64,000 bases of DNA, taken from NCBI RefSeq assembly GCF_900111585.1, contig NZ_FOHI01000005.1:1-64000 (forward strand), in the 5' to 3' direction. Every line of letters starts with the position of its first letter. Positions within the stretch are counted from its first letter, which is position 1. The position numbers were made by a program, and so were the translations under genes. This DNA is from Nitrosospira multiformis (lineage in GTDB: Bacteria > Pseudomonadota > Gammaproteobacteria > Burkholderiales > Nitrosomonadaceae). Below are positions 1-64,000 of this stretch, one piece after another. Under the pieces are notes generated by a model. The model worked only from the letters and a program-made list of their open reading frames with translations. It was not told where the DNA came from and searched no databases.

Positions 1-59
1 CCCGCAAACAGCACCCCACACGCAAGCGTAACCAGCCTCAGCCAAGGCTTCATTAACAT
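1..59 (-). CDS. Exported protein, N-terminal fragment (cut by window edge)
   Basis: Only the first 19 codons are inside the window. They read MLMKPWLRLVTLACGVLF, a short basic start followed by a hydrophobic stretch, as in a signal peptide or lipoprotein signal. The first ATG (57-59) has a good ribosome binding site, AAAGGAGA, about eight bases upstream; a second in-frame ATG lies two codons later. A cysteine in the hydrophobic core could belong to a lipobox, but too little is visible to say. The family cannot be determined. Confidence 0.55.
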   Translation of the reverse strand, partial: MLMKPWLRLVTLACGVLFA

Positions 60-341
60 CTGCTTCTCTCCTTTACTCCGTAATGATGTTGTTGTGTCTG
101 GACCTGCAATTCCTGCCTGCTGCTGTTCGGAAATGCGCAAACCCGTTGAAACCGACGGATTTCAGGCCGGAATACCTCTAGCGATTTTAAAATTATTGTG
201 GCCATACTGTATCGCTGGTTTATATAAACCGGTAGCACCAGTACAGGGACTCTTTCTGGTGCCACTGAGAACCCTTTTGAGAGGAATATTCAGCCGCAAA
301 GCCTCAAACAACCTTCGCCGATTTGTTTTTTCACACCCCCC

Positions 342-1091
342 TCATACGGGGTTGTCGATGTCGATATACTGGTGACTGATGCCGAATTTTTCAGAAATGT
401 GCTCTCCCAGGGCTTGCACGCCATATCGCTCGGTGGCGTGATGTCCGGCTGAAATAAAAGCAACGCCGGACTCGCGCGCAAGATGTACGGTTCGTTCAGA
501 AATTTCCCCGGTGATAAATACGTCTGCACCGAGATCGATGGCGTCACCAAAATAATCCTGGGCGCCCCCGGTACACCACGCTACCCGGTTTACCAGCCGT
601 GCGTCATCGCCAATCACCAGCGGTGTACGGGAGAGCGCTTGTTCTACACTTACCCGTAATTCTTTCAGGTTCGATACGTTCGATGGCAAGGTTCCAAACA
701 TGCCGATACCTTGATCCCCGAAACGACCGGTTTCCCGCAGGCCCAGTTTATGGGACAACTGCGTGTTGTTGCCCAGTTCGGGATGAGCATCCAACGGTAG
801 ATGATAGGAGAGCAGGCTGATGTCGTGGGCCAGCAGCAGCGCAATGCGCCGCCGCTTCATTCCGGTCAGACAGGGATTCTCACCGCGCCAGAAATATCCG
901 TGATGCACCAGGACTGCATCGGCCCCAGCCGCGATGGCAGCTTCGATAAAATCGAGCGACGCTGTTACGCCGCTTACCAGTTGCCGCACTTCGCGTCGCC
1001 CTTCCACTTGCAGCCCGTTTGGGCAATAATCATGAAATTTTGCAGTATCGAGTAATCGGTTCAAATAGGCTTCAAGGTCATTTACTTGCAT
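342..1091 (-). CDS. Nif3-like dinuclear metal-centre protein (YbgI family)
   Basis: This 249-residue protein has the full length of the bacterial Nif3/YbgI family, hexameric toroids with a two-metal site often labelled 'GTP cyclohydrolase 1 type 2 homologue'. The metal ligands are visible: the HH of VLVHHGYFW near residue 64, the His and Asp of YHLPLDAH near residue 100, and the His and Glu of AGHHATERYG near residue 217. The true substrate of the family is unsettled. It is divergent from the protease gene, with about 80 bp between the two starts. In many proteobacteria Nif3 sits beside the Tat/protease cluster, as here. Family assignment is firm; function is only known by family. Confidence 0.9.
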   Translation of the reverse strand: MQVNDLEAYLNRLLDTAKFHDYCPNGLQVEGRREVRQLVSGVTASLDFIEAAIAAGADAVLVHHGYFWRGENPCLTGMKRRRIALLLAHDISLLSYHLPLDAHPELGNNTQLSHKLGLRETGRFGDQGIGMFGTLPSNVSNLKELRVSVEQALSRTPLVIGDDARLVNRVAWCTGGAQDYFGDAIDLGADVFITGEISERTVHLARESGVAFISAGHHATERYGVQALGEHISEKFGISHQYIDIDNPV

Positions 1092-1170
1092 CGCTGCTCA
1101 CCCACTCGCATTCGTCTATGATTTAAAATCAATGCTGCTATTTTATCCCTGATTCCACATCTCTCAATCT

Positions 1171-2367
1171 ATGCACAAGCTCTGGCTAGTTTTCGCGCAA
1201 GCTACCACGATAGTTCTGGCAGCCCTGTTTGTCGTTTCGACTTTACGTCCAGGCCTATTACCTTGGCAATCCGGCGACGGCGCTGTCGTAACCATAAAGG
1301 AAGCTCCGGCTGACAAGTCACGCAAGGCAGAGGTCGAACCTGCCCCTGGGAGCTTCAGTAGCGCGGCGAAAAAGGCCATGCCCTCGGTGGTGAATGTATT
1401 CACCACCAAGGAAATCAAGGCTGCACCCCATCCCTTCATGGAGGATCCTTTCTTCCGACGTTTCTTCGGAGATCGTTTCGAATCCCCCCAAAGCCGGCGC
1501 GCCGCTAGCCTGGGGTCTGGGGTAATCGTGAGTTCGCAGGGATATATTCTTACGAACCATCATGTCATTGAAGCGGCGGATGAAATCGAGATTGCGCTGG
1601 CGGACGGCAGAAAAACGAAAGCGCGGGTCATCGGTTCCGATCCCGAAACCGATCTTGCAGTGGTAAGAGTAGATATGGAAGGACTTCCGGCCATAACTTT
1701 CGGATACTCCGACAATGCGCTGGTCGGCGATATTGTCCTTGCGATCGGTAATCCTTTCGGTGTGGGCCAGACGGTAACGATGGGTATTATCAGCGCACTC
1801 GGACGAACTCACCTGGGTATCAACACCTTTGAAAATTTCATTCAGACCGATGCCGCCATCAATCCGGGGAATTCTGGGGGTGCACTGGTGGATGCATCGG
1901 GTAACCTGATCGGGATCAACACTGCGATAGTCTCCCGAACGGGAGGATCACTTGGAATAGGCTTTGCCATTACAGCAGGTGTGGCCAAGCAGATCATGGA
2001 GCAGATCATCCGGACAGGGGGCGTGACCCGTGGCTGGATCGGCGTGGAAGTACAGGATATGACGCCGGAACTTGCGGAGTCGTTCAAGCGGCCGACTACC
2101 AGCGGAGCGTTGATTGCCGGCGTGCTCAAGGGAGGACCCGCAGACCGTGCCGGAGTGAAGCCGGGTGACATTATTGTAGGAGTGGGGGGGAAAGAGGTAA
2201 CCGATTCATCCGGCATGCTCAATCTGGTAGCGGCATTACCTCCCGGAAACATGGCGACCATTACAGTCATGCGTAACCAGAACAAGAAGGCAATCGAGGT
2301 CAAGGTTGGAAAACGTCCAAAGCCTCAGCCTCAGGAACAGTTTCAGGAGCCCGAGGAGTTGGAATAA
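1171..2367 (+). CDS. DegS/DegQ-type periplasmic serine protease (S1C, HtrA family)
   Basis: The 398-residue product is a trypsin-like envelope protease. Residues 5-25 form an uncleaved-looking membrane anchor. The catalytic triad is visible: His131 in TNHHV, Asp161 in PETDLAVV and Ser235 in GNSGGAL. One PDZ domain follows (about 280-370), and the tail is rich in Pro, Gln and Glu. A single PDZ plus an N-terminal anchor resembles DegS/AlgW, which cleave anti-sigma factors, more than the two-PDZ DegP. The loop PFFRRFFGDRF near residue 93 is typical of the broader family. No strong ribosome binding site precedes the ATG. It converges on tatC. Whether it controls a sigma-E response cannot be read from the sequence. 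Confidence 0.92.
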   Translation: MHKLWLVFAQATTIVLAALFVVSTLRPGLLPWQSGDGAVVTIKEAPADKSRKAEVEPAPGSFSSAAKKAMPSVVNVFTTKEIKAAPHPFMEDPFFRRFFGDRFESPQSRRAASLGSGVIVSSQGYILTNHHVIEAADEIEIALADGRKTKARVIGSDPETDLAVVRVDMEGLPAITFGYSDNALVGDIVLAIGNPFGVGQTVTMGIISALGRTHLGINTFENFIQTDAAINPGNSGGALVDASGNLIGINTAIVSRTGGSLGIGFAITAGVAKQIMEQIIRTGGVTRGWIGVEVQDMTPELAESFKRPTTSGALIAGVLKGGPADRAGVKPGDIIVGVGGKEVTDSSGMLNLVAALPPGNMATITVMRNQNKKAIEVKVGKRPKPQPQEQFQEPEELE

Positions 2368-2453
2368 AAGCGGTTGTAGAGGATAACGCAGTGACTATGG
2401 CCTGAGATTGGAAATTATCCGAACGAAACGCGCTGTTTCTCCTGAGCAATAAC

Positions 2454-3254
2454 TCAGCTCCTTTTTCTTTCCTCTGTTTCGGTCTGGTCGGAAGGGGAAT
2501 TCGTATCAGGACCGCCCGCGGCCTGATAAACAGCCAATGTTTCCGAACGTTCGATGATTCCTGCGGCCAGTATCCCAAGTTCATATAGCAAGTAGAGCGG
2601 CACCGCCAGCATGAATTGGGAAACAACATCCGGCGGCGTAAATATCGCGCCAACGACAAAAGCGCCGACAAGAACATAGCGGCGCATCGCTTTCAGCTTT
2701 TCAATGGTAACAAGGCCTATCCGAACCAGTATCACAACGAATATGGGTACTTCGAATGTGATGCCAAACGCGATGAACATGGTCAGCACAAAATCCAGGT
2801 ATTTGCTGATGTCTGTCATCACTGCCACGCCTTCCGGCGCGAAATGGGTAATGAATTCGAACACCAGGGGAAGGACGGCAAAATAGGCAAAAGCCATGCC
2901 GCACCCGAACAGAATGCTGCTCACCAGCACCAGTGGCAGTACCAGGCGCTTTTCGTGGGAATACAATCCTGGGGCGACGAATGCCCATATCTGGTAGAGG
3001 GTATGGGGCAGGGTAATGATAAAAGCAGCCATCATGGCCACTTTCATGGGTACAAAGAATGGCGTAACCACTTCCGTCGCGATCATCTGCCCCCCCTGGG
3101 GAAGTTTCTCGAGCAAAGGCTGCGCTAATAACGAATAAAGCTCACGGGCATAGTAGGCGCAAGGCAAAAAGCCGAGCAGAATACCTGCACACGCCCGCAG
3201 CAGCCTGGCCCGCAGTTCGACCAGGTGCGAGATAAATGTTTCGTCGGCACTCAT
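2454..3254 (-). CDS. tatC: Sec-independent translocase subunit TatC
   Basis: TatC is the multispanning inner-membrane receptor for twin-arginine signal peptides. The 266-residue protein opens with the conserved N-terminal signature FISHLVELRARLLRA, has a periplasmic loop with the Tat-typical LAQPLLEKLP, and about six hydrophobic segments. The hydrophilic tail rich in Ser, Thr, Glu and Asp is variable in the family. It is last in tatA-tatB-tatC, with about 130 bp between tatB and tatC. Together these three supply the export route for folded cofactor proteins. Confidence 0.96.
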   Translation of the reverse strand: MSADETFISHLVELRARLLRACAGILLGFLPCAYYARELYSLLAQPLLEKLPQGGQMIATEVVTPFFVPMKVAMMAAFIITLPHTLYQIWAFVAPGLYSHEKRLVLPLVLVSSILFGCGMAFAYFAVLPLVFEFITHFAPEGVAVMTDISKYLDFVLTMFIAFGITFEVPIFVVILVRIGLVTIEKLKAMRRYVLVGAFVVGAIFTPPDVVSQFMLAVPLYLLYELGILAAGIIERSETLAVYQAAGGPDTNSPSDQTETEERKRS

Positions 3255-3381
3255 GTGATGGAAGGTGGGCGGGAAAGGTTAGACCTCTCACTTATACCGA
3301 CTGTCGACAGTGAAGTACAGCGCGGATGAGATACAAGCATGTGTTCAATCGATTCTTAAGCAAGTCTTCCGGGAGGCGGGA

Positions 3382-3828
3382 TTATTCAGCAGCTTCGCGC
3401 TCGCGATTTACACCGGGTCCGGCTACATTGGAATTCTTCGTAGGTTGAACCGGCGGCGGAGCAGGTTCGACCGGAGTCGGAGAGGAATTTTGGGGGGGTG
3501 AAGATTCTGCCGCAGAAGGGGCCGTAGTGGGGGGAGGCATAGCGGAAGCTTCAGCGCCTGCCTCTACCGTTTCCCGAAACTTATCCAGTTCGGTATGTAC
3601 CGAATTTTCGATTGAACGACCCGTTTCCTCCACTGAAGCTTTCCATTTTTTCAGTTCGTCCAGCTCAATTTCACGCTGAATATCGCTTTTGACATCGTTG
3701 ACATAGCGCTGTGCCCGCCCGAACAGATGTCCTAGCGTACGCGCCACTTTGGGGAGTCGTTCCGGACCGATCACGATCAGTGCGACTGCCGCGATGACCA
3801 GAATTTCCGAGAAACTGATATCGAACAT
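3382..3828 (-). CDS. tatB: Sec-independent translocase subunit TatB
   Basis: TatB forms the substrate-receptor complex with TatC. The 148-residue product begins MFDISFSEILVIAAVALIV, a short periplasmic end and one membrane span, followed by the GPERLP hinge and an amphipathic helix (about 26-60), which is the classic TatB layout. After residue 95 comes a low-complexity tail of Pro, Ser, Ala and Thr, longer than in minimal TatB proteins. It lies between tatA and tatC on the same strand. Confidence 0.95.
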   Translation of the reverse strand: MFDISFSEILVIAAVALIVIGPERLPKVARTLGHLFGRAQRYVNDVKSDIQREIELDELKKWKASVEETGRSIENSVHTELDKFRETVEAGAEASAMPPPTTAPSAAESSPPQNSSPTPVEPAPPPVQPTKNSNVAGPGVNREREAAE

Positions 3829-3930
3829 TTTGGCAAGAATAACGGCCGGATCAAGCGATCGATAGCGACAGGCTCACTTCTCGCTCGCCGGCCGCTGGGC
3901 TGTCACCGTCTTGTCGCTGCTATCCGGCAC

Positions 3931-4155
3931 TCAGGATTTCGACTGAGCCTTGTCTTTAATATCGGCATCGATAATCCGGGCCTCGGTGTGATTATGCGCA
4001 GATATCTCCTCTTCATCCGCGCTTTTTACACCTTCGCGGAAGCCCTTCACCGCGCCGCCCAGATCGCTTCCCAGATTACGGAGTTTTTTGGTACCGAATA
4101 CCAGAACAACGATCAGCAGAACGATCAGCCAATGCCAGATGCTGAATGATCCCAT
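3931..4155 (-). CDS. tatA: Sec-independent translocase subunit TatA
   Basis: TatA oligomerises to form the export passage. The 74-residue protein has one N-terminal span ([14 protein letters not shown]), the FGTKKL hinge that separates TatA/E from TatB, then an amphipathic helix ending in the usual FREGVK region and an acidic tail. A clear ribosome binding site, AAGGAGGAAT, precedes the ATG. It directly follows hinT in the his-hinT-tat order common in betaproteobacteria. Confidence 0.95.
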
Positions 4156-4192
4156 TATTCCTCCTTTATCCTTATCCTTTGCTCATTACCCT

Positions 4193-4546
4193 TTACTTCC
4201 CGCGAGCAATCATTCCCGGCAGGCGTTCCATGCCACCAATGATGTGGATGTGCAGGTGATGTACTTCCTGGCCGCCTACTCGTCCGGTATTGATTACCGT
4301 ACGAAAACCATCCGTACAACCTTGTTCCCTTGCCAGCCTGGGCACCAATACCATCATCTCACCGAGCAAAGCGCTATGAGCATCTTCCACATCGGCAAGC
4401 GAGTTGATGTGCAGTTTGGGTATCAGCATGAAATGTACCGGCGCCGCCGGGTGGATATCATGGAATGCGTAAACGCGGGCATCCTCATACACTTTCTCGC
4501 TCGGAATTTCTCCCTGCACGATCTTGCAAAAAACACAACTGTCCAT
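4193..4546 (-). CDS. hinT: HIT-family purine nucleoside phosphoramidase (HinT)
   Basis: The 117-residue protein carries the histidine triad as HHLHIHIIGG near the C terminus, and the N-terminal CVFCKIVQGEIPS signature of HinT-type hydrolases, including the Cys pair often seen there. HinT hydrolyses adenosine phosphoramidates and acyl adenylates. Its ATG follows the hisE stop with no intervening base, and the ribosome binding site (AGGA) is inside the end of hisE, so the two genes are translationally coupled. No direct role in histidine synthesis is implied. Confidence 0.94.
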   Translation of the reverse strand: MDSCVFCKIVQGEIPSEKVYEDARVYAFHDIHPAAPVHFMLIPKLHINSLADVEDAHSALLGEMMVLVPRLAREQGCTDGFRTVINTGRVGGQEVHHLHIHIIGGMERLPGMIARGK

Positions 4547-4912
4547 TTACTTATCCTGATTCATCCTGCCGGTTCCGTTATCTGCCTGTCCTGCTTTGCG
4601 GGCAGCTTTTTCATCAATTCCTGAAACCCCTTCCCGCCGGCGTAACTCACCCAGCACATCCTCCAGCTTCAGATTATGATGAGCCAGTAACACCAGACAA
4701 TGAAACCAAAGATCCGCAGTCTCACGCACCACGTGCGCGCTGTCCCCATCTTTCGATGCCAGCAGAACCTCCGCTGATTCTTCCGCAATCTTTTTCAGAA
4801 TCTTGTCCCGCCCGTCATGCAGCAGCTTCGCCACATAAGAAGCATGGGGATCAGACTGTTTACGTGCCTCTATGGTCTCGGTAAGGCGAAAAAGAATATC
4901 GGGGTGGCTCAT
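4547..4912 (-). CDS. hisE: Phosphoribosyl-ATP pyrophosphohydrolase
   Basis: HisE removes pyrophosphate from phosphoribosyl-ATP, step two of histidine synthesis. The start chosen is the ATG at 4910-4912 ([13 protein letters not shown]), which overlaps the hisI stop as ATGA; a longer upstream reading frame would run back into hisI and is rejected. The 121 residues match stand-alone HisE and contain the MazG-like acidic helix [14 protein letters not shown] and [10 protein letters not shown]. HisE and HisI are separate here, unlike the fused HisIE of enterobacteria. Confidence 0.94.
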
Positions 4913-5301
4913 CGCTGCCCGTAGATCTCTTCGGGATTCTTGATGACGGGTTCGGTCACCAGCCACTGACCCTGTTCCAGTTTTTTGAAAAAGCAATGAT
5001 GTCTGCCGGTATGACAAGCAACCCCTCCGACTTGTTCCACTACCAGCAGCAGGACGTCCTCATCACAATCCAGCCGGATTTCTTTCACTTTCTGCACGTG
5101 CCCGGATTCTTCACCTTTATGCCAGAGTTTTTTGCGCGAGCGTGACCAGTAATGGGCCTCCCCCGTTTGCACCGTAAGCCTCAATGCCTCGGGGTTCATC
5201 CAGGCCACCATCAATACCTTATTGCTGGTTACATCCTGTGTCACGACCGGCACTAATCCGTTCGCCGACCAGTTCACCTTGTTGAGCCATGTATCAGACA
5301 T
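4909..5301 (-). CDS. hisI: Phosphoribosyl-AMP cyclohydrolase
   Basis: HisI opens the adenine ring of phosphoribosyl-AMP, step three of the pathway. The 130-residue protein has the metal-binding sites DCDEDVLLL and [12 protein letters not shown], which hold the conserved Asp and Cys residues for Mg and Zn, plus [10 protein letters not shown] near the N terminus. It sits 30 bp downstream of hisF and overlaps hisE by four bases, so it belongs to the same transcript. Confidence 0.95.
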
Positions 5302-5331
5302 GAATATGCCGAAGTTTGATTGATCCTGTTA

Positions 5332-6096
5332 CTATAGTCGTACTTCAATACCATGTTGTGACATATATTCCTTGGCCTGGCGAACGGTATATTCGCCATA
5401 GTGGAAAACGCTTGCAGCCAGCACGGCATCGGCATGACCTTCCACGATTCCCTCAACCAGATGCTGCAGATTGCCTACACCGCCGCTTGCAATCACCGGT
5501 ACGTCGACCGCGTCTGACACCGCGCGGGTCAGCGCCAGATCGAACCCATCCCGGGTACCGTCTCTGTCCATACTGGTCAGCAATATTTCTCCAGCTCCCA
5601 GAGATTGCATTTTCTTAGCCCATTCGATTGCATCCAGTCCGGTAGGCTTGCGCCCCCCGTGCGTGAACACTTCCCATCCTTGTCCGGCACGCTTGGCGTC
5701 TATCGCCACGACAATACATTGAGAGCCGTAACGGCCCGCCGCATCAGCCACCAGCTGGGGGTTTTGTATGGCCGAAGTGTTGATGCTTACCTTATCAGCT
5801 CCCGCATTCAGGAGACGGCGTACATCTTCCACCTTGCGAACACCGCCGCCCACCGTCAACGGGATGAATACCTGAGCTGCCACTTCTTCGATGATATGGA
5901 GAATCAGATCACGGTCATCGGAACTCGCGGTAATATCGAGAAAGGTCAGCTCATCCGCTCCCTGGTCATCATAGCGGCGCGCTATTTCGATGGGATCTCC
6001 CGCATCGCGAAGTGAGACAAATTTGACTCCCTTGACAACACGTCCGTTTGTAACGTCAAGACAGGGGATGATACGCTTGGCAAGACCCATAGACAC
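5332..6096 (-). CDS. hisF: Imidazole glycerol phosphate synthase, cyclase subunit
   Basis: HisF is the (beta/alpha)8 barrel that uses ammonia from HisH to make imidazole glycerol phosphate and AICAR. The 254 residues include the catalytic Asp of RIIPCLDV at the N terminus and the second catalytic Asp of VAIDAKR near residue 131, and the phosphate-binding loops TVGGGVR and ASGGVGN. Its partner hisH is two genes upstream. An unusual 227-bp spacer separates it from hisA. Confidence 0.97.
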
Positions 6097-6108
6097 CTCT
6101 GGATACCG

Positions 6109-6324
6109 CTAAAAACCGCAAAGTTTGTAGGCTTCCGCTATGCGGATTATCTGCTTTTGTCCCTCCTTGCGTTCTGGGGCCGCAGGGGGGTCGAAGAGGT
6201 CGAATTTGTAGAGGTATCCGCAAGAGTCGAGCTTTCCGTAAGGGAGTTGTGGTTGTAGAAAAAAGAATGATCCGAAACAGGAATTGCTCCAGTCTGTATG
6301 ACTGGATGAGATAGGGTGTTTCAT
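6109..6324 (-). other. Possible small ORF or spacer between hisA and hisF
   Basis: A 71-codon reading frame fills the space between hisA and hisF. Its ATG (6322-6324) overlaps the hisA stop as ATGA, the arrangement of a translationally coupled gene. The protein is Phe-, Pro- and Tyr-rich with no membrane helix, signal peptide or domain that I recognise. Betaproteobacterial his operons normally have hisA directly followed by hisF, so this is either an extra small gene, a fragment, or non-coding spacer with a chance frame. I lean towards non-coding. Confidence 0.25.
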
Positions 6325-7097
6325 CAAAAGAGAACTGTTGTATCCCTAGGGCTTGATTTGGTGCTTAGCTCATCCGCCAGTTCCTGGGCTGCCTTGAAGT
6401 CGAGTGCCCCTTCGTAAATGGCGCGTCCCGTTATTGCACCTGCAATACCTTCCGGTTCGATCTCGCACAGCGCTTTGACGTCATCAAGACTGCTCACGCC
6501 GCCACTGGCAATGACGGGAATCGTCAGCGCCCTGGCCAGCTCCATGGTCGCCTTCACATTGACACCACTCAACATGCCATCGCGCCCGATATCGGTATAG
6601 ATGATTGCCTCCACGCCGTAGTCTTCGAATTTTTTCGCAAGATCCACCACGTCATGCCCCGTCACCTTGGACCAGCCATTGACCGCCACCTTGCCATCCT
6701 TTGCATCCAGCCCGACCATGATATGGCCGGGAAAAGCATTGCATGCGTCGTGCAGGAATCCCGGCGTTTTTACTGCGGCTGTGCCGATGATGATGTAGGT
6801 AATACCATCATCGAGGTAGCGTTCGATGGTTTCCAGATCACGTATGCCGCCGCCGAGTTGAGTCGGAATCTCGTCCCCAATGGCATCTACAATGTCACGG
6901 ATCGCCGGTTCGTTCTTCGGTTTGCCCGCAAACGCGCCATTCAGGTCTACCAGATGCAGTCTTCGAGCCCCCTGATCCAGCCAATGCCTGGCCATGGCAG
7001 CGGGATCTTCAGAAAATACAGTAGCGTTTTCCATCACACCCTGTTTCAGCCGTACACAGTGACCGTCTTTCAAATCTATAGCGGGAATGATAAGCAT
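6324..7097 (-). CDS. hisA: ProFAR isomerase
   Basis: HisA isomerises ProFAR to PRFAR, step four of the pathway. The 257-residue barrel shows the catalytic Asp in [11 protein letters not shown] at the N terminus and the second acid in [10 protein letters not shown] near residue 130, with the phosphate-binding loops LGGGIRD and ASGGVSS. The last 15 or so residues ([12 protein letters not shown]) go beyond the usual end of the family. It lies 65 bp after hisH. Confidence 0.97.
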
Positions 7098-7162
7098 TTT
7101 GAATCAGGATAAAAATGAATTGAGTTTCAGAATTCGTAGCAGCGCGGCCTTCCTAACGTTTC

Positions 7163-7801
7163 TCAAACGGGCTTCCACCGGACAAAGTTATCGAGGAGCG
7201 TCAGGCCGGCCGCATGGCTCTTTTCGGGGTGGAACTGAACGGCAAAAATGTTATCTTTCGCCACCGCACAAGTAAAAGAAAAGGGGTAAGCACTGTGGCC
7301 CGCCGAATCGGCGCCAGCGGGTTCGACATAGTAGCTGTGCACGAAATAAAAGCGCGAATCATTGGCAATGTTTTTCCAGAGGGAATGCTCGACCGACTGA
7401 TGGACCTGATTCCAACCCATGTGCGGCACCTTGAGCTTCTGCCCTTTTTCATCTTTCATCGCGTTTACGGGAAAACGCTTCACCCTCCCTGGCACGATCC
7501 CGAGGCCGGATACGTTGCCCTCCTCGCTGCTGTCGAACAGCATTTGCAGGCCGATGCAGATACCCAGAAATGGTTTGTTGGAAGCCGCATCCCGCATGGC
7601 TTCACGCAACCCGAGCCGGTCCAGTTCACGCAGGCAGTCCGGCATGGCGCCCTGTCCGGGAACGACCACGCGCTCCGCTTTCCGCACTACTTCAGGGTTA
7701 TTGGTGACAGCGATGACAGCCTCGGGGGCGACATGTTCCAGTGCTTTGGCTACGGAACGCAGGTTTCCCATGCCGTAGTCAACAATTGCAATATCAGTCA
7801 T
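7163..7801 (-). CDS. hisH: Imidazole glycerol phosphate synthase, glutaminase subunit
   Basis: HisH is the class I glutamine amidotransferase that feeds ammonia to HisF. The 212-residue protein shows the full catalytic triad: the nucleophile Cys in FLGICIGLQ near residue 81, and His and Glu in VQFHPEKS near residue 193. The oxyanion region VPGQGAMP is also present. It lies 23 bp after hisB in the operon. Confidence 0.97.
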   Translation of the reverse strand: MTDIAIVDYGMGNLRSVAKALEHVAPEAVIAVTNNPEVVRKAERVVVPGQGAMPDCLRELDRLGLREAMRDAASNKPFLGICIGLQMLFDSSEEGNVSGLGIVPGRVKRFPVNAMKDEKGQKLKVPHMGWNQVHQSVEHSLWKNIANDSRFYFVHSYYVEPAGADSAGHSAYPFSFTCAVAKDNIFAVQFHPEKSHAAGLTLLDNFVRWKPV

Positions 7802-7824
7802 ACCGCATCTATGAATGTGGGAAA

Positions 7825-8412
7825 TTACAGAGTGCCTTTGGTGGAGGGTATTGCGCCCGCCGCCCGCGGATCGACTTCCACCGCCATGCGCAGCGCGCGT
7901 CCGAACGCTTTGAATATGGTTTCCGCCTGGTGATGCGCATTTGCGCCGGATAAGTTGTCGATATGCAGGGTAACCATGGCGTGGTTGACAAAACCCCGGA
8001 AAAATTCGCTGATGAGATCGACATCAAATTCACCGATACGCGCACGCACAAACTCGACATTGAACTCCATACCGGGGCGGCCGGAGAGATCGATCACCAC
8101 CCGGGAGAGGGCTTCGTCCAGCGGCACGTAGGAATGACCGTAGCGGCGCAAGCCGCTCTTGGTCCCAACGGCCTGGGTGAATGCCTGCCCAAAAGTGATG
8201 CCGATATCTTCCACCGTGTGGTGAGCGTCGATATGCAAATCTCCCTCGGCTGAAACCTCGAGATCGATCATTCCGTGACGCGCCACCTGGTCCAGCATAT
8301 GATCGAGAAACGGCACTCCTGTAGCCAGCACCGCCTTTCCGCTTCCATCCAGATTGACTTTGAGGTTGATGCGGGTTTCCAGCGTATTACGGTTGACCTG
8401 AGCGTGACGCAT
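7825..8412 (-). CDS. hisB: Imidazoleglycerol-phosphate dehydratase
   Basis: This is the monofunctional, 195-residue HisB that dehydrates imidazole glycerol phosphate; it lacks the histidinol-phosphatase domain fused in enterobacteria, so that activity must be encoded elsewhere. The Mn-binding histidine motifs are visible: [24 protein letters not shown] and [15 protein letters not shown]. It lies between hisC and hisH. Confidence 0.97.
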
Positions 8413-8472
8413 GCGAGGAATCAGGTGAAATAAATCGAATAAAACTGCAATAAGAAAATCGGGATAGGGGCA

Positions 8473-9579
8473 TCAGGCTTTCGCTTCAACCTTCACGAGC
8501 AAAGTTTGCAGGACCGCCAGAAGCTGCGTGTTTTCATCCGGCATGCCCACGGTCACTCGCAAGCAGTTTTTGAGCAATGGGTGAGCGCCGTCCAGATTCT
8601 TGACCAATATGCCACGTTGTTTGAGTTCCTGAAATACCTGGCCTGCTTTATGATCCTGGTTCAGGCGAAACAGGATGAAATTCGCATCCGTCGGAAAAAC
8701 CTCGATACCTTCCAATTCCGCCAGCCGCCTGCTCATCGATGAACGTTCAACTTTGATGGCCGCCGCCTGTTGCAGCAGGACATCACGGTGCTGCAGTAAT
8801 TTCTCTGCAATCCGTTGAGTAACGATTCCCACATTATACGGCAACCGCAATTTTTCCAGCTGCCTTAGCCATTCGGGTTTTCCCGCCAGCAAGCCCAGCC
8901 TCAAGCCGGCCAGTCCCAGCTTCGAAAGTGTGCGCATCAGCAACAGATTGGGGTGATGCGCGAGCTTGTCCATGAAACTCGCATCGGCGAAGGCATGGTA
9001 AGCCTCATCGATGACCACCACGCCGGGAGCAGCGTCAATAATACGTGAGATTTCAACGGCGTCAAACAGGTTACCAGTAGGGTTATTGGGATAAGCGATA
9101 AAAATGACCGCGGGCTGGTAGCGGGCAATTGCGGCGAGCATTGCCTCCGCATCGAGTGAAAAATCGGGATGTAATGGGACACCCACATAATTCATCGAAG
9201 CAAAAGTGGCAATCATGCGAAACATGACGAATGCAGGCTCCACACTCATCAATACCGCGCCTGGCTTCCCGCATGCTAAAGCAATAATCTGGATGATCTC
9301 ATCCGAACCATTGCCGAGCATGATATCCATCCCGTCCGGGATGCTCAATGCCTCCCGTAACGCCGCTTTGAGCGCTGCTGCATCGGGGTCGGGGTAGCGG
9401 TTGACCGGCGTCTCACCTGCAAGCTTCGCAATTTCATCGCGTACTTCCGGGGGAAGCGGGTAAGGGTTTTCCATCGCATCCAGCTTTATCATTCCGTGTG
9501 CGGGGGGCACGTGGTAAGCGGAAAGCGCGAGAATTTCGGGGCGAATGATCTGATCGGGGGAAAAAGGCATAACAGCCAA
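8473..9579 (-). CDS. hisC: Histidinol-phosphate aminotransferase
   Basis: HisC is the PLP enzyme converting imidazole acetol phosphate to histidinol phosphate. The 368 residues show the class I/II aminotransferase marks: GNGSDEIIQ, the substrate loop [10 protein letters not shown], the Asp of [10 protein letters not shown], and the PLP lysine in [14 protein letters not shown] near residue 222. A second ATG three codons in gives an alternative start. It is preceded by an unusual 263-bp spacer after hisD. Confidence 0.96.
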
Positions 9580-9842
9580 TTCTACCTCATGGTCGAGTTA
9601 ATTACCTCAGGTTTATTCGTCACTCCTGCGGGCCGGATAGTTCCTTGAGCCTGGACCGGTGGGACCATAGGGCGTTCACCCTGATATCCCCTGCATCCGC
9701 TGAATGCAGCGCGGCTCGATCGGTGCGCTGAATGCCTGGGGTTTATCGCTGGAAGGGTGGATTGAACACTCTGGCCGGCTTCCGGATTTCCCGGTGGGGG
9801 AAAGCAGTGAATCCGGGAGAGTTTCTCAATTTTTCTCAAGGG
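9580..9842. other. 263-bp spacer between hisD and hisC
   Basis: No convincing gene is present. The spacer holds two copies of CGCTGAATGC about 30 bp apart near 9700-9735, and a 7-bp inverted repeat (CCGGATT / AATCCGG) near 9777-9815. These could form RNA structure within the operon transcript, but no terminator T-run or leader peptide is evident. Confidence 0.35.
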
Positions 9843-11147
9843 CTATTTTTTTGTGTAACGATATTCCGCTGACATTGCGTGTGCCTGCAGCCCTTCGCCA
9901 TGGGCCAAGATGGAGGCAATTGCGCCCAATTTCGCTGATCCCTGCCCCGATACCTGAATAATGCTGCTGCGTTTCTGAAAATCATATACTCCGAGAGGCG
10001 ACGAAAAGCGTGCGGTGCGGGAAGTGGGCAGGACGTGATTGGGGCCTGCGCAATAATCTCCCAGCGCTTCCGATGTGTGGCGACCCAGAAAAATCGCGCC
10101 CGCATGTCTTATTTTTTCCACCCACTTTTCCGGCTGTTCTACTGATAGCTCCAGATGTTCGGGCGCGATGCTGTTGGCGATCTCACAAGCTTCTTCCAGA
10201 TCACGCACCTGAATCAAGGCGCCCCGGTTTTCGAGGGAAGTCCGGATTATCTCTTTGCGAGGCATCGCTTCCAGTTGCCGGACGATACTGGCAGCGACTG
10301 CTTCGATAAAATGAAGATCGGGTGACAGCAGGATCGCCTGGGCCAACTCGTCATGCTCTGCCTGGGAAAACATGTCCATCGCAATCCAGTCCGGATTGGT
10401 TTTACCATCGCAGATGACCAGAATTTCGGAAGGCCCCGCGAGCATATCGATTCCTACTACACCGAAAACATGCCGCTTGGCTGTTGCCACATAAGCGTTT
10501 CCCGGGCCGACGATCTTGTCCACGCGGGGTACAGTAGGGGTACCATATGCCAGTGCGCCCACGGCTTGAGCGCCCCCTATGGTGAAAACCCGATCAACCT
10601 CGCAGATAGCCGCGGCAGCGAGCACCAGGTCATTTGTTTCGCCCTGTGGAGTGGGTGTCACCATGACAAGTTCGCCCACTCCCGCCACCTTGGCGGGAAT
10701 TGCGTTCATCAGTACTGATGAAGGATAGGATGCCTTGCCGCCGGGAACATACAGGCCGGCACGATCGAGAGGGGTGATTTTCTGCCCAAGTTGCGTCCCG
10801 TCAGGCTCCACGTAGCTCCAGGATTGCGTCAACTGCTTCTCATGATAGACGCCGACCCGTTCCGCAGCCTGTTCCAGGGCGTTACGTTGCTTGCCAGGCA
10901 GGTTATGAAGAGCTTGCTGCAGGCGTTTTCGGGGCAATTCCAGATCCGCCGCCGATTTTGCATCCAAGCGATCGAAACGGAGCGTGTATTCCAGCAAGGC
11001 TTTATCTCCCTGCGTCCTGATCTTCGCGAGAATATCTGCGACAGCAGCCTCCAGCTTTGCATCCTGAGCGTTTTCAAACGCCAGCAGTTCCGACAGCGCC
11101 TTATCGAACTCGGTATCGGCAGAAGACAGTCTCTTTATCGAAATCAT
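9843..11147 (-). CDS. hisD: Histidinol dehydrogenase
   Basis: HisD performs the final two NAD-dependent oxidations from histidinol to histidine and needs Zn. The 434 residues match the family and contain the signature region [11 protein letters not shown], the GPSEILVI loop, the catalytic Glu-His pair in IAPEHLEL near residue 328, and [14 protein letters not shown] near residue 373. It follows hisG by about 60 bp. Confidence 0.97.
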
Positions 11148-11209
11148 GAGTGGGAAGGAAAGGGATAAGGGATAAACGAGTGGTTTGCAGTTGCAGTTCC
11201 GGGTGCCGC

Positions 11210-11893
11210 TCAGGTCGCTGCTCCAAGGGGGTAAGGAGATAGAGGCGTAAGGGGGATAATTGCAGCCGAGAAGGCTTCCAGCATCGGTTGTATTGCCCGG
11301 CGTTTCAATTTCAACGCGGCCTGATTGATGATCAGCCGCGATGAGATCGGCATTATTTCTTCGACAGCCTTGAGATTGTTCGCTTTAAGCGTATTACCGC
11401 TTGAAACCAGATCCACGATTGCGTCCGCCAAACCTACCAGGGGAGCAAGCTCCATTGATCCATAGAGCTTGATGAGATCGACATGCATCCCTTTTTCCGC
11501 AAAGTGTTCACGCGCCGTCTGTAGATACTTGGTAGCCACTCGCACCCGGGCGCCGCGCCGGACTGCGGATTCGTAGTCAAAATCGCTGCGTACAGCCACC
11601 ATCATGCGGCAGCGGGCGATATTCAAATCGAGAGGTTGATAGAGCCCCGCGCCGCCATGCTCCAGCAGCACATCCTTTCCCGCGATGCCCATGTCCGCCG
11701 CGCCATATTGCACATAGGTCGGTACATCCGAAGCACGCACGATGATGAGCCGCACATCGTCGCGATTGGTGGCAAGGATCAGCTTGCGTGATCTTTCGGG
11801 GTCGTCCAGCGGGATAATTCCCGCGGCTTTCAGCAGGGGTGCGGTATCGTCAAAAATCCGTCCCTTGGAAAGGGCGATGGTGATGCTCGTCAT
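11210..11893 (-). CDS. hisG: ATP phosphoribosyltransferase, short form
   Basis: HisG commits ATP and PRPP to histidine synthesis and begins the operon. I start it at the ATG at 11891-11893 ([17 protein letters not shown]), because that matches the family N terminus; a frame 13 codons longer has no support. At 227 residues it lacks the C-terminal regulatory domain of the long form. Short HisG proteins need HisZ, a HisRS-like partner, for activity and feedback control; hisZ is not in this window. The conserved signature [14 protein letters not shown] is present near residue 166. Confidence 0.94.
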
Positions 11894-12354
11894 GAAGAAT
11901 GCGCAAAGGCTGTATTTTACCGCAAAAGTCATCGAGCCGGTTTGCCCGACAATTCAAGGACGAATGACAATCCCGGGATTCCAGCAGCAGGCTCCTGAAA
12001 ATGACTTTGGGAAGCAGGAAAATGACGTCAGCAAGTCAGGATTTCCGGAATTGCCAGACAAGATGAGATTCCGATGAGATGTGGATGAAGTACCAGCGCA
12101 CTTGCCAAGATTCGGCTCACGATAACTTGTTCACAATTTCTTCACAAAACCACAACATTTGATTCACATATTCATAACGTATACTTCACATCTGCATCAC
12201 AAGTGCATCACATATTGTTCACAATATGTTCACGCTTCGTGGGGCCCGTTGCAAACAAGTACAAAATTCAACGTCAATACAACAAGAAAGCGAACTGTAA
12301 ATGTCAGTACTACCGGAAGCAAGTAACAGAGTCAACACAATTGTATCAAGGGGA
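11894..12354. promoter_or_regulatory. Divergent control region between hisG and the outer-membrane protein gene
   Basis: About 460 bp separate the hisG start from the likely start of the next gene on the other strand, and no gene is evident. The half nearer hisG (11894-12120) shows no obvious structure. The half nearer the outer-membrane protein gene is AT-rich and filled with the phased repeat array described separately. I could not identify a confident -35/-10 pair for either gene. Confidence 0.5.
12130..12239 (+). repeat. Ten phased 11-bp units with TTCACA core (probable operator array)
   Basis: Reading every 11 bases from 12130, the units begin TTCACA (12130), TTCACA (12141), ACAACA (12152), TTCACA (12163), ATAACG (12174), TTCACA (12185), ATCACA (12196), ATCACA (12207), TTCACA (12218) and TTCACG (12229). 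Eight of ten keep the pattern WTCACR and the last five are uninterrupted. The five bases after each core are AT-rich but variable. A hexamer-N5-hexamer direct repeat with 11-bp pitch is the layout bound by OmpR/PhoB-family response regulators. This many tandem sites is unusual. The array lies 115 bp upstream of the likely start of the outer-membrane protein gene. Confidence 0.75.
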
Positions 12355-13425
12355 ATGAAGAAGTATCTGCGCCTTTGTCTGTTTCTCGGCGCCGCCTTTA
12401 TGTCATCCAACGCGCTGGCGCTGGCGCAAACAGAAGACGAGCTCAGGAGGAAACTGGAACTGCTGGAGGCGAGAATCGCTGAGCTGGAAGGACGACTGGA
12501 GAATCAGGAGGCTCAGGACGTGCGTGGCAAGGGGCATCATGGGGGCGTGAATCTGAAGAGGTCTCCGTCCTCTGGCGCTGCGCATCCAGCCTTTGCGCAA
12601 ACCGAGGGCGAGCCCAGGAAATCCGAAGCCAAGGAGATCAAAGAAGCCAACGTGGCGCATATGAAGGGGCATGCAGAAGGCGGATGGCAGGCTGCTCATG
12701 ACAAAGATCATGGCTTCGACAAGGAGAAATTTCACGGTGGCGTGACCTTGAAGCAGGATGCGTTCTTTGGTTTCCAGACCATACTCGATGCTGGTTATGA
12801 AGTTGCCGACAACATCGACTTCACCTTCTACAGCTGGCTTTGGACAAGTCCCAACTTCGGCCGCAGCCGGGTAATCGCCGGACCTAACGGCATGCAGGTG
12901 GACGCAGGTGGTAACGGGTTATGGACTGAAGTCGGAATGGGTTTGAATTTTCGCCTTTTCAATGACACATTGAGCATCAATCCGCAGTTCGGTATTCTCA
13001 ACGGCGCGTTGCTTTCCAGCCGGATTGTCGGCAGAGGCATTCGCGCTGGCGAAGGCATAGTGCCGAGCATCACCTTCAACTATGACAACGGATTTTTTAC
13101 CGGGCAGGCGTATCTTGCTTACTACGCCGCTATTCGTGACGAGCGCGCCAGGGACTTCATCCATAACTGGATCAACGTCGGTGTCAAGCCGGCGCTGTTC
13201 AATTTCAAAAATGTCCCGATCAATTCTATCGGAGTTCACTGGGAGCACCTGCGATTCCACGTAGACCGGATTGAAGGCAATCCCGGTACGCTCTACAACT
13301 GGATCGGCCCTTACGTCGAGTTTGCACTACCCATGCATCTCGCCCTGCGCTTCGCCGCTGGCGCCGATCTCAAGGGTGAAGTATCCAATGAGTTCTATCA
13401 GGCCAGCATCAAGATGCATTTTTAA
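12355..13425 (+). CDS. Predicted outer-membrane beta-barrel protein with coiled-coil N terminus
   Basis: The start at 12355 (MKKYLRLCLFLGAAFMSS) gives a standard signal peptide ending near ALA; an in-frame ATG at 12301 would add 18 residues and cannot be excluded. After the signal comes a coiled coil (DELRRKLELLEARIAELE) and a His-rich linker. The linker seems duplicated: AQTEDELRRK and HHGGVNLK recur as AQTEGEPRKS and FHGGVTLK. The remaining 230 or so residues alternate polar and aromatic residues as beta strands and end in KMHF; a terminal Phe is the signature of barrel insertion by BAM. I do not recognise the family or substrate. The phased repeat array upstream suggests strong, regulated expression. 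Confidence 0.75.
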   Translation: MKKYLRLCLFLGAAFMSSNALALAQTEDELRRKLELLEARIAELEGRLENQEAQDVRGKGHHGGVNLKRSPSSGAAHPAFAQTEGEPRKSEAKEIKEANVAHMKGHAEGGWQAAHDKDHGFDKEKFHGGVTLKQDAFFGFQTILDAGYEVADNIDFTFYSWLWTSPNFGRSRVIAGPNGMQVDAGGNGLWTEVGMGLNFRLFNDTLSINPQFGILNGALLSSRIVGRGIRAGEGIVPSITFNYDNGFFTGQAYLAYYAAIRDERARDFIHNWINVGVKPALFNFKNVPINSIGVHWEHLRFHVDRIEGNPGTLYNWIGPYVEFALPMHLALRFAAGADLKGEVSNEFYQASIKMHF

Positions 13426-13467
13426 GGTCGAAGGCGCTATTGATCCAATGGTAACTTCAGGAAAAAA

Positions 13468-14121
13468 ATGAAGCAGAAGCTGGAGCATCTCACAAGCTCG
13501 GAATTGCGAGCCTTGATAGTGGAACTGCGGCCGCTGGAGGTGTGCGATCTGGTGGAGCGTGAACATCAGGTACTGGCTACGCGGCAGATGCTCGAATCCT
13601 TGTCGGAACAACTGCGGCACGCCAAAACGGAAGCAAAGGCGGCTCACCGGCAGTTATGCAGCTGGCGCCTGTCTCACCCGTTTCGCACACGACTGCATGA
13701 TCTGGGATGGATGCCTTCCAGATTTCTTGCGGAGCGCGAGTCGAGCAAATCTGCATCGGAGACGGAAGTGCGGCAATTGACCGAGCGTGTTTATCTTGCT
13801 GCCGAGCATGTCAAAAAAATAGAGTGTGAGGCGGAGGCGCGGATTCAGTTGGAACAGGCGCCGGTAAGGGAGCGCATTGCCGAGTTGGAATACCTGTGGC
13901 AGAAGAGGGTTGCCCAGGAACAGATGGAGCGGAAGCAGACGCAGGAACCAGCCAGCAACCTGTCGCCATTCATGATGCACAAGCTCAGGCGGGAGATGAA
14001 GACACAGGACCCTCATCCTGCGGAGGCTGGCCGCACTTCCGCCGACTCATCCCACAATACCGGTACAGTGGCTAAACCGAGAGAGTTCCGGAAGGTGGTC
14101 AGCAGGGTAGGCAAAGGATAG
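13468..14121 (+). CDS. Hypothetical coiled-coil protein
   Basis: This 217-residue protein has no signal peptide or membrane span. It is rich in Glu, Arg, Gln and Ala and is predicted to be mostly helical, with heptad-like stretches at about 30-60 and 90-150 (for example RIAELEYLWQKRVAQEQM). The C-terminal 50 residues are polar and probably disordered. It starts 42 bp after the outer-membrane protein and the A-rich stretch CAGGAAAAAA before its ATG could serve as ribosome binding site, so the two may share a transcript. I do not recognise the family. Confidence 0.65.
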   Translation: MKQKLEHLTSSELRALIVELRPLEVCDLVEREHQVLATRQMLESLSEQLRHAKTEAKAAHRQLCSWRLSHPFRTRLHDLGWMPSRFLAERESSKSASETEVRQLTERVYLAAEHVKKIECEAEARIQLEQAPVRERIAELEYLWQKRVAQEQMERKQTQEPASNLSPFMMHKLRREMKTQDPHPAEAGRTSADSSHNTGTVAKPREFRKVVSRVGKG

Positions 14122-14174
14122 ACTTGTCATTCGCTTGAGCTTATTGAAAGACTTCGAAGCAGCCGTTGCCCCAG

Positions 14175-14202
14175 TCCTGACTCCTGACTCCTGGCTCCTG
14201 AT
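14175..14202. repeat. Four tandem 7-bp repeats (TCCTGAC type)
   Basis: The units TCCTGAC, TCCTGAC, TCCTGGC and TCCTGAT follow each other without gaps in the space between the coiled-coil gene and lpdA. About 75 bp further on, AAGGCCA (14277-14283) and TGGCCTT (14301-14307) form a perfect 7-bp inverted repeat. The hairpin lies beyond the lpdA stop and might mark the 3' end of that transcript, but no T-run follows it. Confidence 0.5.
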
Positions 14203-14348
14203 TTGAGCTTGTAGAAGAGTACAAGAGCCAAAAGGTTAAAGGACTCAAAATCTGCCCCGGTGGAATGAGGTACCTGAAGGCCACGGTTGAACACCTTCCA
14301 TGGCCTTGAAGTACTTCCCGATCTTTCTTTGGGACCTTGCCCCGCCCC

Positions 14349-15800
14349 TTAAATATGTATCGCCCGCTTATCCACCGCCAGTGCGGCTTCATGCACGACT
14401 TCTGACAGAGAAGGGTGTGCATGGACGATGCGCGCGATATCTTCACTGCTCGCCGCGAATTCCATTGCCACCACAGCCTCGGCAATCAACTCGGAGACGT
14501 AGGGACCAATCATGTGAATACCCAGAATACGATCAGTACCTGCATCCGCGAGCACTTTGACGAATCCACCGGTTTCTCCCAGTGCGCGTGCACGTCCATT
14601 TGCCATGAAGGGGAATTGGCCGGCTTTATATTCCACCCCGGCCGCTTTCAACTCCTGTTCGGTCTTGCCCACCCAGGCGATTTCGGGTGAGGTATAGATA
14701 ACCCAGGGGATTGCGTCAAGATTTACATGACCAGCCTGTCCCGCAATCATTTCTGCAACCGCCACACCTTCTTCAGAAGCTTTATGCGCCAGCATAGGAC
14801 CGCGCACCACATCTCCCACTGCATATATATTAGGCAGATTGGTGCGGCAATGGGCATCCACCTCGATACGTTCGCGCTCGTCCAACTTTAATCCCACGTT
14901 TTCTGCCCCCAGTCCGGTAGTATTAGGCACACGCCCGACGGCAACAATCAGGTTATCCACCTCGAGTTTTTGCGAGTTTCCGTCGACATCGGAATACTCC
15001 ACGGTGATGTTATCCTGTCCCGAGGTAATGCCGCTTATTTTGACGCCGGTATTTATAACCAGGCCCAGTTCCCGGGTGAAGATTTTTCGCGCTTCCTTCG
15101 ATACCTGTTCGTCCGCGCTCATGAGAAACTCGGGCAGGGCTTCTAGAATAGTCACCTCCGCACCCAGCCTGCGCCATACACTTCCCATTTCCAGACCGAT
15201 GACGCCTCCGCCGATCACTCCCAGCCGTTTCGGCGTTTCGGTCAACGCCAGCGCCCCTGCATTATCCAGTATCCGTTCATTGTCCACGGGCGCGGCGTCT
15301 AATTGACGAGGCACTGAACCTGTAGCGATGATGACATGCTCGGCCCCGACAGTCTCTACCTTGTCCCCATTCCTGATTTCAATCTGCCAGAGTTCACGAT
15401 CGGCTTCGTTATCCCTGTCGCGCTTGCATAGTGTCGCCCGGCCGTGCATGGGGGCGACTTTGTTCTTCTTCAGCAGCATGGCAACGCCGCCGGTGAAGTT
15501 TGCAACGATCTTGTCCTTGCGACCTATCATCGCCGGAATATCTATGGACAGACCCTCCACTTTGATGCCATGAGCAGAGAACTTACGGGCGGCGCGCTCG
15601 TAATTCTCCGAGGATTCCAGCAATGCCTTTGAGGGGATGCAGCCAACATTCAGACAGGTTCCGCCGAGACTGGGTTTGTCCTGCGGGTTTTTCCATTCAT
15701 CGATACAAACGGTTTTAAGGCCCAGCTGCGCACAACGAATTGCCGCCACATAACCCCCCGGACCAGCCCCGATTACAGCCACATCAAAAGATTGAGACAT
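14349..15800 (-). CDS. lpdA: Dihydrolipoyl dehydrogenase (E3)
   Basis: E3 reoxidises the lipoyl groups of the 2-oxoglutarate dehydrogenase complex using FAD and NAD. The 483 residues contain the FAD loop [10 protein letters not shown], the redox disulfide in [16 protein letters not shown] near residues 47-54, the NAD loop [10 protein letters not shown], and the C-terminal His-Glu pair in [13 protein letters not shown]. It is last in odhA-odhB-lpdA, 75 bp after odhB, so it is most likely the E3 dedicated to that complex, though E3 is often shared with pyruvate dehydrogenase and the glycine cleavage system. Confidence 0.96.
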
Positions 15801-15875
15801 ATTTTCTCTTTATTGTTTAAGCAAGGAATTCAAAACGGAAAGAAGCCGGCCGCGCAGACATGTGCCTGCGCAATC

Positions 15876-17252
15876 TCAGCTCTCAAACAGGGGACTCATG
15901 GGATATTCGAGGGCTTCCTTCATCGCTACCAGGGAAAGCACGGCTTCCCGTCCGTCTATGATGCGATGGTCATAGGATAGCGCCAGATAGCACATCGGAC
16001 GAATCACGATTTGGCCGTTTTCGACCACCGGGCGCTCCTTGGTTGCGTGAATGCCAAGAATGGCGCTCTGCGGGGGATTGATGATGGGGGTGGAAAGCAT
16101 CGAACCGAAGACGCCGCCGTTGGTGATCGAGAAAGTGCCTCCGGTCAATTCCTCGATGGTCAGTTTGCCGTCCTGCGCGCGGCGGCCAAAATCAGCGACC
16201 TGCCTTTCAATTTCCGCCTGGGACAAGGAATCCGCGTTGCGAATAATGGGCACGACCAGTCCGCGTGCACTGCTCACCGCAATGCCGATATCATAGTACT
16301 CGTGATAGACGATATCGTTGCCGTCCACTGAAGCGTTGACAATGGGAAATTTTTTGAGCGCCGCCACCGCCGCCTTGACAAAGAATGACGTGAGACCCAG
16401 TTTGACGCCATGCTCTTTTTCAAATTTGTCCTTGTAGCGGGCCCGCAAATCCATGATCGCCTGCATGTTGACTTCGTTGAATGTGGTAAGAATGGCGGCG
16501 GTGGATTGCGACTGCACCAGACGTTCCGCGATGCGGGCACGCAGGCGCGACATGGCCACTCTTTTTTCGCTGCGTTTTCCCTCAGCCTTGTCTTCAGCCA
16601 TCCGCGGCGCGGACTCAGGAGCGCGTGAAACGGGTGGGGCAGGTGGAGTTGCCGGAGCTTGCGGAACCGCAGGAGAAGGCGAGGGAGCGATATTGGCTGT
16701 CGACCGTTTCTGTTCTACATAAGCTGCCACGTCTTCCTTGGTGATGCGGCCATCGCGACCGCTACCTTTAAGCGCGCGAATTTCTTCCGGCGTCAGATTT
16801 TCCTGTGCAGCCAGTTTTTGCGCGGCAGGCATCATTCCCGGAATTTCCGCAGCAGTTGTGGAAGCCGGGGCAGTTGCGGAAGGCGGAGCAGCTTCTGCCT
16901 CTTTTTTAGCCGGCCTGGCTTCGGCGGCAGAAGGCGCTGCTCCGGATTCGGTTGCTTTGGACTTGGTTGGGGCTGCGGCTGAAGCTGCCGGAGTGTTACC
17001 CTCTACCGCACCTGCTTCGGTATCTATCATGGCGATGACTTCGCCCCCAGTCACCGTTGCTCCGTCTCCCTTGATGATTTTCGCCAGTGTTCCCGTAGCG
17101 GGAGCTGGCAACTCCATCACGACTTTATCAGTTTCGACGTCGATCAGATTTTCGTCACGCTCAACATGCTCACCTTCCTTTTTATGCCAGGAAAGGAGCG
17201 TTGCCTCGGCCACTGATTCGGATAACGCGGGAACTTTGATATCGACGCGCAT
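15876..17252 (-). CDS. odhB: Dihydrolipoyllysine succinyltransferase (E2 of 2-oxoglutarate dehydrogenase)
   Basis: The start is the ATG at 17250-17252 (MRVDIKVPALSESVAEA), with AGAGGAAGA just upstream; a longer frame running into odhA is rejected. Of 458 residues, 1-75 are a lipoyl domain with the lipoylated Lys in VETDKVVMELP. An Ala/Pro-rich linker follows, then a subunit-binding domain (about 145-185, DGRITKEDV), a second flexible linker, and the catalytic domain from about 225 with the active site SYDHRIIDGREAV. The product transfers succinyl groups to CoA. It sits 23 bp after odhA. Confidence 0.96.
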   Translation of the reverse strand: MRVDIKVPALSESVAEATLLSWHKKEGEHVERDENLIDVETDKVVMELPAPATGTLAKIIKGDGATVTGGEVIAMIDTEAGAVEGNTPAASAAAPTKSKATESGAAPSAAEARPAKKEAEAAPPSATAPASTTAAEIPGMMPAAQKLAAQENLTPEEIRALKGSGRDGRITKEDVAAYVEQKRSTANIAPSPSPAVPQAPATPPAPPVSRAPESAPRMAEDKAEGKRSEKRVAMSRLRARIAERLVQSQSTAAILTTFNEVNMQAIMDLRARYKDKFEKEHGVKLGLTSFFVKAAVAALKKFPIVNASVDGNDIVYHEYYDIGIAVSSARGLVVPIIRNADSLSQAEIERQVADFGRRAQDGKLTIEELTGGTFSITNGGVFGSMLSTPIINPPQSAILGIHATKERPVVENGQIVIRPMCYLALSYDHRIIDGREAVLSLVAMKEALEYPMSPLFES

Positions 17253-17275
17253 ATTCTTCCTCTGCCTCCAGGTAT

Positions 17276-20083
17276 TCAGATTCTTTCGCGAAACGCAGAT
17301 ACGATCAACTCGTTCTGCTGTTCGTTGTGTTTCACCAGATAGCCCGCCGCCGGAGAGGCCGACGAGGGGCGCAGCGCATCCCCGAGAACCTGATCCGGGC
17401 GCTTGTGGCGCAGCAGGTAGTGCTGGATACGGTGCCACGCACCCTGATTGCGGGGTTCTTCCTGACACCAGAGGATGTCTCTGGCGTGTGGATAGCGCTC
17501 GACCTCGGTCTGGAAGTCATCATGGGGAAACGGATATAGTTGTTCGATGCGGATAATGGCAACATCCTCGATCTTGTTCTTGCGCCGATGTGCCGCAAGA
17601 TCGAAGTAAACCTTTCCGCTGCAGGCGATCAGCCGCCGCACCTTCTTCGGATCGAGTTCCTCCACATCGGAAATGATGTTCCGGAAGCCGCCATCGACCA
17701 GATCTTCCAGGCTGGATACGGACTCCTTATGGCGTAAAAGGCTTTTCGGACTCATGATGACGAGAGGCTTTCGTAGCGGCCGCACCATCTGGCGGCGCAG
17801 CAGGTGAAACATTTGAGCGGGAGTGGTTGGAACGCATACCTGGATGTTGTATTGCGCACACAGTTGCAGATAACGTTCCAGCCGGGCGGAGGAATGTTCA
17901 GGCCCCTGGCCTTCGTAACCATGCGGGAGCATCATCACCAGACCGCACAAGCGACCCCATTTGGCCTGGCCCGATGCGATGAACTGGTCGATCACAACCT
18001 GGGCGCCATTCGCGAAATCGCCAAACTGCGCTTCCCACATCACCAGCTCATCGGGCGTAGCGGTGGCATAGCCGTATTCGAAAGCCAGAACCGCTTCTTC
18101 GGATAATACAGAGTCGATTATTACGAAGTCCGGCTGATCCGGTTTGATGTGGCGCAATGGAATATACGTCCCCTCACTCCACCTTTCACGGTTCTGGTCG
18201 TGCAGGACTGCATGGCGATGAAAGAACGTACCGCGCCCCGAATCCTGTCCGGAAATGCGGATTGGATATCCGTCATTCAACAGTGCGGCATAGGCGAGGG
18301 TTTCAGCCATCCCCCAGTCCAGCGGCAGTTTTCCTTCTCCCATCAGGCGGCGATCGGAGACGATTTTTTCCACGCGCGAATGCAACTTGAATTTCGACGG
18401 GATATCGGTGAGTCGCTCTGCCAACTTGCGAAGTTCGACCAGGGGTAATCCGGTGGACACTTTTGCATCCCAGGCGGTTTCTTTCAGAAACGGCGTCCAG
18501 TCCACCGCGTTGGGGGATTTATAGCCGTAGACGATGGTCCTGTTGGGATTGCGCCCCGCATCCATGTCATCCCGATACGCCTTTATCAGCCGATCGGCCG
18601 CGCCGCTATCGATCACGCCTTCGGCCTCCAGTTTGTCTGCATAAAGCTTGCGCGTACCAGGATGCTGGCCGATGATCTTGTACATCAGCGGTTGGGTCAC
18701 CATCGGCTCATCCTGCTCGTTGTGGCCCAGCGTGCGATAGCAGACCATATCCACGACCACATCCTTGTGAAACTGCATGCGGAAATCGAGCGCGATTTCG
18801 GTCACCATGACGACCGCTTCCGGATCATCCCCGTTCACGTGGAAAATCGGTGCTTCGATCATCTTCGATACGTCAGTGCAATAAAGCGTGGAGCGGGCAT
18901 CACGGGGATCGGAGGTCGTGAAACCGATCTGATTGTTGATAATGATGTGCACCGTACCGCCAGTGCCATAGCCGCGCGTCTGCGACAGGTTCAATGTTTC
19001 CATTACCACGCCTTGGGCGGAATAGGCGGCATCGCCGTGTAACAACACGGGTAGCACAAGATCGCCATCCCTATCCTGCAAGCGGTGTTGGCGCGCACGC
19101 ACCGAGCCCTGGACGACCGGATCCACGATTTCGAGATGAGAGGGGTTGAAGGCGAGGGAGAGGCCCATGATGCCGCCGGGCGTGGAAACCGCGGAGGAAA
19201 AGCCCTGATGGTATTTGACGTCGCCTTCGGTCAGATCCTGCGCATGCTTGCCTTCAAATTCCTGGAACAGGTCGGCCGGCAGCTTGCCGAGTGTGTTGAC
19301 CAATACATTGAGGCGGCTGCGGTGCGCCATGCCGATCACCAGTTGCTGCACCCCCATCTGCCCTGCACGCTGGAGCAGATTGTCCAGCAGCGGAATCATG
19401 CTCTCGCCTCCTTCGCCGGAAAATCGCTTCTGCCCCACATACCGTGTATGCAGGTACTTTTCCAGGCCTTCCGCCGCGGTGAGCCGTTCCAGAATATGGC
19501 GTTTATATTCTGGTTCGAAATCGGGTTGCGCGCGCGGACCTTCGATACGGTTCTGTATCCAGCGTTTTTGCTCGGTATCGGTGATATACATATACTCGAC
19601 ACCGATTTTGCCACAGTAAGTCTGACGCAACGTCTGCAGAATTTCCCTGAGCGAAGCGCGAGGCGGACCGAACAACGAACCCGTCCCGAATACCATATTC
19701 ATGTCAGCTTCAGCCAAGCCGTAATAGCCCGGATCGAGTTCGGGAACGTGCGGTTTATCGTAGTGCTGGAGAGGGTCGAGATCGGCATGGCGCACACCGA
19801 GGAAGCGATACGCATTTATCATTTGCAGCACGGCTATCTGCTTGCGCTCGGTTGTCAGCAAGCGTTCTTCCCGCATCGTTTCGACGCCTTGGGCAACGGT
19901 AGCAGGTCGAGCAGCGCGTTTACCCGACTCGACCGGGACTTCTCCTCCTTGAAGCGCGTCAAAGTATTCACGCCATTCCGCTGAAACCGATAAGGGTTCC
20001 TGCAGATACCCTGCATAAAGCCCCTCCACGAAGGATGCATTGGATCCGAACAGGGGGGAATTGTCGTGTAACTGTTTCAGCAT
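17276..20083 (-). CDS. odhA: 2-oxoglutarate dehydrogenase E1 component
   Basis: The 935-residue thiamine diphosphate enzyme decarboxylates 2-oxoglutarate in the TCA cycle. It starts with the E1 N-terminal docking segment (NSPLFGSNASFVEGLY), and carries GMAHRSRLNVLVN, the TPP/Mg region GDAAYSAQGVVMETLNL with NNQIGFTTS near residue 385, and the transketolase-like C-terminal half with GYEGQGPEHSSARLERYLQ. Length is normal for the bacterial SucA type. It lies 30 bp after gltA. Many obligate ammonia oxidisers carry these genes although they grow autotrophically. Confidence 0.97.
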   Translation of the reverse strand: MLKQLHDNSPLFGSNASFVEGLYAGYLQEPLSVSAEWREYFDALQGGEVPVESGKRAARPATVAQGVETMREERLLTTERKQIAVLQMINAYRFLGVRHADLDPLQHYDKPHVPELDPGYYGLAEADMNMVFGTGSLFGPPRASLREILQTLRQTYCGKIGVEYMYITDTEQKRWIQNRIEGPRAQPDFEPEYKRHILERLTAAEGLEKYLHTRYVGQKRFSGEGGESMIPLLDNLLQRAGQMGVQQLVIGMAHRSRLNVLVNTLGKLPADLFQEFEGKHAQDLTEGDVKYHQGFSSAVSTPGGIMGLSLAFNPSHLEIVDPVVQGSVRARQHRLQDRDGDLVLPVLLHGDAAYSAQGVVMETLNLSQTRGYGTGGTVHIIINNQIGFTTSDPRDARSTLYCTDVSKMIEAPIFHVNGDDPEAVVMVTEIALDFRMQFHKDVVVDMVCYRTLGHNEQDEPMVTQPLMYKIIGQHPGTRKLYADKLEAEGVIDSGAADRLIKAYRDDMDAGRNPNRTIVYGYKSPNAVDWTPFLKETAWDAKVSTGLPLVELRKLAERLTDIPSKFKLHSRVEKIVSDRRLMGEGKLPLDWGMAETLAYAALLNDGYPIRISGQDSGRGTFFHRHAVLHDQNRERWSEGTYIPLRHIKPDQPDFVIIDSVLSEEAVLAFEYGYATATPDELVMWEAQFGDFANGAQVVIDQFIASGQAKWGRLCGLVMMLPHGYEGQGPEHSSARLERYLQLCAQYNIQVCVPTTPAQMFHLLRRQMVRPLRKPLVIMSPKSLLRHKESVSSLEDLVDGGFRNIISDVEELDPKKVRRLIACSGKVYFDLAAHRRKNKIEDVAIIRIEQLYPFPHDDFQTEVERYPHARDILWCQEEPRNQGAWHRIQHYLLRHKRPDQVLGDALRPSSASPAAGYLVKHNEQQNELIVSAFRERI

Positions 20084-20113
20084 GGCCTGAAACCTCGTCG
20101 TTTGACGGTCCGC

Positions 20114-21427
20114 TTACAACCGGGATGCGATGGGAATGACATCGCGGGTGGCTGCACCGGTATAAAGCTGACGTGGACGACCAATCTTGTATTCCGGATC
20201 TGCGATCATTTCGCTCCACTGGGCGACCCAGCCGACAGTGCGAGCCATGGTGAATATCGCGGTGAACATGGAAACGGGAATACCCAGCGCCCTCTGTACG
20301 ATGCCGGAGTAAAAATCGACGTTGGGATAAAGTTTTTTGGAGATGAAATATTCATCTTCGAGCGCGATTTTCTCCAGCTTGAGCGCAAGCTTGAATAAAC
20401 GGTCGTCGCGCAAACCCAGTTCATTCAGGACTTCGTGGCAGGTTTCGCGCATCAGCGTCGCGCGCGGATCGAAATTCCTGTATACCCGATGGCCGAATCC
20501 CATCAGCCTGAAAGGATCGTCCGGGTCTTTGGCGCGGGCAATGTATTCGCCAATGCGCGACTCATCGCCGATCTCTTCCAGCATGTTCAGACAGGCTTCG
20601 TTCGCCCCACCATGCGCCGGTCCCCACAGGCAGGCAATCCCGGCGGAAATACACGCAAACGGGTTGGCACCGGTCGAACCGGCGAGGCGTACGGTGGAGG
20701 TGGATGCATTCTGCTCATGGTCGGCATGCAGGATCAGGATACGGTCGAGCGCGCGTGCAAGTACCGGATTCGATCGATACTCCTCCGCGGGAGTGGCAAA
20801 CATCATGTGCAGGAAGTCTTCCGCATAATTGAGGTTGTTGCGGGGATACATGAACGGCTGGCCGATATTGTACTTGTAAGCCATGGCAGTAATGGTCGGC
20901 AGCTTCGCGACTAGGCGGACGGCCGAGAGTTCACGATGAGCGGCGTCGGAAATGTCCATTGCGTCGTGATAAAAGGCGGACAATGCGCCCACCACCCCTA
21001 CCATGACCGCCATGGGATGCGCGTCCCGCCTGAAACCGGTATAAAAGCGCGCCAATTGTTCGTGTACCATCGTGTGGTCTTTGATGGTTTTGTCGAACGA
21101 CGCCTTCTGGGCGATATTCGGCAGCTCTCCATTCATCAGCAGGTAGCATACTTCCATGAAATCGCACTGCTTCGCCAACTGCTCGATGGGGTAGCCGCGA
21201 TAGAGCAGAATTCCCTTGTCGCCATCGATAAAAGTTATGCTGGAACTGCTGCTGGCTGTGGACATGAAGCCTGGATCGTAGGTGAATACGCCGCCCCTCT
21301 TATAAAGCGTGCGGATGTCAACAACCTCAGGCCCCATGGTGCCTACCAGGATCGGAAATTCAAGTGGCGGCTCACCGTTACCCAAATCAAGGATTGCGTT
21401 ACGTTTATGTTCCATGTCGTTTCCCAC
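20114..21427 (-). CDS. gltA: Citrate synthase (type II, hexameric)
   Basis: GltA condenses acetyl-CoA and oxaloacetate. The 437 residues hold the catalytic His of [10 protein letters not shown] near 274, the second His of [14 protein letters not shown] near 314, and the Asp of NVDFYSGIV near 370. Length and the N-terminal beta-rich extension agree with the large, NADH-regulated Gram-negative type. A second ATG four codons in ([11 protein letters not shown]) is an equally possible start. It lies between sdhE and odhA, which is the usual betaproteobacterial order. Confidence 0.97.
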
Positions 21428-21465
21428 TGTTTTCCGTTATCTTGATTTACCCAGGAGATTCCTTG

Positions 21466-21702
21466 CTAAACTGATTGCAGCAGGCGTAATACCGGTTGCA
21501 GACCTGCCTTTCCTTCGTCTTCGTCCTTCTGCACTATCATATGCCACAAGTCGGTATCCGGGAAATCCAGCAGCATTTCAAACTGCCGGATGCCCGCTTC
21601 GTCGAGCGCGGCATAGTGCTTGTCCATAAAGCGTTGCAGCACGACATCCAGTTCCAGCAATCCGCGCCGGCACCGCCAGCGTGCGCGCTCGCGTTCCTTC
21701 AT
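21466..21702 (-). CDS. sdhE: Succinate dehydrogenase flavinylation factor SdhE
   Basis: SdhE helps attach FAD covalently to SdhA. I start it at 21700-21702 (MKERERARWRC), nine bases after the sdhB stop, giving 78 residues; a longer frame would overlap sdhB and adds sequence that is not in the family. The conserved RGxxE-like motif is visible as CRRGLLELD, followed by the helical bundle typical of the YgfY/CptB fold. Its place between sdhB and gltA supports the call. Confidence 0.9.
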   Translation of the reverse strand: MKERERARWRCRRGLLELDVVLQRFMDKHYAALDEAGIRQFEMLLDFPDTDLWHMIVQKDEDEGKAGLQPVLRLLQSV

Positions 21703-21710
21703 TCCTTCGT

Positions 21711-22406
21711 TCAGATGGTTCTTTTGGTCATCATGGTCTTGATCCGGCTGATCGCTTCCATCGGGTTCAAGCCTTTCGGACATACATCCGTGCAATTCAT
21801 GATGGAGTGGCAGCGGAAAAGGCGGTACGGGTCTTCGAGATAATCCAGCCGCTCGGCGGTTGCCTGGTCACGGCTGTCTGCCAGAAAGCGGTACGCTTGC
21901 AGCAGGCCCGCCGGTCCCACATATTTATCGGGATTCCACCAGAAAGAGGGGCATGCGGTAGAACAGCACGCACACAGAATGCATTCGTACAGTCCATCCA
22001 GTTCCGCCCTTTCCTCGGGAGACTGGAGCCTTTCGGTTTCCGGTGGCGGGTCCTCATTGATGAGGTAGGGTTTGATCGAGTGATACTGTTTGAAGAACTG
22101 GGTCATATCGACGATCAGGTCGCGTATCACCGGCAACCCCGGCAGCGGGCGCAATTCCACTGGTTCTCTCAGGCCTTTCACCGGCGTGATGCACGCCAAC
22201 CCGTTCCGGCCGTTGATGTTCATCGCATCCGAACCGCATACGCCTTCCCGGCAGGAACGTCGCAGACTTAGACTGTCGTCCACGGTTTTTATCCGTATCA
22301 ACGCATCCAGCAGCATCCTGTCCGCCGGTTCCAGCGTGATTTCGTAGTCCTGCATATAAGGCTTTTCGTCCTTGTCCGGATCGAAGCGGTAGATCGAGAA
22401 TTTCAT
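21711..22406 (-). CDS. sdhB: Succinate dehydrogenase iron-sulfur subunit
   Basis: SdhB carries electrons from SdhA to quinone. The 231-residue protein has all three cluster motifs: the [2Fe-2S] ligands in [20 protein letters not shown], the [4Fe-4S] motif [13 protein letters not shown], and the [3Fe-4S] ligands in [17 protein letters not shown]. It follows sdhA by 54 bp. Confidence 0.97.
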
Positions 22407-22460
22407 GATTTCATTCCGGTTTAGCCCGAAGCAATATGTGCTTCCAACAGGTTCGTGTTT

Positions 22461-24236
22461 CTAATAAATTCGTGCCTTCGGAGGAAAAGATTCGACCGTC
22501 AAGGGCTTCAGCCGTACCGGCTTGTAATCGAGTCGCCGGTCTTCGCTGAAATACAATGTGTGTTTGAGCCACTTGTCGTCATCACGATGGGGAAAGTCAT
22601 CCCTCGCATGTGCACCCCGGCTTTCCTTGCGGGCTTGAGCCGAAACCATCGTCGCTACGGCGACTTCGACCAGATTATCGAGCTCCAGCGCTTCTACCCG
22701 CGCAGTATTGAACACCCGGCTTTTATCCCTGATCTCGGTATTTTTGACGCGCTCCGCCACTTCCGAGATTTTATCGACCCCTTGCTTGAGCAAATCTGCA
22801 AAACGGAATACGCCGCAATGCGCCTGCATGGTCTTGCGCAGCATATCCCCTACCTGCGCCACGTTCTCGCCGTCCTTCTGGGAATCCAGCCGCGCCAGTC
22901 GTGCGAGCGCCTTGTCCGCCGCGTCTCCGGGTAAATGTTTATGATGGGTATTCCTTTTCAAGTCTTCAATGATCTGGTTGCCCGCAGCGCGACCGAATAC
23001 CAGTATATCGAGCAGCGAATTGGTTCCCAGGCGATTGGCGCCATGCACGGATACGCACGCGCACTCACCCACGGCATAGAATCCCTGCACGACTTCCTCG
23101 GGGCCTGTTTTGTAGGGTGCTACTACCTGACCATGAAAATTCGTCGGAATTCCTCCCATCATGTAATGCGCGGTGGGGACTACCGGAATGGGCTCACGGA
23201 CCGGGTCTGCGTGAGCAAACTTTATGGCAATTTCGCGTATGCCGGGCAACCGCGCCTTGATGACGTCCGCCCCCAGATGATCCAGCTTTAGCAGCAGATG
23301 ATCAGCGTCCCTGCCGCATCCGCGCCCTTCCTTGATTTCCGTCGTCATCGCGCGCGAGACGACATCGCGGCTGGCAAGGTCTTTCGCATGCGGGGCATAG
23401 CGCTCCATGAAACGCTCTCCGTCCTTATTGAGCAGGTAGCCGCCTTCCCCGCGCACTGCCTCGCTGATAAGGATTCCTACGCCATATACTCCCGTCGGGT
23501 GAAACTGCCAGAATTCCATGTCCTGTAACGGCACGCCCGCGCGCGCCGCCATCGCCAGACCGTCGCCAGTGTTGATGAAAGCATTGGTGCTGGCACTGAA
23601 TATCCGTGCTCCCCCGCCGGTTGCAAACAGTGTCGCTCTTGCCTGCAGGATCATGACCTCGCCGGTTTCGATGTCGAGCGCTGAGACGCCCAACACATCA
23701 CCATGCTCATCACGAATAAGATCGAGCCCCATCCATTCGACAAAAAACTGGGTATTTGCCCGAACATTGCGCTGATAGAGCGTGTGCAGCATGGCATGGC
23801 CAGTGCGGTCAGCAACGGCGCATGAACGCGTTGCCTGTGCGCCGCCGAAATTCTGCGATTGCCCGCCGAAAGGACGCTGGTAAATTTTTCCGTTTTCCAG
23901 TCGGTCGAAGGGCATGCCGTAATGTTCGAGTTCATATACCACTTCGCTTGCCTGGCGGCACATGAATTCGATCGCGTCCTGGTCGCCGAGATAATCGGAA
24001 CCTTTTACCGTGTCGTACATGTGCCAGTGCCAGTTGTCTTCGGTGACGTTTCCGAGCGCTGCGGCGATGCCCCCTTGGGCGGCAACCGTATGGGAGCGGG
24101 TGGGGAAAACCTTGGACAGTACGGCCACTTTGAGTCCCGCTTCCGACAATTGCAGCGCTGCGCGCATCCCGCCGCCGCCTGCGCCAACGATGACCGCATC
24201 GAATTTTCGCCGTGCTACTGTCACGCTATCCTTCAC
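22461..24236 (-). CDS. sdhA: Succinate dehydrogenase flavoprotein subunit
   Basis: SdhA oxidises succinate to fumarate. The 591 residues include the FAD loop GAGGGGMRAALQL, the flavinylated His in RSHTVAAQGGIAAAL near residue 47, and the active-site regions HPTGVYGVGIL and RGEGGYLLN, with the C-terminal region HARDDFPHRDD typical of SdhA rather than fumarate reductase. Its start overlaps the end of sdhD by 11 bases, suggesting coupled translation. Confidence 0.97.
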   Translation of the reverse strand: MKDSVTVARRKFDAVIVGAGGGGMRAALQLSEAGLKVAVLSKVFPTRSHTVAAQGGIAAALGNVTEDNWHWHMYDTVKGSDYLGDQDAIEFMCRQASEVVYELEHYGMPFDRLENGKIYQRPFGGQSQNFGGAQATRSCAVADRTGHAMLHTLYQRNVRANTQFFVEWMGLDLIRDEHGDVLGVSALDIETGEVMILQARATLFATGGGARIFSASTNAFINTGDGLAMAARAGVPLQDMEFWQFHPTGVYGVGILISEAVRGEGGYLLNKDGERFMERYAPHAKDLASRDVVSRAMTTEIKEGRGCGRDADHLLLKLDHLGADVIKARLPGIREIAIKFAHADPVREPIPVVPTAHYMMGGIPTNFHGQVVAPYKTGPEEVVQGFYAVGECACVSVHGANRLGTNSLLDILVFGRAAGNQIIEDLKRNTHHKHLPGDAADKALARLARLDSQKDGENVAQVGDMLRKTMQAHCGVFRFADLLKQGVDKISEVAERVKNTEIRDKSRVFNTARVEALELDNLVEVAVATMVSAQARKESRGAHARDDFPHRDDDKWLKHTLYFSEDRRLDYKPVRLKPLTVESFPPKARIY

Positions 24237-24588
24237 CTATCCAGAGAATTTCCACAGACCAGATGGCATAAGACAGCAGTGACAGTATGACCAGTATTTC
24301 CAGAATAAGGCGAATACCAGCAGCATGAACGTAATCCATCAGTATGTTGCGCATTCCGATCCATGCATGCCAGAACAGGCTCAGAAGAAACAGGAAGGAT
24401 GCTACCCGTATCCACTGGTTATCGAACAGCGTCTTGAAGGACGCGTAGTCCTGCGGGGGGGAAACCAGCAGCACTCCTGCCAGCATCAGGGTATAGATGG
24501 CCATTACCGTGGCGGTGACGCGTTGCGCCAGCCAGTCGCGAAGACCATAATGCGCGCCGGTTACCGCCCGCACTGGACGCTTTACCAT
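24226..24588 (-). CDS. sdhD: Succinate dehydrogenase membrane anchor SdhD
   Basis: The 120-residue protein has three hydrophobic segments and the haem/quinone region SLFWHAWIGMRNILMDYVH, with the conserved His of the anchor. The N terminus (VKRPVRAVTGAHYGLRDWL) matches the betaproteobacterial SdhD pattern. It lies four bases after sdhC and overlaps sdhA. Confidence 0.93.
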   Translation of the reverse strand: MVKRPVRAVTGAHYGLRDWLAQRVTATVMAIYTLMLAGVLLVSPPQDYASFKTLFDNQWIRVASFLFLLSLFWHAWIGMRNILMDYVHAAGIRLILEILVILSLLSYAIWSVEILWIGEG

Positions 24589-24592
24589 ATCT

Positions 24593-24970
24593 TTACCATA
24601 TCACAGCGCTGGTCAACAGGGTGAGAACGATCCCCGCTCCCACAACCACTTTGCTGCTTAGCCGCGCCTGTTCAAGTTTTACCCCGTAATGCAGATCCAG
24701 CGCAAGATAACGGATTCCTGCGCAGAAATGATGCACGAAGAACCACAGCGCCAGTATCAGTCCGAACTTTGCCACTGGATTGTTCAGGAAGGAGTGAAAC
24801 TGGGCGTAGCCTTCCGGGGACCCCAGCGCCATATCGAGACCGCAAAGGACGAGAGGAATACCGGGAAAGAACAGCAGCGCTCCGCTGATGCGGTGCAGGA
24901 TCGATATCACTGCGGGCAGGGGCTGCCGGATTTTCAGCAGATCAAGATATTTGGGACGCTTTTTTGGCAA
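24593..24970 (-). CDS. sdhC: Succinate dehydrogenase cytochrome b556 subunit SdhC
   Basis: The 125-residue anchor has three membrane spans and the signatures ISILHRISGALLFF (Ser, Arg and His at the quinone site) and HHFCAGIRYLALD with the haem-ligand His. It is the first gene of sdhCDAB-sdhE-gltA-odhAB-lpdA, so a promoter for this block should lie in the adjoining 24971-25392 region. Confidence 0.94.
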   Translation of the reverse strand: MPKKRPKYLDLLKIRQPLPAVISILHRISGALLFFPGIPLVLCGLDMALGSPEGYAQFHSFLNNPVAKFGLILALWFFVHHFCAGIRYLALDLHYGVKLEQARLSSKVVVGAGIVLTLLTSAVIW

Positions 24971-25392
24971 TTTCGATCCCGCTGTTGTCGCCGTTGTTAT
25001 TGTTACTGGAAGGTGATCAAGTTGAGGCTGCGATTAAGTTTAGACCGTTATTGCAGGGGATACAACCACGCGACCATCAAGGAGCATACTGCGCTTTCCG
25101 CTTTCCGGGGCGGCGGAAGATACTTCGAATGCTGAACCGAAATTGACAAACTGAAATTGACAACCTATAGGGAATGTTTTTATAGTCCCGGTTTCTTTGC
25201 TCCTGTTCAATGTGCTCAATGCACCTGGAGCAGATTGTAGGGGGCAGTTCCCGAAGTATTGTCCGCCAAACTTATCCATCTGAGAGGTGCGATTCATTTT
25301 TCCGCTCCTCTGTCTGGTCCGGCTCGTTACAGCCTGAAGGACGCAATGGAAAATTACTACTCGGTAGTATATCTACAGGAGCATAAGAAAAA
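24971..25392. other. Divergent control region between sdhC and mdh
   Basis: The 422 bp hold no convincing gene. They separate the minus-strand sdh/gltA/odh block from the plus-strand mdh-prpBC group, so both major TCA transcription units start from here. One good sigma-70-like promoter faces mdh (listed separately); I did not find an equally good one facing sdhC. Confidence 0.6.
25157..25186 (+). promoter_or_regulatory. Sigma-70-like promoter facing mdh
   Basis: TTGACA (25157-25162) and TATAGT (25181-25186) are separated by 18 bases. The -35 half lies in a near-exact repeat, since AATTGACAA also occurs 14 bases upstream, so a second -35 is possible. A start here would give mdh a leader of about 200 bases. 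Confidence 0.5.
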
Positions 25393-26376
25393 ATGAAGAC
25401 TCCCATTCGTGTCGCCATAACCGGCGCCGCCGGCCAGATAGCTTACAGTCTCTTGTTTCGTATCGCGGCGGGCGACATGCTTGGCGAGGATCAGCCTGTC
25501 ATTCTGCAATTGCTGGATATTCCTCAATCGTTGCCTTCCTTGAAAGGTGTTGTCATGGAACTGGACGACTGTGCCTTTCCATTACTGACAGGCATCACAA
25601 TTACCGACGACCCCAAAACGGCTTTTCGCGACATAAATATCGCTATGCTGGTTGGTGCCCGCCCGCGCGTCAAGGGTATGGAACGCAAGGATCTGCTGGA
25701 AGCAAACGGTACGATATTCCGTGCGCAGGGGAAGGCGCTCGACGAGGTTGCCGGGCGCGATGTGAAAGTCCTAGTGGTGGGGAATCCTGCCAATACCAAT
25801 GCCTATATCACGATGAAAAATGCGCCGAGCCTGAAGCCGAGCAACTTCTCGTCGATGATGCGGCTGGACCACAACCGCGCCGTGTTCCAGCTTGCCGCCA
25901 AGGTTGGCCACCCGGTTTCCAGTGTGAGAAAGATGATCGTATGGGGCAATCACTCCTCAGCCCAATATCCCGATTTGAGCCATGCCGAGGTGAACGGCTA
26001 TAATGCCGCCGACCTCGTCAATGACACGGCATGGATAGAAACCGGTTTCATTCCTGTAATACAGAAGCGCGGCATGGAGGTGATCGAGGCGCGCGGTTCT
26101 TCGAGTGCGGCCAGCGCAGCAAACGCCGCAATATGCCACATGCGCGACTGGGTTTCCGGCACTCCCGAAGATGACTGGGTGTCCATGGGTATTCCTTCGG
26201 ATGGAAGCTACGGCATCCCGGAAGGGGTTATCTATGGTTATCCGGTGACTTGCCAGAGCGGCGAATACAAGATCGTGCCCGACCTGGAAATAAGCGAGTT
26301 CAGCAGGATGAAGATGCAGGCGAGCTACCGGGAATTAATGGGAGAGCGAGAGTCGATAAAGCATCTGCTTGGATAA
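25393..26376 (+). CDS. mdh: Malate dehydrogenase
   Basis: Mdh interconverts malate and oxaloacetate with NAD. The 327 residues have the Rossmann loop [15 protein letters not shown], the substrate arginines in [21 protein letters not shown], and the catalytic His in [12 protein letters not shown] near residue 187. This is the Mdh group with the cytosolic-type signature (LDH/MDH group 2). AGGAG lies 12 bases before the ATG. prpB follows 29 bp after the stop, probably on the same transcript. Confidence 0.97.
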
Positions 26377-26405
26377 GCCGCACTCCCGTCTTCGTTTCTC
26401 CTTTC

Positions 26406-27305
26406 ATGCCTGCCTCTGCCGGTTCCCGTTTTCGCGCAGCGCTTGACGCGGAAAAGCCCCTGCAGATCGCGGGCTGCATCAATGCATATGCCGCTCGCAT
26501 GGCGGAGCGTGCCGGCTTCAGGGCACTGTATCTCTCGGGTGGGGGAGTGGCTGCGGCATCCCTCGGAGTACCCGATCTTGCCATTTCCACCCTTGATGAT
26601 GTGCTGGTCGATGTACGGCGCATTACCGATATCACGGACCTGCCGTTGTTGGTGGACGCGGATACCGGTTTTGGCGGTGTTCTCAATATCGGCCGTACTG
26701 TGAAGTCATTGATAAAAGCCGGGGCCGCTGCGCTCCATATCGAAGATCAGGTGCAGATCAAGCGTTGCGGTCACCTTCCCGGCAAGGCTGTGGTCAGTGA
26801 AATGGAAATGGTGGAACGGATCGGCGCTGCGGTGGATGCAAGAATCGATCCCGCTTTCGTCATCATGGCGCGTACGGATGCACTCGCGGTGGAGGGACTG
26901 CAAGCCGCCATTGATCGGGCCTGTACTTATGTGGAGGCGGGTGCAGACATGATCTTCCCCGAGGCCGTGACTGACCTGCAAACCTACCGGCGGTTTGCGG
27001 CAGCGGTCAAGGTGCCCATTCTGGCCAACATCACGGAATTCGGCGCAACTCCCCTCTACACAGTCGAGGAGTTGGCCGGGGCAGATGTTTCCCTGGTGCT
27101 TTATCCACTTTCCGCATTTCGAGCCATGAGTGCCGCTGCGTTGAATGTATATCGAACAATACGCGCGGAAGGCTCGCAAAAAAGCGCGCTCCCGAGCATG
27201 CAGACCCGTGCCGAGTTGTATGAATTTCTCGACTACCATGCCTATGATGAGAAACTGAATCTTCTGTTCAAGCCCGAAAAACCGGAAGAACCTGAAAATG
27301 AATAA
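26406..27305 (+). CDS. prpB: 2-methylisocitrate lyase
   Basis: PrpB splits 2-methylisocitrate to pyruvate and succinate in the methylcitrate cycle. I start it at 26406 ([13 protein letters not shown]); the open frame extends back into mdh but this start gives the usual 299-residue length. The lyase motifs are present: [25 protein letters not shown] with metal-binding Asp, [16 protein letters not shown] with the catalytic Cys, and [10 protein letters not shown]. The CGHLPGK loop is slightly closer to isocitrate lyase than the usual CGHRPNK of PrpB, but its neighbour prpC supports the assignment. Confidence 0.92.
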
Positions 27306-27327
27306 ACCTGAAAATGAATAAACCTGA
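27291..27327 (+). repeat. 16-bp tandem duplication at the prpB/prpC junction
   Basis: CCTGAAAATGAATAAA occurs at 27291-27306 and again at 27307-27322, followed by a partial third copy (CCTGA). Both copies contain an ATG. The first (27298-27300) opens an eight-codon frame that ends in the second copy; the second (27314) is the start of prpC. Without the duplication, the prpC ATG would overlap the prpB stop. Confidence 0.9.
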
Positions 27328-28489
27328 TGGAAGCGCTGTGAGAATTGCGCCGAAGGCGAAGAAGTCTGTTGTGTTATCCGGGGTGCTGGCTGGCAATACG
27401 GCCATTTGCAGCGTCGGGCGGACAGGGAACGACCTGCATTATCGCGGCTATGACATTCTGGATATCGCGGAAAGCAGCGAATTTGAAGAAATTGCTTACC
27501 TGCTGGTGTACGAAAAGTTGCCGACGGTGGCCGAGCTCGCCGCCTACAAGGAGAAACTGGAAAAGCTGCGCGATCTGCCGGCCAAGGTAAAAACCCTGCT
27601 GGAGGCAATACCTGCAAGCGCTCATCCCATGGATGTGTTGCGTACCGGGGTTTCCGCACTGGGTACGGTGCTGCCGGAAGCAGAGATACACACAGTAGAG
27701 GGTGCGCGGGATATCGCAGACCGACTGCTGGCCTCCATGGGCTCCATGCTGCTGTACTGGTACCACTATTCGCATCACGACCGCCGCATCGGACTGGAAT
27801 CAGATGACGATTCCATTGGCGGCCATTTTTTGCACCTCCTGCACGGCAAACCACCCCCCCAGTCCTGGGTAAAGGCAATGCATGCCTCCCTGATCCTGTA
27901 TGCCGAGCATGAGTTCAATGCATCCACTTTTACCGCCCGGGTGATTGCAGGGACGGAATCGGATTTCTACTCTGCCATAACCGGTGCTATCGGTGCGTTG
28001 CGCGGCCGCAAACACGGAGGCGCCAATGAGGTTGCATTTGACATCCAGACACGCTATCGCAGCCCGGATGAGGCCGAGACAGACATCCGCGACCGAGTGG
28101 CGAACAAGGAGATCATCACTGGTTTCGGCCATCCCGTATATACCGCTGGCGACCCGCGCAATCGGGTAATTCGCGAAGTGGCAAGGAAACTGTCGGCCGA
28201 GGCAGGAGACATGCAGATGTTCAGCGTGGCCGAGCGGTTGGAAACGGTGATGTGGAGCATCAAGAAAATGTTCCCCAACTTGGACTGGTACTCTGCCGTG
28301 GGTTATCACATGATGGGGATCCCCATGGTCATGTTCACCCCGCTGTTTGCGATTGCCCGCACCAGCGGCTGGGCTGCCCACATCATCGAGCAGCGGATAG
28401 ACGGAAAGATTATCCGCCCTTCGGCGAATTATATCGGGCCGGAAGAGCGGGAGTTTGTGCCGATTGAAGCGCGCGAGCAGAAATATTAG
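27314..28489 (+). CDS. prpC: 2-methylcitrate synthase
   Basis: PrpC condenses propionyl-CoA with oxaloacetate. The 391-residue citrate-synthase fold shows the N-terminal substrate motif [12 protein letters not shown], the catalytic [11 protein letters not shown] and [14 protein letters not shown], and [16 protein letters not shown] with the catalytic-Asp region. The short length and the prpB neighbour separate it from the housekeeping GltA at 20114-21427. It overlaps the tandem duplication described at its start. Confidence 0.94.
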
Positions 28490-28789
28490 GCTCACGCGGG
28501 TCTTTTCGCTGCCCGGGTTTCAAGTTGTTGCGTAATTTCATCCTAACACCTTTACCACTTCCAGCACGGTAGCAGATTCCAGATTGTCCTCGTCCGACAG
28601 TAGCTTGTGATTTTGGGATGGTTGTCGCGGCATATTTTTAGCTTGTGTGAACCCAGGGTTGATATATTGCTGAAATCAAACCATTAACGCTGGTTCTTGC
28701 TGAATTTTACTGAAGAGTAATGGTTTGCCATTGATGATTCATATAATGACAGGATAAAAAGGCATCGGAGCGCAGGTCTGCTACGATCT
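28490..28789. other. 300-bp non-coding region after prpC with inverted repeat
   Basis: No gene is apparent. The notable element is a perfect 10-bp inverted repeat, CAAACCATTA (28677-28686) and TAATGGTTTG (28718-28727), with a 31-bp AT-rich spacer. It has no T-run typical of a terminator. Confidence 0.5.
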
Positions 28790-29184
28790 TTGCAACAAAT
28801 CATCTGCGCGCGTGCGAAGGAGCCAAGTGAAGTCCACCGGGCTATCGCCGAACGGGCACAGGCGCAAGAGGTACCTGTGCCCGGTCCCGGTTTGTTTCCC
28901 GGATGGGATTCAATTATCACCTACAATATCGATGCGCTGATGTCGGAAGCGCTCGTCGAGCAGAAAATACCGCACGCAGCCTGGACCATGAAGGGTGACA
29001 AGCCGCGCGGAATACTCGGGGCCATCACTATGCCCTGCTGAAATGGCCGCGAGACCGGAAAGGAAGAGAGCCGGGCAGGAGCGAGATCGCAGCCGAGTCC
29101 GCAAAGTATCTCGAGTTTAGTGTGCGGCCGGTTTGGTTCGATGATTTCGTCGAATTACGCGGGTTGATCCGGCAGTTGCAATGA
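28790..29184 (+). pseudogene. Remnant of an unidentified gene, possibly SIR2-like
   Basis: A frame from a TTG at 28790 to 29041 encodes 83 residues, including SIITYNIDALMSEALVEQ, which resembles the NAD-binding region of SIR2-like proteins (xTYNxDxLxExAL). A second frame, offset by two bases, continues to 29184 with coding-like sequence ending KYLEFSVRPVWFDDFVELRG. Together they look like one gene broken by a frameshift and truncated at the front. There is no ribosome binding site. The SIR2 likeness rests on a single short motif, so it is tentative. Confidence 0.35.
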
Positions 29185-29294
29185 CGTGCACCGCGATTTG
29201 CACGATAACTATGCTGAAATCATTGGTGTCCTGTTCTATTAATAGGCGCCTCTGAATATCGACCAGTCCTCGGATTTTCCGGCTTTCTGCCATA

Positions 29295-29975
29295 TTAGCG
29301 CCCGGGAGGTTGAACGCCCCTCAGTATCTTGCCTGGCGGTGGCGGTGGAGGAATGCCGGGCGGTGGCGGAGGGATGTTCACTGTTCCCTGCGGCGCGGGC
29401 GGCGGAGGTGGATAGGAAGAGGAAGAAGGCGGATAAGAAGGGGAGGTGTAACGACCTCCTGGATAGCTGTTCGTGACCTGGCCGTATACCGGCACTTGGT
29501 GTCCCTTGGCGTACATGCACTGCACATAGGCGGCGTCATAACGCTCCTGGGAAATCGAACCCGAGGCTCCTGCAGTACCGATGCCAGCCAGGCTTCCTGC
29601 CAACGCGCCGGTACCGGCTCCAATCGCTGCGCCGCGTCCACCTCCCAAGGCAGCACCGGCTGCAGCCCCAACTCCAGCCCCTACGGCGGCGCTTCCCACT
29701 CCGCTGGATATCGAAGCGCGGCTCGGCGTATTTCCTCCAACCTGATCAGAAGCAAACTGCCGGCAGAGGTAGTCGTCGTAGCGGAACTCGTCGAAGCTTC
29801 TTCCCGTGCCCGGCAGCGCCATCATGCTGGGACCCGTTGGCATACTGACACAGGCAGTGAGCGAAGCGAGCACGAGCAACGGGAGGGACAACTTCCGGGA
29901 TAACTTCGCCCAGCGGACCTTATCTGAAACCAGGGATTTCTTGAATATGAATTGGATCATGACGGTTCCGTTCAT
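29295..29975 (-). CDS. Glycine-zipper lipoprotein with proline-rich tail
   Basis: The 226-residue protein has a lipoprotein signal ending LTACVS near residue 42, so it is probably anchored in the outer membrane. Residues 90-140 are a glycine-zipper segment (GAGVGAAAGAALGGG and similar), as in Rcp/YMGG-type envelope proteins that can insert in or associate with membranes. The C-terminal 65 residues are dominated by Pro, Ser and Tyr (runs of PPPPP). Its start overlaps the stop of the upstream His-rich gene as ATGA. The precise function is unknown. Confidence 0.75.
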   Translation of the reverse strand: MNGTVMIQFIFKKSLVSDKVRWAKLSRKLSLPLLVLASLTACVSMPTGPSMMALPGTGRSFDEFRYDDYLCRQFASDQVGGNTPSRASISSGVGSAAVGAGVGAAAGAALGGGRGAAIGAGTGALAGSLAGIGTAGASGSISQERYDAAYVQCMYAKGHQVPVYGQVTNSYPGGRYTSPSYPPSSSSYPPPPPAPQGTVNIPPPPPGIPPPPPPGKILRGVQPPGR

Positions 29976-30475
29976 TGACCAGGTTGGGGCGCTACCTGCA
30001 GCCAGCCTTCAGGACAATTTTTGACATAGGGATAATAGCCTTCGGGATTGCGGCAATAATGCCAGTAACTGGTCGCCGGCGGCTGGGGTTGGGATTGGAT
30101 CACCGGTGGCTGCTGGATGTAAACAGGGGGCTGTGCGGGCGCTACAACCACTGGCGCCACAGGGGGATACGCATACCCGGGGGTGTAGCCATACCAGGGG
30201 GAAAACCCGTAAGCAGGGTAACCGTAGGGCGCGTAACCATACGCCGGCCCGTAGCGGTAATAAGGCGAATAGTAAGGTCCTCTGCCGTAGTAACCCAGGC
30301 CGTAACCGCCCAATACTCCCAATCCGAAAGCCAATCCGGGGCCGTGCCAATGGCCACCGTGGTGGCCCCCGTGATGGTGACCTCCGTGGTGACCTCCCCC
30401 GCCTGCCCATGCCGCCGGTGCGAGTAAGATGAGGAAAGCGTACATGAATCCCATTTTTTTCATGCCAGTCTCCAC
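29972..30475 (-). CDS. Exported His/Gly/Tyr-rich protein
   Basis: This 167-residue protein has a signal peptide (MKKMGFMYAFLILLAPAAWA). The mature start is a cluster of His and Gly (GGHHGGHHHGGHHGGHWHG), likely to bind metal ions such as Cu, Ni or Zn. A Gly-Tyr-Pro-rich middle follows (YGLGYYGRGPYYSPYYR) and then a Pro/Gln-rich stretch and a two-Cys end (YCRNPEGYYPYVKNCPEGW), a motif seen at the end of several small envelope proteins. It is co-transcribed with the overlapping glycine-zipper gene. I do not recognise a named family. Confidence 0.75.
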   Translation of the reverse strand: METGMKKMGFMYAFLILLAPAAWAGGGGHHGGHHHGGHHGGHWHGPGLAFGLGVLGGYGLGYYGRGPYYSPYYRYGPAYGYAPYGYPAYGFSPWYGYTPGYAYPPVAPVVVAPAQPPVYIQQPPVIQSQPQPPATSYWHYCRNPEGYYPYVKNCPEGWLQVAPQPGQ

Positions 30476-30919
30476 TTTACGATTCCAGCCATTGAAATTA
30501 CTCCTCCCTTTCCATGTATGATTTGGACCGTCCCGTGAGCAAAAAAAATTCTGGCTGGATCGATGTTAATACGGATATAACGCATCACCGGCGCTTTGGT
30601 TGTCATACTTGAATAATCCCCTGACAAGCTTGGGTCTCCTTCTTTCGAAGCAAGAACAGTAGAGCTTCGAGCCCATGATGCGGGTAGTAACGGCGTGCTT
30701 CGCGTTCAATCGAAATAGAGAGGGTTTCCCGCTTTCGCGGGCATGACGGCATCTTGATCAACCGATGCTGGGAGCCCTTCAGTTTTGGTCTTGACTGCTA
30801 ATTTATTCCGGACAGAAGGGCGCTTTTGCTGGAAAGACGGTGTCAAGAAGGAAGAACAGCTTCTTCTTTCGCCGCACGGACTCTCCCTTGTTGGGGTGCA
30901 GGCTCTATAATATGCACCC
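30476..30919. other. 444-bp intergenic region with a hairpin
   Basis: This stretch separates the minus-strand His-rich gene from plus-strand prpD and holds no gene that I can support. A small hairpin, CCCGC/GCGGG at 30728-30741 followed by ATGACGG, matches a dispersed repeat common in proteobacterial intergenic DNA. The region also includes a perfect TATAAT next to prpD (listed separately). Confidence 0.5.
30906..30911 (+). promoter_or_regulatory. Perfect -10 box immediately upstream of prpD
   Basis: TATAAT ends eight bases before the prpD ATG, so a transcript from it would begin within a few bases of the start codon. No good -35 lies at 16-18 bases (the sequence there is CTCCCT), and no Shine-Dalgarno sequence precedes the ATG. 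Confidence 0.45.
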
Positions 30920-32371
30920 ATGTCATTCGCGTCCTCCAATGTCCGCCCCCAACCTGACCAGGTTCTGGTCGACATTGCAGATTACGTGGTGGAACGGGAT
31001 ATTCAAAGCGATCTGGCTTACGTTACCGCGCGTCACTGCTTGATGGACTCTCTGGGGTGCGCCATGGAAGCGCTTACATATCCGGCCTGCACCAAGCTGC
31101 TTGGCCCGCTCGTGTCCGGCACTGCCCAGTCTGAGGGCGGCGCGAGGATTCCGGGTACGCGGTTTCAGCTCGGTCCGGTGGAAGCGGCCTTCAATATCGG
31201 CACGATGATTCGTTGGCTCGATTTCAACGATACATGGCTGGCTGCGGAATGGGGTCATCCATCCGATAATCTTGGCGCCATATTGGCTGTAGCCGACTGG
31301 CTTGCGCGCAGTGCCACGAGCGGGAGGCGGCGGCCGCTCATGCGCGATGTGTTGACCGCGATGATAAAAGCATACGAGATTCAGGGTTGCCTCGCTTTGG
31401 AAAACAGCTTCAACAAGGTGGGGCTAGATCATGTGGTGCTGGTTAAAGTCGCATCAACAGCTGTCATCACGCATCTGTTGGGCGGCAGCCGCGACCAGAT
31501 CATCGATGCGCTTTCTCAGGCATGGGTGGATGGACAGGCGCTGCGCACGTATCGTCATGCGCCCAACACCGGGTCGCGCAAATCCTGGGCCGCGGGGGAT
31601 GCTACCAGCCGCGCAGTATGGCTCGCGCTGATCACACTCAAGGGGGAGACAGGCTACCCTTCAGCACTTACCGCGAAAACCTGGGGATTCTACGACGTGC
31701 TGTTCAAGGGAGAACCTTTCAAATTCCAGAGGCCCCCCGAGCGATGGCATTCCTATGTGGTGGAAAATGTGCTGCTCAAGATTTCGTTCCCCGCCGAATT
31801 CCACTCCCAGACGGCGGCGGAGTGTGCGATGCAACTACACGCGCGGGTGAAGGACCGGATTGCAGATATCCGGAAAATAACGATCCGTACCCACGAAGCC
31901 GCGATTCGTATCATCGACAAGAAGGGGCCGCTCAGCAGTCCAGCCGACCGGGACCATTGCATGCAGTATATCGTTGCGGTGCCGCTTATTTTCGGCAGGC
32001 TTACCTCTGCCGATTATGAGGACGCCGTGGCCGTCGATCCGCGCATCGATGAGTTGCGGAACAAGATAATTTGCGTCGAGGACCCGCAGTTCACGAAGGA
32101 TTATTACGATCCCGAAAAACGCTCCATCGCAAACGGTCTTACCCTGGAATTCAAGGACGACAGTAAACTGGAGGAAGTGGTGGTGGAGTATCCCATCGGC
32201 CACAGGCTGCGCCGAAGCGAAGGCATTCCACTGCTGGAAGAAAAGTTCAGAATCAATCTTGCGCGTCGCTTCCCGGTCCACCAGTGCGAGGCAATTATGA
32301 ATGCCTGTCATGATCAAAGCAGGCTGGAAGCGATGCCGGTTCACGAGTTTATCGATCTGTTCGTGGTCTAG
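30920..32371 (+). CDS. prpD: 2-methylcitrate dehydratase (MmgE/PrpD family)
   Basis: PrpD dehydrates 2-methylcitrate. The 483-residue protein matches full-length PrpD, from the N terminus [17 protein letters not shown] through [13 protein letters not shown] and [19 protein letters not shown] to the C-terminal [11 protein letters not shown]. The starting ATG is well placed relative to the family N terminus although it has almost no leader. It is separated from prpBC by 2.4 kb of other genes, and prpF/acnD are absent. Its stop overlaps that of the convergent membrane-protein gene by four bases. Confidence 0.95.
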
Positions 32372-33873
32372 GCATTCCCGGTTTTGACGTCCGAATATGC
32401 ACCGGGACAGGCTCGCTTGGCAGGATCATGACAGCTTTCCTGCTGGGAAGAGTTTGTATTCAGCAGTATCCGGAGAGTATTGAGCCTCAATTTCCACGAA
32501 GCGACGGTTGCCGTGTCTGCCGACAAGGCACTCAGCAATTGTTCCACCCCGTCGCTATGTGAGGCGGCGCAGGTGGAGAAGAAACAGTGAAGCTCCTCAC
32601 TGTTCGTGATGCCTGTTCGCTGCGCGAAACCGGGATAATCTTCACGCAGATGAGAAGCCAGCCAGGCCTGATCGATCCATTGCTTCAACTGGCTATAGCT
32701 GAAGCAGGTGCGTATCGCGAGATCCACAGGGTCAGCATTGCTGAGGTTTTCGATATTATCGAATCCTTCCCGTTCCAGTCTCAATTCGTGCGAGTAGCTC
32801 ATTCCTGCCAGCATGGAAAGCGGCAGCGCGCGGTAGCTCATGGCGGGGATGATTCCTCTGGTCAGTTTAATGACGATCCGCTCAATTCCGAGTGCAGTCC
32901 GTTTCGGATAGAAACCGAGAAAGAAAGCAACAAGAGGCAGGAGGCTCAATCTGGCAGGGAACGGGACTTCCTGTTTCGAAAGCAGTTTTTCGTCATTGCC
33001 TGATCTTTCAGGAGATGCGGTTTCTCCGGGTTCCTCACCGGTAGAAGGCCTTGGGGGTGTGGGTGGCGCGGGTGTCGTGGCATTCACGTCGGAGGGTACA
33101 GCGGTTGAGGGCGCAGCAGTTGAGGATGCATTCACATCGAGTTCGTGTGGCAGGAGCAGATCGAACGCAAAGGAGAGCACCAGCGCCAGCAGGCTTGCGA
33201 CGATCATGCGGATAGCGCCATCGACAAACGTATTGGAAGTCAGGTCCATCGTGAAGTAGGCACGGACGACAGAGCCGATGAAATAGACGTAAGCGCCAAG
33301 GAATCCGAACTGGAAAGCCGTCAGGTTGCGGACGAGGTGGGAATAATAGGAACTGTTATCCGTTTCATATAGTTCCATGAAGGGGCCCATCATCAACATG
33401 TTCGCCCCGAGACCAAAATCCACGCCAAGTTCCGCGGACGAGGAAACGGGCTTGAACAGCAGTAGAATGGAGCTACCAAGCAGCACGACGACCGTAGTCA
33501 GCCAGACGCTTCCCCTGTAAGTGCCAAAGGAAGCCCGGCGTCCCATCCGCTGACGGATTTCGCTGCGCCGCTCAGGTGGAACGTCGCGGTACAAACGGCG
33601 TTCCTTGCGGTTCGCCATCTTCATCATGTAGCTCAGGGCGAGCGATGGCACAACCAGAACCGCCACCAGGGTCATGATAAGGTTGTACTGGAAGAAGATC
33701 GGGTCAAACCAGTGCGCGACTGCGCGGAAATCGCGGTACGCAGCTGCACCTGGCCCCGGCGTTGTCCCAAACGCGGATTCCAGTCCCAAGCTCGCGATGA
33801 AGATCGTTGGTACCGCAAATACCAGCCAATCGTACCAGTGCATGTCCCATTTTTTGCTCTCGTTCGGATCCAT
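32368..33873 (-). CDS. Hypothetical polytopic membrane protein
   Basis: The 501-residue product begins with a cytoplasmic stretch and about five membrane spans in the first 250 residues (for example [53 protein letters not shown]). A low-complexity linker of Pro, Thr, Ser and Ala covers about 250-300, then another hydrophobic segment ([15 protein letters not shown]), and a soluble C-terminal domain of 170 residues. The C-terminal domain contains [20 protein letters not shown], perhaps a helical adaptor. I do not recognise the family. It follows the lipase-like gene by 10 bp. Confidence 0.7.
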
Positions 33874-33883
33874 ACACGTCTTT

Positions 33884-34612
33884 TCAACTTTCCTTACCTT
33901 CTGCCGCAGCGATTGCTTGATGCGCAGCCTCGATCCAGAATTGGCGATGATTGAAAGGCCGCGCGGATTGCCTGTCTGGCAAGGCCAGACTCCAGCCCAG
34001 AAGCTCGATATGGTCGGCGCGCAGTGTTCCCCGAAATTTTCCCCATCCGGCAGAGGCCACGGGAACCATGCCGTCGTTGTCTTCCCGCATTACCTTGCCA
34101 TAGGGCCGAAGCCAGAAAGGGAGTTCCTCCAAAGGGCGGCAGCTTGCATAGGAGGAATAGGCTGCATCCGGCCTATCCGGGATCTGCATCGTTTCGCACG
34201 CGACGGGAGTCAGTTCGGCGAGCGCCGGAGTGCCAATATGTCGAATCCAGGCAGGAACAGGTCCTTTGGCTTCGAGGAACCATTGTGCCAGGGGCGAACC
34301 GCGATGCGGAGTGGAAACAGTAAGCAGGCTTTTTACGCGCCGGTCCGGATCGAGGTGGCTGATGAGATATCGGGCATCGAGCCCACCCATACTATGGGCG
34401 ACCAGGGCAAAAACTGGCGCGCGTCCGCGGAAAAGTTTATTTGCGAGTGTTTCCGCACGTTCCGCTATGGTTCCAGCGCCAGGGACTTCCGGTATAAGGG
34501 GCTTGATATTTTTGCGGACTAATGCCTTTTCCACGCCGCGAAATTGTTCTATGGGCCCCCACCGCGAGAAGCCGAGAAAGCCGTGCAACAGCACCACCGT
34601 TGGGGTTGACAT
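33884..34612 (-). CDS. Alpha/beta hydrolase, lipase-like
   Basis: From the ATG at 34610-34612 (MSTPTVVLLHGFLGFSRWG) this is a 242-residue hydrolase; a TTG 11 codons further upstream is possible but has less support. The oxyanion HGF motif, the nucleophile elbow VAHSMGGLDARY and the region TVSTPHRGSPLA match the bacterial triacylglycerol-lipase type. A catalytic Asp is probably in DNDGMVPV and the His in RADHIELLG. No signal peptide is present, so it is likely cytoplasmic or membrane-linked. It shares a strand and 10-bp spacing with the membrane protein gene, suggesting an operon. Confidence 0.85.
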   Translation of the reverse strand: MSTPTVVLLHGFLGFSRWGPIEQFRGVEKALVRKNIKPLIPEVPGAGTIAERAETLANKLFRGRAPVFALVAHSMGGLDARYLISHLDPDRRVKSLLTVSTPHRGSPLAQWFLEAKGPVPAWIRHIGTPALAELTPVACETMQIPDRPDAAYSSYASCRPLEELPFWLRPYGKVMREDNDGMVPVASAGWGKFRGTLRADHIELLGWSLALPDRQSARPFNHRQFWIEAAHQAIAAAEGKES

Positions 34613-35055
34613 GTAACGAGGCTCGCAGTAAATGAACTCATCCAATGAGGCGCACAGTCGCGTTGCTGCCCGCGTCTGTCAACTTATCGCGTCACGATAT
34701 GTGGCAACGATATCCTTCTACCTGATTTCCTATTATAGGATATTCCGCATTCTGCGTCGGCCTGTATTTATGCAACCAACATGACGTGATCTCGCCGGTC
34801 TCATCGACCCTGGATATTTTGTTGACATGCCTGCCCAGTCTGATCCGGAGACACGGTTTTACCGGTGCAAGTAAATCCACAATGACATGTTCAGTCACTT
34901 CCCAAGGGGAATATAATTTGATGAGGGAATTAAGCTCCAATCGGAAGCCGGATCGGGACGAGGAGTGGTCCCGGATTGTACCTTGGAGTTCTGAACGTGA
35001 TTCCGACCGCCGTGCTGTTCGCTTTGAGCGACTGTATTGAACGAGGAGCCGCAAA
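34613..35055. other. 443-bp intergenic region, hydrolase to dehydrogenase
   Basis: The region lies between divergent genes. Short open frames on both strands (a GTG frame at 34786-35040 plus; a longer antisense frame to 35123) have no ribosome binding site or recognisable domain. No clear promoter was found for either gene. Confidence 0.4.
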
Positions 35056-35820
35056 ATGAAAATGGCATACGAGATCAGTGGAAAGACCGCTCTTGTGACA
35101 GGAGCAAATCGTGGAATAGGCAAGGCGATTGTCGATGCGCTGCTGCATCACGGTGCGATGAAAGTCTATGCAGCGGTGCGCAACCCCGATTCCGTCAATC
35201 CGCTGGTAGAGCGCTTTGGCGATAGAGTGATTTCGGTTCATCTGGATTTGACCATGCCGGAAAGCATTGCAGCATTGACTGACAGAGCCCCGGATGTTCA
35301 GGTGGTGGTCAACAATGCGGCGGTTTTCAAGACCTCCACCCCGCTGGATGCCGGTGCAATAGACGCGCTTGAGACGGCAATGAAGATCAATGTGTACGGA
35401 CTCATTCGCATGGCTCAAACCTTCGCCCCCATTCTCGCAAAAAACGGAGGAGGCGCATTCGTCCAGCTCAATTCAGTTGCATCCTTGAAGTGCGCTTCAA
35501 ATTTTGCGACGCATTCGGCATCCAAGGCCGCTGCCTACTCCATTACCCAGGCATTGCGCGAGATGCTGGCACGGCAGGGTACGGCGGTACTGAGTGTACA
35601 TCCTGGTCTGATCGCAACCGACATGAGCAGCACTGCCGGATTGGCAGGTACCGCCGCGCCTCCCTCTGTCGTTGCAGAAGGTATAATCGCTGCGCTGCGA
35701 TCAGGGGATTTTCACCTTTTTCCCGACCCTATGGCTCAACGTATCGGAAATGCGTACCGGAATTTTTCTGAAAATGTCATTGAAGCGGACATTGAAGAGT
35801 ACAGGGCGGAAGAGCAATAA
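35056..35820 (+). CDS. Short-chain dehydrogenase/reductase with altered active site
   Basis: The 254-residue protein is a classical SDR: the NAD(P)-binding TGANRGIG at residues 17-24, DLTMPE, VNNAAVF and the catalytic Ser in LNSVAS. However, the YxxxK motif reads HSASK (His in place of Tyr) at about residue 155, so the usual catalytic base is missing. SDRs lacking this Tyr are often inactive or act as regulators or binders. A GAGGAG lies eight bases before the ATG. It precedes acnA by 98 bp and may share its transcript. Substrate unknown. Confidence 0.88.
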   Translation: MKMAYEISGKTALVTGANRGIGKAIVDALLHHGAMKVYAAVRNPDSVNPLVERFGDRVISVHLDLTMPESIAALTDRAPDVQVVVNNAAVFKTSTPLDAGAIDALETAMKINVYGLIRMAQTFAPILAKNGGGAFVQLNSVASLKCASNFATHSASKAAAYSITQALREMLARQGTAVLSVHPGLIATDMSSTAGLAGTAAPPSVVAEGIIAALRSGDFHLFPDPMAQRIGNAYRNFSENVIEADIEEYRAEEQ

Positions 35821-35918
35821 GTGCCGGCGGACGCAATCCGGGCAGGATCCGTCTGGCAAGATCGATATTCATGAGGGCGGCATCATGAAGATGCAGAAAT
35901 TTTTCAAGGAGTGCATTT

Positions 35919-38759
<2,841 letters not shown>

Positions 38760-38851
38760 ATGCAAAAAACGCGACGGCAAGGCCGGGTGACTCGGCTCGA
38801 ACGCGGGTCGGGGAGGAAAACCTGTTCTTGCCGAGCAACCCGGGGCTCTCC

Positions 38852-39628
38852 TCAGCTTACTGGCCACAACTCCTCGCTTGTATCCTTCCTTGTGGAAGTT
38901 TGAGCAGGCTCGGCCATGGGGTGGTTCCATAGCAGCCGGTCATACTCGTCATTTACCACGGAATAGCATTCACATACGGAATCTTCCAGTTCTTCACGAT
39001 CCATTACGGCTATATGCCCGCGGCTATACTGTATTGCACCGACCGTTTGCAGCTTGAGCGCGGCCTGCGTCACGCTCTCCCGCCGCACTCCCAGCATGAC
39101 GGCAATCTGCTCGTGTGTCATTTGCAGTTCATGGCCGGGCAACCGGTCGAGGTTCATCAAAAGGAAGCGGCACAACTGCTGCTCTATGTTATGGTGCCGG
39201 TTGCAAACCGCATTCTGCGCCGTCTGGGTCATCAATGCCTGCGTGAAGCGCAATACCAGATACTGTAATTTTCCCTGCCGCTCGAATTCTTTTTTCAGTA
39301 CGCTGGTTTTCATGCGGTAGCCACTGCCCGCACTTTGTACCACGACGCCGGCAGGCGTACTGGCGCCCCCCAGCAATGACGAGATCCCTGTCAGCCCCTC
39401 GTTGCCAATGATTGAAAGACGTACCGATGCGCCGCTTTCCACGCTGTAAAGGGGTGCGACGATGCTTGTGGTAGGAAAATATGAATGAGTAATAATCGCT
39501 CCCGGTTCATGAATTGTTTGTCCCACTGGCATGGGCATGAATTCAAGATAAGGGAGCAGTCTCGCGTAGTCCCCAGGTGGCAGGGCGGCAAGAAGTCGGT
39601 TTTGCTTCGGGCTGTGTGGTGAAAGCAT
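38852..39628 (-). CDS. Crp/Fnr-family transcriptional regulator
   Basis: The start at 39626-39628 is set by an AGGAGG nine bases upstream; a frame six codons longer puts that AGGAGG inside the gene. Residues about 20-130 form the cyclic-nucleotide-type sensor domain (MPVGQTIHEPGAI, SIIGNEGLTGISSLLGG), and about 165-215 a winged helix (MTHEQIAVMLGVRRESVTQA), with DNA-contact residues RRESVTQ. No Cys cluster for an FNR Fe-S centre is visible, so the signal is unknown. It converges on acnA. Confidence 0.9.
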   Translation of the reverse strand: MLSPHSPKQNRLLAALPPGDYARLLPYLEFMPMPVGQTIHEPGAIITHSYFPTTSIVAPLYSVESGASVRLSIIGNEGLTGISSLLGGASTPAGVVVQSAGSGYRMKTSVLKKEFERQGKLQYLVLRFTQALMTQTAQNAVCNRHHNIEQQLCRFLLMNLDRLPGHELQMTHEQIAVMLGVRRESVTQAALKLQTVGAIQYSRGHIAVMDREELEDSVCECYSVVNDEYDRLLWNHPMAEPAQTSTRKDTSEELWPVS

Positions 39629-40133
39629 AACAATATTCCTCCTCATGTCAGGCTGTATCGCCAGAATATGGCCTCATGTGTCTGTTGAGACGCTGTCCGG
39701 CGCGGGCGAACCGTTATCGGTATTCTTTGCGGATTTCTCTTTTCGAGCTGGATCGGTAACAGCCCCTGCCTCATTTTCAGCAGGTGCAAACCGATGTACG
39801 GTATCACCGTGAATACAAGCAGTTATCGTGCCAGTATAAGAAGAAGCATTAAAACAAAGACTTATGTTGAAAGCTGAGGAATAAAACCCTGATTGCATTG
39901 TTGCTTGTCGGCAACAGGCCTCTATTGCTTGAGAGTAACTCCCTGATTCTTCGGAGTTACTTGATGTCTCCAAACAGAGACGTAAAAAAGATGTTTTGAA
40001 TCAATCACTTTCTTACATACCCCTCTCGGATAAATCAACGGCGTGCGAGAGTGTGAAGTAGTATAGTAAGAGTATGATATGGATGCTTATCTCGATATTG
40101 ACGAAGATCAACAATGAAGTTTATGGAAGAAAA
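39629..40133. other. 505-bp intergenic region
   Basis: This region lies between the regulator and the Cys-rich lipoprotein, which diverge. A minus-strand frame from a TTG (39674-39973, 99 codons) is Ser-, Thr- and Ala-rich with four Cys but has no ribosome binding site or known domain; I do not call it a gene. The 39980-40130 stretch is AT-rich and likely holds the promoter of the lipoprotein gene. Confidence 0.4.
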
Positions 40134-40748
40134 ATGGGTATCACTCTCGTCAGGCGCGCAATAGTCCTGATCAGTCTGGTCGGTGATTTGGCCGGCTGCA
40201 CCGTTTTCTCTCCTCGCTATCAGATCACCCATCGTTACGAACCGCCAACTGATCCGGCAGGCATCGTTTGTCTTGAAAAATGCATGCAAAAGCTGGAGAT
40301 GTGCCAGCAAAACTGTCAATCGACATATCAGGCCTGCCTGAAGCGCATCGAACCCCTGGCGGAAGAGAGATATAGAAAAGCAGCCGAGCGTTATGACGAT
40401 GAGCTTGATACATATCGTCGGCGGATGCAGTTCGGATACCCTGGCTGGGGACGCACCACGCTGGGCTGGGGGTGGGGGGGATACCCATGGGGTTGGGGTG
40501 GCTATCCCGGGGGGTGGGGTTCTCCATGGGGCTGGGGAGGAGGGCCTTATTATGGCTTGGGCTACTCGTCTCCTTTTTTCTACCAACCGCCTCCCCTCAG
40601 GCCGAATCGTATGCGGGAATTTGATCGGCTGCGCTACCAGCAGTGTGAAGTGGAATGCGGTTGTCAGTCGGTGCAGGATGCCTGTTTTCTAGGCTGCGGT
40701 GGCAGGAAAATCATAGAAGAGAGATGTATAGCAAACTGTCCAAAGTGA
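40134..40748 (+). CDS. Cysteine-rich lipoprotein with Trp/Gly repeats
   Basis: The start at 40134 (MGITLVRRAIVLISLVG) has GGAAG upstream and gives a lipoprotein signal ending DLAGC near residue 22. The 204-residue product has two Cys clusters: CLEKCMQKLEMCQQNC with further CxxxxxxC, and a C-terminal cluster CEVECGCQSVQDACFLGC then CIANC. These Cys pairs are spaced three or six apart, suggesting disulfides or metal sites. Between them lies a Gly/Trp/Tyr-rich segment with repeats of WGWGGYP. I do not recognise the family; an outer-membrane location is inferred from the signal. Confidence 0.75.
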   Translation: MGITLVRRAIVLISLVGDLAGCTVFSPRYQITHRYEPPTDPAGIVCLEKCMQKLEMCQQNCQSTYQACLKRIEPLAEERYRKAAERYDDELDTYRRRMQFGYPGWGRTTLGWGWGGYPWGWGGYPGGWGSPWGWGGGPYYGLGYSSPFFYQPPPLRPNRMREFDRLRYQQCEVECGCQSVQDACFLGCGGRKIIEERCIANCPK

Positions 40749-40838
40749 AAAAGCTGCCTCGGGTGGGGCAGAGCTTTCAAGGACTGGCAAAGCAGGGGTA
40801 TGGCGGGAAGAGTTGGAGGCTGCAGGCTTTCATAGCCT

Positions 40839-41678
40839 CTATTTCTTTTTCGGGATGATTTCGAGGTTATCGATCAGCCGGGTTTCACCCAGGCGGGCTG
40901 CTCCCAGCACCACCATATTCCCATCTCTGGGCTGGGCTGCTGCCAAGGTATCTCTCTCGCGTATCGAGATGTAATCGACGTTCCAGCCGTGGGAGGTAAG
41001 AATTTTCCTCGCGTTTTCCTCCAGTCCGGCAAAATTGCGATAGCCGCCTTCTATCTCCCGCTTCACTTGCGATAGCACCTGATACAGCCGGATTGCCTCG
41101 GCGCGCTCCTCATCACGAAGGTAGCGGTTACGCGAGCTCAATGCCAGATTGTCCGAGGCGCGAACTGTTTCCCCGGCAACGATCTCTAGGGGTAAATTAA
41201 ACTGCCGCACCAGTTCGCGGACGATATGCAACTGCTGATAATCCTTTTTTCCGAACACCGCGGTCTGCGGCTGCACGATATTGAAGAGCTTTAGCACGAC
41301 AGTTGCCACGCCCCGAAAAAAGCCGGGACGGTACTTCCCTTCCAGCATGTTTGCGATGGGGGAGGGTTCCACCGTGAATTCTTGTGGGGCGGGATAAAGC
41401 GTTTTTTCTTCCGGTGCGAACACGATGTGAACGCCCTGCTCTTCGAGAAGTACGCAGTCCTGCTCCAGCGTGCGGGGATATCGATCAAAATCCTCGGTGG
41501 GGGCAAACTGCAGGCGATTTACAAAAATACTTGCGACTACGCATTCCCGATGTCGCCGGGCGGCCCGAATCAGGGACAAGTGTCCCTCGTGCAATCCGCC
41601 CATCGTCGGCACGAAGGCGATGGAGGATTCGTGCCCGAGGCGGATTCGTAGCGGTGAAATATCCGTGATGACGTCCAA
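40839..41678 (-). CDS. panC: Pantothenate synthetase
   Basis: PanC joins pantoate and beta-alanine using ATP. The 279 residues have the nucleotidyltransferase motifs [15 protein letters not shown] and FGKKDYQQL, plus [16 protein letters not shown]. It lies 13 bp after panB, forming the usual panBC pair. Confidence 0.96.
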
Positions 41679-41691
41679 CTCGGATCAATAG

Positions 41692-42483
41692 TCAGAATGT
41701 ATGCTCGGGGCCAGGGAACTCCCCGGTTTTGACCGCTCTGGTATAGTTTTGCACAGCCTCCTCGATGCTGCCCGCGCCCATGAGGAAATTCTTCATGAAC
41801 CTGGCCTTTTTGCCTGAATAAATGCCCAGCATGTCGTACAGCACCAATACCTGCGCCGAACAATCCTTGCCGGCGCCGATACCGATGGTAGGTATGGAGA
41901 GCGTTCGGGTAACCTGCGCTGCAAGGGCGGCAGGGACGACTTCCATCAAAAGCATTCCTGCTCCGGCCTGTTCGAGCGCTACCGCATCCTCCAGCAACTG
42001 CTCGGCTTCATAGTCGGTCTTTCCCTGCACCTTGTAGCCCCCCAACTGGTTTACCGACTGGGGCGTGAGACCGATGTGCGCGCAGACGGGGATGCCCCGC
42101 TGCGTCAGGAACTCCACGGTTTCGGCCATGACGGAACCGCCTTCGATCTTGACCATGTTGGCGCCTGCCGCCATGAGCTCGGCCGCATTGCGGAAGGTTT
42201 CTTCCGGACTCACCTGCGAGGTGCCGAAAGGCATATCCGTCATGATGAAAGCCGTGCTTGAGCCGCGTTTCACGCAAAGTGTATGGTAGATCATGTCATC
42301 CAGAGTAACCGGTAGGGTAGTCTCTTCACCCTGGATCACATTTCCCAGTGAATCCCCCACCAGCAGGATATCGACGCCTGCTCTTTCCAGCAGTGCCGCA
42401 AAACTTGCGTCATAGCAGGTGACGATGGCAATTTTCTCTCCATCATCCCGCATTTTTTGAAAAACATCTTGCGTGATACGCAT
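41692..42483 (-). CDS. panB: 3-methyl-2-oxobutanoate hydroxymethyltransferase
   Basis: PanB makes ketopantoate, the precursor used on the way to PanC's substrate. The 263-residue barrel has the Mg ligands in [13 protein letters not shown], and the signature [19 protein letters not shown]. The catalytic Glu is in [10 protein letters not shown]. It is upstream of panC on the same strand. Confidence 0.96.
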
Positions 42484-42554
42484 GGTTCAGCTCCTGGTTG
42501 CGTGTATCGGATAAGTTATCCAACCCATTTTCGGGTTTCTGTTTTCCGGTTTGC

Positions 42555-43196
42555 TCATCTTCCGAAATTGAAATATTCCCTCGAGCCGTGCATTTGTTCG
42601 ACCTGCCTCAGCAGTAATGCAAAATCTTCTTCGCTATCAACGAAATTGAGATGTTCGCTGTTGATGATCAGAAGTGGCGCATCCTCATAGTGATGGAAGA
42701 AGCGCGCATAACTATCGGCTAATCGCCACAAATACGTTTCGGAAATGTTTTGTTCATAGGAACTGCCGCGGCGCTTCACCCGCTCCACCAGCGTGGCGGG
42801 TGAGGCTTGCAGATAGATCACGAGGTCGGGGGTGAAAGCTTCGGGTTGCAGATGGCGATAGATTTTTCGGTACAGATCGTATTCTGCATTGTTGAGCGTC
42901 AGTCCCGCAAACAGCGGGTCCTTATCCAGCAGAAAGTCGCTTATGGTCGTTTTCGTAAACAGGTCGATCTGCGTCAGATCCTGCAACTGGTTGGCGCGCT
43001 GAAACAGAAAAAACAGTTGGGTAGGGAGCGCATATCGGCGGATATCCTCGTAGAACTTGCCGAGAAACGGATTTTCCTCGGGTTTTTCCAGCAGGAGCTG
43101 TCCACCCGCATACTCTGCCATTCGTCGCGCCAGGCTGGTTTTTCCCACGCCGATCGGGCCCTCCACCGCGATGTGGCGATATTCTTCAAGTTTCAC
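42555..43196 (-). CDS. Deoxynucleoside kinase (dAdo/dGuo kinase type)
   Basis: The 213-residue protein has the P-loop GPIGVGKTSLA and the deoxynucleoside-kinase elements DFLLDKDPLFA and YLQASPATLVERVKRRG, a lid-region Arg stretch. Such kinases salvage deoxyadenosine and deoxyguanosine. It overlaps folK by four bases, so it is part of the folK-panBC operon, an order seen in several betaproteobacteria. Substrate preference cannot be read from sequence alone. Confidence 0.9.
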   Translation of the reverse strand: MKLEEYRHIAVEGPIGVGKTSLARRMAEYAGGQLLLEKPEENPFLGKFYEDIRRYALPTQLFFLFQRANQLQDLTQIDLFTKTTISDFLLDKDPLFAGLTLNNAEYDLYRKIYRHLQPEAFTPDLVIYLQASPATLVERVKRRGSSYEQNISETYLWRLADSYARFFHHYEDAPLLIINSEHLNFVDSEEDFALLLRQVEQMHGSREYFNFGR

Positions 43197-43705
43197 GTGT
43201 CCAGCTCGCGTTCCAGCCGCTGTCCTTTACAGGCAGCAAGCAATTCCCTTATGTTATCGTGTCCCGGTATGCTGCTGATCGACGCAATTTCGAGCAGAGG
43301 CTGCAATACGAATGCCCGTTCGTGCATCCTCGGATGAGGCAGAATCAGGCTATCCTCATCCAGTTGCAGGTCATCATACAGCAGCAAGTCGAGATCAAGT
43401 GTACGCGGCGCATTGAGATACTCGCGCATCCGCCCATGCTTTTGCTCGATCCCGAGCAGGGCTCGCAGCAGATCCTGGGGTGGCAAGGCGGTTTCGATAT
43501 GCGCGACTGCGTTGATGAAATCAGGCTGATCGAGGCGTCCAATCGGTGCACTGCGGTAGAGCGAAGAATGCGCCAGCAAGCGTGTAAAAGGAAGCTCACC
43601 TAGTTCTTCAAACGCTTTTTGCACATGCGCTACAGGTTCATTCAGATTGCTACCCAATCCGATATACGCATGCGAGGCGATTCGACCGTCGTCAGCCCCG
43701 TTCAT
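43193..43705 (-). CDS. folK: Hydroxymethyldihydropterin pyrophosphokinase
   Basis: FolK transfers pyrophosphate from ATP to 6-hydroxymethyl-7,8-dihydropterin in folate synthesis. The 170 residues show YIGLGSNLNEP at the N terminus, QPDFINAVAHIET, and the Mg-binding signature RTLDLDLLLYDD near residue 103, followed by LPHPRMHERAFVL. It overlaps pcnB upstream and the kinase gene downstream by four bases each. Confidence 0.96.
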   Translation of the reverse strand: MNGADDGRIASHAYIGLGSNLNEPVAHVQKAFEELGELPFTRLLAHSSLYRSAPIGRLDQPDFINAVAHIETALPPQDLLRALLGIEQKHGRMREYLNAPRTLDLDLLLYDDLQLDEDSLILPHPRMHERAFVLQPLLEIASISSIPGHDNIRELLAACKGQRLERELDT

Positions 43706-45117
43706 GGGGCAAACCCATCCTGCTTCCCGGATACTACGCGGTCGCTCTCTCCCGCAGGGGGAGTGCCCGATTTTTTACGACCACGGTTTCTCCTGCGTCT
43801 CTTCTGGCTCTCATCGCTGATCAGCATGGCTTCACGTTCGCGGGAACCTGCATGCTGGAATGCTTCCCACCATTTGCCCAGTTCCTCATCCACTTCGCCG
43901 CTTTCGCAACGCAATAGCATGAAGTCGTAGGCAGCGCGAAAACGGGGATTTTCAAGGAGCCGGAACGGTCTGCTCCCTGAGCGGTGGGCAAAGCGCGGCT
44001 GCATCATCCAGATTTCCTTCATAATGGCATCGTACCTGCGCGGAATTGCCAGGTTCTTGTCTTGTACCGCCAGCACGTCGCTCATTGCCAGGTGCAAGGC
44101 GGGAACCGGTCTTTCCCCTGTCGCCTGGTAAGCGTTCCAGGATGCGAGCACTTCGTGCCATAACAGGGCAGCAAACAGGAATCCCGGCGATACAGGCTTT
44201 TCCTGCCGCACGCGCTCATCGGTATTTTTGAGCGCGAGCGTGATAAAGTGCTCGCCCAGCGGTTGTTCCCGTATCACATCCAGCATGGGAAGCAGGCCGT
44301 GATGCAATCCGCGTTTCTGCAAATCTGTCACGCAGGCCAGCGCATGGCCGGATAGCAGCAATTTCAGCATTTCATCGAACAGCCGCGAGGGCGGCACATG
44401 CAGCAACAGGGGCGCCAGTTCGCTGATAGGCGCGGCCGTGGCGGCATCGATTTCCATGCCGAGCTTGGCGCCCAGTCGTACCACCCGCAGCATACGCACG
44501 GGATCTTCGCGGTACCTCCGCACCGGATCTCCAATGATGCGCAGGCGTCGTGCCTTCAGGTCCTCATAGCCGTTCAGATAGTCCCAGATTTCCTCGTGGA
44601 CGGGATCGAAGAACAGCGCATTCACGGTGAAATCCCGCCGTCTCGCATCCTCCTCCTGACTGCCGAATACGTTATCGCGCAAGAGGCGTCCATGTTCGTC
44701 CGCATGCTCATCAGCACTCAGCCCGCCTGTCTCTCCGGATGGGCCGCCGCGGAAAGTCGAAACCTCCACGGTTTCCGCTCCCCACATGACATGCACCAGC
44801 CGGAAACGGCGGCCAATGATACGCGAGCGGCGGAAAACAGCGCGTACTTCCTCCGGTGTGGCATTCGTGGCAACGTCAAAATCCTTCGGCTTCAATCCCA
44901 GCACCAAGTCGCGTGCGGCCCCGCCTACAATGAAAGCGGAATATCCCGCTTCCTGCAGACCTGAGGTAACTTTGAGCGCACCGGAGCTGATGTGATCGCG
45001 CCTGATGCCGTGCTGGTCGCGCGTAATGATATGCGGCTTCGTGGAGGAAGTGCGGGCGGAAGGGATGGAAGCGGATGTATTGCGGTTGAAGACGCGATCG
45101 ATAAGTTTACGAATCAT
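43702..45117 (-). CDS. pcnB: Poly(A) polymerase I
   Basis: PcnB adds 3' A tails to RNA and influences decay. The 471-residue protein has the nucleotidyltransferase motif FIVGGAARDLVLGLKPKDFD with the metal-binding DxD, and the RRDFTVNALFFDP and neck region of class II enzymes. The basic start (MIRKLIDRVFNRNTS) and basic tail (KRRRRNRGRKKS) suit RNA binding. The DFD pair and lack of the CCA-adding HD domain favour poly(A) polymerase over tRNA nucleotidyltransferase. The gene begins the pcnB-folK-kinase-panBC cluster. Confidence 0.92.
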   Translation of the reverse strand: MIRKLIDRVFNRNTSASIPSARTSSTKPHIITRDQHGIRRDHISSGALKVTSGLQEAGYSAFIVGGAARDLVLGLKPKDFDVATNATPEEVRAVFRRSRIIGRRFRLVHVMWGAETVEVSTFRGGPSGETGGLSADEHADEHGRLLRDNVFGSQEEDARRRDFTVNALFFDPVHEEIWDYLNGYEDLKARRLRIIGDPVRRYREDPVRMLRVVRLGAKLGMEIDAATAAPISELAPLLLHVPPSRLFDEMLKLLLSGHALACVTDLQKRGLHHGLLPMLDVIREQPLGEHFITLALKNTDERVRQEKPVSPGFLFAALLWHEVLASWNAYQATGERPVPALHLAMSDVLAVQDKNLAIPRRYDAIMKEIWMMQPRFAHRSGSRPFRLLENPRFRAAYDFMLLRCESGEVDEELGKWWEAFQHAGSREREAMLISDESQKRRRRNRGRKKSGTPPAGESDRVVSGKQDGFAP

Positions 45118-45281
45118 TGTGAATACAGATGAACAAGCTGCGGGATTCCGTCATCCCGCACGGCGAACTCATCCAAAAGGGGAAGATCAGGTGAGGGCAA
45201 ACAGCCACTGCCGTCCACGGCCCTTGCTGGAAAAAGCGCTGAAGAATTGCTGCTGAGAAAAAGTATGTCTGAAATTCCAGA

Positions 45282-46067
45282 TTATACACTCGGCACCGTT
45301 TGCGGGAAGAAATGGTGCTGCCGACCTGCGATGAATTCCCCCAGATTACAGTGATAAAGCGCTTCAAGATTATCACGCTTGAGCACCTCGTCTATACTGC
45401 CACTCATGGCACGGCCGTCGTCGAACAGCAGCAATGCGTGGTCGCAGAATCTGCTTGCCCAGCCGATATCGTGCAGCACCATTGCGATGGAACTGCCCCG
45501 CTTCGCCAATTCGCTGAACAGACTCATGGTCCCGAGTTGATGGCGCAGATCGAGGTGTTGCAAGGGCTCATCCAGCAGATAGCATTTGGGCGACTGGGCA
45601 AGCAGCAAGGCGATACGCGCGCGTTGGCGCTCGCCGCCGGAAAGCGTAACCAGTAGACGGTCGGCAAGGCCGGCCAGTTCCATTTGCTCGATAGCGCGAG
45701 ATGTCATCTCGAGGTCGACCGCCTGCCAGCCGAGCATGCTAGTTGCATGAGGATGCCGTCCGAGCAGCACATATTCATGCACCGTACCCCAGAACTCGCC
45801 GGGCTCATCCTGCAACAGAATGCCGAGATTGCGGGCGAGTTCCCGCCGGGACCACTGCCCAAGCGCCATCCCCGCGATGGTTACGGATGAATCCTGTCCC
45901 GCCTTCACCTGGTTCAGTCCACCCAGGGCATGTATCAATGTCGTCTTGCCGCAGCCGTTCCGGCCGAGAATCGCCCAGCATTCCCCCGGGTTGATGGTAA
46001 GGTTCAGATTGCGGCACAGCAATTTGCCCGGATGCTGCAAGCTCAGGTTTCTGGTTTGTAGAATCAT
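45282..46067 (-). CDS. Orphan ABC transporter ATPase (iron/B12 importer type)
   Basis: The 261-residue ATPase has Walker A GRNGCGKTTLI, the Q-loop GILLQDEP, the signature LSGGERQRARIA, Walker B CYLLDEPLQHLDL and the H-loop VLHDIGWA. The layout and LLGRHPH motif are like FecE/FhuC/BtuD-type ATPases. No permease or binding protein lies next to it, so its partner must be elsewhere, or the gene is a remnant of a larger system. It lies 50 bp after recG. Confidence 0.88.
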   Translation of the reverse strand: MILQTRNLSLQHPGKLLCRNLNLTINPGECWAILGRNGCGKTTLIHALGGLNQVKAGQDSSVTIAGMALGQWSRRELARNLGILLQDEPGEFWGTVHEYVLLGRHPHATSMLGWQAVDLEMTSRAIEQMELAGLADRLLVTLSGGERQRARIALLLAQSPKCYLLDEPLQHLDLRHQLGTMSLFSELAKRGSSIAMVLHDIGWASRFCDHALLLFDDGRAMSGSIDEVLKRDNLEALYHCNLGEFIAGRQHHFFPQTVPSV

Positions 46068-46117
46068 TCACGAGTTCGAAAAATCCGCGATGAAGAACCG
46101 CATCGAGATCGTCCTTT

Positions 46118-48196
46118 TTATGCCCTCAGGTATTCGCTTTTCCTTCCCAGCCAGCGATGGAGATGGCGTTTTGCCGCTTCCGGATAATCACGCAGCAATT
46201 CCCCGGCGATCATCCCTGCCGTGTCGAGCAGGCCTTCATCCCGTTCCAGATCAGCGAAGCGCAGCATGGGCAGGCCGCTCTGGCGGGCCCCCAGGAATTC
46301 GCCGGGCCCCCGCAGCCGCAGATCCTGGCGCGCTATTTCAAAGCCATCCGTGTTTTCAAAAATAATCTTGAGCCGCTCGCGCGCGTTTGTGGAGAGGGGT
46401 TGCTGATACATCAATATGCATACGCTCCCGGTTGCGCCTCGTCCGATCCGTCCACGTAGTTGGTGCAATTGCGCAAGGCCCATGCGTTCTGCATGCTCGA
46501 TCACCATCAGGGACGCATTGGGCACATCCACGCCTACTTCGATCACTGTTGTCGCTACGAGGAGATGGATTTCACCTCGGGCAAATGCTTCCATTACATC
46601 GGATTTCTCCTGAAATGAAAGCCTGCCATGCACCAGGCCGATTCTCAATTCCGGAAAAGTCCGGGTCAGCCCCTGGTGGGTTTCCAGCGCGGTTTTGAGC
46701 TGCAATGCCTCAGACTCCTGGATCAGCGGACATACCCAGTAGGCCTGCTTTCCCTCACGGCAGGCTTCCCGTACGCGCGCTGTTACCTCGTCGCGACGGG
46801 CATCGGCGACAAGCTTGGTTACCACGGGTACGCGTCCGGGCGGCATTTCGTCTATTACGGACACATCCAGATCAGCGTAATAGCTCATCGAAAGGGTGCG
46901 TGGAATGGGCGTTGCACTCATCATCAACTGGTGTGGCATGGCGTACGCTCCGGCTCCTTTTTCTCGCAATGCCAGCCGCTGGTGAACACCAAAGCGATGT
47001 TGTTCGTCAATAACCACAAGTCCCAGTCTGTCAAACTCCACCTGGTTCTGGAACAATGCATGTGTCCCGATGGCAAGCAGCACGTTGCCGGCAGCAATAT
47101 CGGCGAGCGTGGTTTCCCGTTCCTTCTTTTTCTGATTACCGCCGAGCCACGCAATCCGCAGCCCGCGCGGCTCCAGCAGGGGAGCAAGCCATGTGGAGAG
47201 TTTCTGATAATGCTGCTCTGCAAGAATCTCGGTCGGCGCCATCAGTGCTGCCTGAAAATTATTTTCAATCGATTGCAGCACAGCCAGTGTGGCAACGATC
47301 GTTTTGCCGCTTCCCACGTCACCCTGCAACAGGCGTTGCATGGGATGGGGCTCCGTCAGATCACGGCTGATTTCGGCGAAAGCCTTCTTCTGGGCTTGAG
47401 TGAGATCGAAAGGCAGCAACTTCAGCAGCGCTCTGGTCAAATCGTTTTTTGCTATCAGAACAGGGGCGCTGCCGTTGCGCCGCTGCTGATAATGCACCCG
47501 CATCGACAATTGCTGCGCCAGCAATTCATCGAATTTGATCCGCTGCCAGGCGGGATGAGTGCGCTCCCGCAATAGAGCGGGCGACGCATCCGGTGGGGGT
47601 TGGTGCAGGAATAGAACACTGTCCTTGAAACCCTGAAGCTGGCAGCGTTCGCGTACGGCATCGGGCAGTGTTTCGGAGAGAATTCCCTCATGGTTTCTGC
47701 CATCTCCCGTTTGCAGCACCCGGGAAATCAGTTTGCGCAGCGCTTCGGAAGGAAGTCCGGCTGTAGAGGGATAAATCGGAGTGAGCCCGTCCGGCAGGGG
47801 CTCATTCCCGCGCAAAATCCGGCATTTGGGATGAACCATTTCAACACCGAAAAAGCCGGGACGGGCCTCTCCCAGCAAGCGCACCCGCGTGCCCACTGAA
47901 TATGCTTTTACCTGGCTGCCGTAAAAATTCAGGAAGCGCATGAACAAAACACCTGTTCCATCCTCCACCTGGCATACCAATTGCCGCCGTGGCCGGTACA
48001 TGACTTCGCTTCGGGTGATCATGCCTTCGACCTGCACTGTTCGATCGGCAGGTACATCATTGATGGGGTAGAGGTGCGTCTCGTCCTCGTAGCGAAACGG
48101 CAAATGCAGTATCAGGCTTGAAGCATCGGTAATGCCGAGTTTGAGGAGCTTGTCCCTGATTGTCCCGCTGATGGGAGAGATGGCGAGCGACTGCAT
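46118..48196 (-). CDS. recG: ATP-dependent DNA helicase RecG
   Basis: RecG remodels stalled replication forks and Holliday junctions. The 692 residues include an N-terminal wedge domain with OB fold (about 50-150), Walker A in LQGDVGSGKTIVA near 297, the DEQH-type Walker B VVIDEQHRFG, and C-terminal helicase motifs including LVATTVIEVGVDVPNAS and QLRGRIGRG. Length is normal. It is 59 bp after ridA. Confidence 0.96.
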   Translation of the reverse strand: MQSLAISPISGTIRDKLLKLGITDASSLILHLPFRYEDETHLYPINDVPADRTVQVEGMITRSEVMYRPRRQLVCQVEDGTGVLFMRFLNFYGSQVKAYSVGTRVRLLGEARPGFFGVEMVHPKCRILRGNEPLPDGLTPIYPSTAGLPSEALRKLISRVLQTGDGRNHEGILSETLPDAVRERCQLQGFKDSVLFLHQPPPDASPALLRERTHPAWQRIKFDELLAQQLSMRVHYQQRRNGSAPVLIAKNDLTRALLKLLPFDLTQAQKKAFAEISRDLTEPHPMQRLLQGDVGSGKTIVATLAVLQSIENNFQAALMAPTEILAEQHYQKLSTWLAPLLEPRGLRIAWLGGNQKKKERETTLADIAAGNVLLAIGTHALFQNQVEFDRLGLVVIDEQHRFGVHQRLALREKGAGAYAMPHQLMMSATPIPRTLSMSYYADLDVSVIDEMPPGRVPVVTKLVADARRDEVTARVREACREGKQAYWVCPLIQESEALQLKTALETHQGLTRTFPELRIGLVHGRLSFQEKSDVMEAFARGEIHLLVATTVIEVGVDVPNASLMVIEHAERMGLAQLHQLRGRIGRGATGSVCILMYQQPLSTNARERLKIIFENTDGFEIARQDLRLRGPGEFLGARQSGLPMLRFADLERDEGLLDTAGMIAGELLRDYPEAAKRHLHRWLGRKSEYLRA

Positions 48197-48255
48197 TCGT
48201 CGTGGAGACGCATCCTTTAGGCTAGCGCGCGGTTTCCTGTATCACACGGCGGTCC

Positions 48256-48645
48256 CTATGCTGGCACCACCAATACCGCATCGATCTCCACCAGCGCGTT
48301 CCGCGGGAGCGCCGATACTCCGATGGCGGCGCGCGCAGGGTAGGGCGTGCTGAAATATTGCACCATGATTTCATTCACCTTCTGGAAATTGGAAAGGTCC
48401 GTGAGATAGACGTTCAATTTGACGATATCCCGGAGGCTGCCTCCACCCGCCGCTGCAACCGCCGTCAGGTTCTGGAATACCCGATGGATTTGATTCTCGA
48501 TGCCTTCCACCATCTGCATGGTAGAGGGTTCGAGACCGATCTGACCGGAAATGTAGATCGTATCGCCTCCGCTGACGCGTATTCCCTGGGAATAAGTGCC
48601 GATAGCCTGCGGCGCATCCGTTGTATGTATCGTCTTTTTTTCCAT
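48256..48645 (-). CDS. ridA: RidA-family reactive intermediate deaminase
   Basis: RidA hydrolyses reactive 2-aminoacrylate and related imines from PLP enzymes. The 129 residues contain the family pattern [35 protein letters not shown] and the catalytic Arg in [14 protein letters not shown] ribosome binding site, AAAGGAGA, precedes the ATG. It starts the minus-strand group with recG and is divergent from murA. Confidence 0.93.
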
Positions 48646-48725
48646 CTTATCTCCTTTGGTTGATATTACATTGGCATAATAAGCCGAAATTTGAAACTAC
48701 GGGTACCGTGTTTGCGATATGATGA

Positions 48726-50000
<1,275 letters not shown>

Positions 50001-50069
50001 GGTATTGTAATCAAACGAATTATTTGAGCTACTCATCATGCTTAGCTCAATCTGGCCGATGTCCTCACT

Positions 50070-50117
50070 CCCCTCTCCCGCTTGCGGGAGGGGTCGGCGG
50101 AGAGGGGAAAAATTGGA
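50070..50117. terminator. Hairpin region between murA and the convergent SUMF1-like gene
   Basis: CTCCCGC (50075-50081) and GCGGGAG (50084-50090) form a perfect stem, and CCCCTCTC can also pair with the GAGAGGGG a few bases further. The A-run that follows would be a T-run for the minus-strand gene, so it could end that transcript; for murA no T-run follows. This inverted repeat type is also common as dispersed intergenic repeat. Confidence 0.55.
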
Positions 50118-50144
50118 GGAGAGGGAAAAAAGAGCGGGGGTGCT

Positions 50145-50858
50145 TCAGGGCAACGTCATTGCAGGTCGAAAACCCAGATAGCGCATACGTTTGTTGGTAT
50201 CGAACCAGTTGCACATACCTGCCCGCATGTCTTGGGGCCGGTGATTCCAGGAGCCTCCGCACAAGAGGCGTTTCGCACAGTTCCCTTTCCGGCAGGTATC
50301 CGTCCATTGCCAGACATTACCCATCATATCGTACAGGCCAAAGGCATTGGGTTTGAAACTGCCGACGGGAGCGGTTCTCCTGTTATCCCACTCGCTCCCG
50401 CATCCATCGCAATTGGCGTTATTGCGCCCGACGTCGTTGCCCCAATAGTATTGGGAAGTCGCGCCCGCCAGGGCGGCGACTTCCCATTCCTCTTCCGTGG
50501 GTAGCCGATAAGTCTTGCCCGACTTATCCGACAGCCATCGCAGGTAAGCCTGCGCATCATCCCAGCTTACGTTCACAACCGGTCTTTTACCGCGCCCCCA
50601 GCCATTATCGGGGGGAACATACCCGCCACAGCCGCCTCCTTCAACACACGCCTCCCAGTCGTCGAACGTTACAGCGTATTTACCCATGGCAAATTTCTTG
50701 CCTGCAATGGATACCATTTCAGGACAGACAGGACACGCTTTTGCAGAGTTCAAGGTATTGTTTTCGCTCGCCGTCACCGGATTGCAAAAGAACGCGCCAA
50801 TGCTTATGAATAGCGCGAAAAGCGGGGTATACAGAGAGCGAAGATATACCAATTTCAT
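50145..50858 (-). CDS. Exported SUMF1/formylglycine-enzyme-like protein
   Basis: The 237-residue protein has a signal peptide (LYTPLFALFISIGAFF then NPVTA) and a SUMF1 domain, with KYAVTFDDWEACVE, PVVNVSWDDAQAYLRWLS, YRLPTEEEWEVAALAG, FGLYDMMGNVWQWT and LCGGSWNH. The domain folds like formylglycine-generating enzyme, but many exported members have other or no known catalysis. Several Cys pairs (CPVCPE, CDGCG) could form disulfides. It faces the small acidic exported protein across a 190-bp divergent region. Confidence 0.88.
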   Translation of the reverse strand: MKLVYLRSLYTPLFALFISIGAFFCNPVTASENNTLNSAKACPVCPEMVSIAGKKFAMGKYAVTFDDWEACVEGGGCGGYVPPDNGWGRGKRPVVNVSWDDAQAYLRWLSDKSGKTYRLPTEEEWEVAALAGATSQYYWGNDVGRNNANCDGCGSEWDNRRTAPVGSFKPNAFGLYDMMGNVWQWTDTCRKGNCAKRLLCGGSWNHRPQDMRAGMCNWFDTNKRMRYLGFRPAMTLP

Positions 50859-51048
50859 GAGTTGTATCTGAACAAGTGAAAAGACTGATCAGCAAATTTG
50901 ATAATTGTATAGAAAAGCCACTGATATCCAAAACTTCACGAAGAATCAGATCAATGCAGGCAATATGTATGTTAGCGCACGGAATGACGTTGGTATCAGG
51001 CGTACTGTGCGATTTCAGTCAATCGCTGAGCTGATAAGGAGAGTAATC

Positions 51049-51402
51049 ATGAAACGTTCTTCTTTGATATCCGGGCCCACACTGCTTCCAATTGTCGCGG
51101 CATTTGTTCTCGCTGTCAGTGCGTCGAGTGGAGTTCATGCTGATGAGCGCGATTCATATATCCTGTCTGCCCCGAGCAGCAACGATATATCGGATGAGAT
51201 CGGGCCGGCCGACTCTCCGGCCATTCGGGATACGGATGATAAAGGCGGCGATAAGAGCATCAAGGAAAGATTGCACATGAAGGAAGGCACCTCGATGACG
51301 AGAGGTCAGGATAATTCCAGATACCGTACCGATGGTACTGAAAGATATGAGCAGCAGAAGGATAATAGTGGCACGGGATCGAAGCGCGAAGGCCGCGATT
51401 GA
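51049..51402 (+). CDS. Small exported polar protein
   Basis: The start at 51049 (MKRSSLISGPTLLPIVAA) has GGAGAG upstream and gives a 117-residue protein; an open frame extends 48 codons further back without a ribosome binding site. A signal peptide ends near VHA, then the mature part is highly charged (Asp, Glu, Lys, Arg, Ser) with no Cys and is probably disordered. I do not recognise the family. Confidence 0.65.
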   Translation: MKRSSLISGPTLLPIVAAFVLAVSASSGVHADERDSYILSAPSSNDISDEIGPADSPAIRDTDDKGGDKSIKERLHMKEGTSMTRGQDNSRYRTDGTERYEQQKDNSGTGSKREGRD

Positions 51403-51514
51403 TAGACCAGGCGCTGGTCATTCCTTGGATTGCTGCTCCATTATGGCATAGCTGCGGGCCGGCTATATGCCGGTTTGGCTTGAAACCTTGAATCTGCTCC
51501 TTTCTCCATCGCAG

Positions 51515-51560
51515 ACTCCCTTTCCCCATGGGGGAGAGGGAGTTCCCGGCTTGCCGGGAA
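51515..51560. terminator. Double hairpin between small exported gene and ettA
   Basis: The sequence holds CTCCCTTTCCCC paired with GGGGGAGAGGGAG, then immediately the perfect palindrome TTCCCGGCTTGCCGGGAA (51543-51560). The two genes on either side converge, so it probably ends both transcripts. No long T-run follows. Confidence 0.6.
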
Positions 51561-51603
51561 TCGAGGGGGACTAAGGACAGCTTACCGGACGATCGCTCAT
51601 CGC

Positions 51604-53268
51604 TTACCGATTGATCGGCTTATACCTGATCCGCTTGGGCTTTGCGGCTTCCTCCCCGAGGCGTTTCCGCTTGTCGGCTTCATATTCCTGATAATTGCCA
51701 TCGAAGAATGCTACCTGCGAATTGCCCTCGAACGACAGGATATGGGTAGCGATACGATCAAGGAACCAGCGGTCATGCGAGATGACCATCACGCATCCTG
51801 CAAACTCTAGCAACGCATCTTCCAGCGCACGGAGAGTTTCCACATCGAGGTCGTTGGAAGGCTCATCCAGCAATAGGACGTTGCCTCCGGCGATAAGCGT
51901 TTTAGCCAGGTGAAGTCTTCCCCGTTCACCGCCGGACAAGTTGCCTACTATCTTCTGTTGATCCGAGCCCTTGAAATTGAAGCGGCCAAGATAGGCGCGC
52001 GCTGGCGTTTCATATCTGCCGACCGTCAGGATGTCATGCCCATCCGAGATCGCATCAAATACGGTTTTACCGTCTTCCAAAGCGGCGCGTGATTGATCCA
52101 CATGGGCAATTTTGACGGTTGCGCCGATTTCTATATTACCGGAATCCGGTTGCTCCTTTCCTGTAATCATCCGGAAAAGAGTGGATTTTCCGGCTCCATT
52201 CGGACCGATGATGCCGACAATGGCACCGGGAGGCACCTTGAAACTCAGGTTATCGATCAGCAGGCGATCGCCATATGCTTTCGATACGTTCCTGAACTCG
52301 ATGACTTCGTTACCCAGTCTTTCGGCCACAGGAATGAAGATCTCCTGCGTCTCGTTACGTTTCTGGTACTCCTGCGAATTGAGTTCATCAAAGCGCGCAA
52401 TACGCGCTTTGGATTTCGCCTGGCGTCCCTTGGGGTTCTGTCGTACCCATTCCAGCTCTTTTTTCAGCGCTTTCTGACGTGCCGACTCGGCTGATTCTTC
52501 CTGTTTCAGGCGGGTTTCTTTCTGCTCCAGCCAGGAACTGTAATTGCCCTTCCACGGTATGCCATGCCCGCGGTCGAGCTCCAGGATCCATTCCGCGGCG
52601 TTGTCGAGAAAATAGCGATCGTGCGTCACTGCCACCACAGTGCCCGGAAACCGCGTGAGGAATTGCTCCAGCCATTCCACTGACTCCGCATCCAGGTGAT
52701 TGGTGGGTTCGTCCAGCAATAGCATATCAGGTTTGGACAGCAGCAATTTGCATAAGGCGACACGCCGTTTCTCGCCACCCGAGAGATTCTTTACGATGGC
52801 GTCCCATTCCGGCAAACGCAGCGCATCAGCGGCAACTTCCATCTGCTGATCGACGTTTCCGCCGCTGGCGGCAATGATCGCTTCGAGCCGGCTTTGCTCG
52901 GATGCCAGGGCATCGAAGTCTGCATCCGGCTCGGCATAGGCAGCGTAAACCTCCTCCAATTTCTGCTGCGCGCTGAATACCTCGCCAAGCCCTTCCTGCA
53001 CCGCTTCGCGGACCGTATGCTCGGCGTTGAGCTGCGGCTCCTGCGGAAGATAGCCGATATTGAGGTTGGGCATGGCGGTGACTTCGCCCTCGATATCCTT
53101 GTCCACGCCCGCCATGATTTTCAGAACGGTGGATTTGCCCGAACCGTTGAGTCCCAGCAAACCTATCTTTGCGCCGGGGAAAAAACTGATGGAAATATCC
53201 TTGAGTATCGTGCGCCGGGGTGGAACTACTTTGCCCACCCGGTTCATGGTAAGTACGTATTGGGCCAT
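51604..53268 (-). CDS. ettA: Energy-dependent translational throttle protein EttA
   Basis: EttA is an ABC-F protein that binds the ribosomal E site and gates the first elongation step in response to ATP:ADP ratio. The 554 residues contain two ATPase domains: GLNGSGKSTVLK with LSGGEKRRVALCKLL and DEPTNHLDAESV in the first, and GPNGAGKSTLF with LSGGERGRLHLAKTL and DEPSNDLDVETL in the second. Between them is the arm and linker region (about 240-300) typical of EttA. There are no membrane spans. Length equals that of the family. Confidence 0.95.
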   Translation of the reverse strand: MAQYVLTMNRVGKVVPPRRTILKDISISFFPGAKIGLLGLNGSGKSTVLKIMAGVDKDIEGEVTAMPNLNIGYLPQEPQLNAEHTVREAVQEGLGEVFSAQQKLEEVYAAYAEPDADFDALASEQSRLEAIIAASGGNVDQQMEVAADALRLPEWDAIVKNLSGGEKRRVALCKLLLSKPDMLLLDEPTNHLDAESVEWLEQFLTRFPGTVVAVTHDRYFLDNAAEWILELDRGHGIPWKGNYSSWLEQKETRLKQEESAESARQKALKKELEWVRQNPKGRQAKSKARIARFDELNSQEYQKRNETQEIFIPVAERLGNEVIEFRNVSKAYGDRLLIDNLSFKVPPGAIVGIIGPNGAGKSTLFRMITGKEQPDSGNIEIGATVKIAHVDQSRAALEDGKTVFDAISDGHDILTVGRYETPARAYLGRFNFKGSDQQKIVGNLSGGERGRLHLAKTLIAGGNVLLLDEPSNDLDVETLRALEDALLEFAGCVMVISHDRWFLDRIATHILSFEGNSQVAFFDGNYQEYEADKRKRLGEEAAKPKRIRYKPINR

Positions 53269-53538
53269 AACTGAATGAAAAATTGAAAAAATTCGAGTTT
53301 AACGCATGAGAGCGCCAGCATGAAGCACTATCCGCGCAGAATATTTCTTCTGCTGTTTCATGTATCGAAAATCACGCAATAAATGCTGAGTTAGAGTTAT
53401 TTCTTTATAATTCCTCCCGCCCCCGGCAGTAGAAAGATTTCTTTATCTGAATCCATGGACTACTGATTTTTTTGCGCGTGGCCGGATCCCGCCCCGGCTT
53501 CGGTTACGCACGTTTGGCGGTTGATTGGAGTGAAATAA

Positions 53539-53868
53539 ATGCTGTTCTCTTTGAGAAGCGCGGTGCTTGTCACCGTTGCCGCGAGTAGTTTATTGGTCGG
53601 TTGCGCGACTTCGGAAAAAATACAAGTGGTGCAGCCCGGTGACCAGAACCTGTCCTGCAATGCAATCAAGGGGGAACTTGCGAGGCTTGACAAAGCACAA
53701 GCTGACATAGATGCAAAGAAAGGGGTTACTGGAACCAATGTTGCAGCGGCCCTTTTGTGGCTTCCGGGCCTGGCCTATACCTATTACGATGCCGGGGAGG
53801 CAACCCGGTTGATCAGTGACAGGAGGAGTGCGCTCACGACTATCTATAACAACAAAAATTGCCAGTAA
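53539..53868 (+). CDS. Small lipoprotein of unknown function
   Basis: The 109-residue protein has a lipoprotein signal ending LLVGCATS near residue 22, so it should be anchored to a membrane by its Cys. The mature part has an amphipathic helix (ELARLDKAQADIDAKKG), a short hydrophobic segment (VAAALLWLPGLAYTYY) and a C-terminal helix. A GGAG lies about 10 bases before the ATG. The family is not one I can name, though the pattern of helix, hydrophobic hairpin and helix is common in small envelope proteins. Confidence 0.75.
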   Translation: MLFSLRSAVLVTVAASSLLVGCATSEKIQVVQPGDQNLSCNAIKGELARLDKAQADIDAKKGVTGTNVAAALLWLPGLAYTYYDAGEATRLISDRRSALTTIYNNKNCQ

Positions 53869-53952
53869 GCCGTCGCCTGGCCTGTTTGAACTGCTTGCTC
53901 TGAAAGGGGCAAGCGTCAGGGCCGCAAATTGTGCGGCGCCAGATAAAATTTC

Positions 53953-54684
53953 TCATGCCTTGTCCTTGCCCGACGTCGCCCGGGCAAGCCGCTCGCCATT
54001 ATCCTTGGTGTCGTACATATTAATAACAGACTTGTTCTTTGCCGCCTTTTCCATTCGGGCCCGAATTTCGGCTGCCATTTCATTATTGCGCTGCACTGCG
54101 GGACGAGTCTCCATTGCAATAAACCAGCGCATGAAGCTCGGGAAGGTCTCTCCATCGACGCCGCGCTCCGCATGCCCTTTACACCAGGGGTAGGTGGCGA
54201 TATCGGCGATTGAATATTCATCGCACCCGAGCCACGCGGAGGCACCCAGCCGGTTTTCCAGCACTCGATAGAGGCGCAGCGACTCATTGTTGTACCTGTC
54301 CCGCGCGTACTGGTTGTCTCTGGCCTGCCGATTGAAATGGTTCGCCTGCCCGAACATGGGGCCGATATGCGCAACCTGGAAGAACAGCCATTGCAGCGTG
54401 TCATAACGCTTACGCACCTCCACAGGCAGGAATTTGCCTGTTTTCTGCGCAAGATAAAAGAGAATCGCACCCGATTCCATCATTGTGTAGGGGCTACCTC
54501 CGGGACCCTCCGTATCCACGATGGCCGGAATCTTGTTATTGGGATTGAGTTTCAGATGCTCCGGCTGGAATTGCTCCCCCACATTGATATCGACGTCGAT
54601 GTGTTTCCATTCGATTCCGATTTCTTCCAGCATGATCATCACTTTCTGGCCGTTCGGGGTTGGACTGGAATGCAATTCGATCAT
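53953..54684 (-). CDS. Glutathione S-transferase family protein
   Basis: The start at 54684 is fixed by TAGGAGGAATC before the ATG; a frame 33 codons longer is not supported. The 243-residue protein has the thioredoxin-like N-terminal domain (SSPTPNGQKVMIMLEEIGIE, NPNNKIPAIVD, MESGAILFYLA) and an all-helical C-terminal domain (SIADIATYPWCKGH). This resembles Ure2p/YfcG-type GSTs, which use Ser, Thr or Asn near the N terminus and often act on disulfides. Substrate unknown. Confidence 0.9.
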   Translation of the reverse strand: MIELHSSPTPNGQKVMIMLEEIGIEWKHIDVDINVGEQFQPEHLKLNPNNKIPAIVDTEGPGGSPYTMMESGAILFYLAQKTGKFLPVEVRKRYDTLQWLFFQVAHIGPMFGQANHFNRQARDNQYARDRYNNESLRLYRVLENRLGASAWLGCDEYSIADIATYPWCKGHAERGVDGETFPSFMRWFIAMETRPAVQRNNEMAAEIRARMEKAAKNKSVINMYDTKDNGERLARATSGKDKA

Positions 54685-54905
54685 GATTCCTCCTAGGTCA
54701 TTTGCATGCAGGTTCTTTCCGTCAATTACTTGTGGATGGCAAAGCATAGTCCATCCATTGTCTGGCTTGTCTTGTTGCCTCATTGTTGCATCAGGCTGTA
54801 ACGGACTGTAGTGTCTGATATTATTTCACTCATCATTGCTCTTTTAGAATAACGGCGCACCGACTCATTTTTTTGCCGTTTTCATGTCCGTCAAAGGAAG
54901 CTTGC

Positions 54906-55679
54906 TTGTTCAAAATAATTTTAGCCCTGTTGGGCCTTTACTTCTTCGGCATTTTCGGCGCATTTCTCGGATACATTGCCGGCAGCTTCATCGATCGTTA
55001 CCGTGCTTACGGCGCAGGTGCAATCAATCCGTTTACGAGTGCCCAGCGGCAGACGGTTTTTCTCGAAACCGTTTTCATACTCATGGGAAAACTTGCCAAG
55101 GCAGACGGGCATATTTCCCAGGGGGAGATTAACCATGTTGAAGACTTCATGCAGAAGCTTGGAATGTCGGCGGAGCATCGGCAGAGAGCGATCTCGCTTT
55201 TCAAACAGGGCACAGCGCCTGGTTTTGATCACGCGCCCAAGCTGAATGAGTTCATGATTGTCTGCGGACACACCCATAACCTTGCGCAGATGCTTCTGGT
55301 TTATCTTATCGTCATGGCAGTGGCGGACGGGCACATGGACGTGGCCGAGGAGAGCCTGTTAAGAGATGTGGCGCGCTATCTTGGCTATGATTCGTCTGCA
55401 TTCCGCCAACTACTGGACATGGTGCTGAGTCAATCGCATTTTGCGGGGGGGCAGCCACCCTCGGCTACCACTCTTGACGATGCCTATAAAGCACTGGGGG
55501 TGACCAGGGAAAGCAGCGACCAGGAAATCAAGCGCGCCTATCGCAAGCTGATGAGTCAGTATCACCCCGATAAATTGATGGGGCAGGGCATGCCGGAAGA
55601 TATGATTGCAATGGCCACCGCAAAATCTCAGGAAGTGCAGGCTGCCTATGATTTGATCAGGAAGAGCCGGAATATGTAA
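54906..55679 (+). CDS. djlA: DjlA-type membrane-anchored J-domain co-chaperone
   Basis: The start is a TTG at 54906 after AAAGGAAG; translation from an earlier TTG (54873) has no ribosome binding site. The first 25 residues (LFKIILALLGLYFFGIFG) make one membrane span. A TerB-like domain (about 55-165) follows with KADGHISQGEI and VADGHMDVAEE, and a C-terminal J domain (about 190-257) with the DnaK-activating HPD motif in MSQYHPDKLMGQG. DjlA is an inner-membrane DnaK partner. The order of TerB and J domain matches DjlA. Confidence 0.92.
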   Translation: MFKIILALLGLYFFGIFGAFLGYIAGSFIDRYRAYGAGAINPFTSAQRQTVFLETVFILMGKLAKADGHISQGEINHVEDFMQKLGMSAEHRQRAISLFKQGTAPGFDHAPKLNEFMIVCGHTHNLAQMLLVYLIVMAVADGHMDVAEESLLRDVARYLGYDSSAFRQLLDMVLSQSHFAGGQPPSATTLDDAYKALGVTRESSDQEIKRAYRKLMSQYHPDKLMGQGMPEDMIAMATAKSQEVQAAYDLIRKSRNM

Positions 55680-55752
55680 GCAGTGTCCTGAACGCGTTGG
55701 CTCCTTGGCAAGCTTGTTCTGAGCCTGCCGGAGGGCTTGGGACGAAGAATGC

Positions 55753-56913
55753 TTAGAGATTCAGCGCCTCCACGTAACCGGTCAGTTCGAGATAGCCGCG
55801 CCCCGCGGGTTCGCCATCGCGAGTAACGGTCACCGCGCCTTCCCAATAGACGGCGCCGGTGGATTGCCGCGAGTCAAGTTCCTGGTCGTCCATCAGGGGC
55901 GTGAGGACCCAGACAGTAGTGCCGGTCCGGATTCGTATTTTGACTGGATAGGTGGTGTTGGTGCGTGTTGAATGCCAGGTGCGTTGCGGTTCAAAGCTTA
56001 CCTGATCCGGTTCAAAGCGCGTGAACTGTCCCGAAGGCTCCCGGATCCCGGCATACGCCCAGACCTTGCTGCCGTCCTTGCCGCGGATCTGAAACGCCAT
56101 CAGGGCTGATCCATCGTCAAGATTGGCGCCAACCCAATCCCATCCCACCGCTTTCGGATCGAGGTAGGCGGTAGACCACTCGTGGTCGAGCCATGCGATG
56201 CCCTTCACCGCGATTTCCTCGCCATCGCGCGTTACTTTCCCACTTACCTGCAGGTGAGGCTCACTGTAGTAATAGCTGGCCTGCTCAGGGTGCAGCCCCT
56301 TCCTGGAAAAACCGTTGAGGTCTTGCAGCATGGGGGATTGCGCGGGTGTCAGCGAAAAATCGAGCCGGAAATGGTCTGCCTTTATGCGGGTCTGGTAGCG
56401 CCCGTTTTCCTCCCGCACCATAAACCAATCGCCCAGTTTGACGTTCGTGTTGTCCTCTGTGGTATATGCCAGGCCAAAACCATCCCGGGCACTTTTCTGG
56501 TCATGCAGGAGTTTACCCGCTGCCGGATCAGACAATGCGGCGTGGGCAATGATGAGGTCTCTGGGGGCAAAACGGCTGGGGTTGGCGCGATCGTGTTCGG
56601 TCGCCACGCGGAAAAAGGTGATCTGGAAGCCAAGCGGTTCTTTTTCGGGTGTTTCCAGCCAGCCGGTTACATACCACCACTCATTTCTGAAGCTGGGGTG
56701 CGCCCCGAAATCCCGCGGGAACACAAGGGGCACGTTTCGAACTACCGGTGATAGCTGTGGCCGTTCCGCCAGAACGCGGCCGGTGGTAAAGAAAGCCAGG
56801 AACAAAGCTGCAACAAGGAAAGCGGTTCCAGCCAGCCCTTTGAATCCGGCATGGCATCCCTCTTGTTTGCGGAAACAGGTGAAATATTCGGTATTACGCT
56901 TTACCGCTCGCAT
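55753..56913 (-). CDS. AttH/CrtC-like lipocalin-type protein
   Basis: I start it at 56911-56913, where the ATG overlaps the stop of the upstream permease gene as TAATG. The 386-residue product has an N-terminal membrane segment (about 30-48), then a fold seen in AttH and carotenoid hydratase-like (CrtC) proteins: EWWYVTGWLET, LGFQITFFRVATEH, GIAWLDHEWSTAYLDP and GWDWVGANLDDGS. AttH proteins are encoded next to ABC permease and ATPase genes in several bacteria, as here, but the molecular job is unproved. A carotenoid role is unlikely, as no carotenoid genes are near. Confidence 0.85.
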   Translation of the reverse strand: MRAVKRNTEYFTCFRKQEGCHAGFKGLAGTAFLVAALFLAFFTTGRVLAERPQLSPVVRNVPLVFPRDFGAHPSFRNEWWYVTGWLETPEKEPLGFQITFFRVATEHDRANPSRFAPRDLIIAHAALSDPAAGKLLHDQKSARDGFGLAYTTEDNTNVKLGDWFMVREENGRYQTRIKADHFRLDFSLTPAQSPMLQDLNGFSRKGLHPEQASYYYSEPHLQVSGKVTRDGEEIAVKGIAWLDHEWSTAYLDPKAVGWDWVGANLDDGSALMAFQIRGKDGSKVWAYAGIREPSGQFTRFEPDQVSFEPQRTWHSTRTNTTYPVKIRIRTGTTVWVLTPLMDDQELDSRQSTGAVYWEGAVTVTRDGEPAGRGYLELTGYVEALNL

Positions 56914-59480
56914 TACCAGTCCTCCCTTACGGCGCGTTCTGGATTGCCCGAAACCGCATGGCGCCCCGATGCCACTGCCGTGAACGCAGCCAGAAACATC
57001 AGCGTCAGCGCCACGCTCAAGAGACTCTCCCAAGGGAGACTCAATTGCATGGTCCAGTGGAACGATTGGGGGTTCACGATAAAAACCAGGATCAGGCTGA
57101 TACAGCCTCCTAGCACAAAGCCGAGCAGAACGCCGAGCGCTGTCAGCAGACCCCCTTCTATTGCCAGCATGCCGAGTATCTGGCGCCGCGTCATGCCGAT
57201 GTGGCGCAGCATTCCAAATTCTTTGATGCGCGCCAGGGCCTGCGCCGAAAAGCTGGCCGCAACACCGAGCAGGCCAATGATTATTGCTACACCTTCAAGC
57301 AGATAGGTTACGGCAAAGCTGCGGTCAAAAATATTCAGGCTCAGTGCGCGTATCTGACCCGGATCGGAAAACTTCAGCGCATTGCCAAACGGGAGCTGCC
57401 TCATCGACTCGATTACCTGTTCCGGCGCCACCCCTTGCTCCAGCCAAAGTGCGGCATCATTCACGAGCTGGTCGTCCGTCAGCGCCTGGTAATCCGCCAG
57501 GCGCATCTGTATCGCGCCGAATTGCCGCCCATAGTCGCGCCATACTCCTGCCACGATAAACGTGCGTGCGGGAATAGCGATGGGTAGCGTGACGTGCTTG
57601 CCGAGCGTATAACCGTATAAATCCATCATGGGTTCGGAAACCCAGATCGGAATTGCACCTTTCGGAAGCTGGGCGACCGGAATCGATTCGCCTGTCAGCG
57701 GCAACGTATTTCCGGGCTCGGATATATCGATGGGACGTGCGATCAGCGTGATATTGGGCCGGCTTGGATCGAGCATCAGTTTGGAGGAGCGGAAAAAGTC
57801 CACTCGCACGAGACCCGGCGTTTCCGCCAGTGCTTTCATCTCATCCGGGGTGAGGCCCCGCGTATCTCCACTCGCTGCGGTTTCGACATACAGATCGGCA
57901 GGCAGGATGTGCCTCAACCAGTCATCGACCGATACGCGAAAACTTGCAACCATGATCGCCATGGCGACCATCAGGGTAAAGCTTGCCAGTATGCCCCCGA
58001 GGGCGATCGCGGCCTGATTGGGAGCATTGGCGAGCCGCGCCAATGCCGTGGTCAGCACCGGCCTGGCGTGGCTCGCATGTTGCACCATGCGGAATACGGC
58101 AGTGAAAATGAGTGCAGAAAGGGGCGGCATGAGAATAATGCCGCCCGTCAGCAGTTGCGCTACGGCAAGATAACCGAAAATCGGCAAATCGAAAATTGGC
58201 GGCAATCGGGTAAACAGGATGCCCGAAGCAAGGAAAAGCAACCCCGGCCACGGATTCTCCAGCTTGGCGAGCGCCGTATCTTCGCTTCCGGATTTCAGTG
58301 CGGGCGCTGGAAGAGCCCTGGCTGCTTCCCAGGCAGGAGCGGCACTGCCAAGCAAGGTAATGCCCACCCCCAGAATGAAAAAGACCATTGCAGCCACGGG
58401 GTCGAAATGCATGACAGGTTTTATTCCCGGGAAAAAACCACCTCCGAGGTCTCCGCCAAAATAATGCAGTGCGCTGGTGGCTGTGGCATAGCCGAGAGTA
58501 AGGCCGAGCAGCGACCCGACGCAGCCAAGAATGGCTCCCTCCCATAAGACCTGTCCCAGCATTTGTTTGCGCGTGAAGCCGAGCACCCGCAACAGGGCGA
58601 ACTGATGTCTTCGCCGGACAATGGATAGCGCCTGGGTGGAGAATACCAGAAAGGTGCCGGTAAACAGCGCTACCATCGCAAGCACGTTCAGGTTCACCCG
58701 ATAGGCACGCGACATGTTTGCCACGCGGGTTTCCCGGGTGGTGGGTTCGGCAACGAGGTATTGGTTTTGGGGCTCCAGTTCCTGCTCGAGTTGCGCCTTG
58801 AATGCAGCTTTATCAGTGCCGGGAAGCAGTTTCAACTCGACGCGCGATAACTGGCCGAGACGATGAAACCGCCATTGCGCCGTGGCAATATCCATTACGC
58901 CAATGCGCTGTCCCGCCCTCGCCCTGCGCAAGCCCCCGGCAACCCGCAGTGCAACTTTCCGGGTGCCTACACTCAGGTTCAGGGTGTCGCCTTGCTTTAC
59001 CCCTAGCCATTCCATGGCGGCAGGAGAGAGGAAAATGGCGTCATCCGCAAGGACATCGAACAGCTTGTCTTCCGCCGGAATCCCGATCAGGTCGGGTGCC
59101 ATGACCGAGGCGCGAAAAATATCCAGTCCGAGAATTTTCAGGGTGGCGTCTTTGCGTTCCTTCGAATGGTTGGGGAGGGCGACATCGAGTTCCAGTACGG
59201 GATTTGCCAGCTCGACATCCTCTTGCTCCGCCAGCAGTGGATAAATCGATTCGTCGATTGTGGCCTGCGGCCCACGCACTTCAAGGTCCGACTCGCCGGA
59301 AAGGCTGCGCGCGGCAGCGGAGAATTCGTTGAAGGCGGCTGTATTGATCAGGTGGATGGCAAACCCGAGTGCCACTCCGAGCGCGATTGCGATCACGGCG
59401 ACGCCTGACTGAACCCTGTGAGCCTGCCATTCACCCGATAGCAGCCAACGAGCGAGCATGCTCTTATTGCGCCAGCTCAT
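56913..59480 (-). CDS. FtsX-family ABC transporter permease
   Basis: The 855-residue protein has an N-terminal span ([18 protein letters not shown]), a large periplasmic domain, and two FtsX-type permease blocks: about 260-390 ([18 protein letters not shown]) and about 715-845 ([19 protein letters not shown]), with further spans around 420-520. This is the fused, ten-span layout of YbbP-like permeases linked to MacB/LolD-type ATPases. It overlaps the ATPase gene by four bases and the AttH gene as TAATG, so the three form one operon. Confidence 0.9.
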
Positions 59481-60238
59481 TTATTTTGCTTCGGCAAATC
59501 CACATCCCTTTCCGCTACAAAGGGATGCAGCCCATCCTTTGTCAGCACGAGAACGCGGTCTGCCGTTGCCGCGGCGGCATGCGAATGGGTGACAATAATG
59601 CCGGAAGCACTATTCGCCTTGATCTCCCGGCGCATGAGCATGAGGATATCATGCGCCGTATCTGGGTCTAGGTTGCCTGTGGGTTCATCAGCGAGAATCA
59701 ATTTCGGCCGATGTACCAGGGCGCGGGCGATCGCGACGCGCTGTAATTCTCCCCCCGATAGGTGACGGGGAAAATGATGGCCCCGGCCAGTCAGGCCGAC
59801 CGCATCCAGCATGTGTTCCGTACCTCCGGCAGGAATGTCATTCAGAAGCAGGGGCAGGGCTATGTTCTGGCTCAGGGTCAGGTGCGGCAGGACGTGAAAT
59901 GCCTGGAAAATGAAGCCGAATTCCCTGCGCCGCAAGCGGGTGGCAGCGTCATCGTCCAGTGATGACAGAGTAATGCCGTCAATCAGTATCTCGCCTGTAT
60001 CGGGCACATCCAGGCCGGCGATCAGATTCAGCAGCGTCGATTTTCCGACACCGGACTCACCCATGATCGCCACATATTCCCCCACCCTCAAGGTATAGGA
60101 CAGATCCGTCAAGACCTGTCGTCCATCCCCAGCACTGGAGTAGGCTTTGCCGATATGACGTAACTCCAGTATCGCCGGTTCCAGATTAAGCGCGTCCTGT
60201 CGTCGTGTCGAAGATTTTTCCAAGAGCTGCTCCTTCAC
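59477..60238 (-). CDS. ABC transporter ATPase, LolD/MacB type
   Basis: The 253-residue ATPase has Walker [13 protein letters not shown], the Q-loop [14 protein letters not shown], the signature [16 protein letters not shown], Walker [15 protein letters not shown] and the switch His in VTHSHAAA. The pattern ADEPTGNLD is typical of LolD, MacB and FtsE families. It pairs with the FtsX-family permease downstream. Substrate might be an envelope lipid or lipoprotein, but this is inferred from family only. Confidence 0.92.
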
Positions 60239-60395
60239 GCCGTGGGGCGGACGGCGCGTCCATGCTATTCAAGAACTGTTATTGTAATCTTTTGTTTGAC
60301 CGAAAGAACCTCGGACCGAGAATATGGAGAACATGGACCGACCCGGATCTTTAATGGTGTCCGACCTGTTTGTAGCGGGTAGGGGGAGGGAACGT

Positions 60396-60896
60396 CTATT
60401 CGTAACGGATAAATTCTTCCGCCAGCGCATCAACGCCATGACGCCTGATCAGCGCATCGATCTCCGCAAGCAAGGTGTCGTCTTCATCATCCTCCAGAAC
60501 ACCGTCGCCAACCAGTTTTGCAGTCAGGCCACCGGTGATGGCGTCTCGCACTGTGCCGAGCGTAGGGGGATTTTCACGATTTTCGTCATCGACTACGGCT
60601 TCTATTGTCCGTGTAAGCGCCTCGCTCGCATCGCTTCTCACAAAATCAATGGCCAACGCATCTCCGCCATATTCCTCGATCAATACATCGAGTTCGTCAA
60701 GGAGTGAGGCATCCATGTCGAAATGGTGCAGTCGCTCAGCTTCATCCAATGCAGAGGGCAGCAGACCGGCGATGAAAGTCCGAACCGTGACAAGCGTAAC
60801 AGGCTGCTCTGCATCCGGATCGTTGACCCGGCTGTCGATAAGCAGCGAGAGGTTGGGGCTGACCCGGGTGTCAACGTCTACTGGATAACGTATCAT
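60396..60896 (-). CDS. Acidic protein made of two tandem repeats
   Basis: The 166-residue protein is very acidic and has no signal peptide or span. It consists of two similar halves: TVRTFIAGLLPSALDEAERL followed by DELDVLIEEYGGDALAIDFV in the first, and TVRDAITGGLTAKLVGDGVL followed by AEIDALIRRHGVDALAEEFI in the second. So a 55-70-residue unit has duplicated. The end is RYE. I do not recognise the unit. Confidence 0.7.
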   Translation of the reverse strand: MIRYPVDVDTRVSPNLSLLIDSRVNDPDAEQPVTLVTVRTFIAGLLPSALDEAERLHHFDMDASLLDELDVLIEEYGGDALAIDFVRSDASEALTRTIEAVVDDENRENPPTLGTVRDAITGGLTAKLVGDGVLEDDEDDTLLAEIDALIRRHGVDALAEEFIRYE

Positions 60897-61272
60897 GGCC
60901 TTGTACTCTGAAAGTTTTGCTGGGGTTACGAATAGCTATAACTCGGTCTTTCCTTTCATTTGCCTTTCCTCTGCTGCCGCAAGCTGCAGGCAGGTGTATA
61001 CGACAGCGATTCGATTATTGATGATTGTTTTTTCAGTTTAGGTTTCAGTATGAAAAAGTCAATTCGACCTTATTCTGGATTGCCTGTCGCCGTAATGAGG
61101 TGCTGCTGATCTTGGGCGGATGAAGCACCTGGCTGTCGGATTTATTGAGAAGGACGCTCTCGCCGGCTAGTTCGCTCGGGCTATTGTTGGTTTGACGGGC
61201 TATCCCTTTGCTCGCGTTAGGACAGCCCTTTTCTTCTTGAATGGAAAATATTGTCAAGAAAGAATCAGCAGG
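60897..61272. other. Region after pstS where pstC would be expected
   Basis: Normally pstC, pstA and pstB follow pstS. Here the minus strand has only a 70-codon frame (61045-61257, from a TTG with no ribosome binding site) that ends with LRRQAIQNKVELTFSY, faintly like the basic stretch before the first span of PstC. It may be a decayed pstC start or chance. There is no other gene. Confidence 0.35.
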
Positions 61273-62271
61273 TCAAAGACTGGCCTCACGCTTGAGCAAT
61301 TCTTCGATCTGGACTCCCACCTCCGGCTGGCCGTTAAAAACTGTGCCAAGCTTCTTCTTGTTCAGGTGGTCCAGGTTAGTGGTGTAAGCTTGAGCCGGCA
61401 GCGGAAAGTATTTGACTTCCTTTACCAGAGGCGATGCATTTTTCATATAGAATTCAAGAAATTCCCTAACCTCGGGTTTTTCCGTCGCCTTGATGCTGAT
61501 GTAAATGAAAATCGGGCGAGACAATGGTTGGTAGCTTCCATCCTCCACCGTTTCAACCGATGGGATAATACCGCCTTTGCCTCCATCAACAGCGAGCGCC
61601 CTAAGCTTTTTCTGATTTTCGTTGTAGTAGGCGAAGCCAAAATACCCGAGTGCGTTTTTATCGCTCGCTACCCCCTGTACCAGCACGTTGTCGTCTTCGG
61701 AAGCGGTGAAATCCCCCCGGCTCGACTTGGCCTTTCCAACAATGGCTTCCGTAAAGTAATCAAAGGTGCCGGAATCTGCTCCCGGGCCGTAAAGTTTTAT
61801 CGGTTCATCCGGCCATGCCGGGTTTACCTGCTTCCAACTGGTTATTCTCCCTTGGGCGTCGGGTTCCTAAATCTTCTTCAAATCTGCAACAGTAATGACT
61901 TTAACCCAATCATTTCTAGGATTTGCCACGACCGTCAATGCATCGTACGCCACTGGCATTTCAACGTATTGCACCCCGGCAGCTTTACATGCGTCCATTT
62001 CTTTTTTCAGGATAGGACGCGAAGCATTGGCGATGTCTATCTCACCGCGGCAAAATTTCTTGAAGCCTCCTCCCGTGCCTGAAATACCAACTGTGACTTT
62101 AGCGGCACCCTTCTTGGCTATTTGAAAATCTTCCGCCACCGCCTCGGTAATGGGAAAAACAGTGCTGGAACCGTCAATTTTTATAACCGGCTCAGCATAC
62201 ACAGGGCTGACAGCACCAAGCAGTGCGCCCAATACCACTACTACTATCTCAATACGCATCAATTTCAGCAT
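61273..62271 (-). pseudogene. pstS: pstS interrupted by an in-frame amber codon
   Basis: PstS is the periplasmic phosphate-binding protein of the high-affinity ABC importer. A signal peptide ([19 protein letters not shown]) and the mature start [19 protein letters not shown] are followed by the phosphate-binding region [20 protein letters not shown]. At 61867-61869 a TAG stands where the family normally has Trp, between ADLKKI and EPDAQG. The frame then continues unbroken through KLYGPGADSGTFDYF and GYFGFAYYNENQKK to a stop at 61273-61275, giving 332 codons, the normal PstS length. AGGAGA precedes the ATG. This is a single-base nonsense change (TGG to TAG), suppression, or a sequencing error. 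Confidence 0.88.
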
Positions 62272-62458
62272 CTTGTTCTCCTAAAGAGGCTTTATTATTT
62301 CCTTTTGCAGGCTTGTTATGACATGAATGGCTCGATCAAAACGGGAGGCGGAGCAAGCTTAAGAAGCTCCAAGCTTTCCTGAGTGTCATTTGGCCATTCT
62401 TTGCATTCTTTGTTAAGCCGCTGTCTGTATTTCACCCACTTCCTCAAGCGAACCGGAA

Positions 62459-63958
62459 TCAGAAGGCTATTTGACTGCGGAACATGAAAGTGTTCAGGTC
62501 ATCCGGCTTGCCCCCGCTTGCGGTTACGAGCGGTGAATCCTTGATTTCCAATATCCTGTCGTAATTGAACATGAAGCGAAGATTGTTGTTCACGTACCAG
62601 TTCAGGGCAGCAGTAAAGTTTTTCATCTCGCCCGCCCTGAAGGCGCCGTCGTTCAGGTCTACCCCAGCGACACGTGCTGCCAGTTCCCATGCGCCCCATC
62701 CGCCCTTGGAAAAGCTGAAGTTCCGGGTCGGTTCCACTCTGTGAAACTTTCCTTCTTTGTACTGGCGCGATTCTCCCGTGAGCGTCCACGCAGCTTCTCC
62801 GTACCATCCATGGAAGCTAAGTGAATGCAGGCCGTTTCTACGACCAATCCAGCTATGGGTATACTCACCTCCCGCGCTGAATGGTCCATAGACGCCGCTG
62901 GCCTCCAGCCCCAGCATCTTGACGTCCTCGACATTTCCCAAGGCACCCGAATCAATCGGAAAGAGGTTGGTTATATGCGAGGTTTCGTGCCTGAATCTCA
63001 CGCCATTTGAGGGGCCAAATAGCTGGCCGCTGCCACTCGGTCTGCGATAATTTCCTGCCACACCCAAATGGACAATCCTTGTCTTTTCGTCAAGGGGTGC
63101 AAAAGTGATGCGCGAATTGGTTCCCCAACTTTCATCCAGACTGTCGTTATTAGCGTCGATTGACTCCCCAAAAAGACCGACCTGTCCAGTCCAGTTCTTA
63201 CCTCTACTTGACAGATTTACACCGATAGCGCGGTCTACGAGCGGTGCGTTGAGCACATTCATTAACGATCTTTCCATAAACATGAGATCGTTGGAGCTTT
63301 CCTGTAACTCGCGGCTGAAAGCCTGTTTCTGATGGCCGACGTTGACCTTTGCGAAATCCAGCCCTCTATATGAGATAAACATGTCCTTGACGCCGACTTG
63401 GTTATCAGCGAAGTCGATCTGGCTCTTGAAATCCCAATCTTTAAAGAAAGTGCCTGCAAACTCCAGTCGCCCCCGGCGCAGCTCTGCGCCATCATTGGCT
63501 TGAACCGGGACCCCGCCTCTAAAAAAATGATCATTACTACTGTGCGTGTAATCCGTATGAATCCGGCCACCGATCTTGAACTTGAAGTTCTTGTCTGCTG
63601 TTTCAAATTGCAAGCCGTTTTTATCCAGCTTGAGTTGCTTTTCGCTTTCCTTGAAACGTTCCTCAAGGGACTCAACCTTGCCAACGAGCTGCGCACGTTC
63701 CGCTTTTTCTTTTATTCTCGCATTTCTGTCGCCGGGCGCTGGCTGATCAGCTCTCTCTACCTCCGGTGCGGGTAATGCGTTTATTGATGGAGTACCATGG
63801 ACTTTTTCATAGGTACCCAGGGGTTCTCGGTCAGGTCCAGGCTCTGCAAATATATGCTTGGTTTTGGTATCAACATAAAGATCAATCGCAAAAGCCCCGG
63901 ATGATGTGCCGGCTCCCATGACAGCGACCGCTGCTAACATAAGTTTCAAATATTTCAA
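62459..63958 (-). CDS. oprP: Phosphate-selective porin (OprP/OprO family)
   Basis: The start is a TTG at 63956-63958 with GGGAG ten bases upstream, giving the signal peptide MKYLKLMLAAVAVMGAG. The 499-residue protein has a short coiled coil (VESLEERFKESEKQLKL), then a barrel starting FKFKIGGRIHTDYTHSS, as in OprP-type porins, and a final strand ending SQIAF with the terminal Phe. OprP trimers favour phosphate and pyrophosphate. It lies directly upstream of the broken pstS, 187 bp apart, in the same direction. The promoter is outside the window. Confidence 0.92.
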   Translation of the reverse strand: MKYLKLMLAAVAVMGAGTSSGAFAIDLYVDTKTKHIFAEPGPDREPLGTYEKVHGTPSINALPAPEVERADQPAPGDRNARIKEKAERAQLVGKVESLEERFKESEKQLKLDKNGLQFETADKNFKFKIGGRIHTDYTHSSNDHFFRGGVPVQANDGAELRRGRLEFAGTFFKDWDFKSQIDFADNQVGVKDMFISYRGLDFAKVNVGHQKQAFSRELQESSNDLMFMERSLMNVLNAPLVDRAIGVNLSSRGKNWTGQVGLFGESIDANNDSLDESWGTNSRITFAPLDEKTRIVHLGVAGNYRRPSGSGQLFGPSNGVRFRHETSHITNLFPIDSGALGNVEDVKMLGLEASGVYGPFSAGGEYTHSWIGRRNGLHSLSFHGWYGEAAWTLTGESRQYKEGKFHRVEPTRNFSFSKGGWGAWELAARVAGVDLNDGAFRAGEMKNFTAALNWYVNNNLRFMFNYDRILEIKDSPLVTASGGKPDDLNTFMFRSQIAF

Positions 63959-64000
63959 AGCTGTGCTCCCAGTTTTAGTCCTTATTGCTCATGTTTACGA

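Follow-up and report, generated by a model that had tools for sequence, protein, structure and literature searches.

The window, which is the whole 64,000-nucleotide stretch of Nitrosospira multiformis DNA analysed here, comes from a draft assembly of 21 contigs (3.2 Mb) and carries, at 12130..12239 on the plus strand, a proposed operator array of ten phased 11-bp units built on the hexamer TTCACA. Read in register from 12130, the units are TTCACA, TTCACA, ACAACA, TTCACA, ATAACG, TTCACA, ATCACA, ATCACA, TTCACA, and TTCACG. The first-pass annotation had described ten 11-bp units, eight of them WTCACR and the last five in an unbroken run of WTCACR, and this description is exact. The ten-unit phased score of the array is 51/60, compared with a best of 34 in 500 random sequences (first-order, local AT-rich model), 32 in 20 random sequences of the whole-window model, and 28 on the minus strand of the window. 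When the pitch was varied from 6 to 23, the five-unit score was 27 at 11 and 28 at 22 and lay between 14 and 18 at all other values; 11 bp and its multiple 22 are thus the sole favoured pitches. The array is absent from the output of Tandem Repeats Finder (minimum score 30), presumably because the likeness between units is limited to the hexamers. Two unrelated short tandem repeats, with periods of 16 bp and 21 bp, were reported by the same program at 27289-27327 and 40468-40520 of the window.

A spacer or leader (12240..12354, plus strand) separates the array from the DUF6733 gene (12355..13425, plus strand), the proposed main target. The open reading frame starts at 12355, with an alternative upstream ATG at 12301, and its product has a signal-peptide-like start (by eye), an N-terminal helix, and a DUF6733 domain (PF20507, E 1e-56); it matches three N. 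multiformis records at 92-99%. Structure prediction gave the N-terminal helix and 13 strands with low confidence (mean pLDDT 44.9), and "barrel" appears to be a reasonable, if unproven, label for the protein. The next gene (13468..14121, plus strand) encodes a protein of 217 aa, without an assigned function, that has a 38%-identical counterpart behind a paralogous DUF6733 gene on contig C12. On the other side, the divergent his-operon gene (11210..11932, minus strand), which from its sequence we take to be hisG, starts about 200 bp from the array and is a possible but unsupported second target. The C12 paralogue (71% identical) also has an array upstream, of seven units, so that the two-gene unit is present twice in this genome with an array before both copies; no his genes lie beside the C12 array, which favours the barrel gene as the target. 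A phosphate-type porin gene near the end of the window has as its neighbour a pstS-like frame (61444-62187) that is broken by an internal stop in this assembly; a second pstS-type gene, on C10, has no internal stop.

The DUF6733 gene was found in nine of the 41 genomes searched, this one included, and the array is kept upstream of it in all nine, with 10, 10, 10, 13, 10, 6+4, 9, 8+4, and 3 units (counts that include some degenerate units). The check proposed for relatives, in which absence of the pattern from the orthologous region would have told against the direct-repeat reading, therefore comes out in favour of that reading. It had also been claimed that ten units are exceptional; the count is indeed high, but it is not unique, as the arrays of orthologues go up to 13 units when in a single phase and to 8+4 when split over two. 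The 13-unit array (genome G008, stretch L036, -262 to -125 of the gene) shows repeated unit pairs of 22 bp by eye, which suggests that it grew by duplication of unit pairs.

Distribution of the motif and the genes behind it

A three-unit pattern with up to three mismatches gave 23 matches in the N. multiformis genome and none for the reversed control, where neighbouring matches within one array overlap and were counted as such. These recurrences lie mostly before genes and less at random sites, so that the other objection foreseen, the same array at many unrelated, non-promoter sites, does not hold either. A survey of 61 genomes (three units, up to two mismatches, overlapping matches included), with the reversed pattern as control, gave 142 matches against 5 for the 23 genomes of the same genus, 30 against 3 for the 14 remaining genomes of the family, and 2 against 1 for the 24 genomes from other families. 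Nearly all occurrences of the array motif thus belong to a single family of ammonia oxidisers. Across 86 arrays (395 units), the hexamer composition is T.78, T.93, C.75, A.99, C.96, and A.93, with A/T-rich spacers; these values are descriptive, since the arrays were picked by their TTCACA match, the genomes are related, and the array at C12:118951 entered via two overlapping loci. Upstream of genes, the half-sites of the arrays follow one another head to tail at a spacing of about one helical turn, and the proposed direct-repeat layout of OmpR/PhoB-family operators is supported by this recurrence and by the nine orthologous arrays.

The genes behind the arrays were surveyed in 60 stretches around listed matches (one outside the family) and ten stretches of the N. 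multiformis genome, a set that leaves out the arrays of G010, G020, G023, G042, G045, G048, and G051. Targets were identified from evident sequence similarity, and single members were checked against Pfam. Among the matches listed, a BBP2-type porin gene stands behind arrays in ten genomes, amoC in six, a gene for a His-rich secreted protein in six, a gene for a small coiled-coil secreted protein in five, and a SulP permease gene in three, while for many other array stretches no clear target was named by a simple ORF search. In the N. multiformis draft, one of the three amoC copies found has an array; this copy is solitary, and an ABC transporter gene comes next. Three triples or arrays, namely the TCCACA triple at C9:240522 (near a ribonucleotide-reductase-like gene), C14:507426 (inside an ORF), and C16:4854, were dropped from the targets as probable chance occurrences or other motifs, and those at C14:229667, C15:4835, and C7:15952 were retained with uncertain targets.

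The small coiled-coil secreted proteins, whose motif is KSYLYGRQAQDL-like, form a multi-copy family and are often encoded behind arrays or beside array genes. Examples are L043:4398-6315, L048:4431-4871, and an ORF on the minus strand of L049 behind a four-unit array; the three proteins of this family that were scanned had no Pfam match. Between a five-unit array and amoC in L046 lies a very short ORF (5041-5320), whose start resembles this family by eye, as if it were a decayed copy. In the Nitrosomonas-like genus g3, arrays of 4-9 units are inverted just before ORFs for membrane-like proteins of 64-72 aa in five stretches (L199, L200, L201, L202, and L203), and array orientation is therefore not fixed; the one such protein scanned had no Pfam match.

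With regard to promoter geometry, 59 distinct downstream sequences were compared, and 12 of them have the element TANNNT at offset 10 from the last unit, compared with six or fewer at any other offset. By inspection, these twelve promoters belong to ten porin-type and two SulP genes, and the hexamer is often TGTTACGTT. A TANNNT element 10 nt past the last unit fits activation by a regulator bound next to RNA polymerase. The spacer in the window has no such -10 element at the fixed offset of the porin-type promoters, so that activation at this promoter is only putative.

The repeats might instead be a neutral or structural tandem repeat, such as a slippage product or a DNA-bending element, that serves as no operator. 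The number of units does vary among orthologues, and the repeated unit pairs of the 13-unit array would suit such an origin. However, it is the hexamer that is repeated, with the spacer free to vary (a composition towards which the choice of arrays by TTCACA match leans), the reversed patterns give almost no matches, and in many genomes the arrays precede genes of the same kinds, all of which makes a neutral repeat hardly credible.

Candidate regulators in the genome

Three intact OmpR-family regulators are encoded in the N. multiformis genome: PhoB (with PhoR), a CpxR-like protein (C21:59174-59869), and a protein designated P0005 (C12:94424-95107), which is encoded with a membrane histidine kinase and is the candidate ColR-type response regulator. 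A fourth OmpR-family match is a frame with two stops. PhoB and PhoR score above their equivalog cut-offs, and the CpxR-like protein and P0005 fall below every cut-off listed.

Among 37 genomes of the family, 28 have both P0005 and an array, two have P0005 alone, one has an array alone, and six have neither; in other words, arrays accompany P0005 in 28 of its 30 carriers and occur in one of the seven non-carriers. Genus g3 is split, with three genomes having both and two having neither, so that it agrees in all five. Fisher p values against arrays were 8e-5 for P0005, 0.036 for the CpxR-like protein, and 1 for PhoB, which are optimistic since kinship is ignored; the genomes being related, the co-occurrence counts exceed the number of independent events. 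The two carriers without a three-unit array at the threshold are G002 (80% complete) and G004, which has two-unit pairs near its regulator, and the genome with arrays and no P0005 match is G018, a 93% complete draft. Of the three intact regulators, only P0005 tracks the arrays.

PhoB could bind the array as a diverged Pho box, in which case the DUF6733 gene would encode a phosphate-starvation outer-membrane protein. The genome does encode both PhoB and PhoR, the spacing fits an OmpR-family protein, and a porin gene and the pstS-like frame are present at the end of the window. The Pho box, CTGTCAT-N4-CTGTCAT, shares the 11-bp direct-repeat architecture of the array and differs from it in the hexamer, which here is TTCACA. 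An 11/14 match to CTGTCAT repeats is found about 90 bp upstream of the phosphate porin gene, but this match is weak, since the stretches concerned hold two further matches of this kind. Against a role for PhoB, no TTCACA pair of at least 12 bits was detected in three stretches around phoB, a pstS, and the phosphate porin gene, and the distribution of PhoB does not follow the arrays, as it occurs in 36 of the 37 family genomes, including all six that have neither arrays nor P0005. It had been noted at the outset that TTCACA is not the Pho-box sequence, which these results uphold, and control by PhoB is very unlikely.

Binding by the CpxR-like protein, as an envelope-stress regulator, would suit the many array targets that look like envelope proteins, and its gene lies about 10 kb from two arrays of the genome. 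In addition, a CpxR half-site is resembled by the reverse complement of TTTACA. However, an orthologue of this protein (at least 74% identity) is present in only 12 of the 37 family genomes and is missing from 17 of the 29 array-bearing ones, and the matches in G051 and G046 reach only 48% and 35% identity. The CpxR-like protein is thus an extremely unlikely owner of the arrays.

The arrays may also be compared with the ArcA sites of Escherichia coli. In PMC3798270, these are described as sites of an OmpR-family regulator with 11-bp centre-to-centre repeats, a variable number of elements, and suggested cooperative binding, which resembles the present arrangement, whereas the number of elements given there is two to five. 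ArcA was not the best model for any of the three intact OmpR-family regulators of the genome.

A probable ColR-type operator and its proposed link to inorganic carbon

One of the closest known counterparts of the arrays is the operator of ColR from Pseudomonas putida. Seven footprinted ColR sites given in PMC2689224 were scored with the array weight matrix, and their best pairs sum to 89.3 bits at pitch 11, compared with -26.9 to 16.4 bits when the pitch is set to 8-10 or 12-14; every site also outscores randomised versions of itself in 961 or more of 1000 comparisons. The DNA box of ColRS, with TTCAC-type hexamers in direct repeat at a pitch of 11 bp, is thus shared, and some of the published sites have a third in-phase unit by inspection. 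According to PMC2689224, an outer-membrane porin is among the ColR targets and the box adjoins the regulator operon. The sites given there differ in having two repeats and a central T-track, whereas the present arrays have 3-13 units and mixed A/T-rich spacers, and the set of targets is also different.

A box beside the regulator and kinase genes is likewise present in the ammonia oxidisers. In N. multiformis, the order is kinase gene, then TTCACGAATTCTTCACA, then dabA (PF10070, E 6e-213). In 25 of the 30 carriers of P0005, the locus was surveyed in stretches of 8-18 kb (two joined by neighbouring stretches), and in 20 of these 25 loci, compared with 0.09 expected from random versions, the first 1 kb after the kinase gene holds a pair on the same strand that scores 15 bits or more. 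In all 20, the box has the kinase on one side and a DabA, SbtA-like, or SulP match on the other. The five loci with no box within 1 kb after the kinase are those of G005, G010, G014, G021, and G024. A carbon-transport or CsoSCA-like (carbonic-anhydrase-like) match, drawn from several protein families, is found in 24 of the 25 loci, the 12-kb stretch of G024 being the one in which no carbon gene was found. These assignments come from Pfam for two DabA, two SulP, one Sbt_1, and one partial CsoSCA_cat, and from local tblastn for the rest, DabB being a putative name.

Homologues of P0005 also occur outside the family. At E 1e-55, they were detected in 15 of 143 class-level genomes (the present one included), and those in other families of the class are 45-55% identical to P0005. 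Fourteen class-level loci were fetched, in which 22 pairs occur at pitch 11 and 3-13 at other pitches, a modest excess. A kinase frame was recognised by a crude gene caller in ten of them, and among these ten non-family loci a TTCAC-type pair directly follows the kinase in four (G096, G137, G153, and G179). Four homologues from the same order (G028, G034, G038, and G055; 47-52% identity) have no three-unit array, and 1, 0, 0, and 2 pairs of 12 bits, respectively, occur near them. Of the two genomes outside the family that gave a three-unit match, G059 has its match about 0.9 kb after the kinase gene.

P0005 is a putative homologue of ColR; the protein comparison covered these homologues and the genome's own regulators, with no protein named ColR among them. 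The receiver domain of P0005 is 57-66% identical to non-family homologues vs 36% to the PhoB of its own genome, and all 12 aligned P0005-type proteins have in common a helix region, SD[TASV]LR[SAT]H, which the genome's own PhoB and CpxR-like protein lack. The DNA-binding domain is 30-40% identical to nine non-family homologues vs 32% to PhoB, so that in these alignments only the receiver and the helix region set P0005 and its homologues apart from PhoB. The ColR-type reading is slightly weakened by this comparison, in which the DNA-binding domain shows no greater likeness to homologues of the FExRE type than it does to PhoB.

In Pseudomonas, the metal signal is reported to be sensed through ColS, whose periplasmic FExRE (ExxE) metal-binding motif is defined in PMC4074579. 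This motif is absent from all five aligned kinases of the family, another point in which the present system differs from ColRS, and a ColS-like metal signal should therefore not be assumed. Among the ten non-family kinases covered by the same test, three carry it (G096, G137, and G131), and two of the four loci with a pair directly after the kinase are those of FExRE kinases.

The same ColR-type system might nevertheless retain its Pseudomonas role, answering excess Zn, Fe3+, Mn, or Cd, or envelope damage, with the carbon-transporter neighbours being incidental. Such a role overlaps with the explanation that we prefer as far as the regulator is concerned: the box agrees with the ColR sites, the P. 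putida system answers Zn, Fe3+, Mn, and Cd through ColS (PMC4074579), and several array targets, the His-rich protein among them, look secreted or outer-membrane. However, the lack of FExRE in the five aligned kinases and the carbon-transport or carbonic-anhydrase-like matches near the regulator in 24 of 25 loci argue against it, and we regard a retained metal or envelope role as rather unlikely, though well short of negligible.

The explanation preferred here is that the array is probably an extended operator for P0005 as a ColR-type regulator, whose regulon would have been enlarged and tied to inorganic-carbon uptake. In such a mechanism, one DNA-binding domain would occupy each 11-bp unit, all on the same face of the helix, and phosphorylated P0005 dimers, arranged head to tail, would fill the array cooperatively as they load. 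How sensitive and how strong the response is at each target would then depend on the number of units and on their quality. P0005 would act as an activator rather than a repressor of outer-membrane channels (the DUF6733 protein and BBP2-type porins), one amoC, and small periplasmic proteins and, in many genomes, of the inorganic-carbon transporters encoded beside its own gene (DabA, SbtA-like, and SulP). Its signal may be tied to inorganic carbon, pH, or the state of the envelope, of which carbon supply or pH is favoured but unproven.

Meaning for ammonia oxidisers

The direct-repeat architecture is already known, and so, probably, is the regulator family. Among the open-access literature matches listed, there was no report of ColR in Nitrosospira or of such a regulon, nor of the long arrays, the target set, the changed sensor, or the linkage to carbon transport. 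It is tentatively proposed, as an idea that we hold open rather than favour outright, that in ammonia oxidisers a ColR-type system could serve as a master switch coupling inorganic-carbon uptake (DabA, SbtA-like, SulP, and carbonic anhydrase), outer-membrane channels, and an extra ammonia-monooxygenase subunit, in which a changed sensor would read CO2/bicarbonate or pH and the response would be graded by arrays of up to about a dozen half-sites. The sensing of carbon supply and its coordination with ammonia oxidation appear to be little worked out in these organisms, and a readable operator code tied to one regulator would provide a testable regulon in 28 genomes. In addition, the 3 to 13 units found before the same gene would offer a natural dose series on the effect of extra half-sites.
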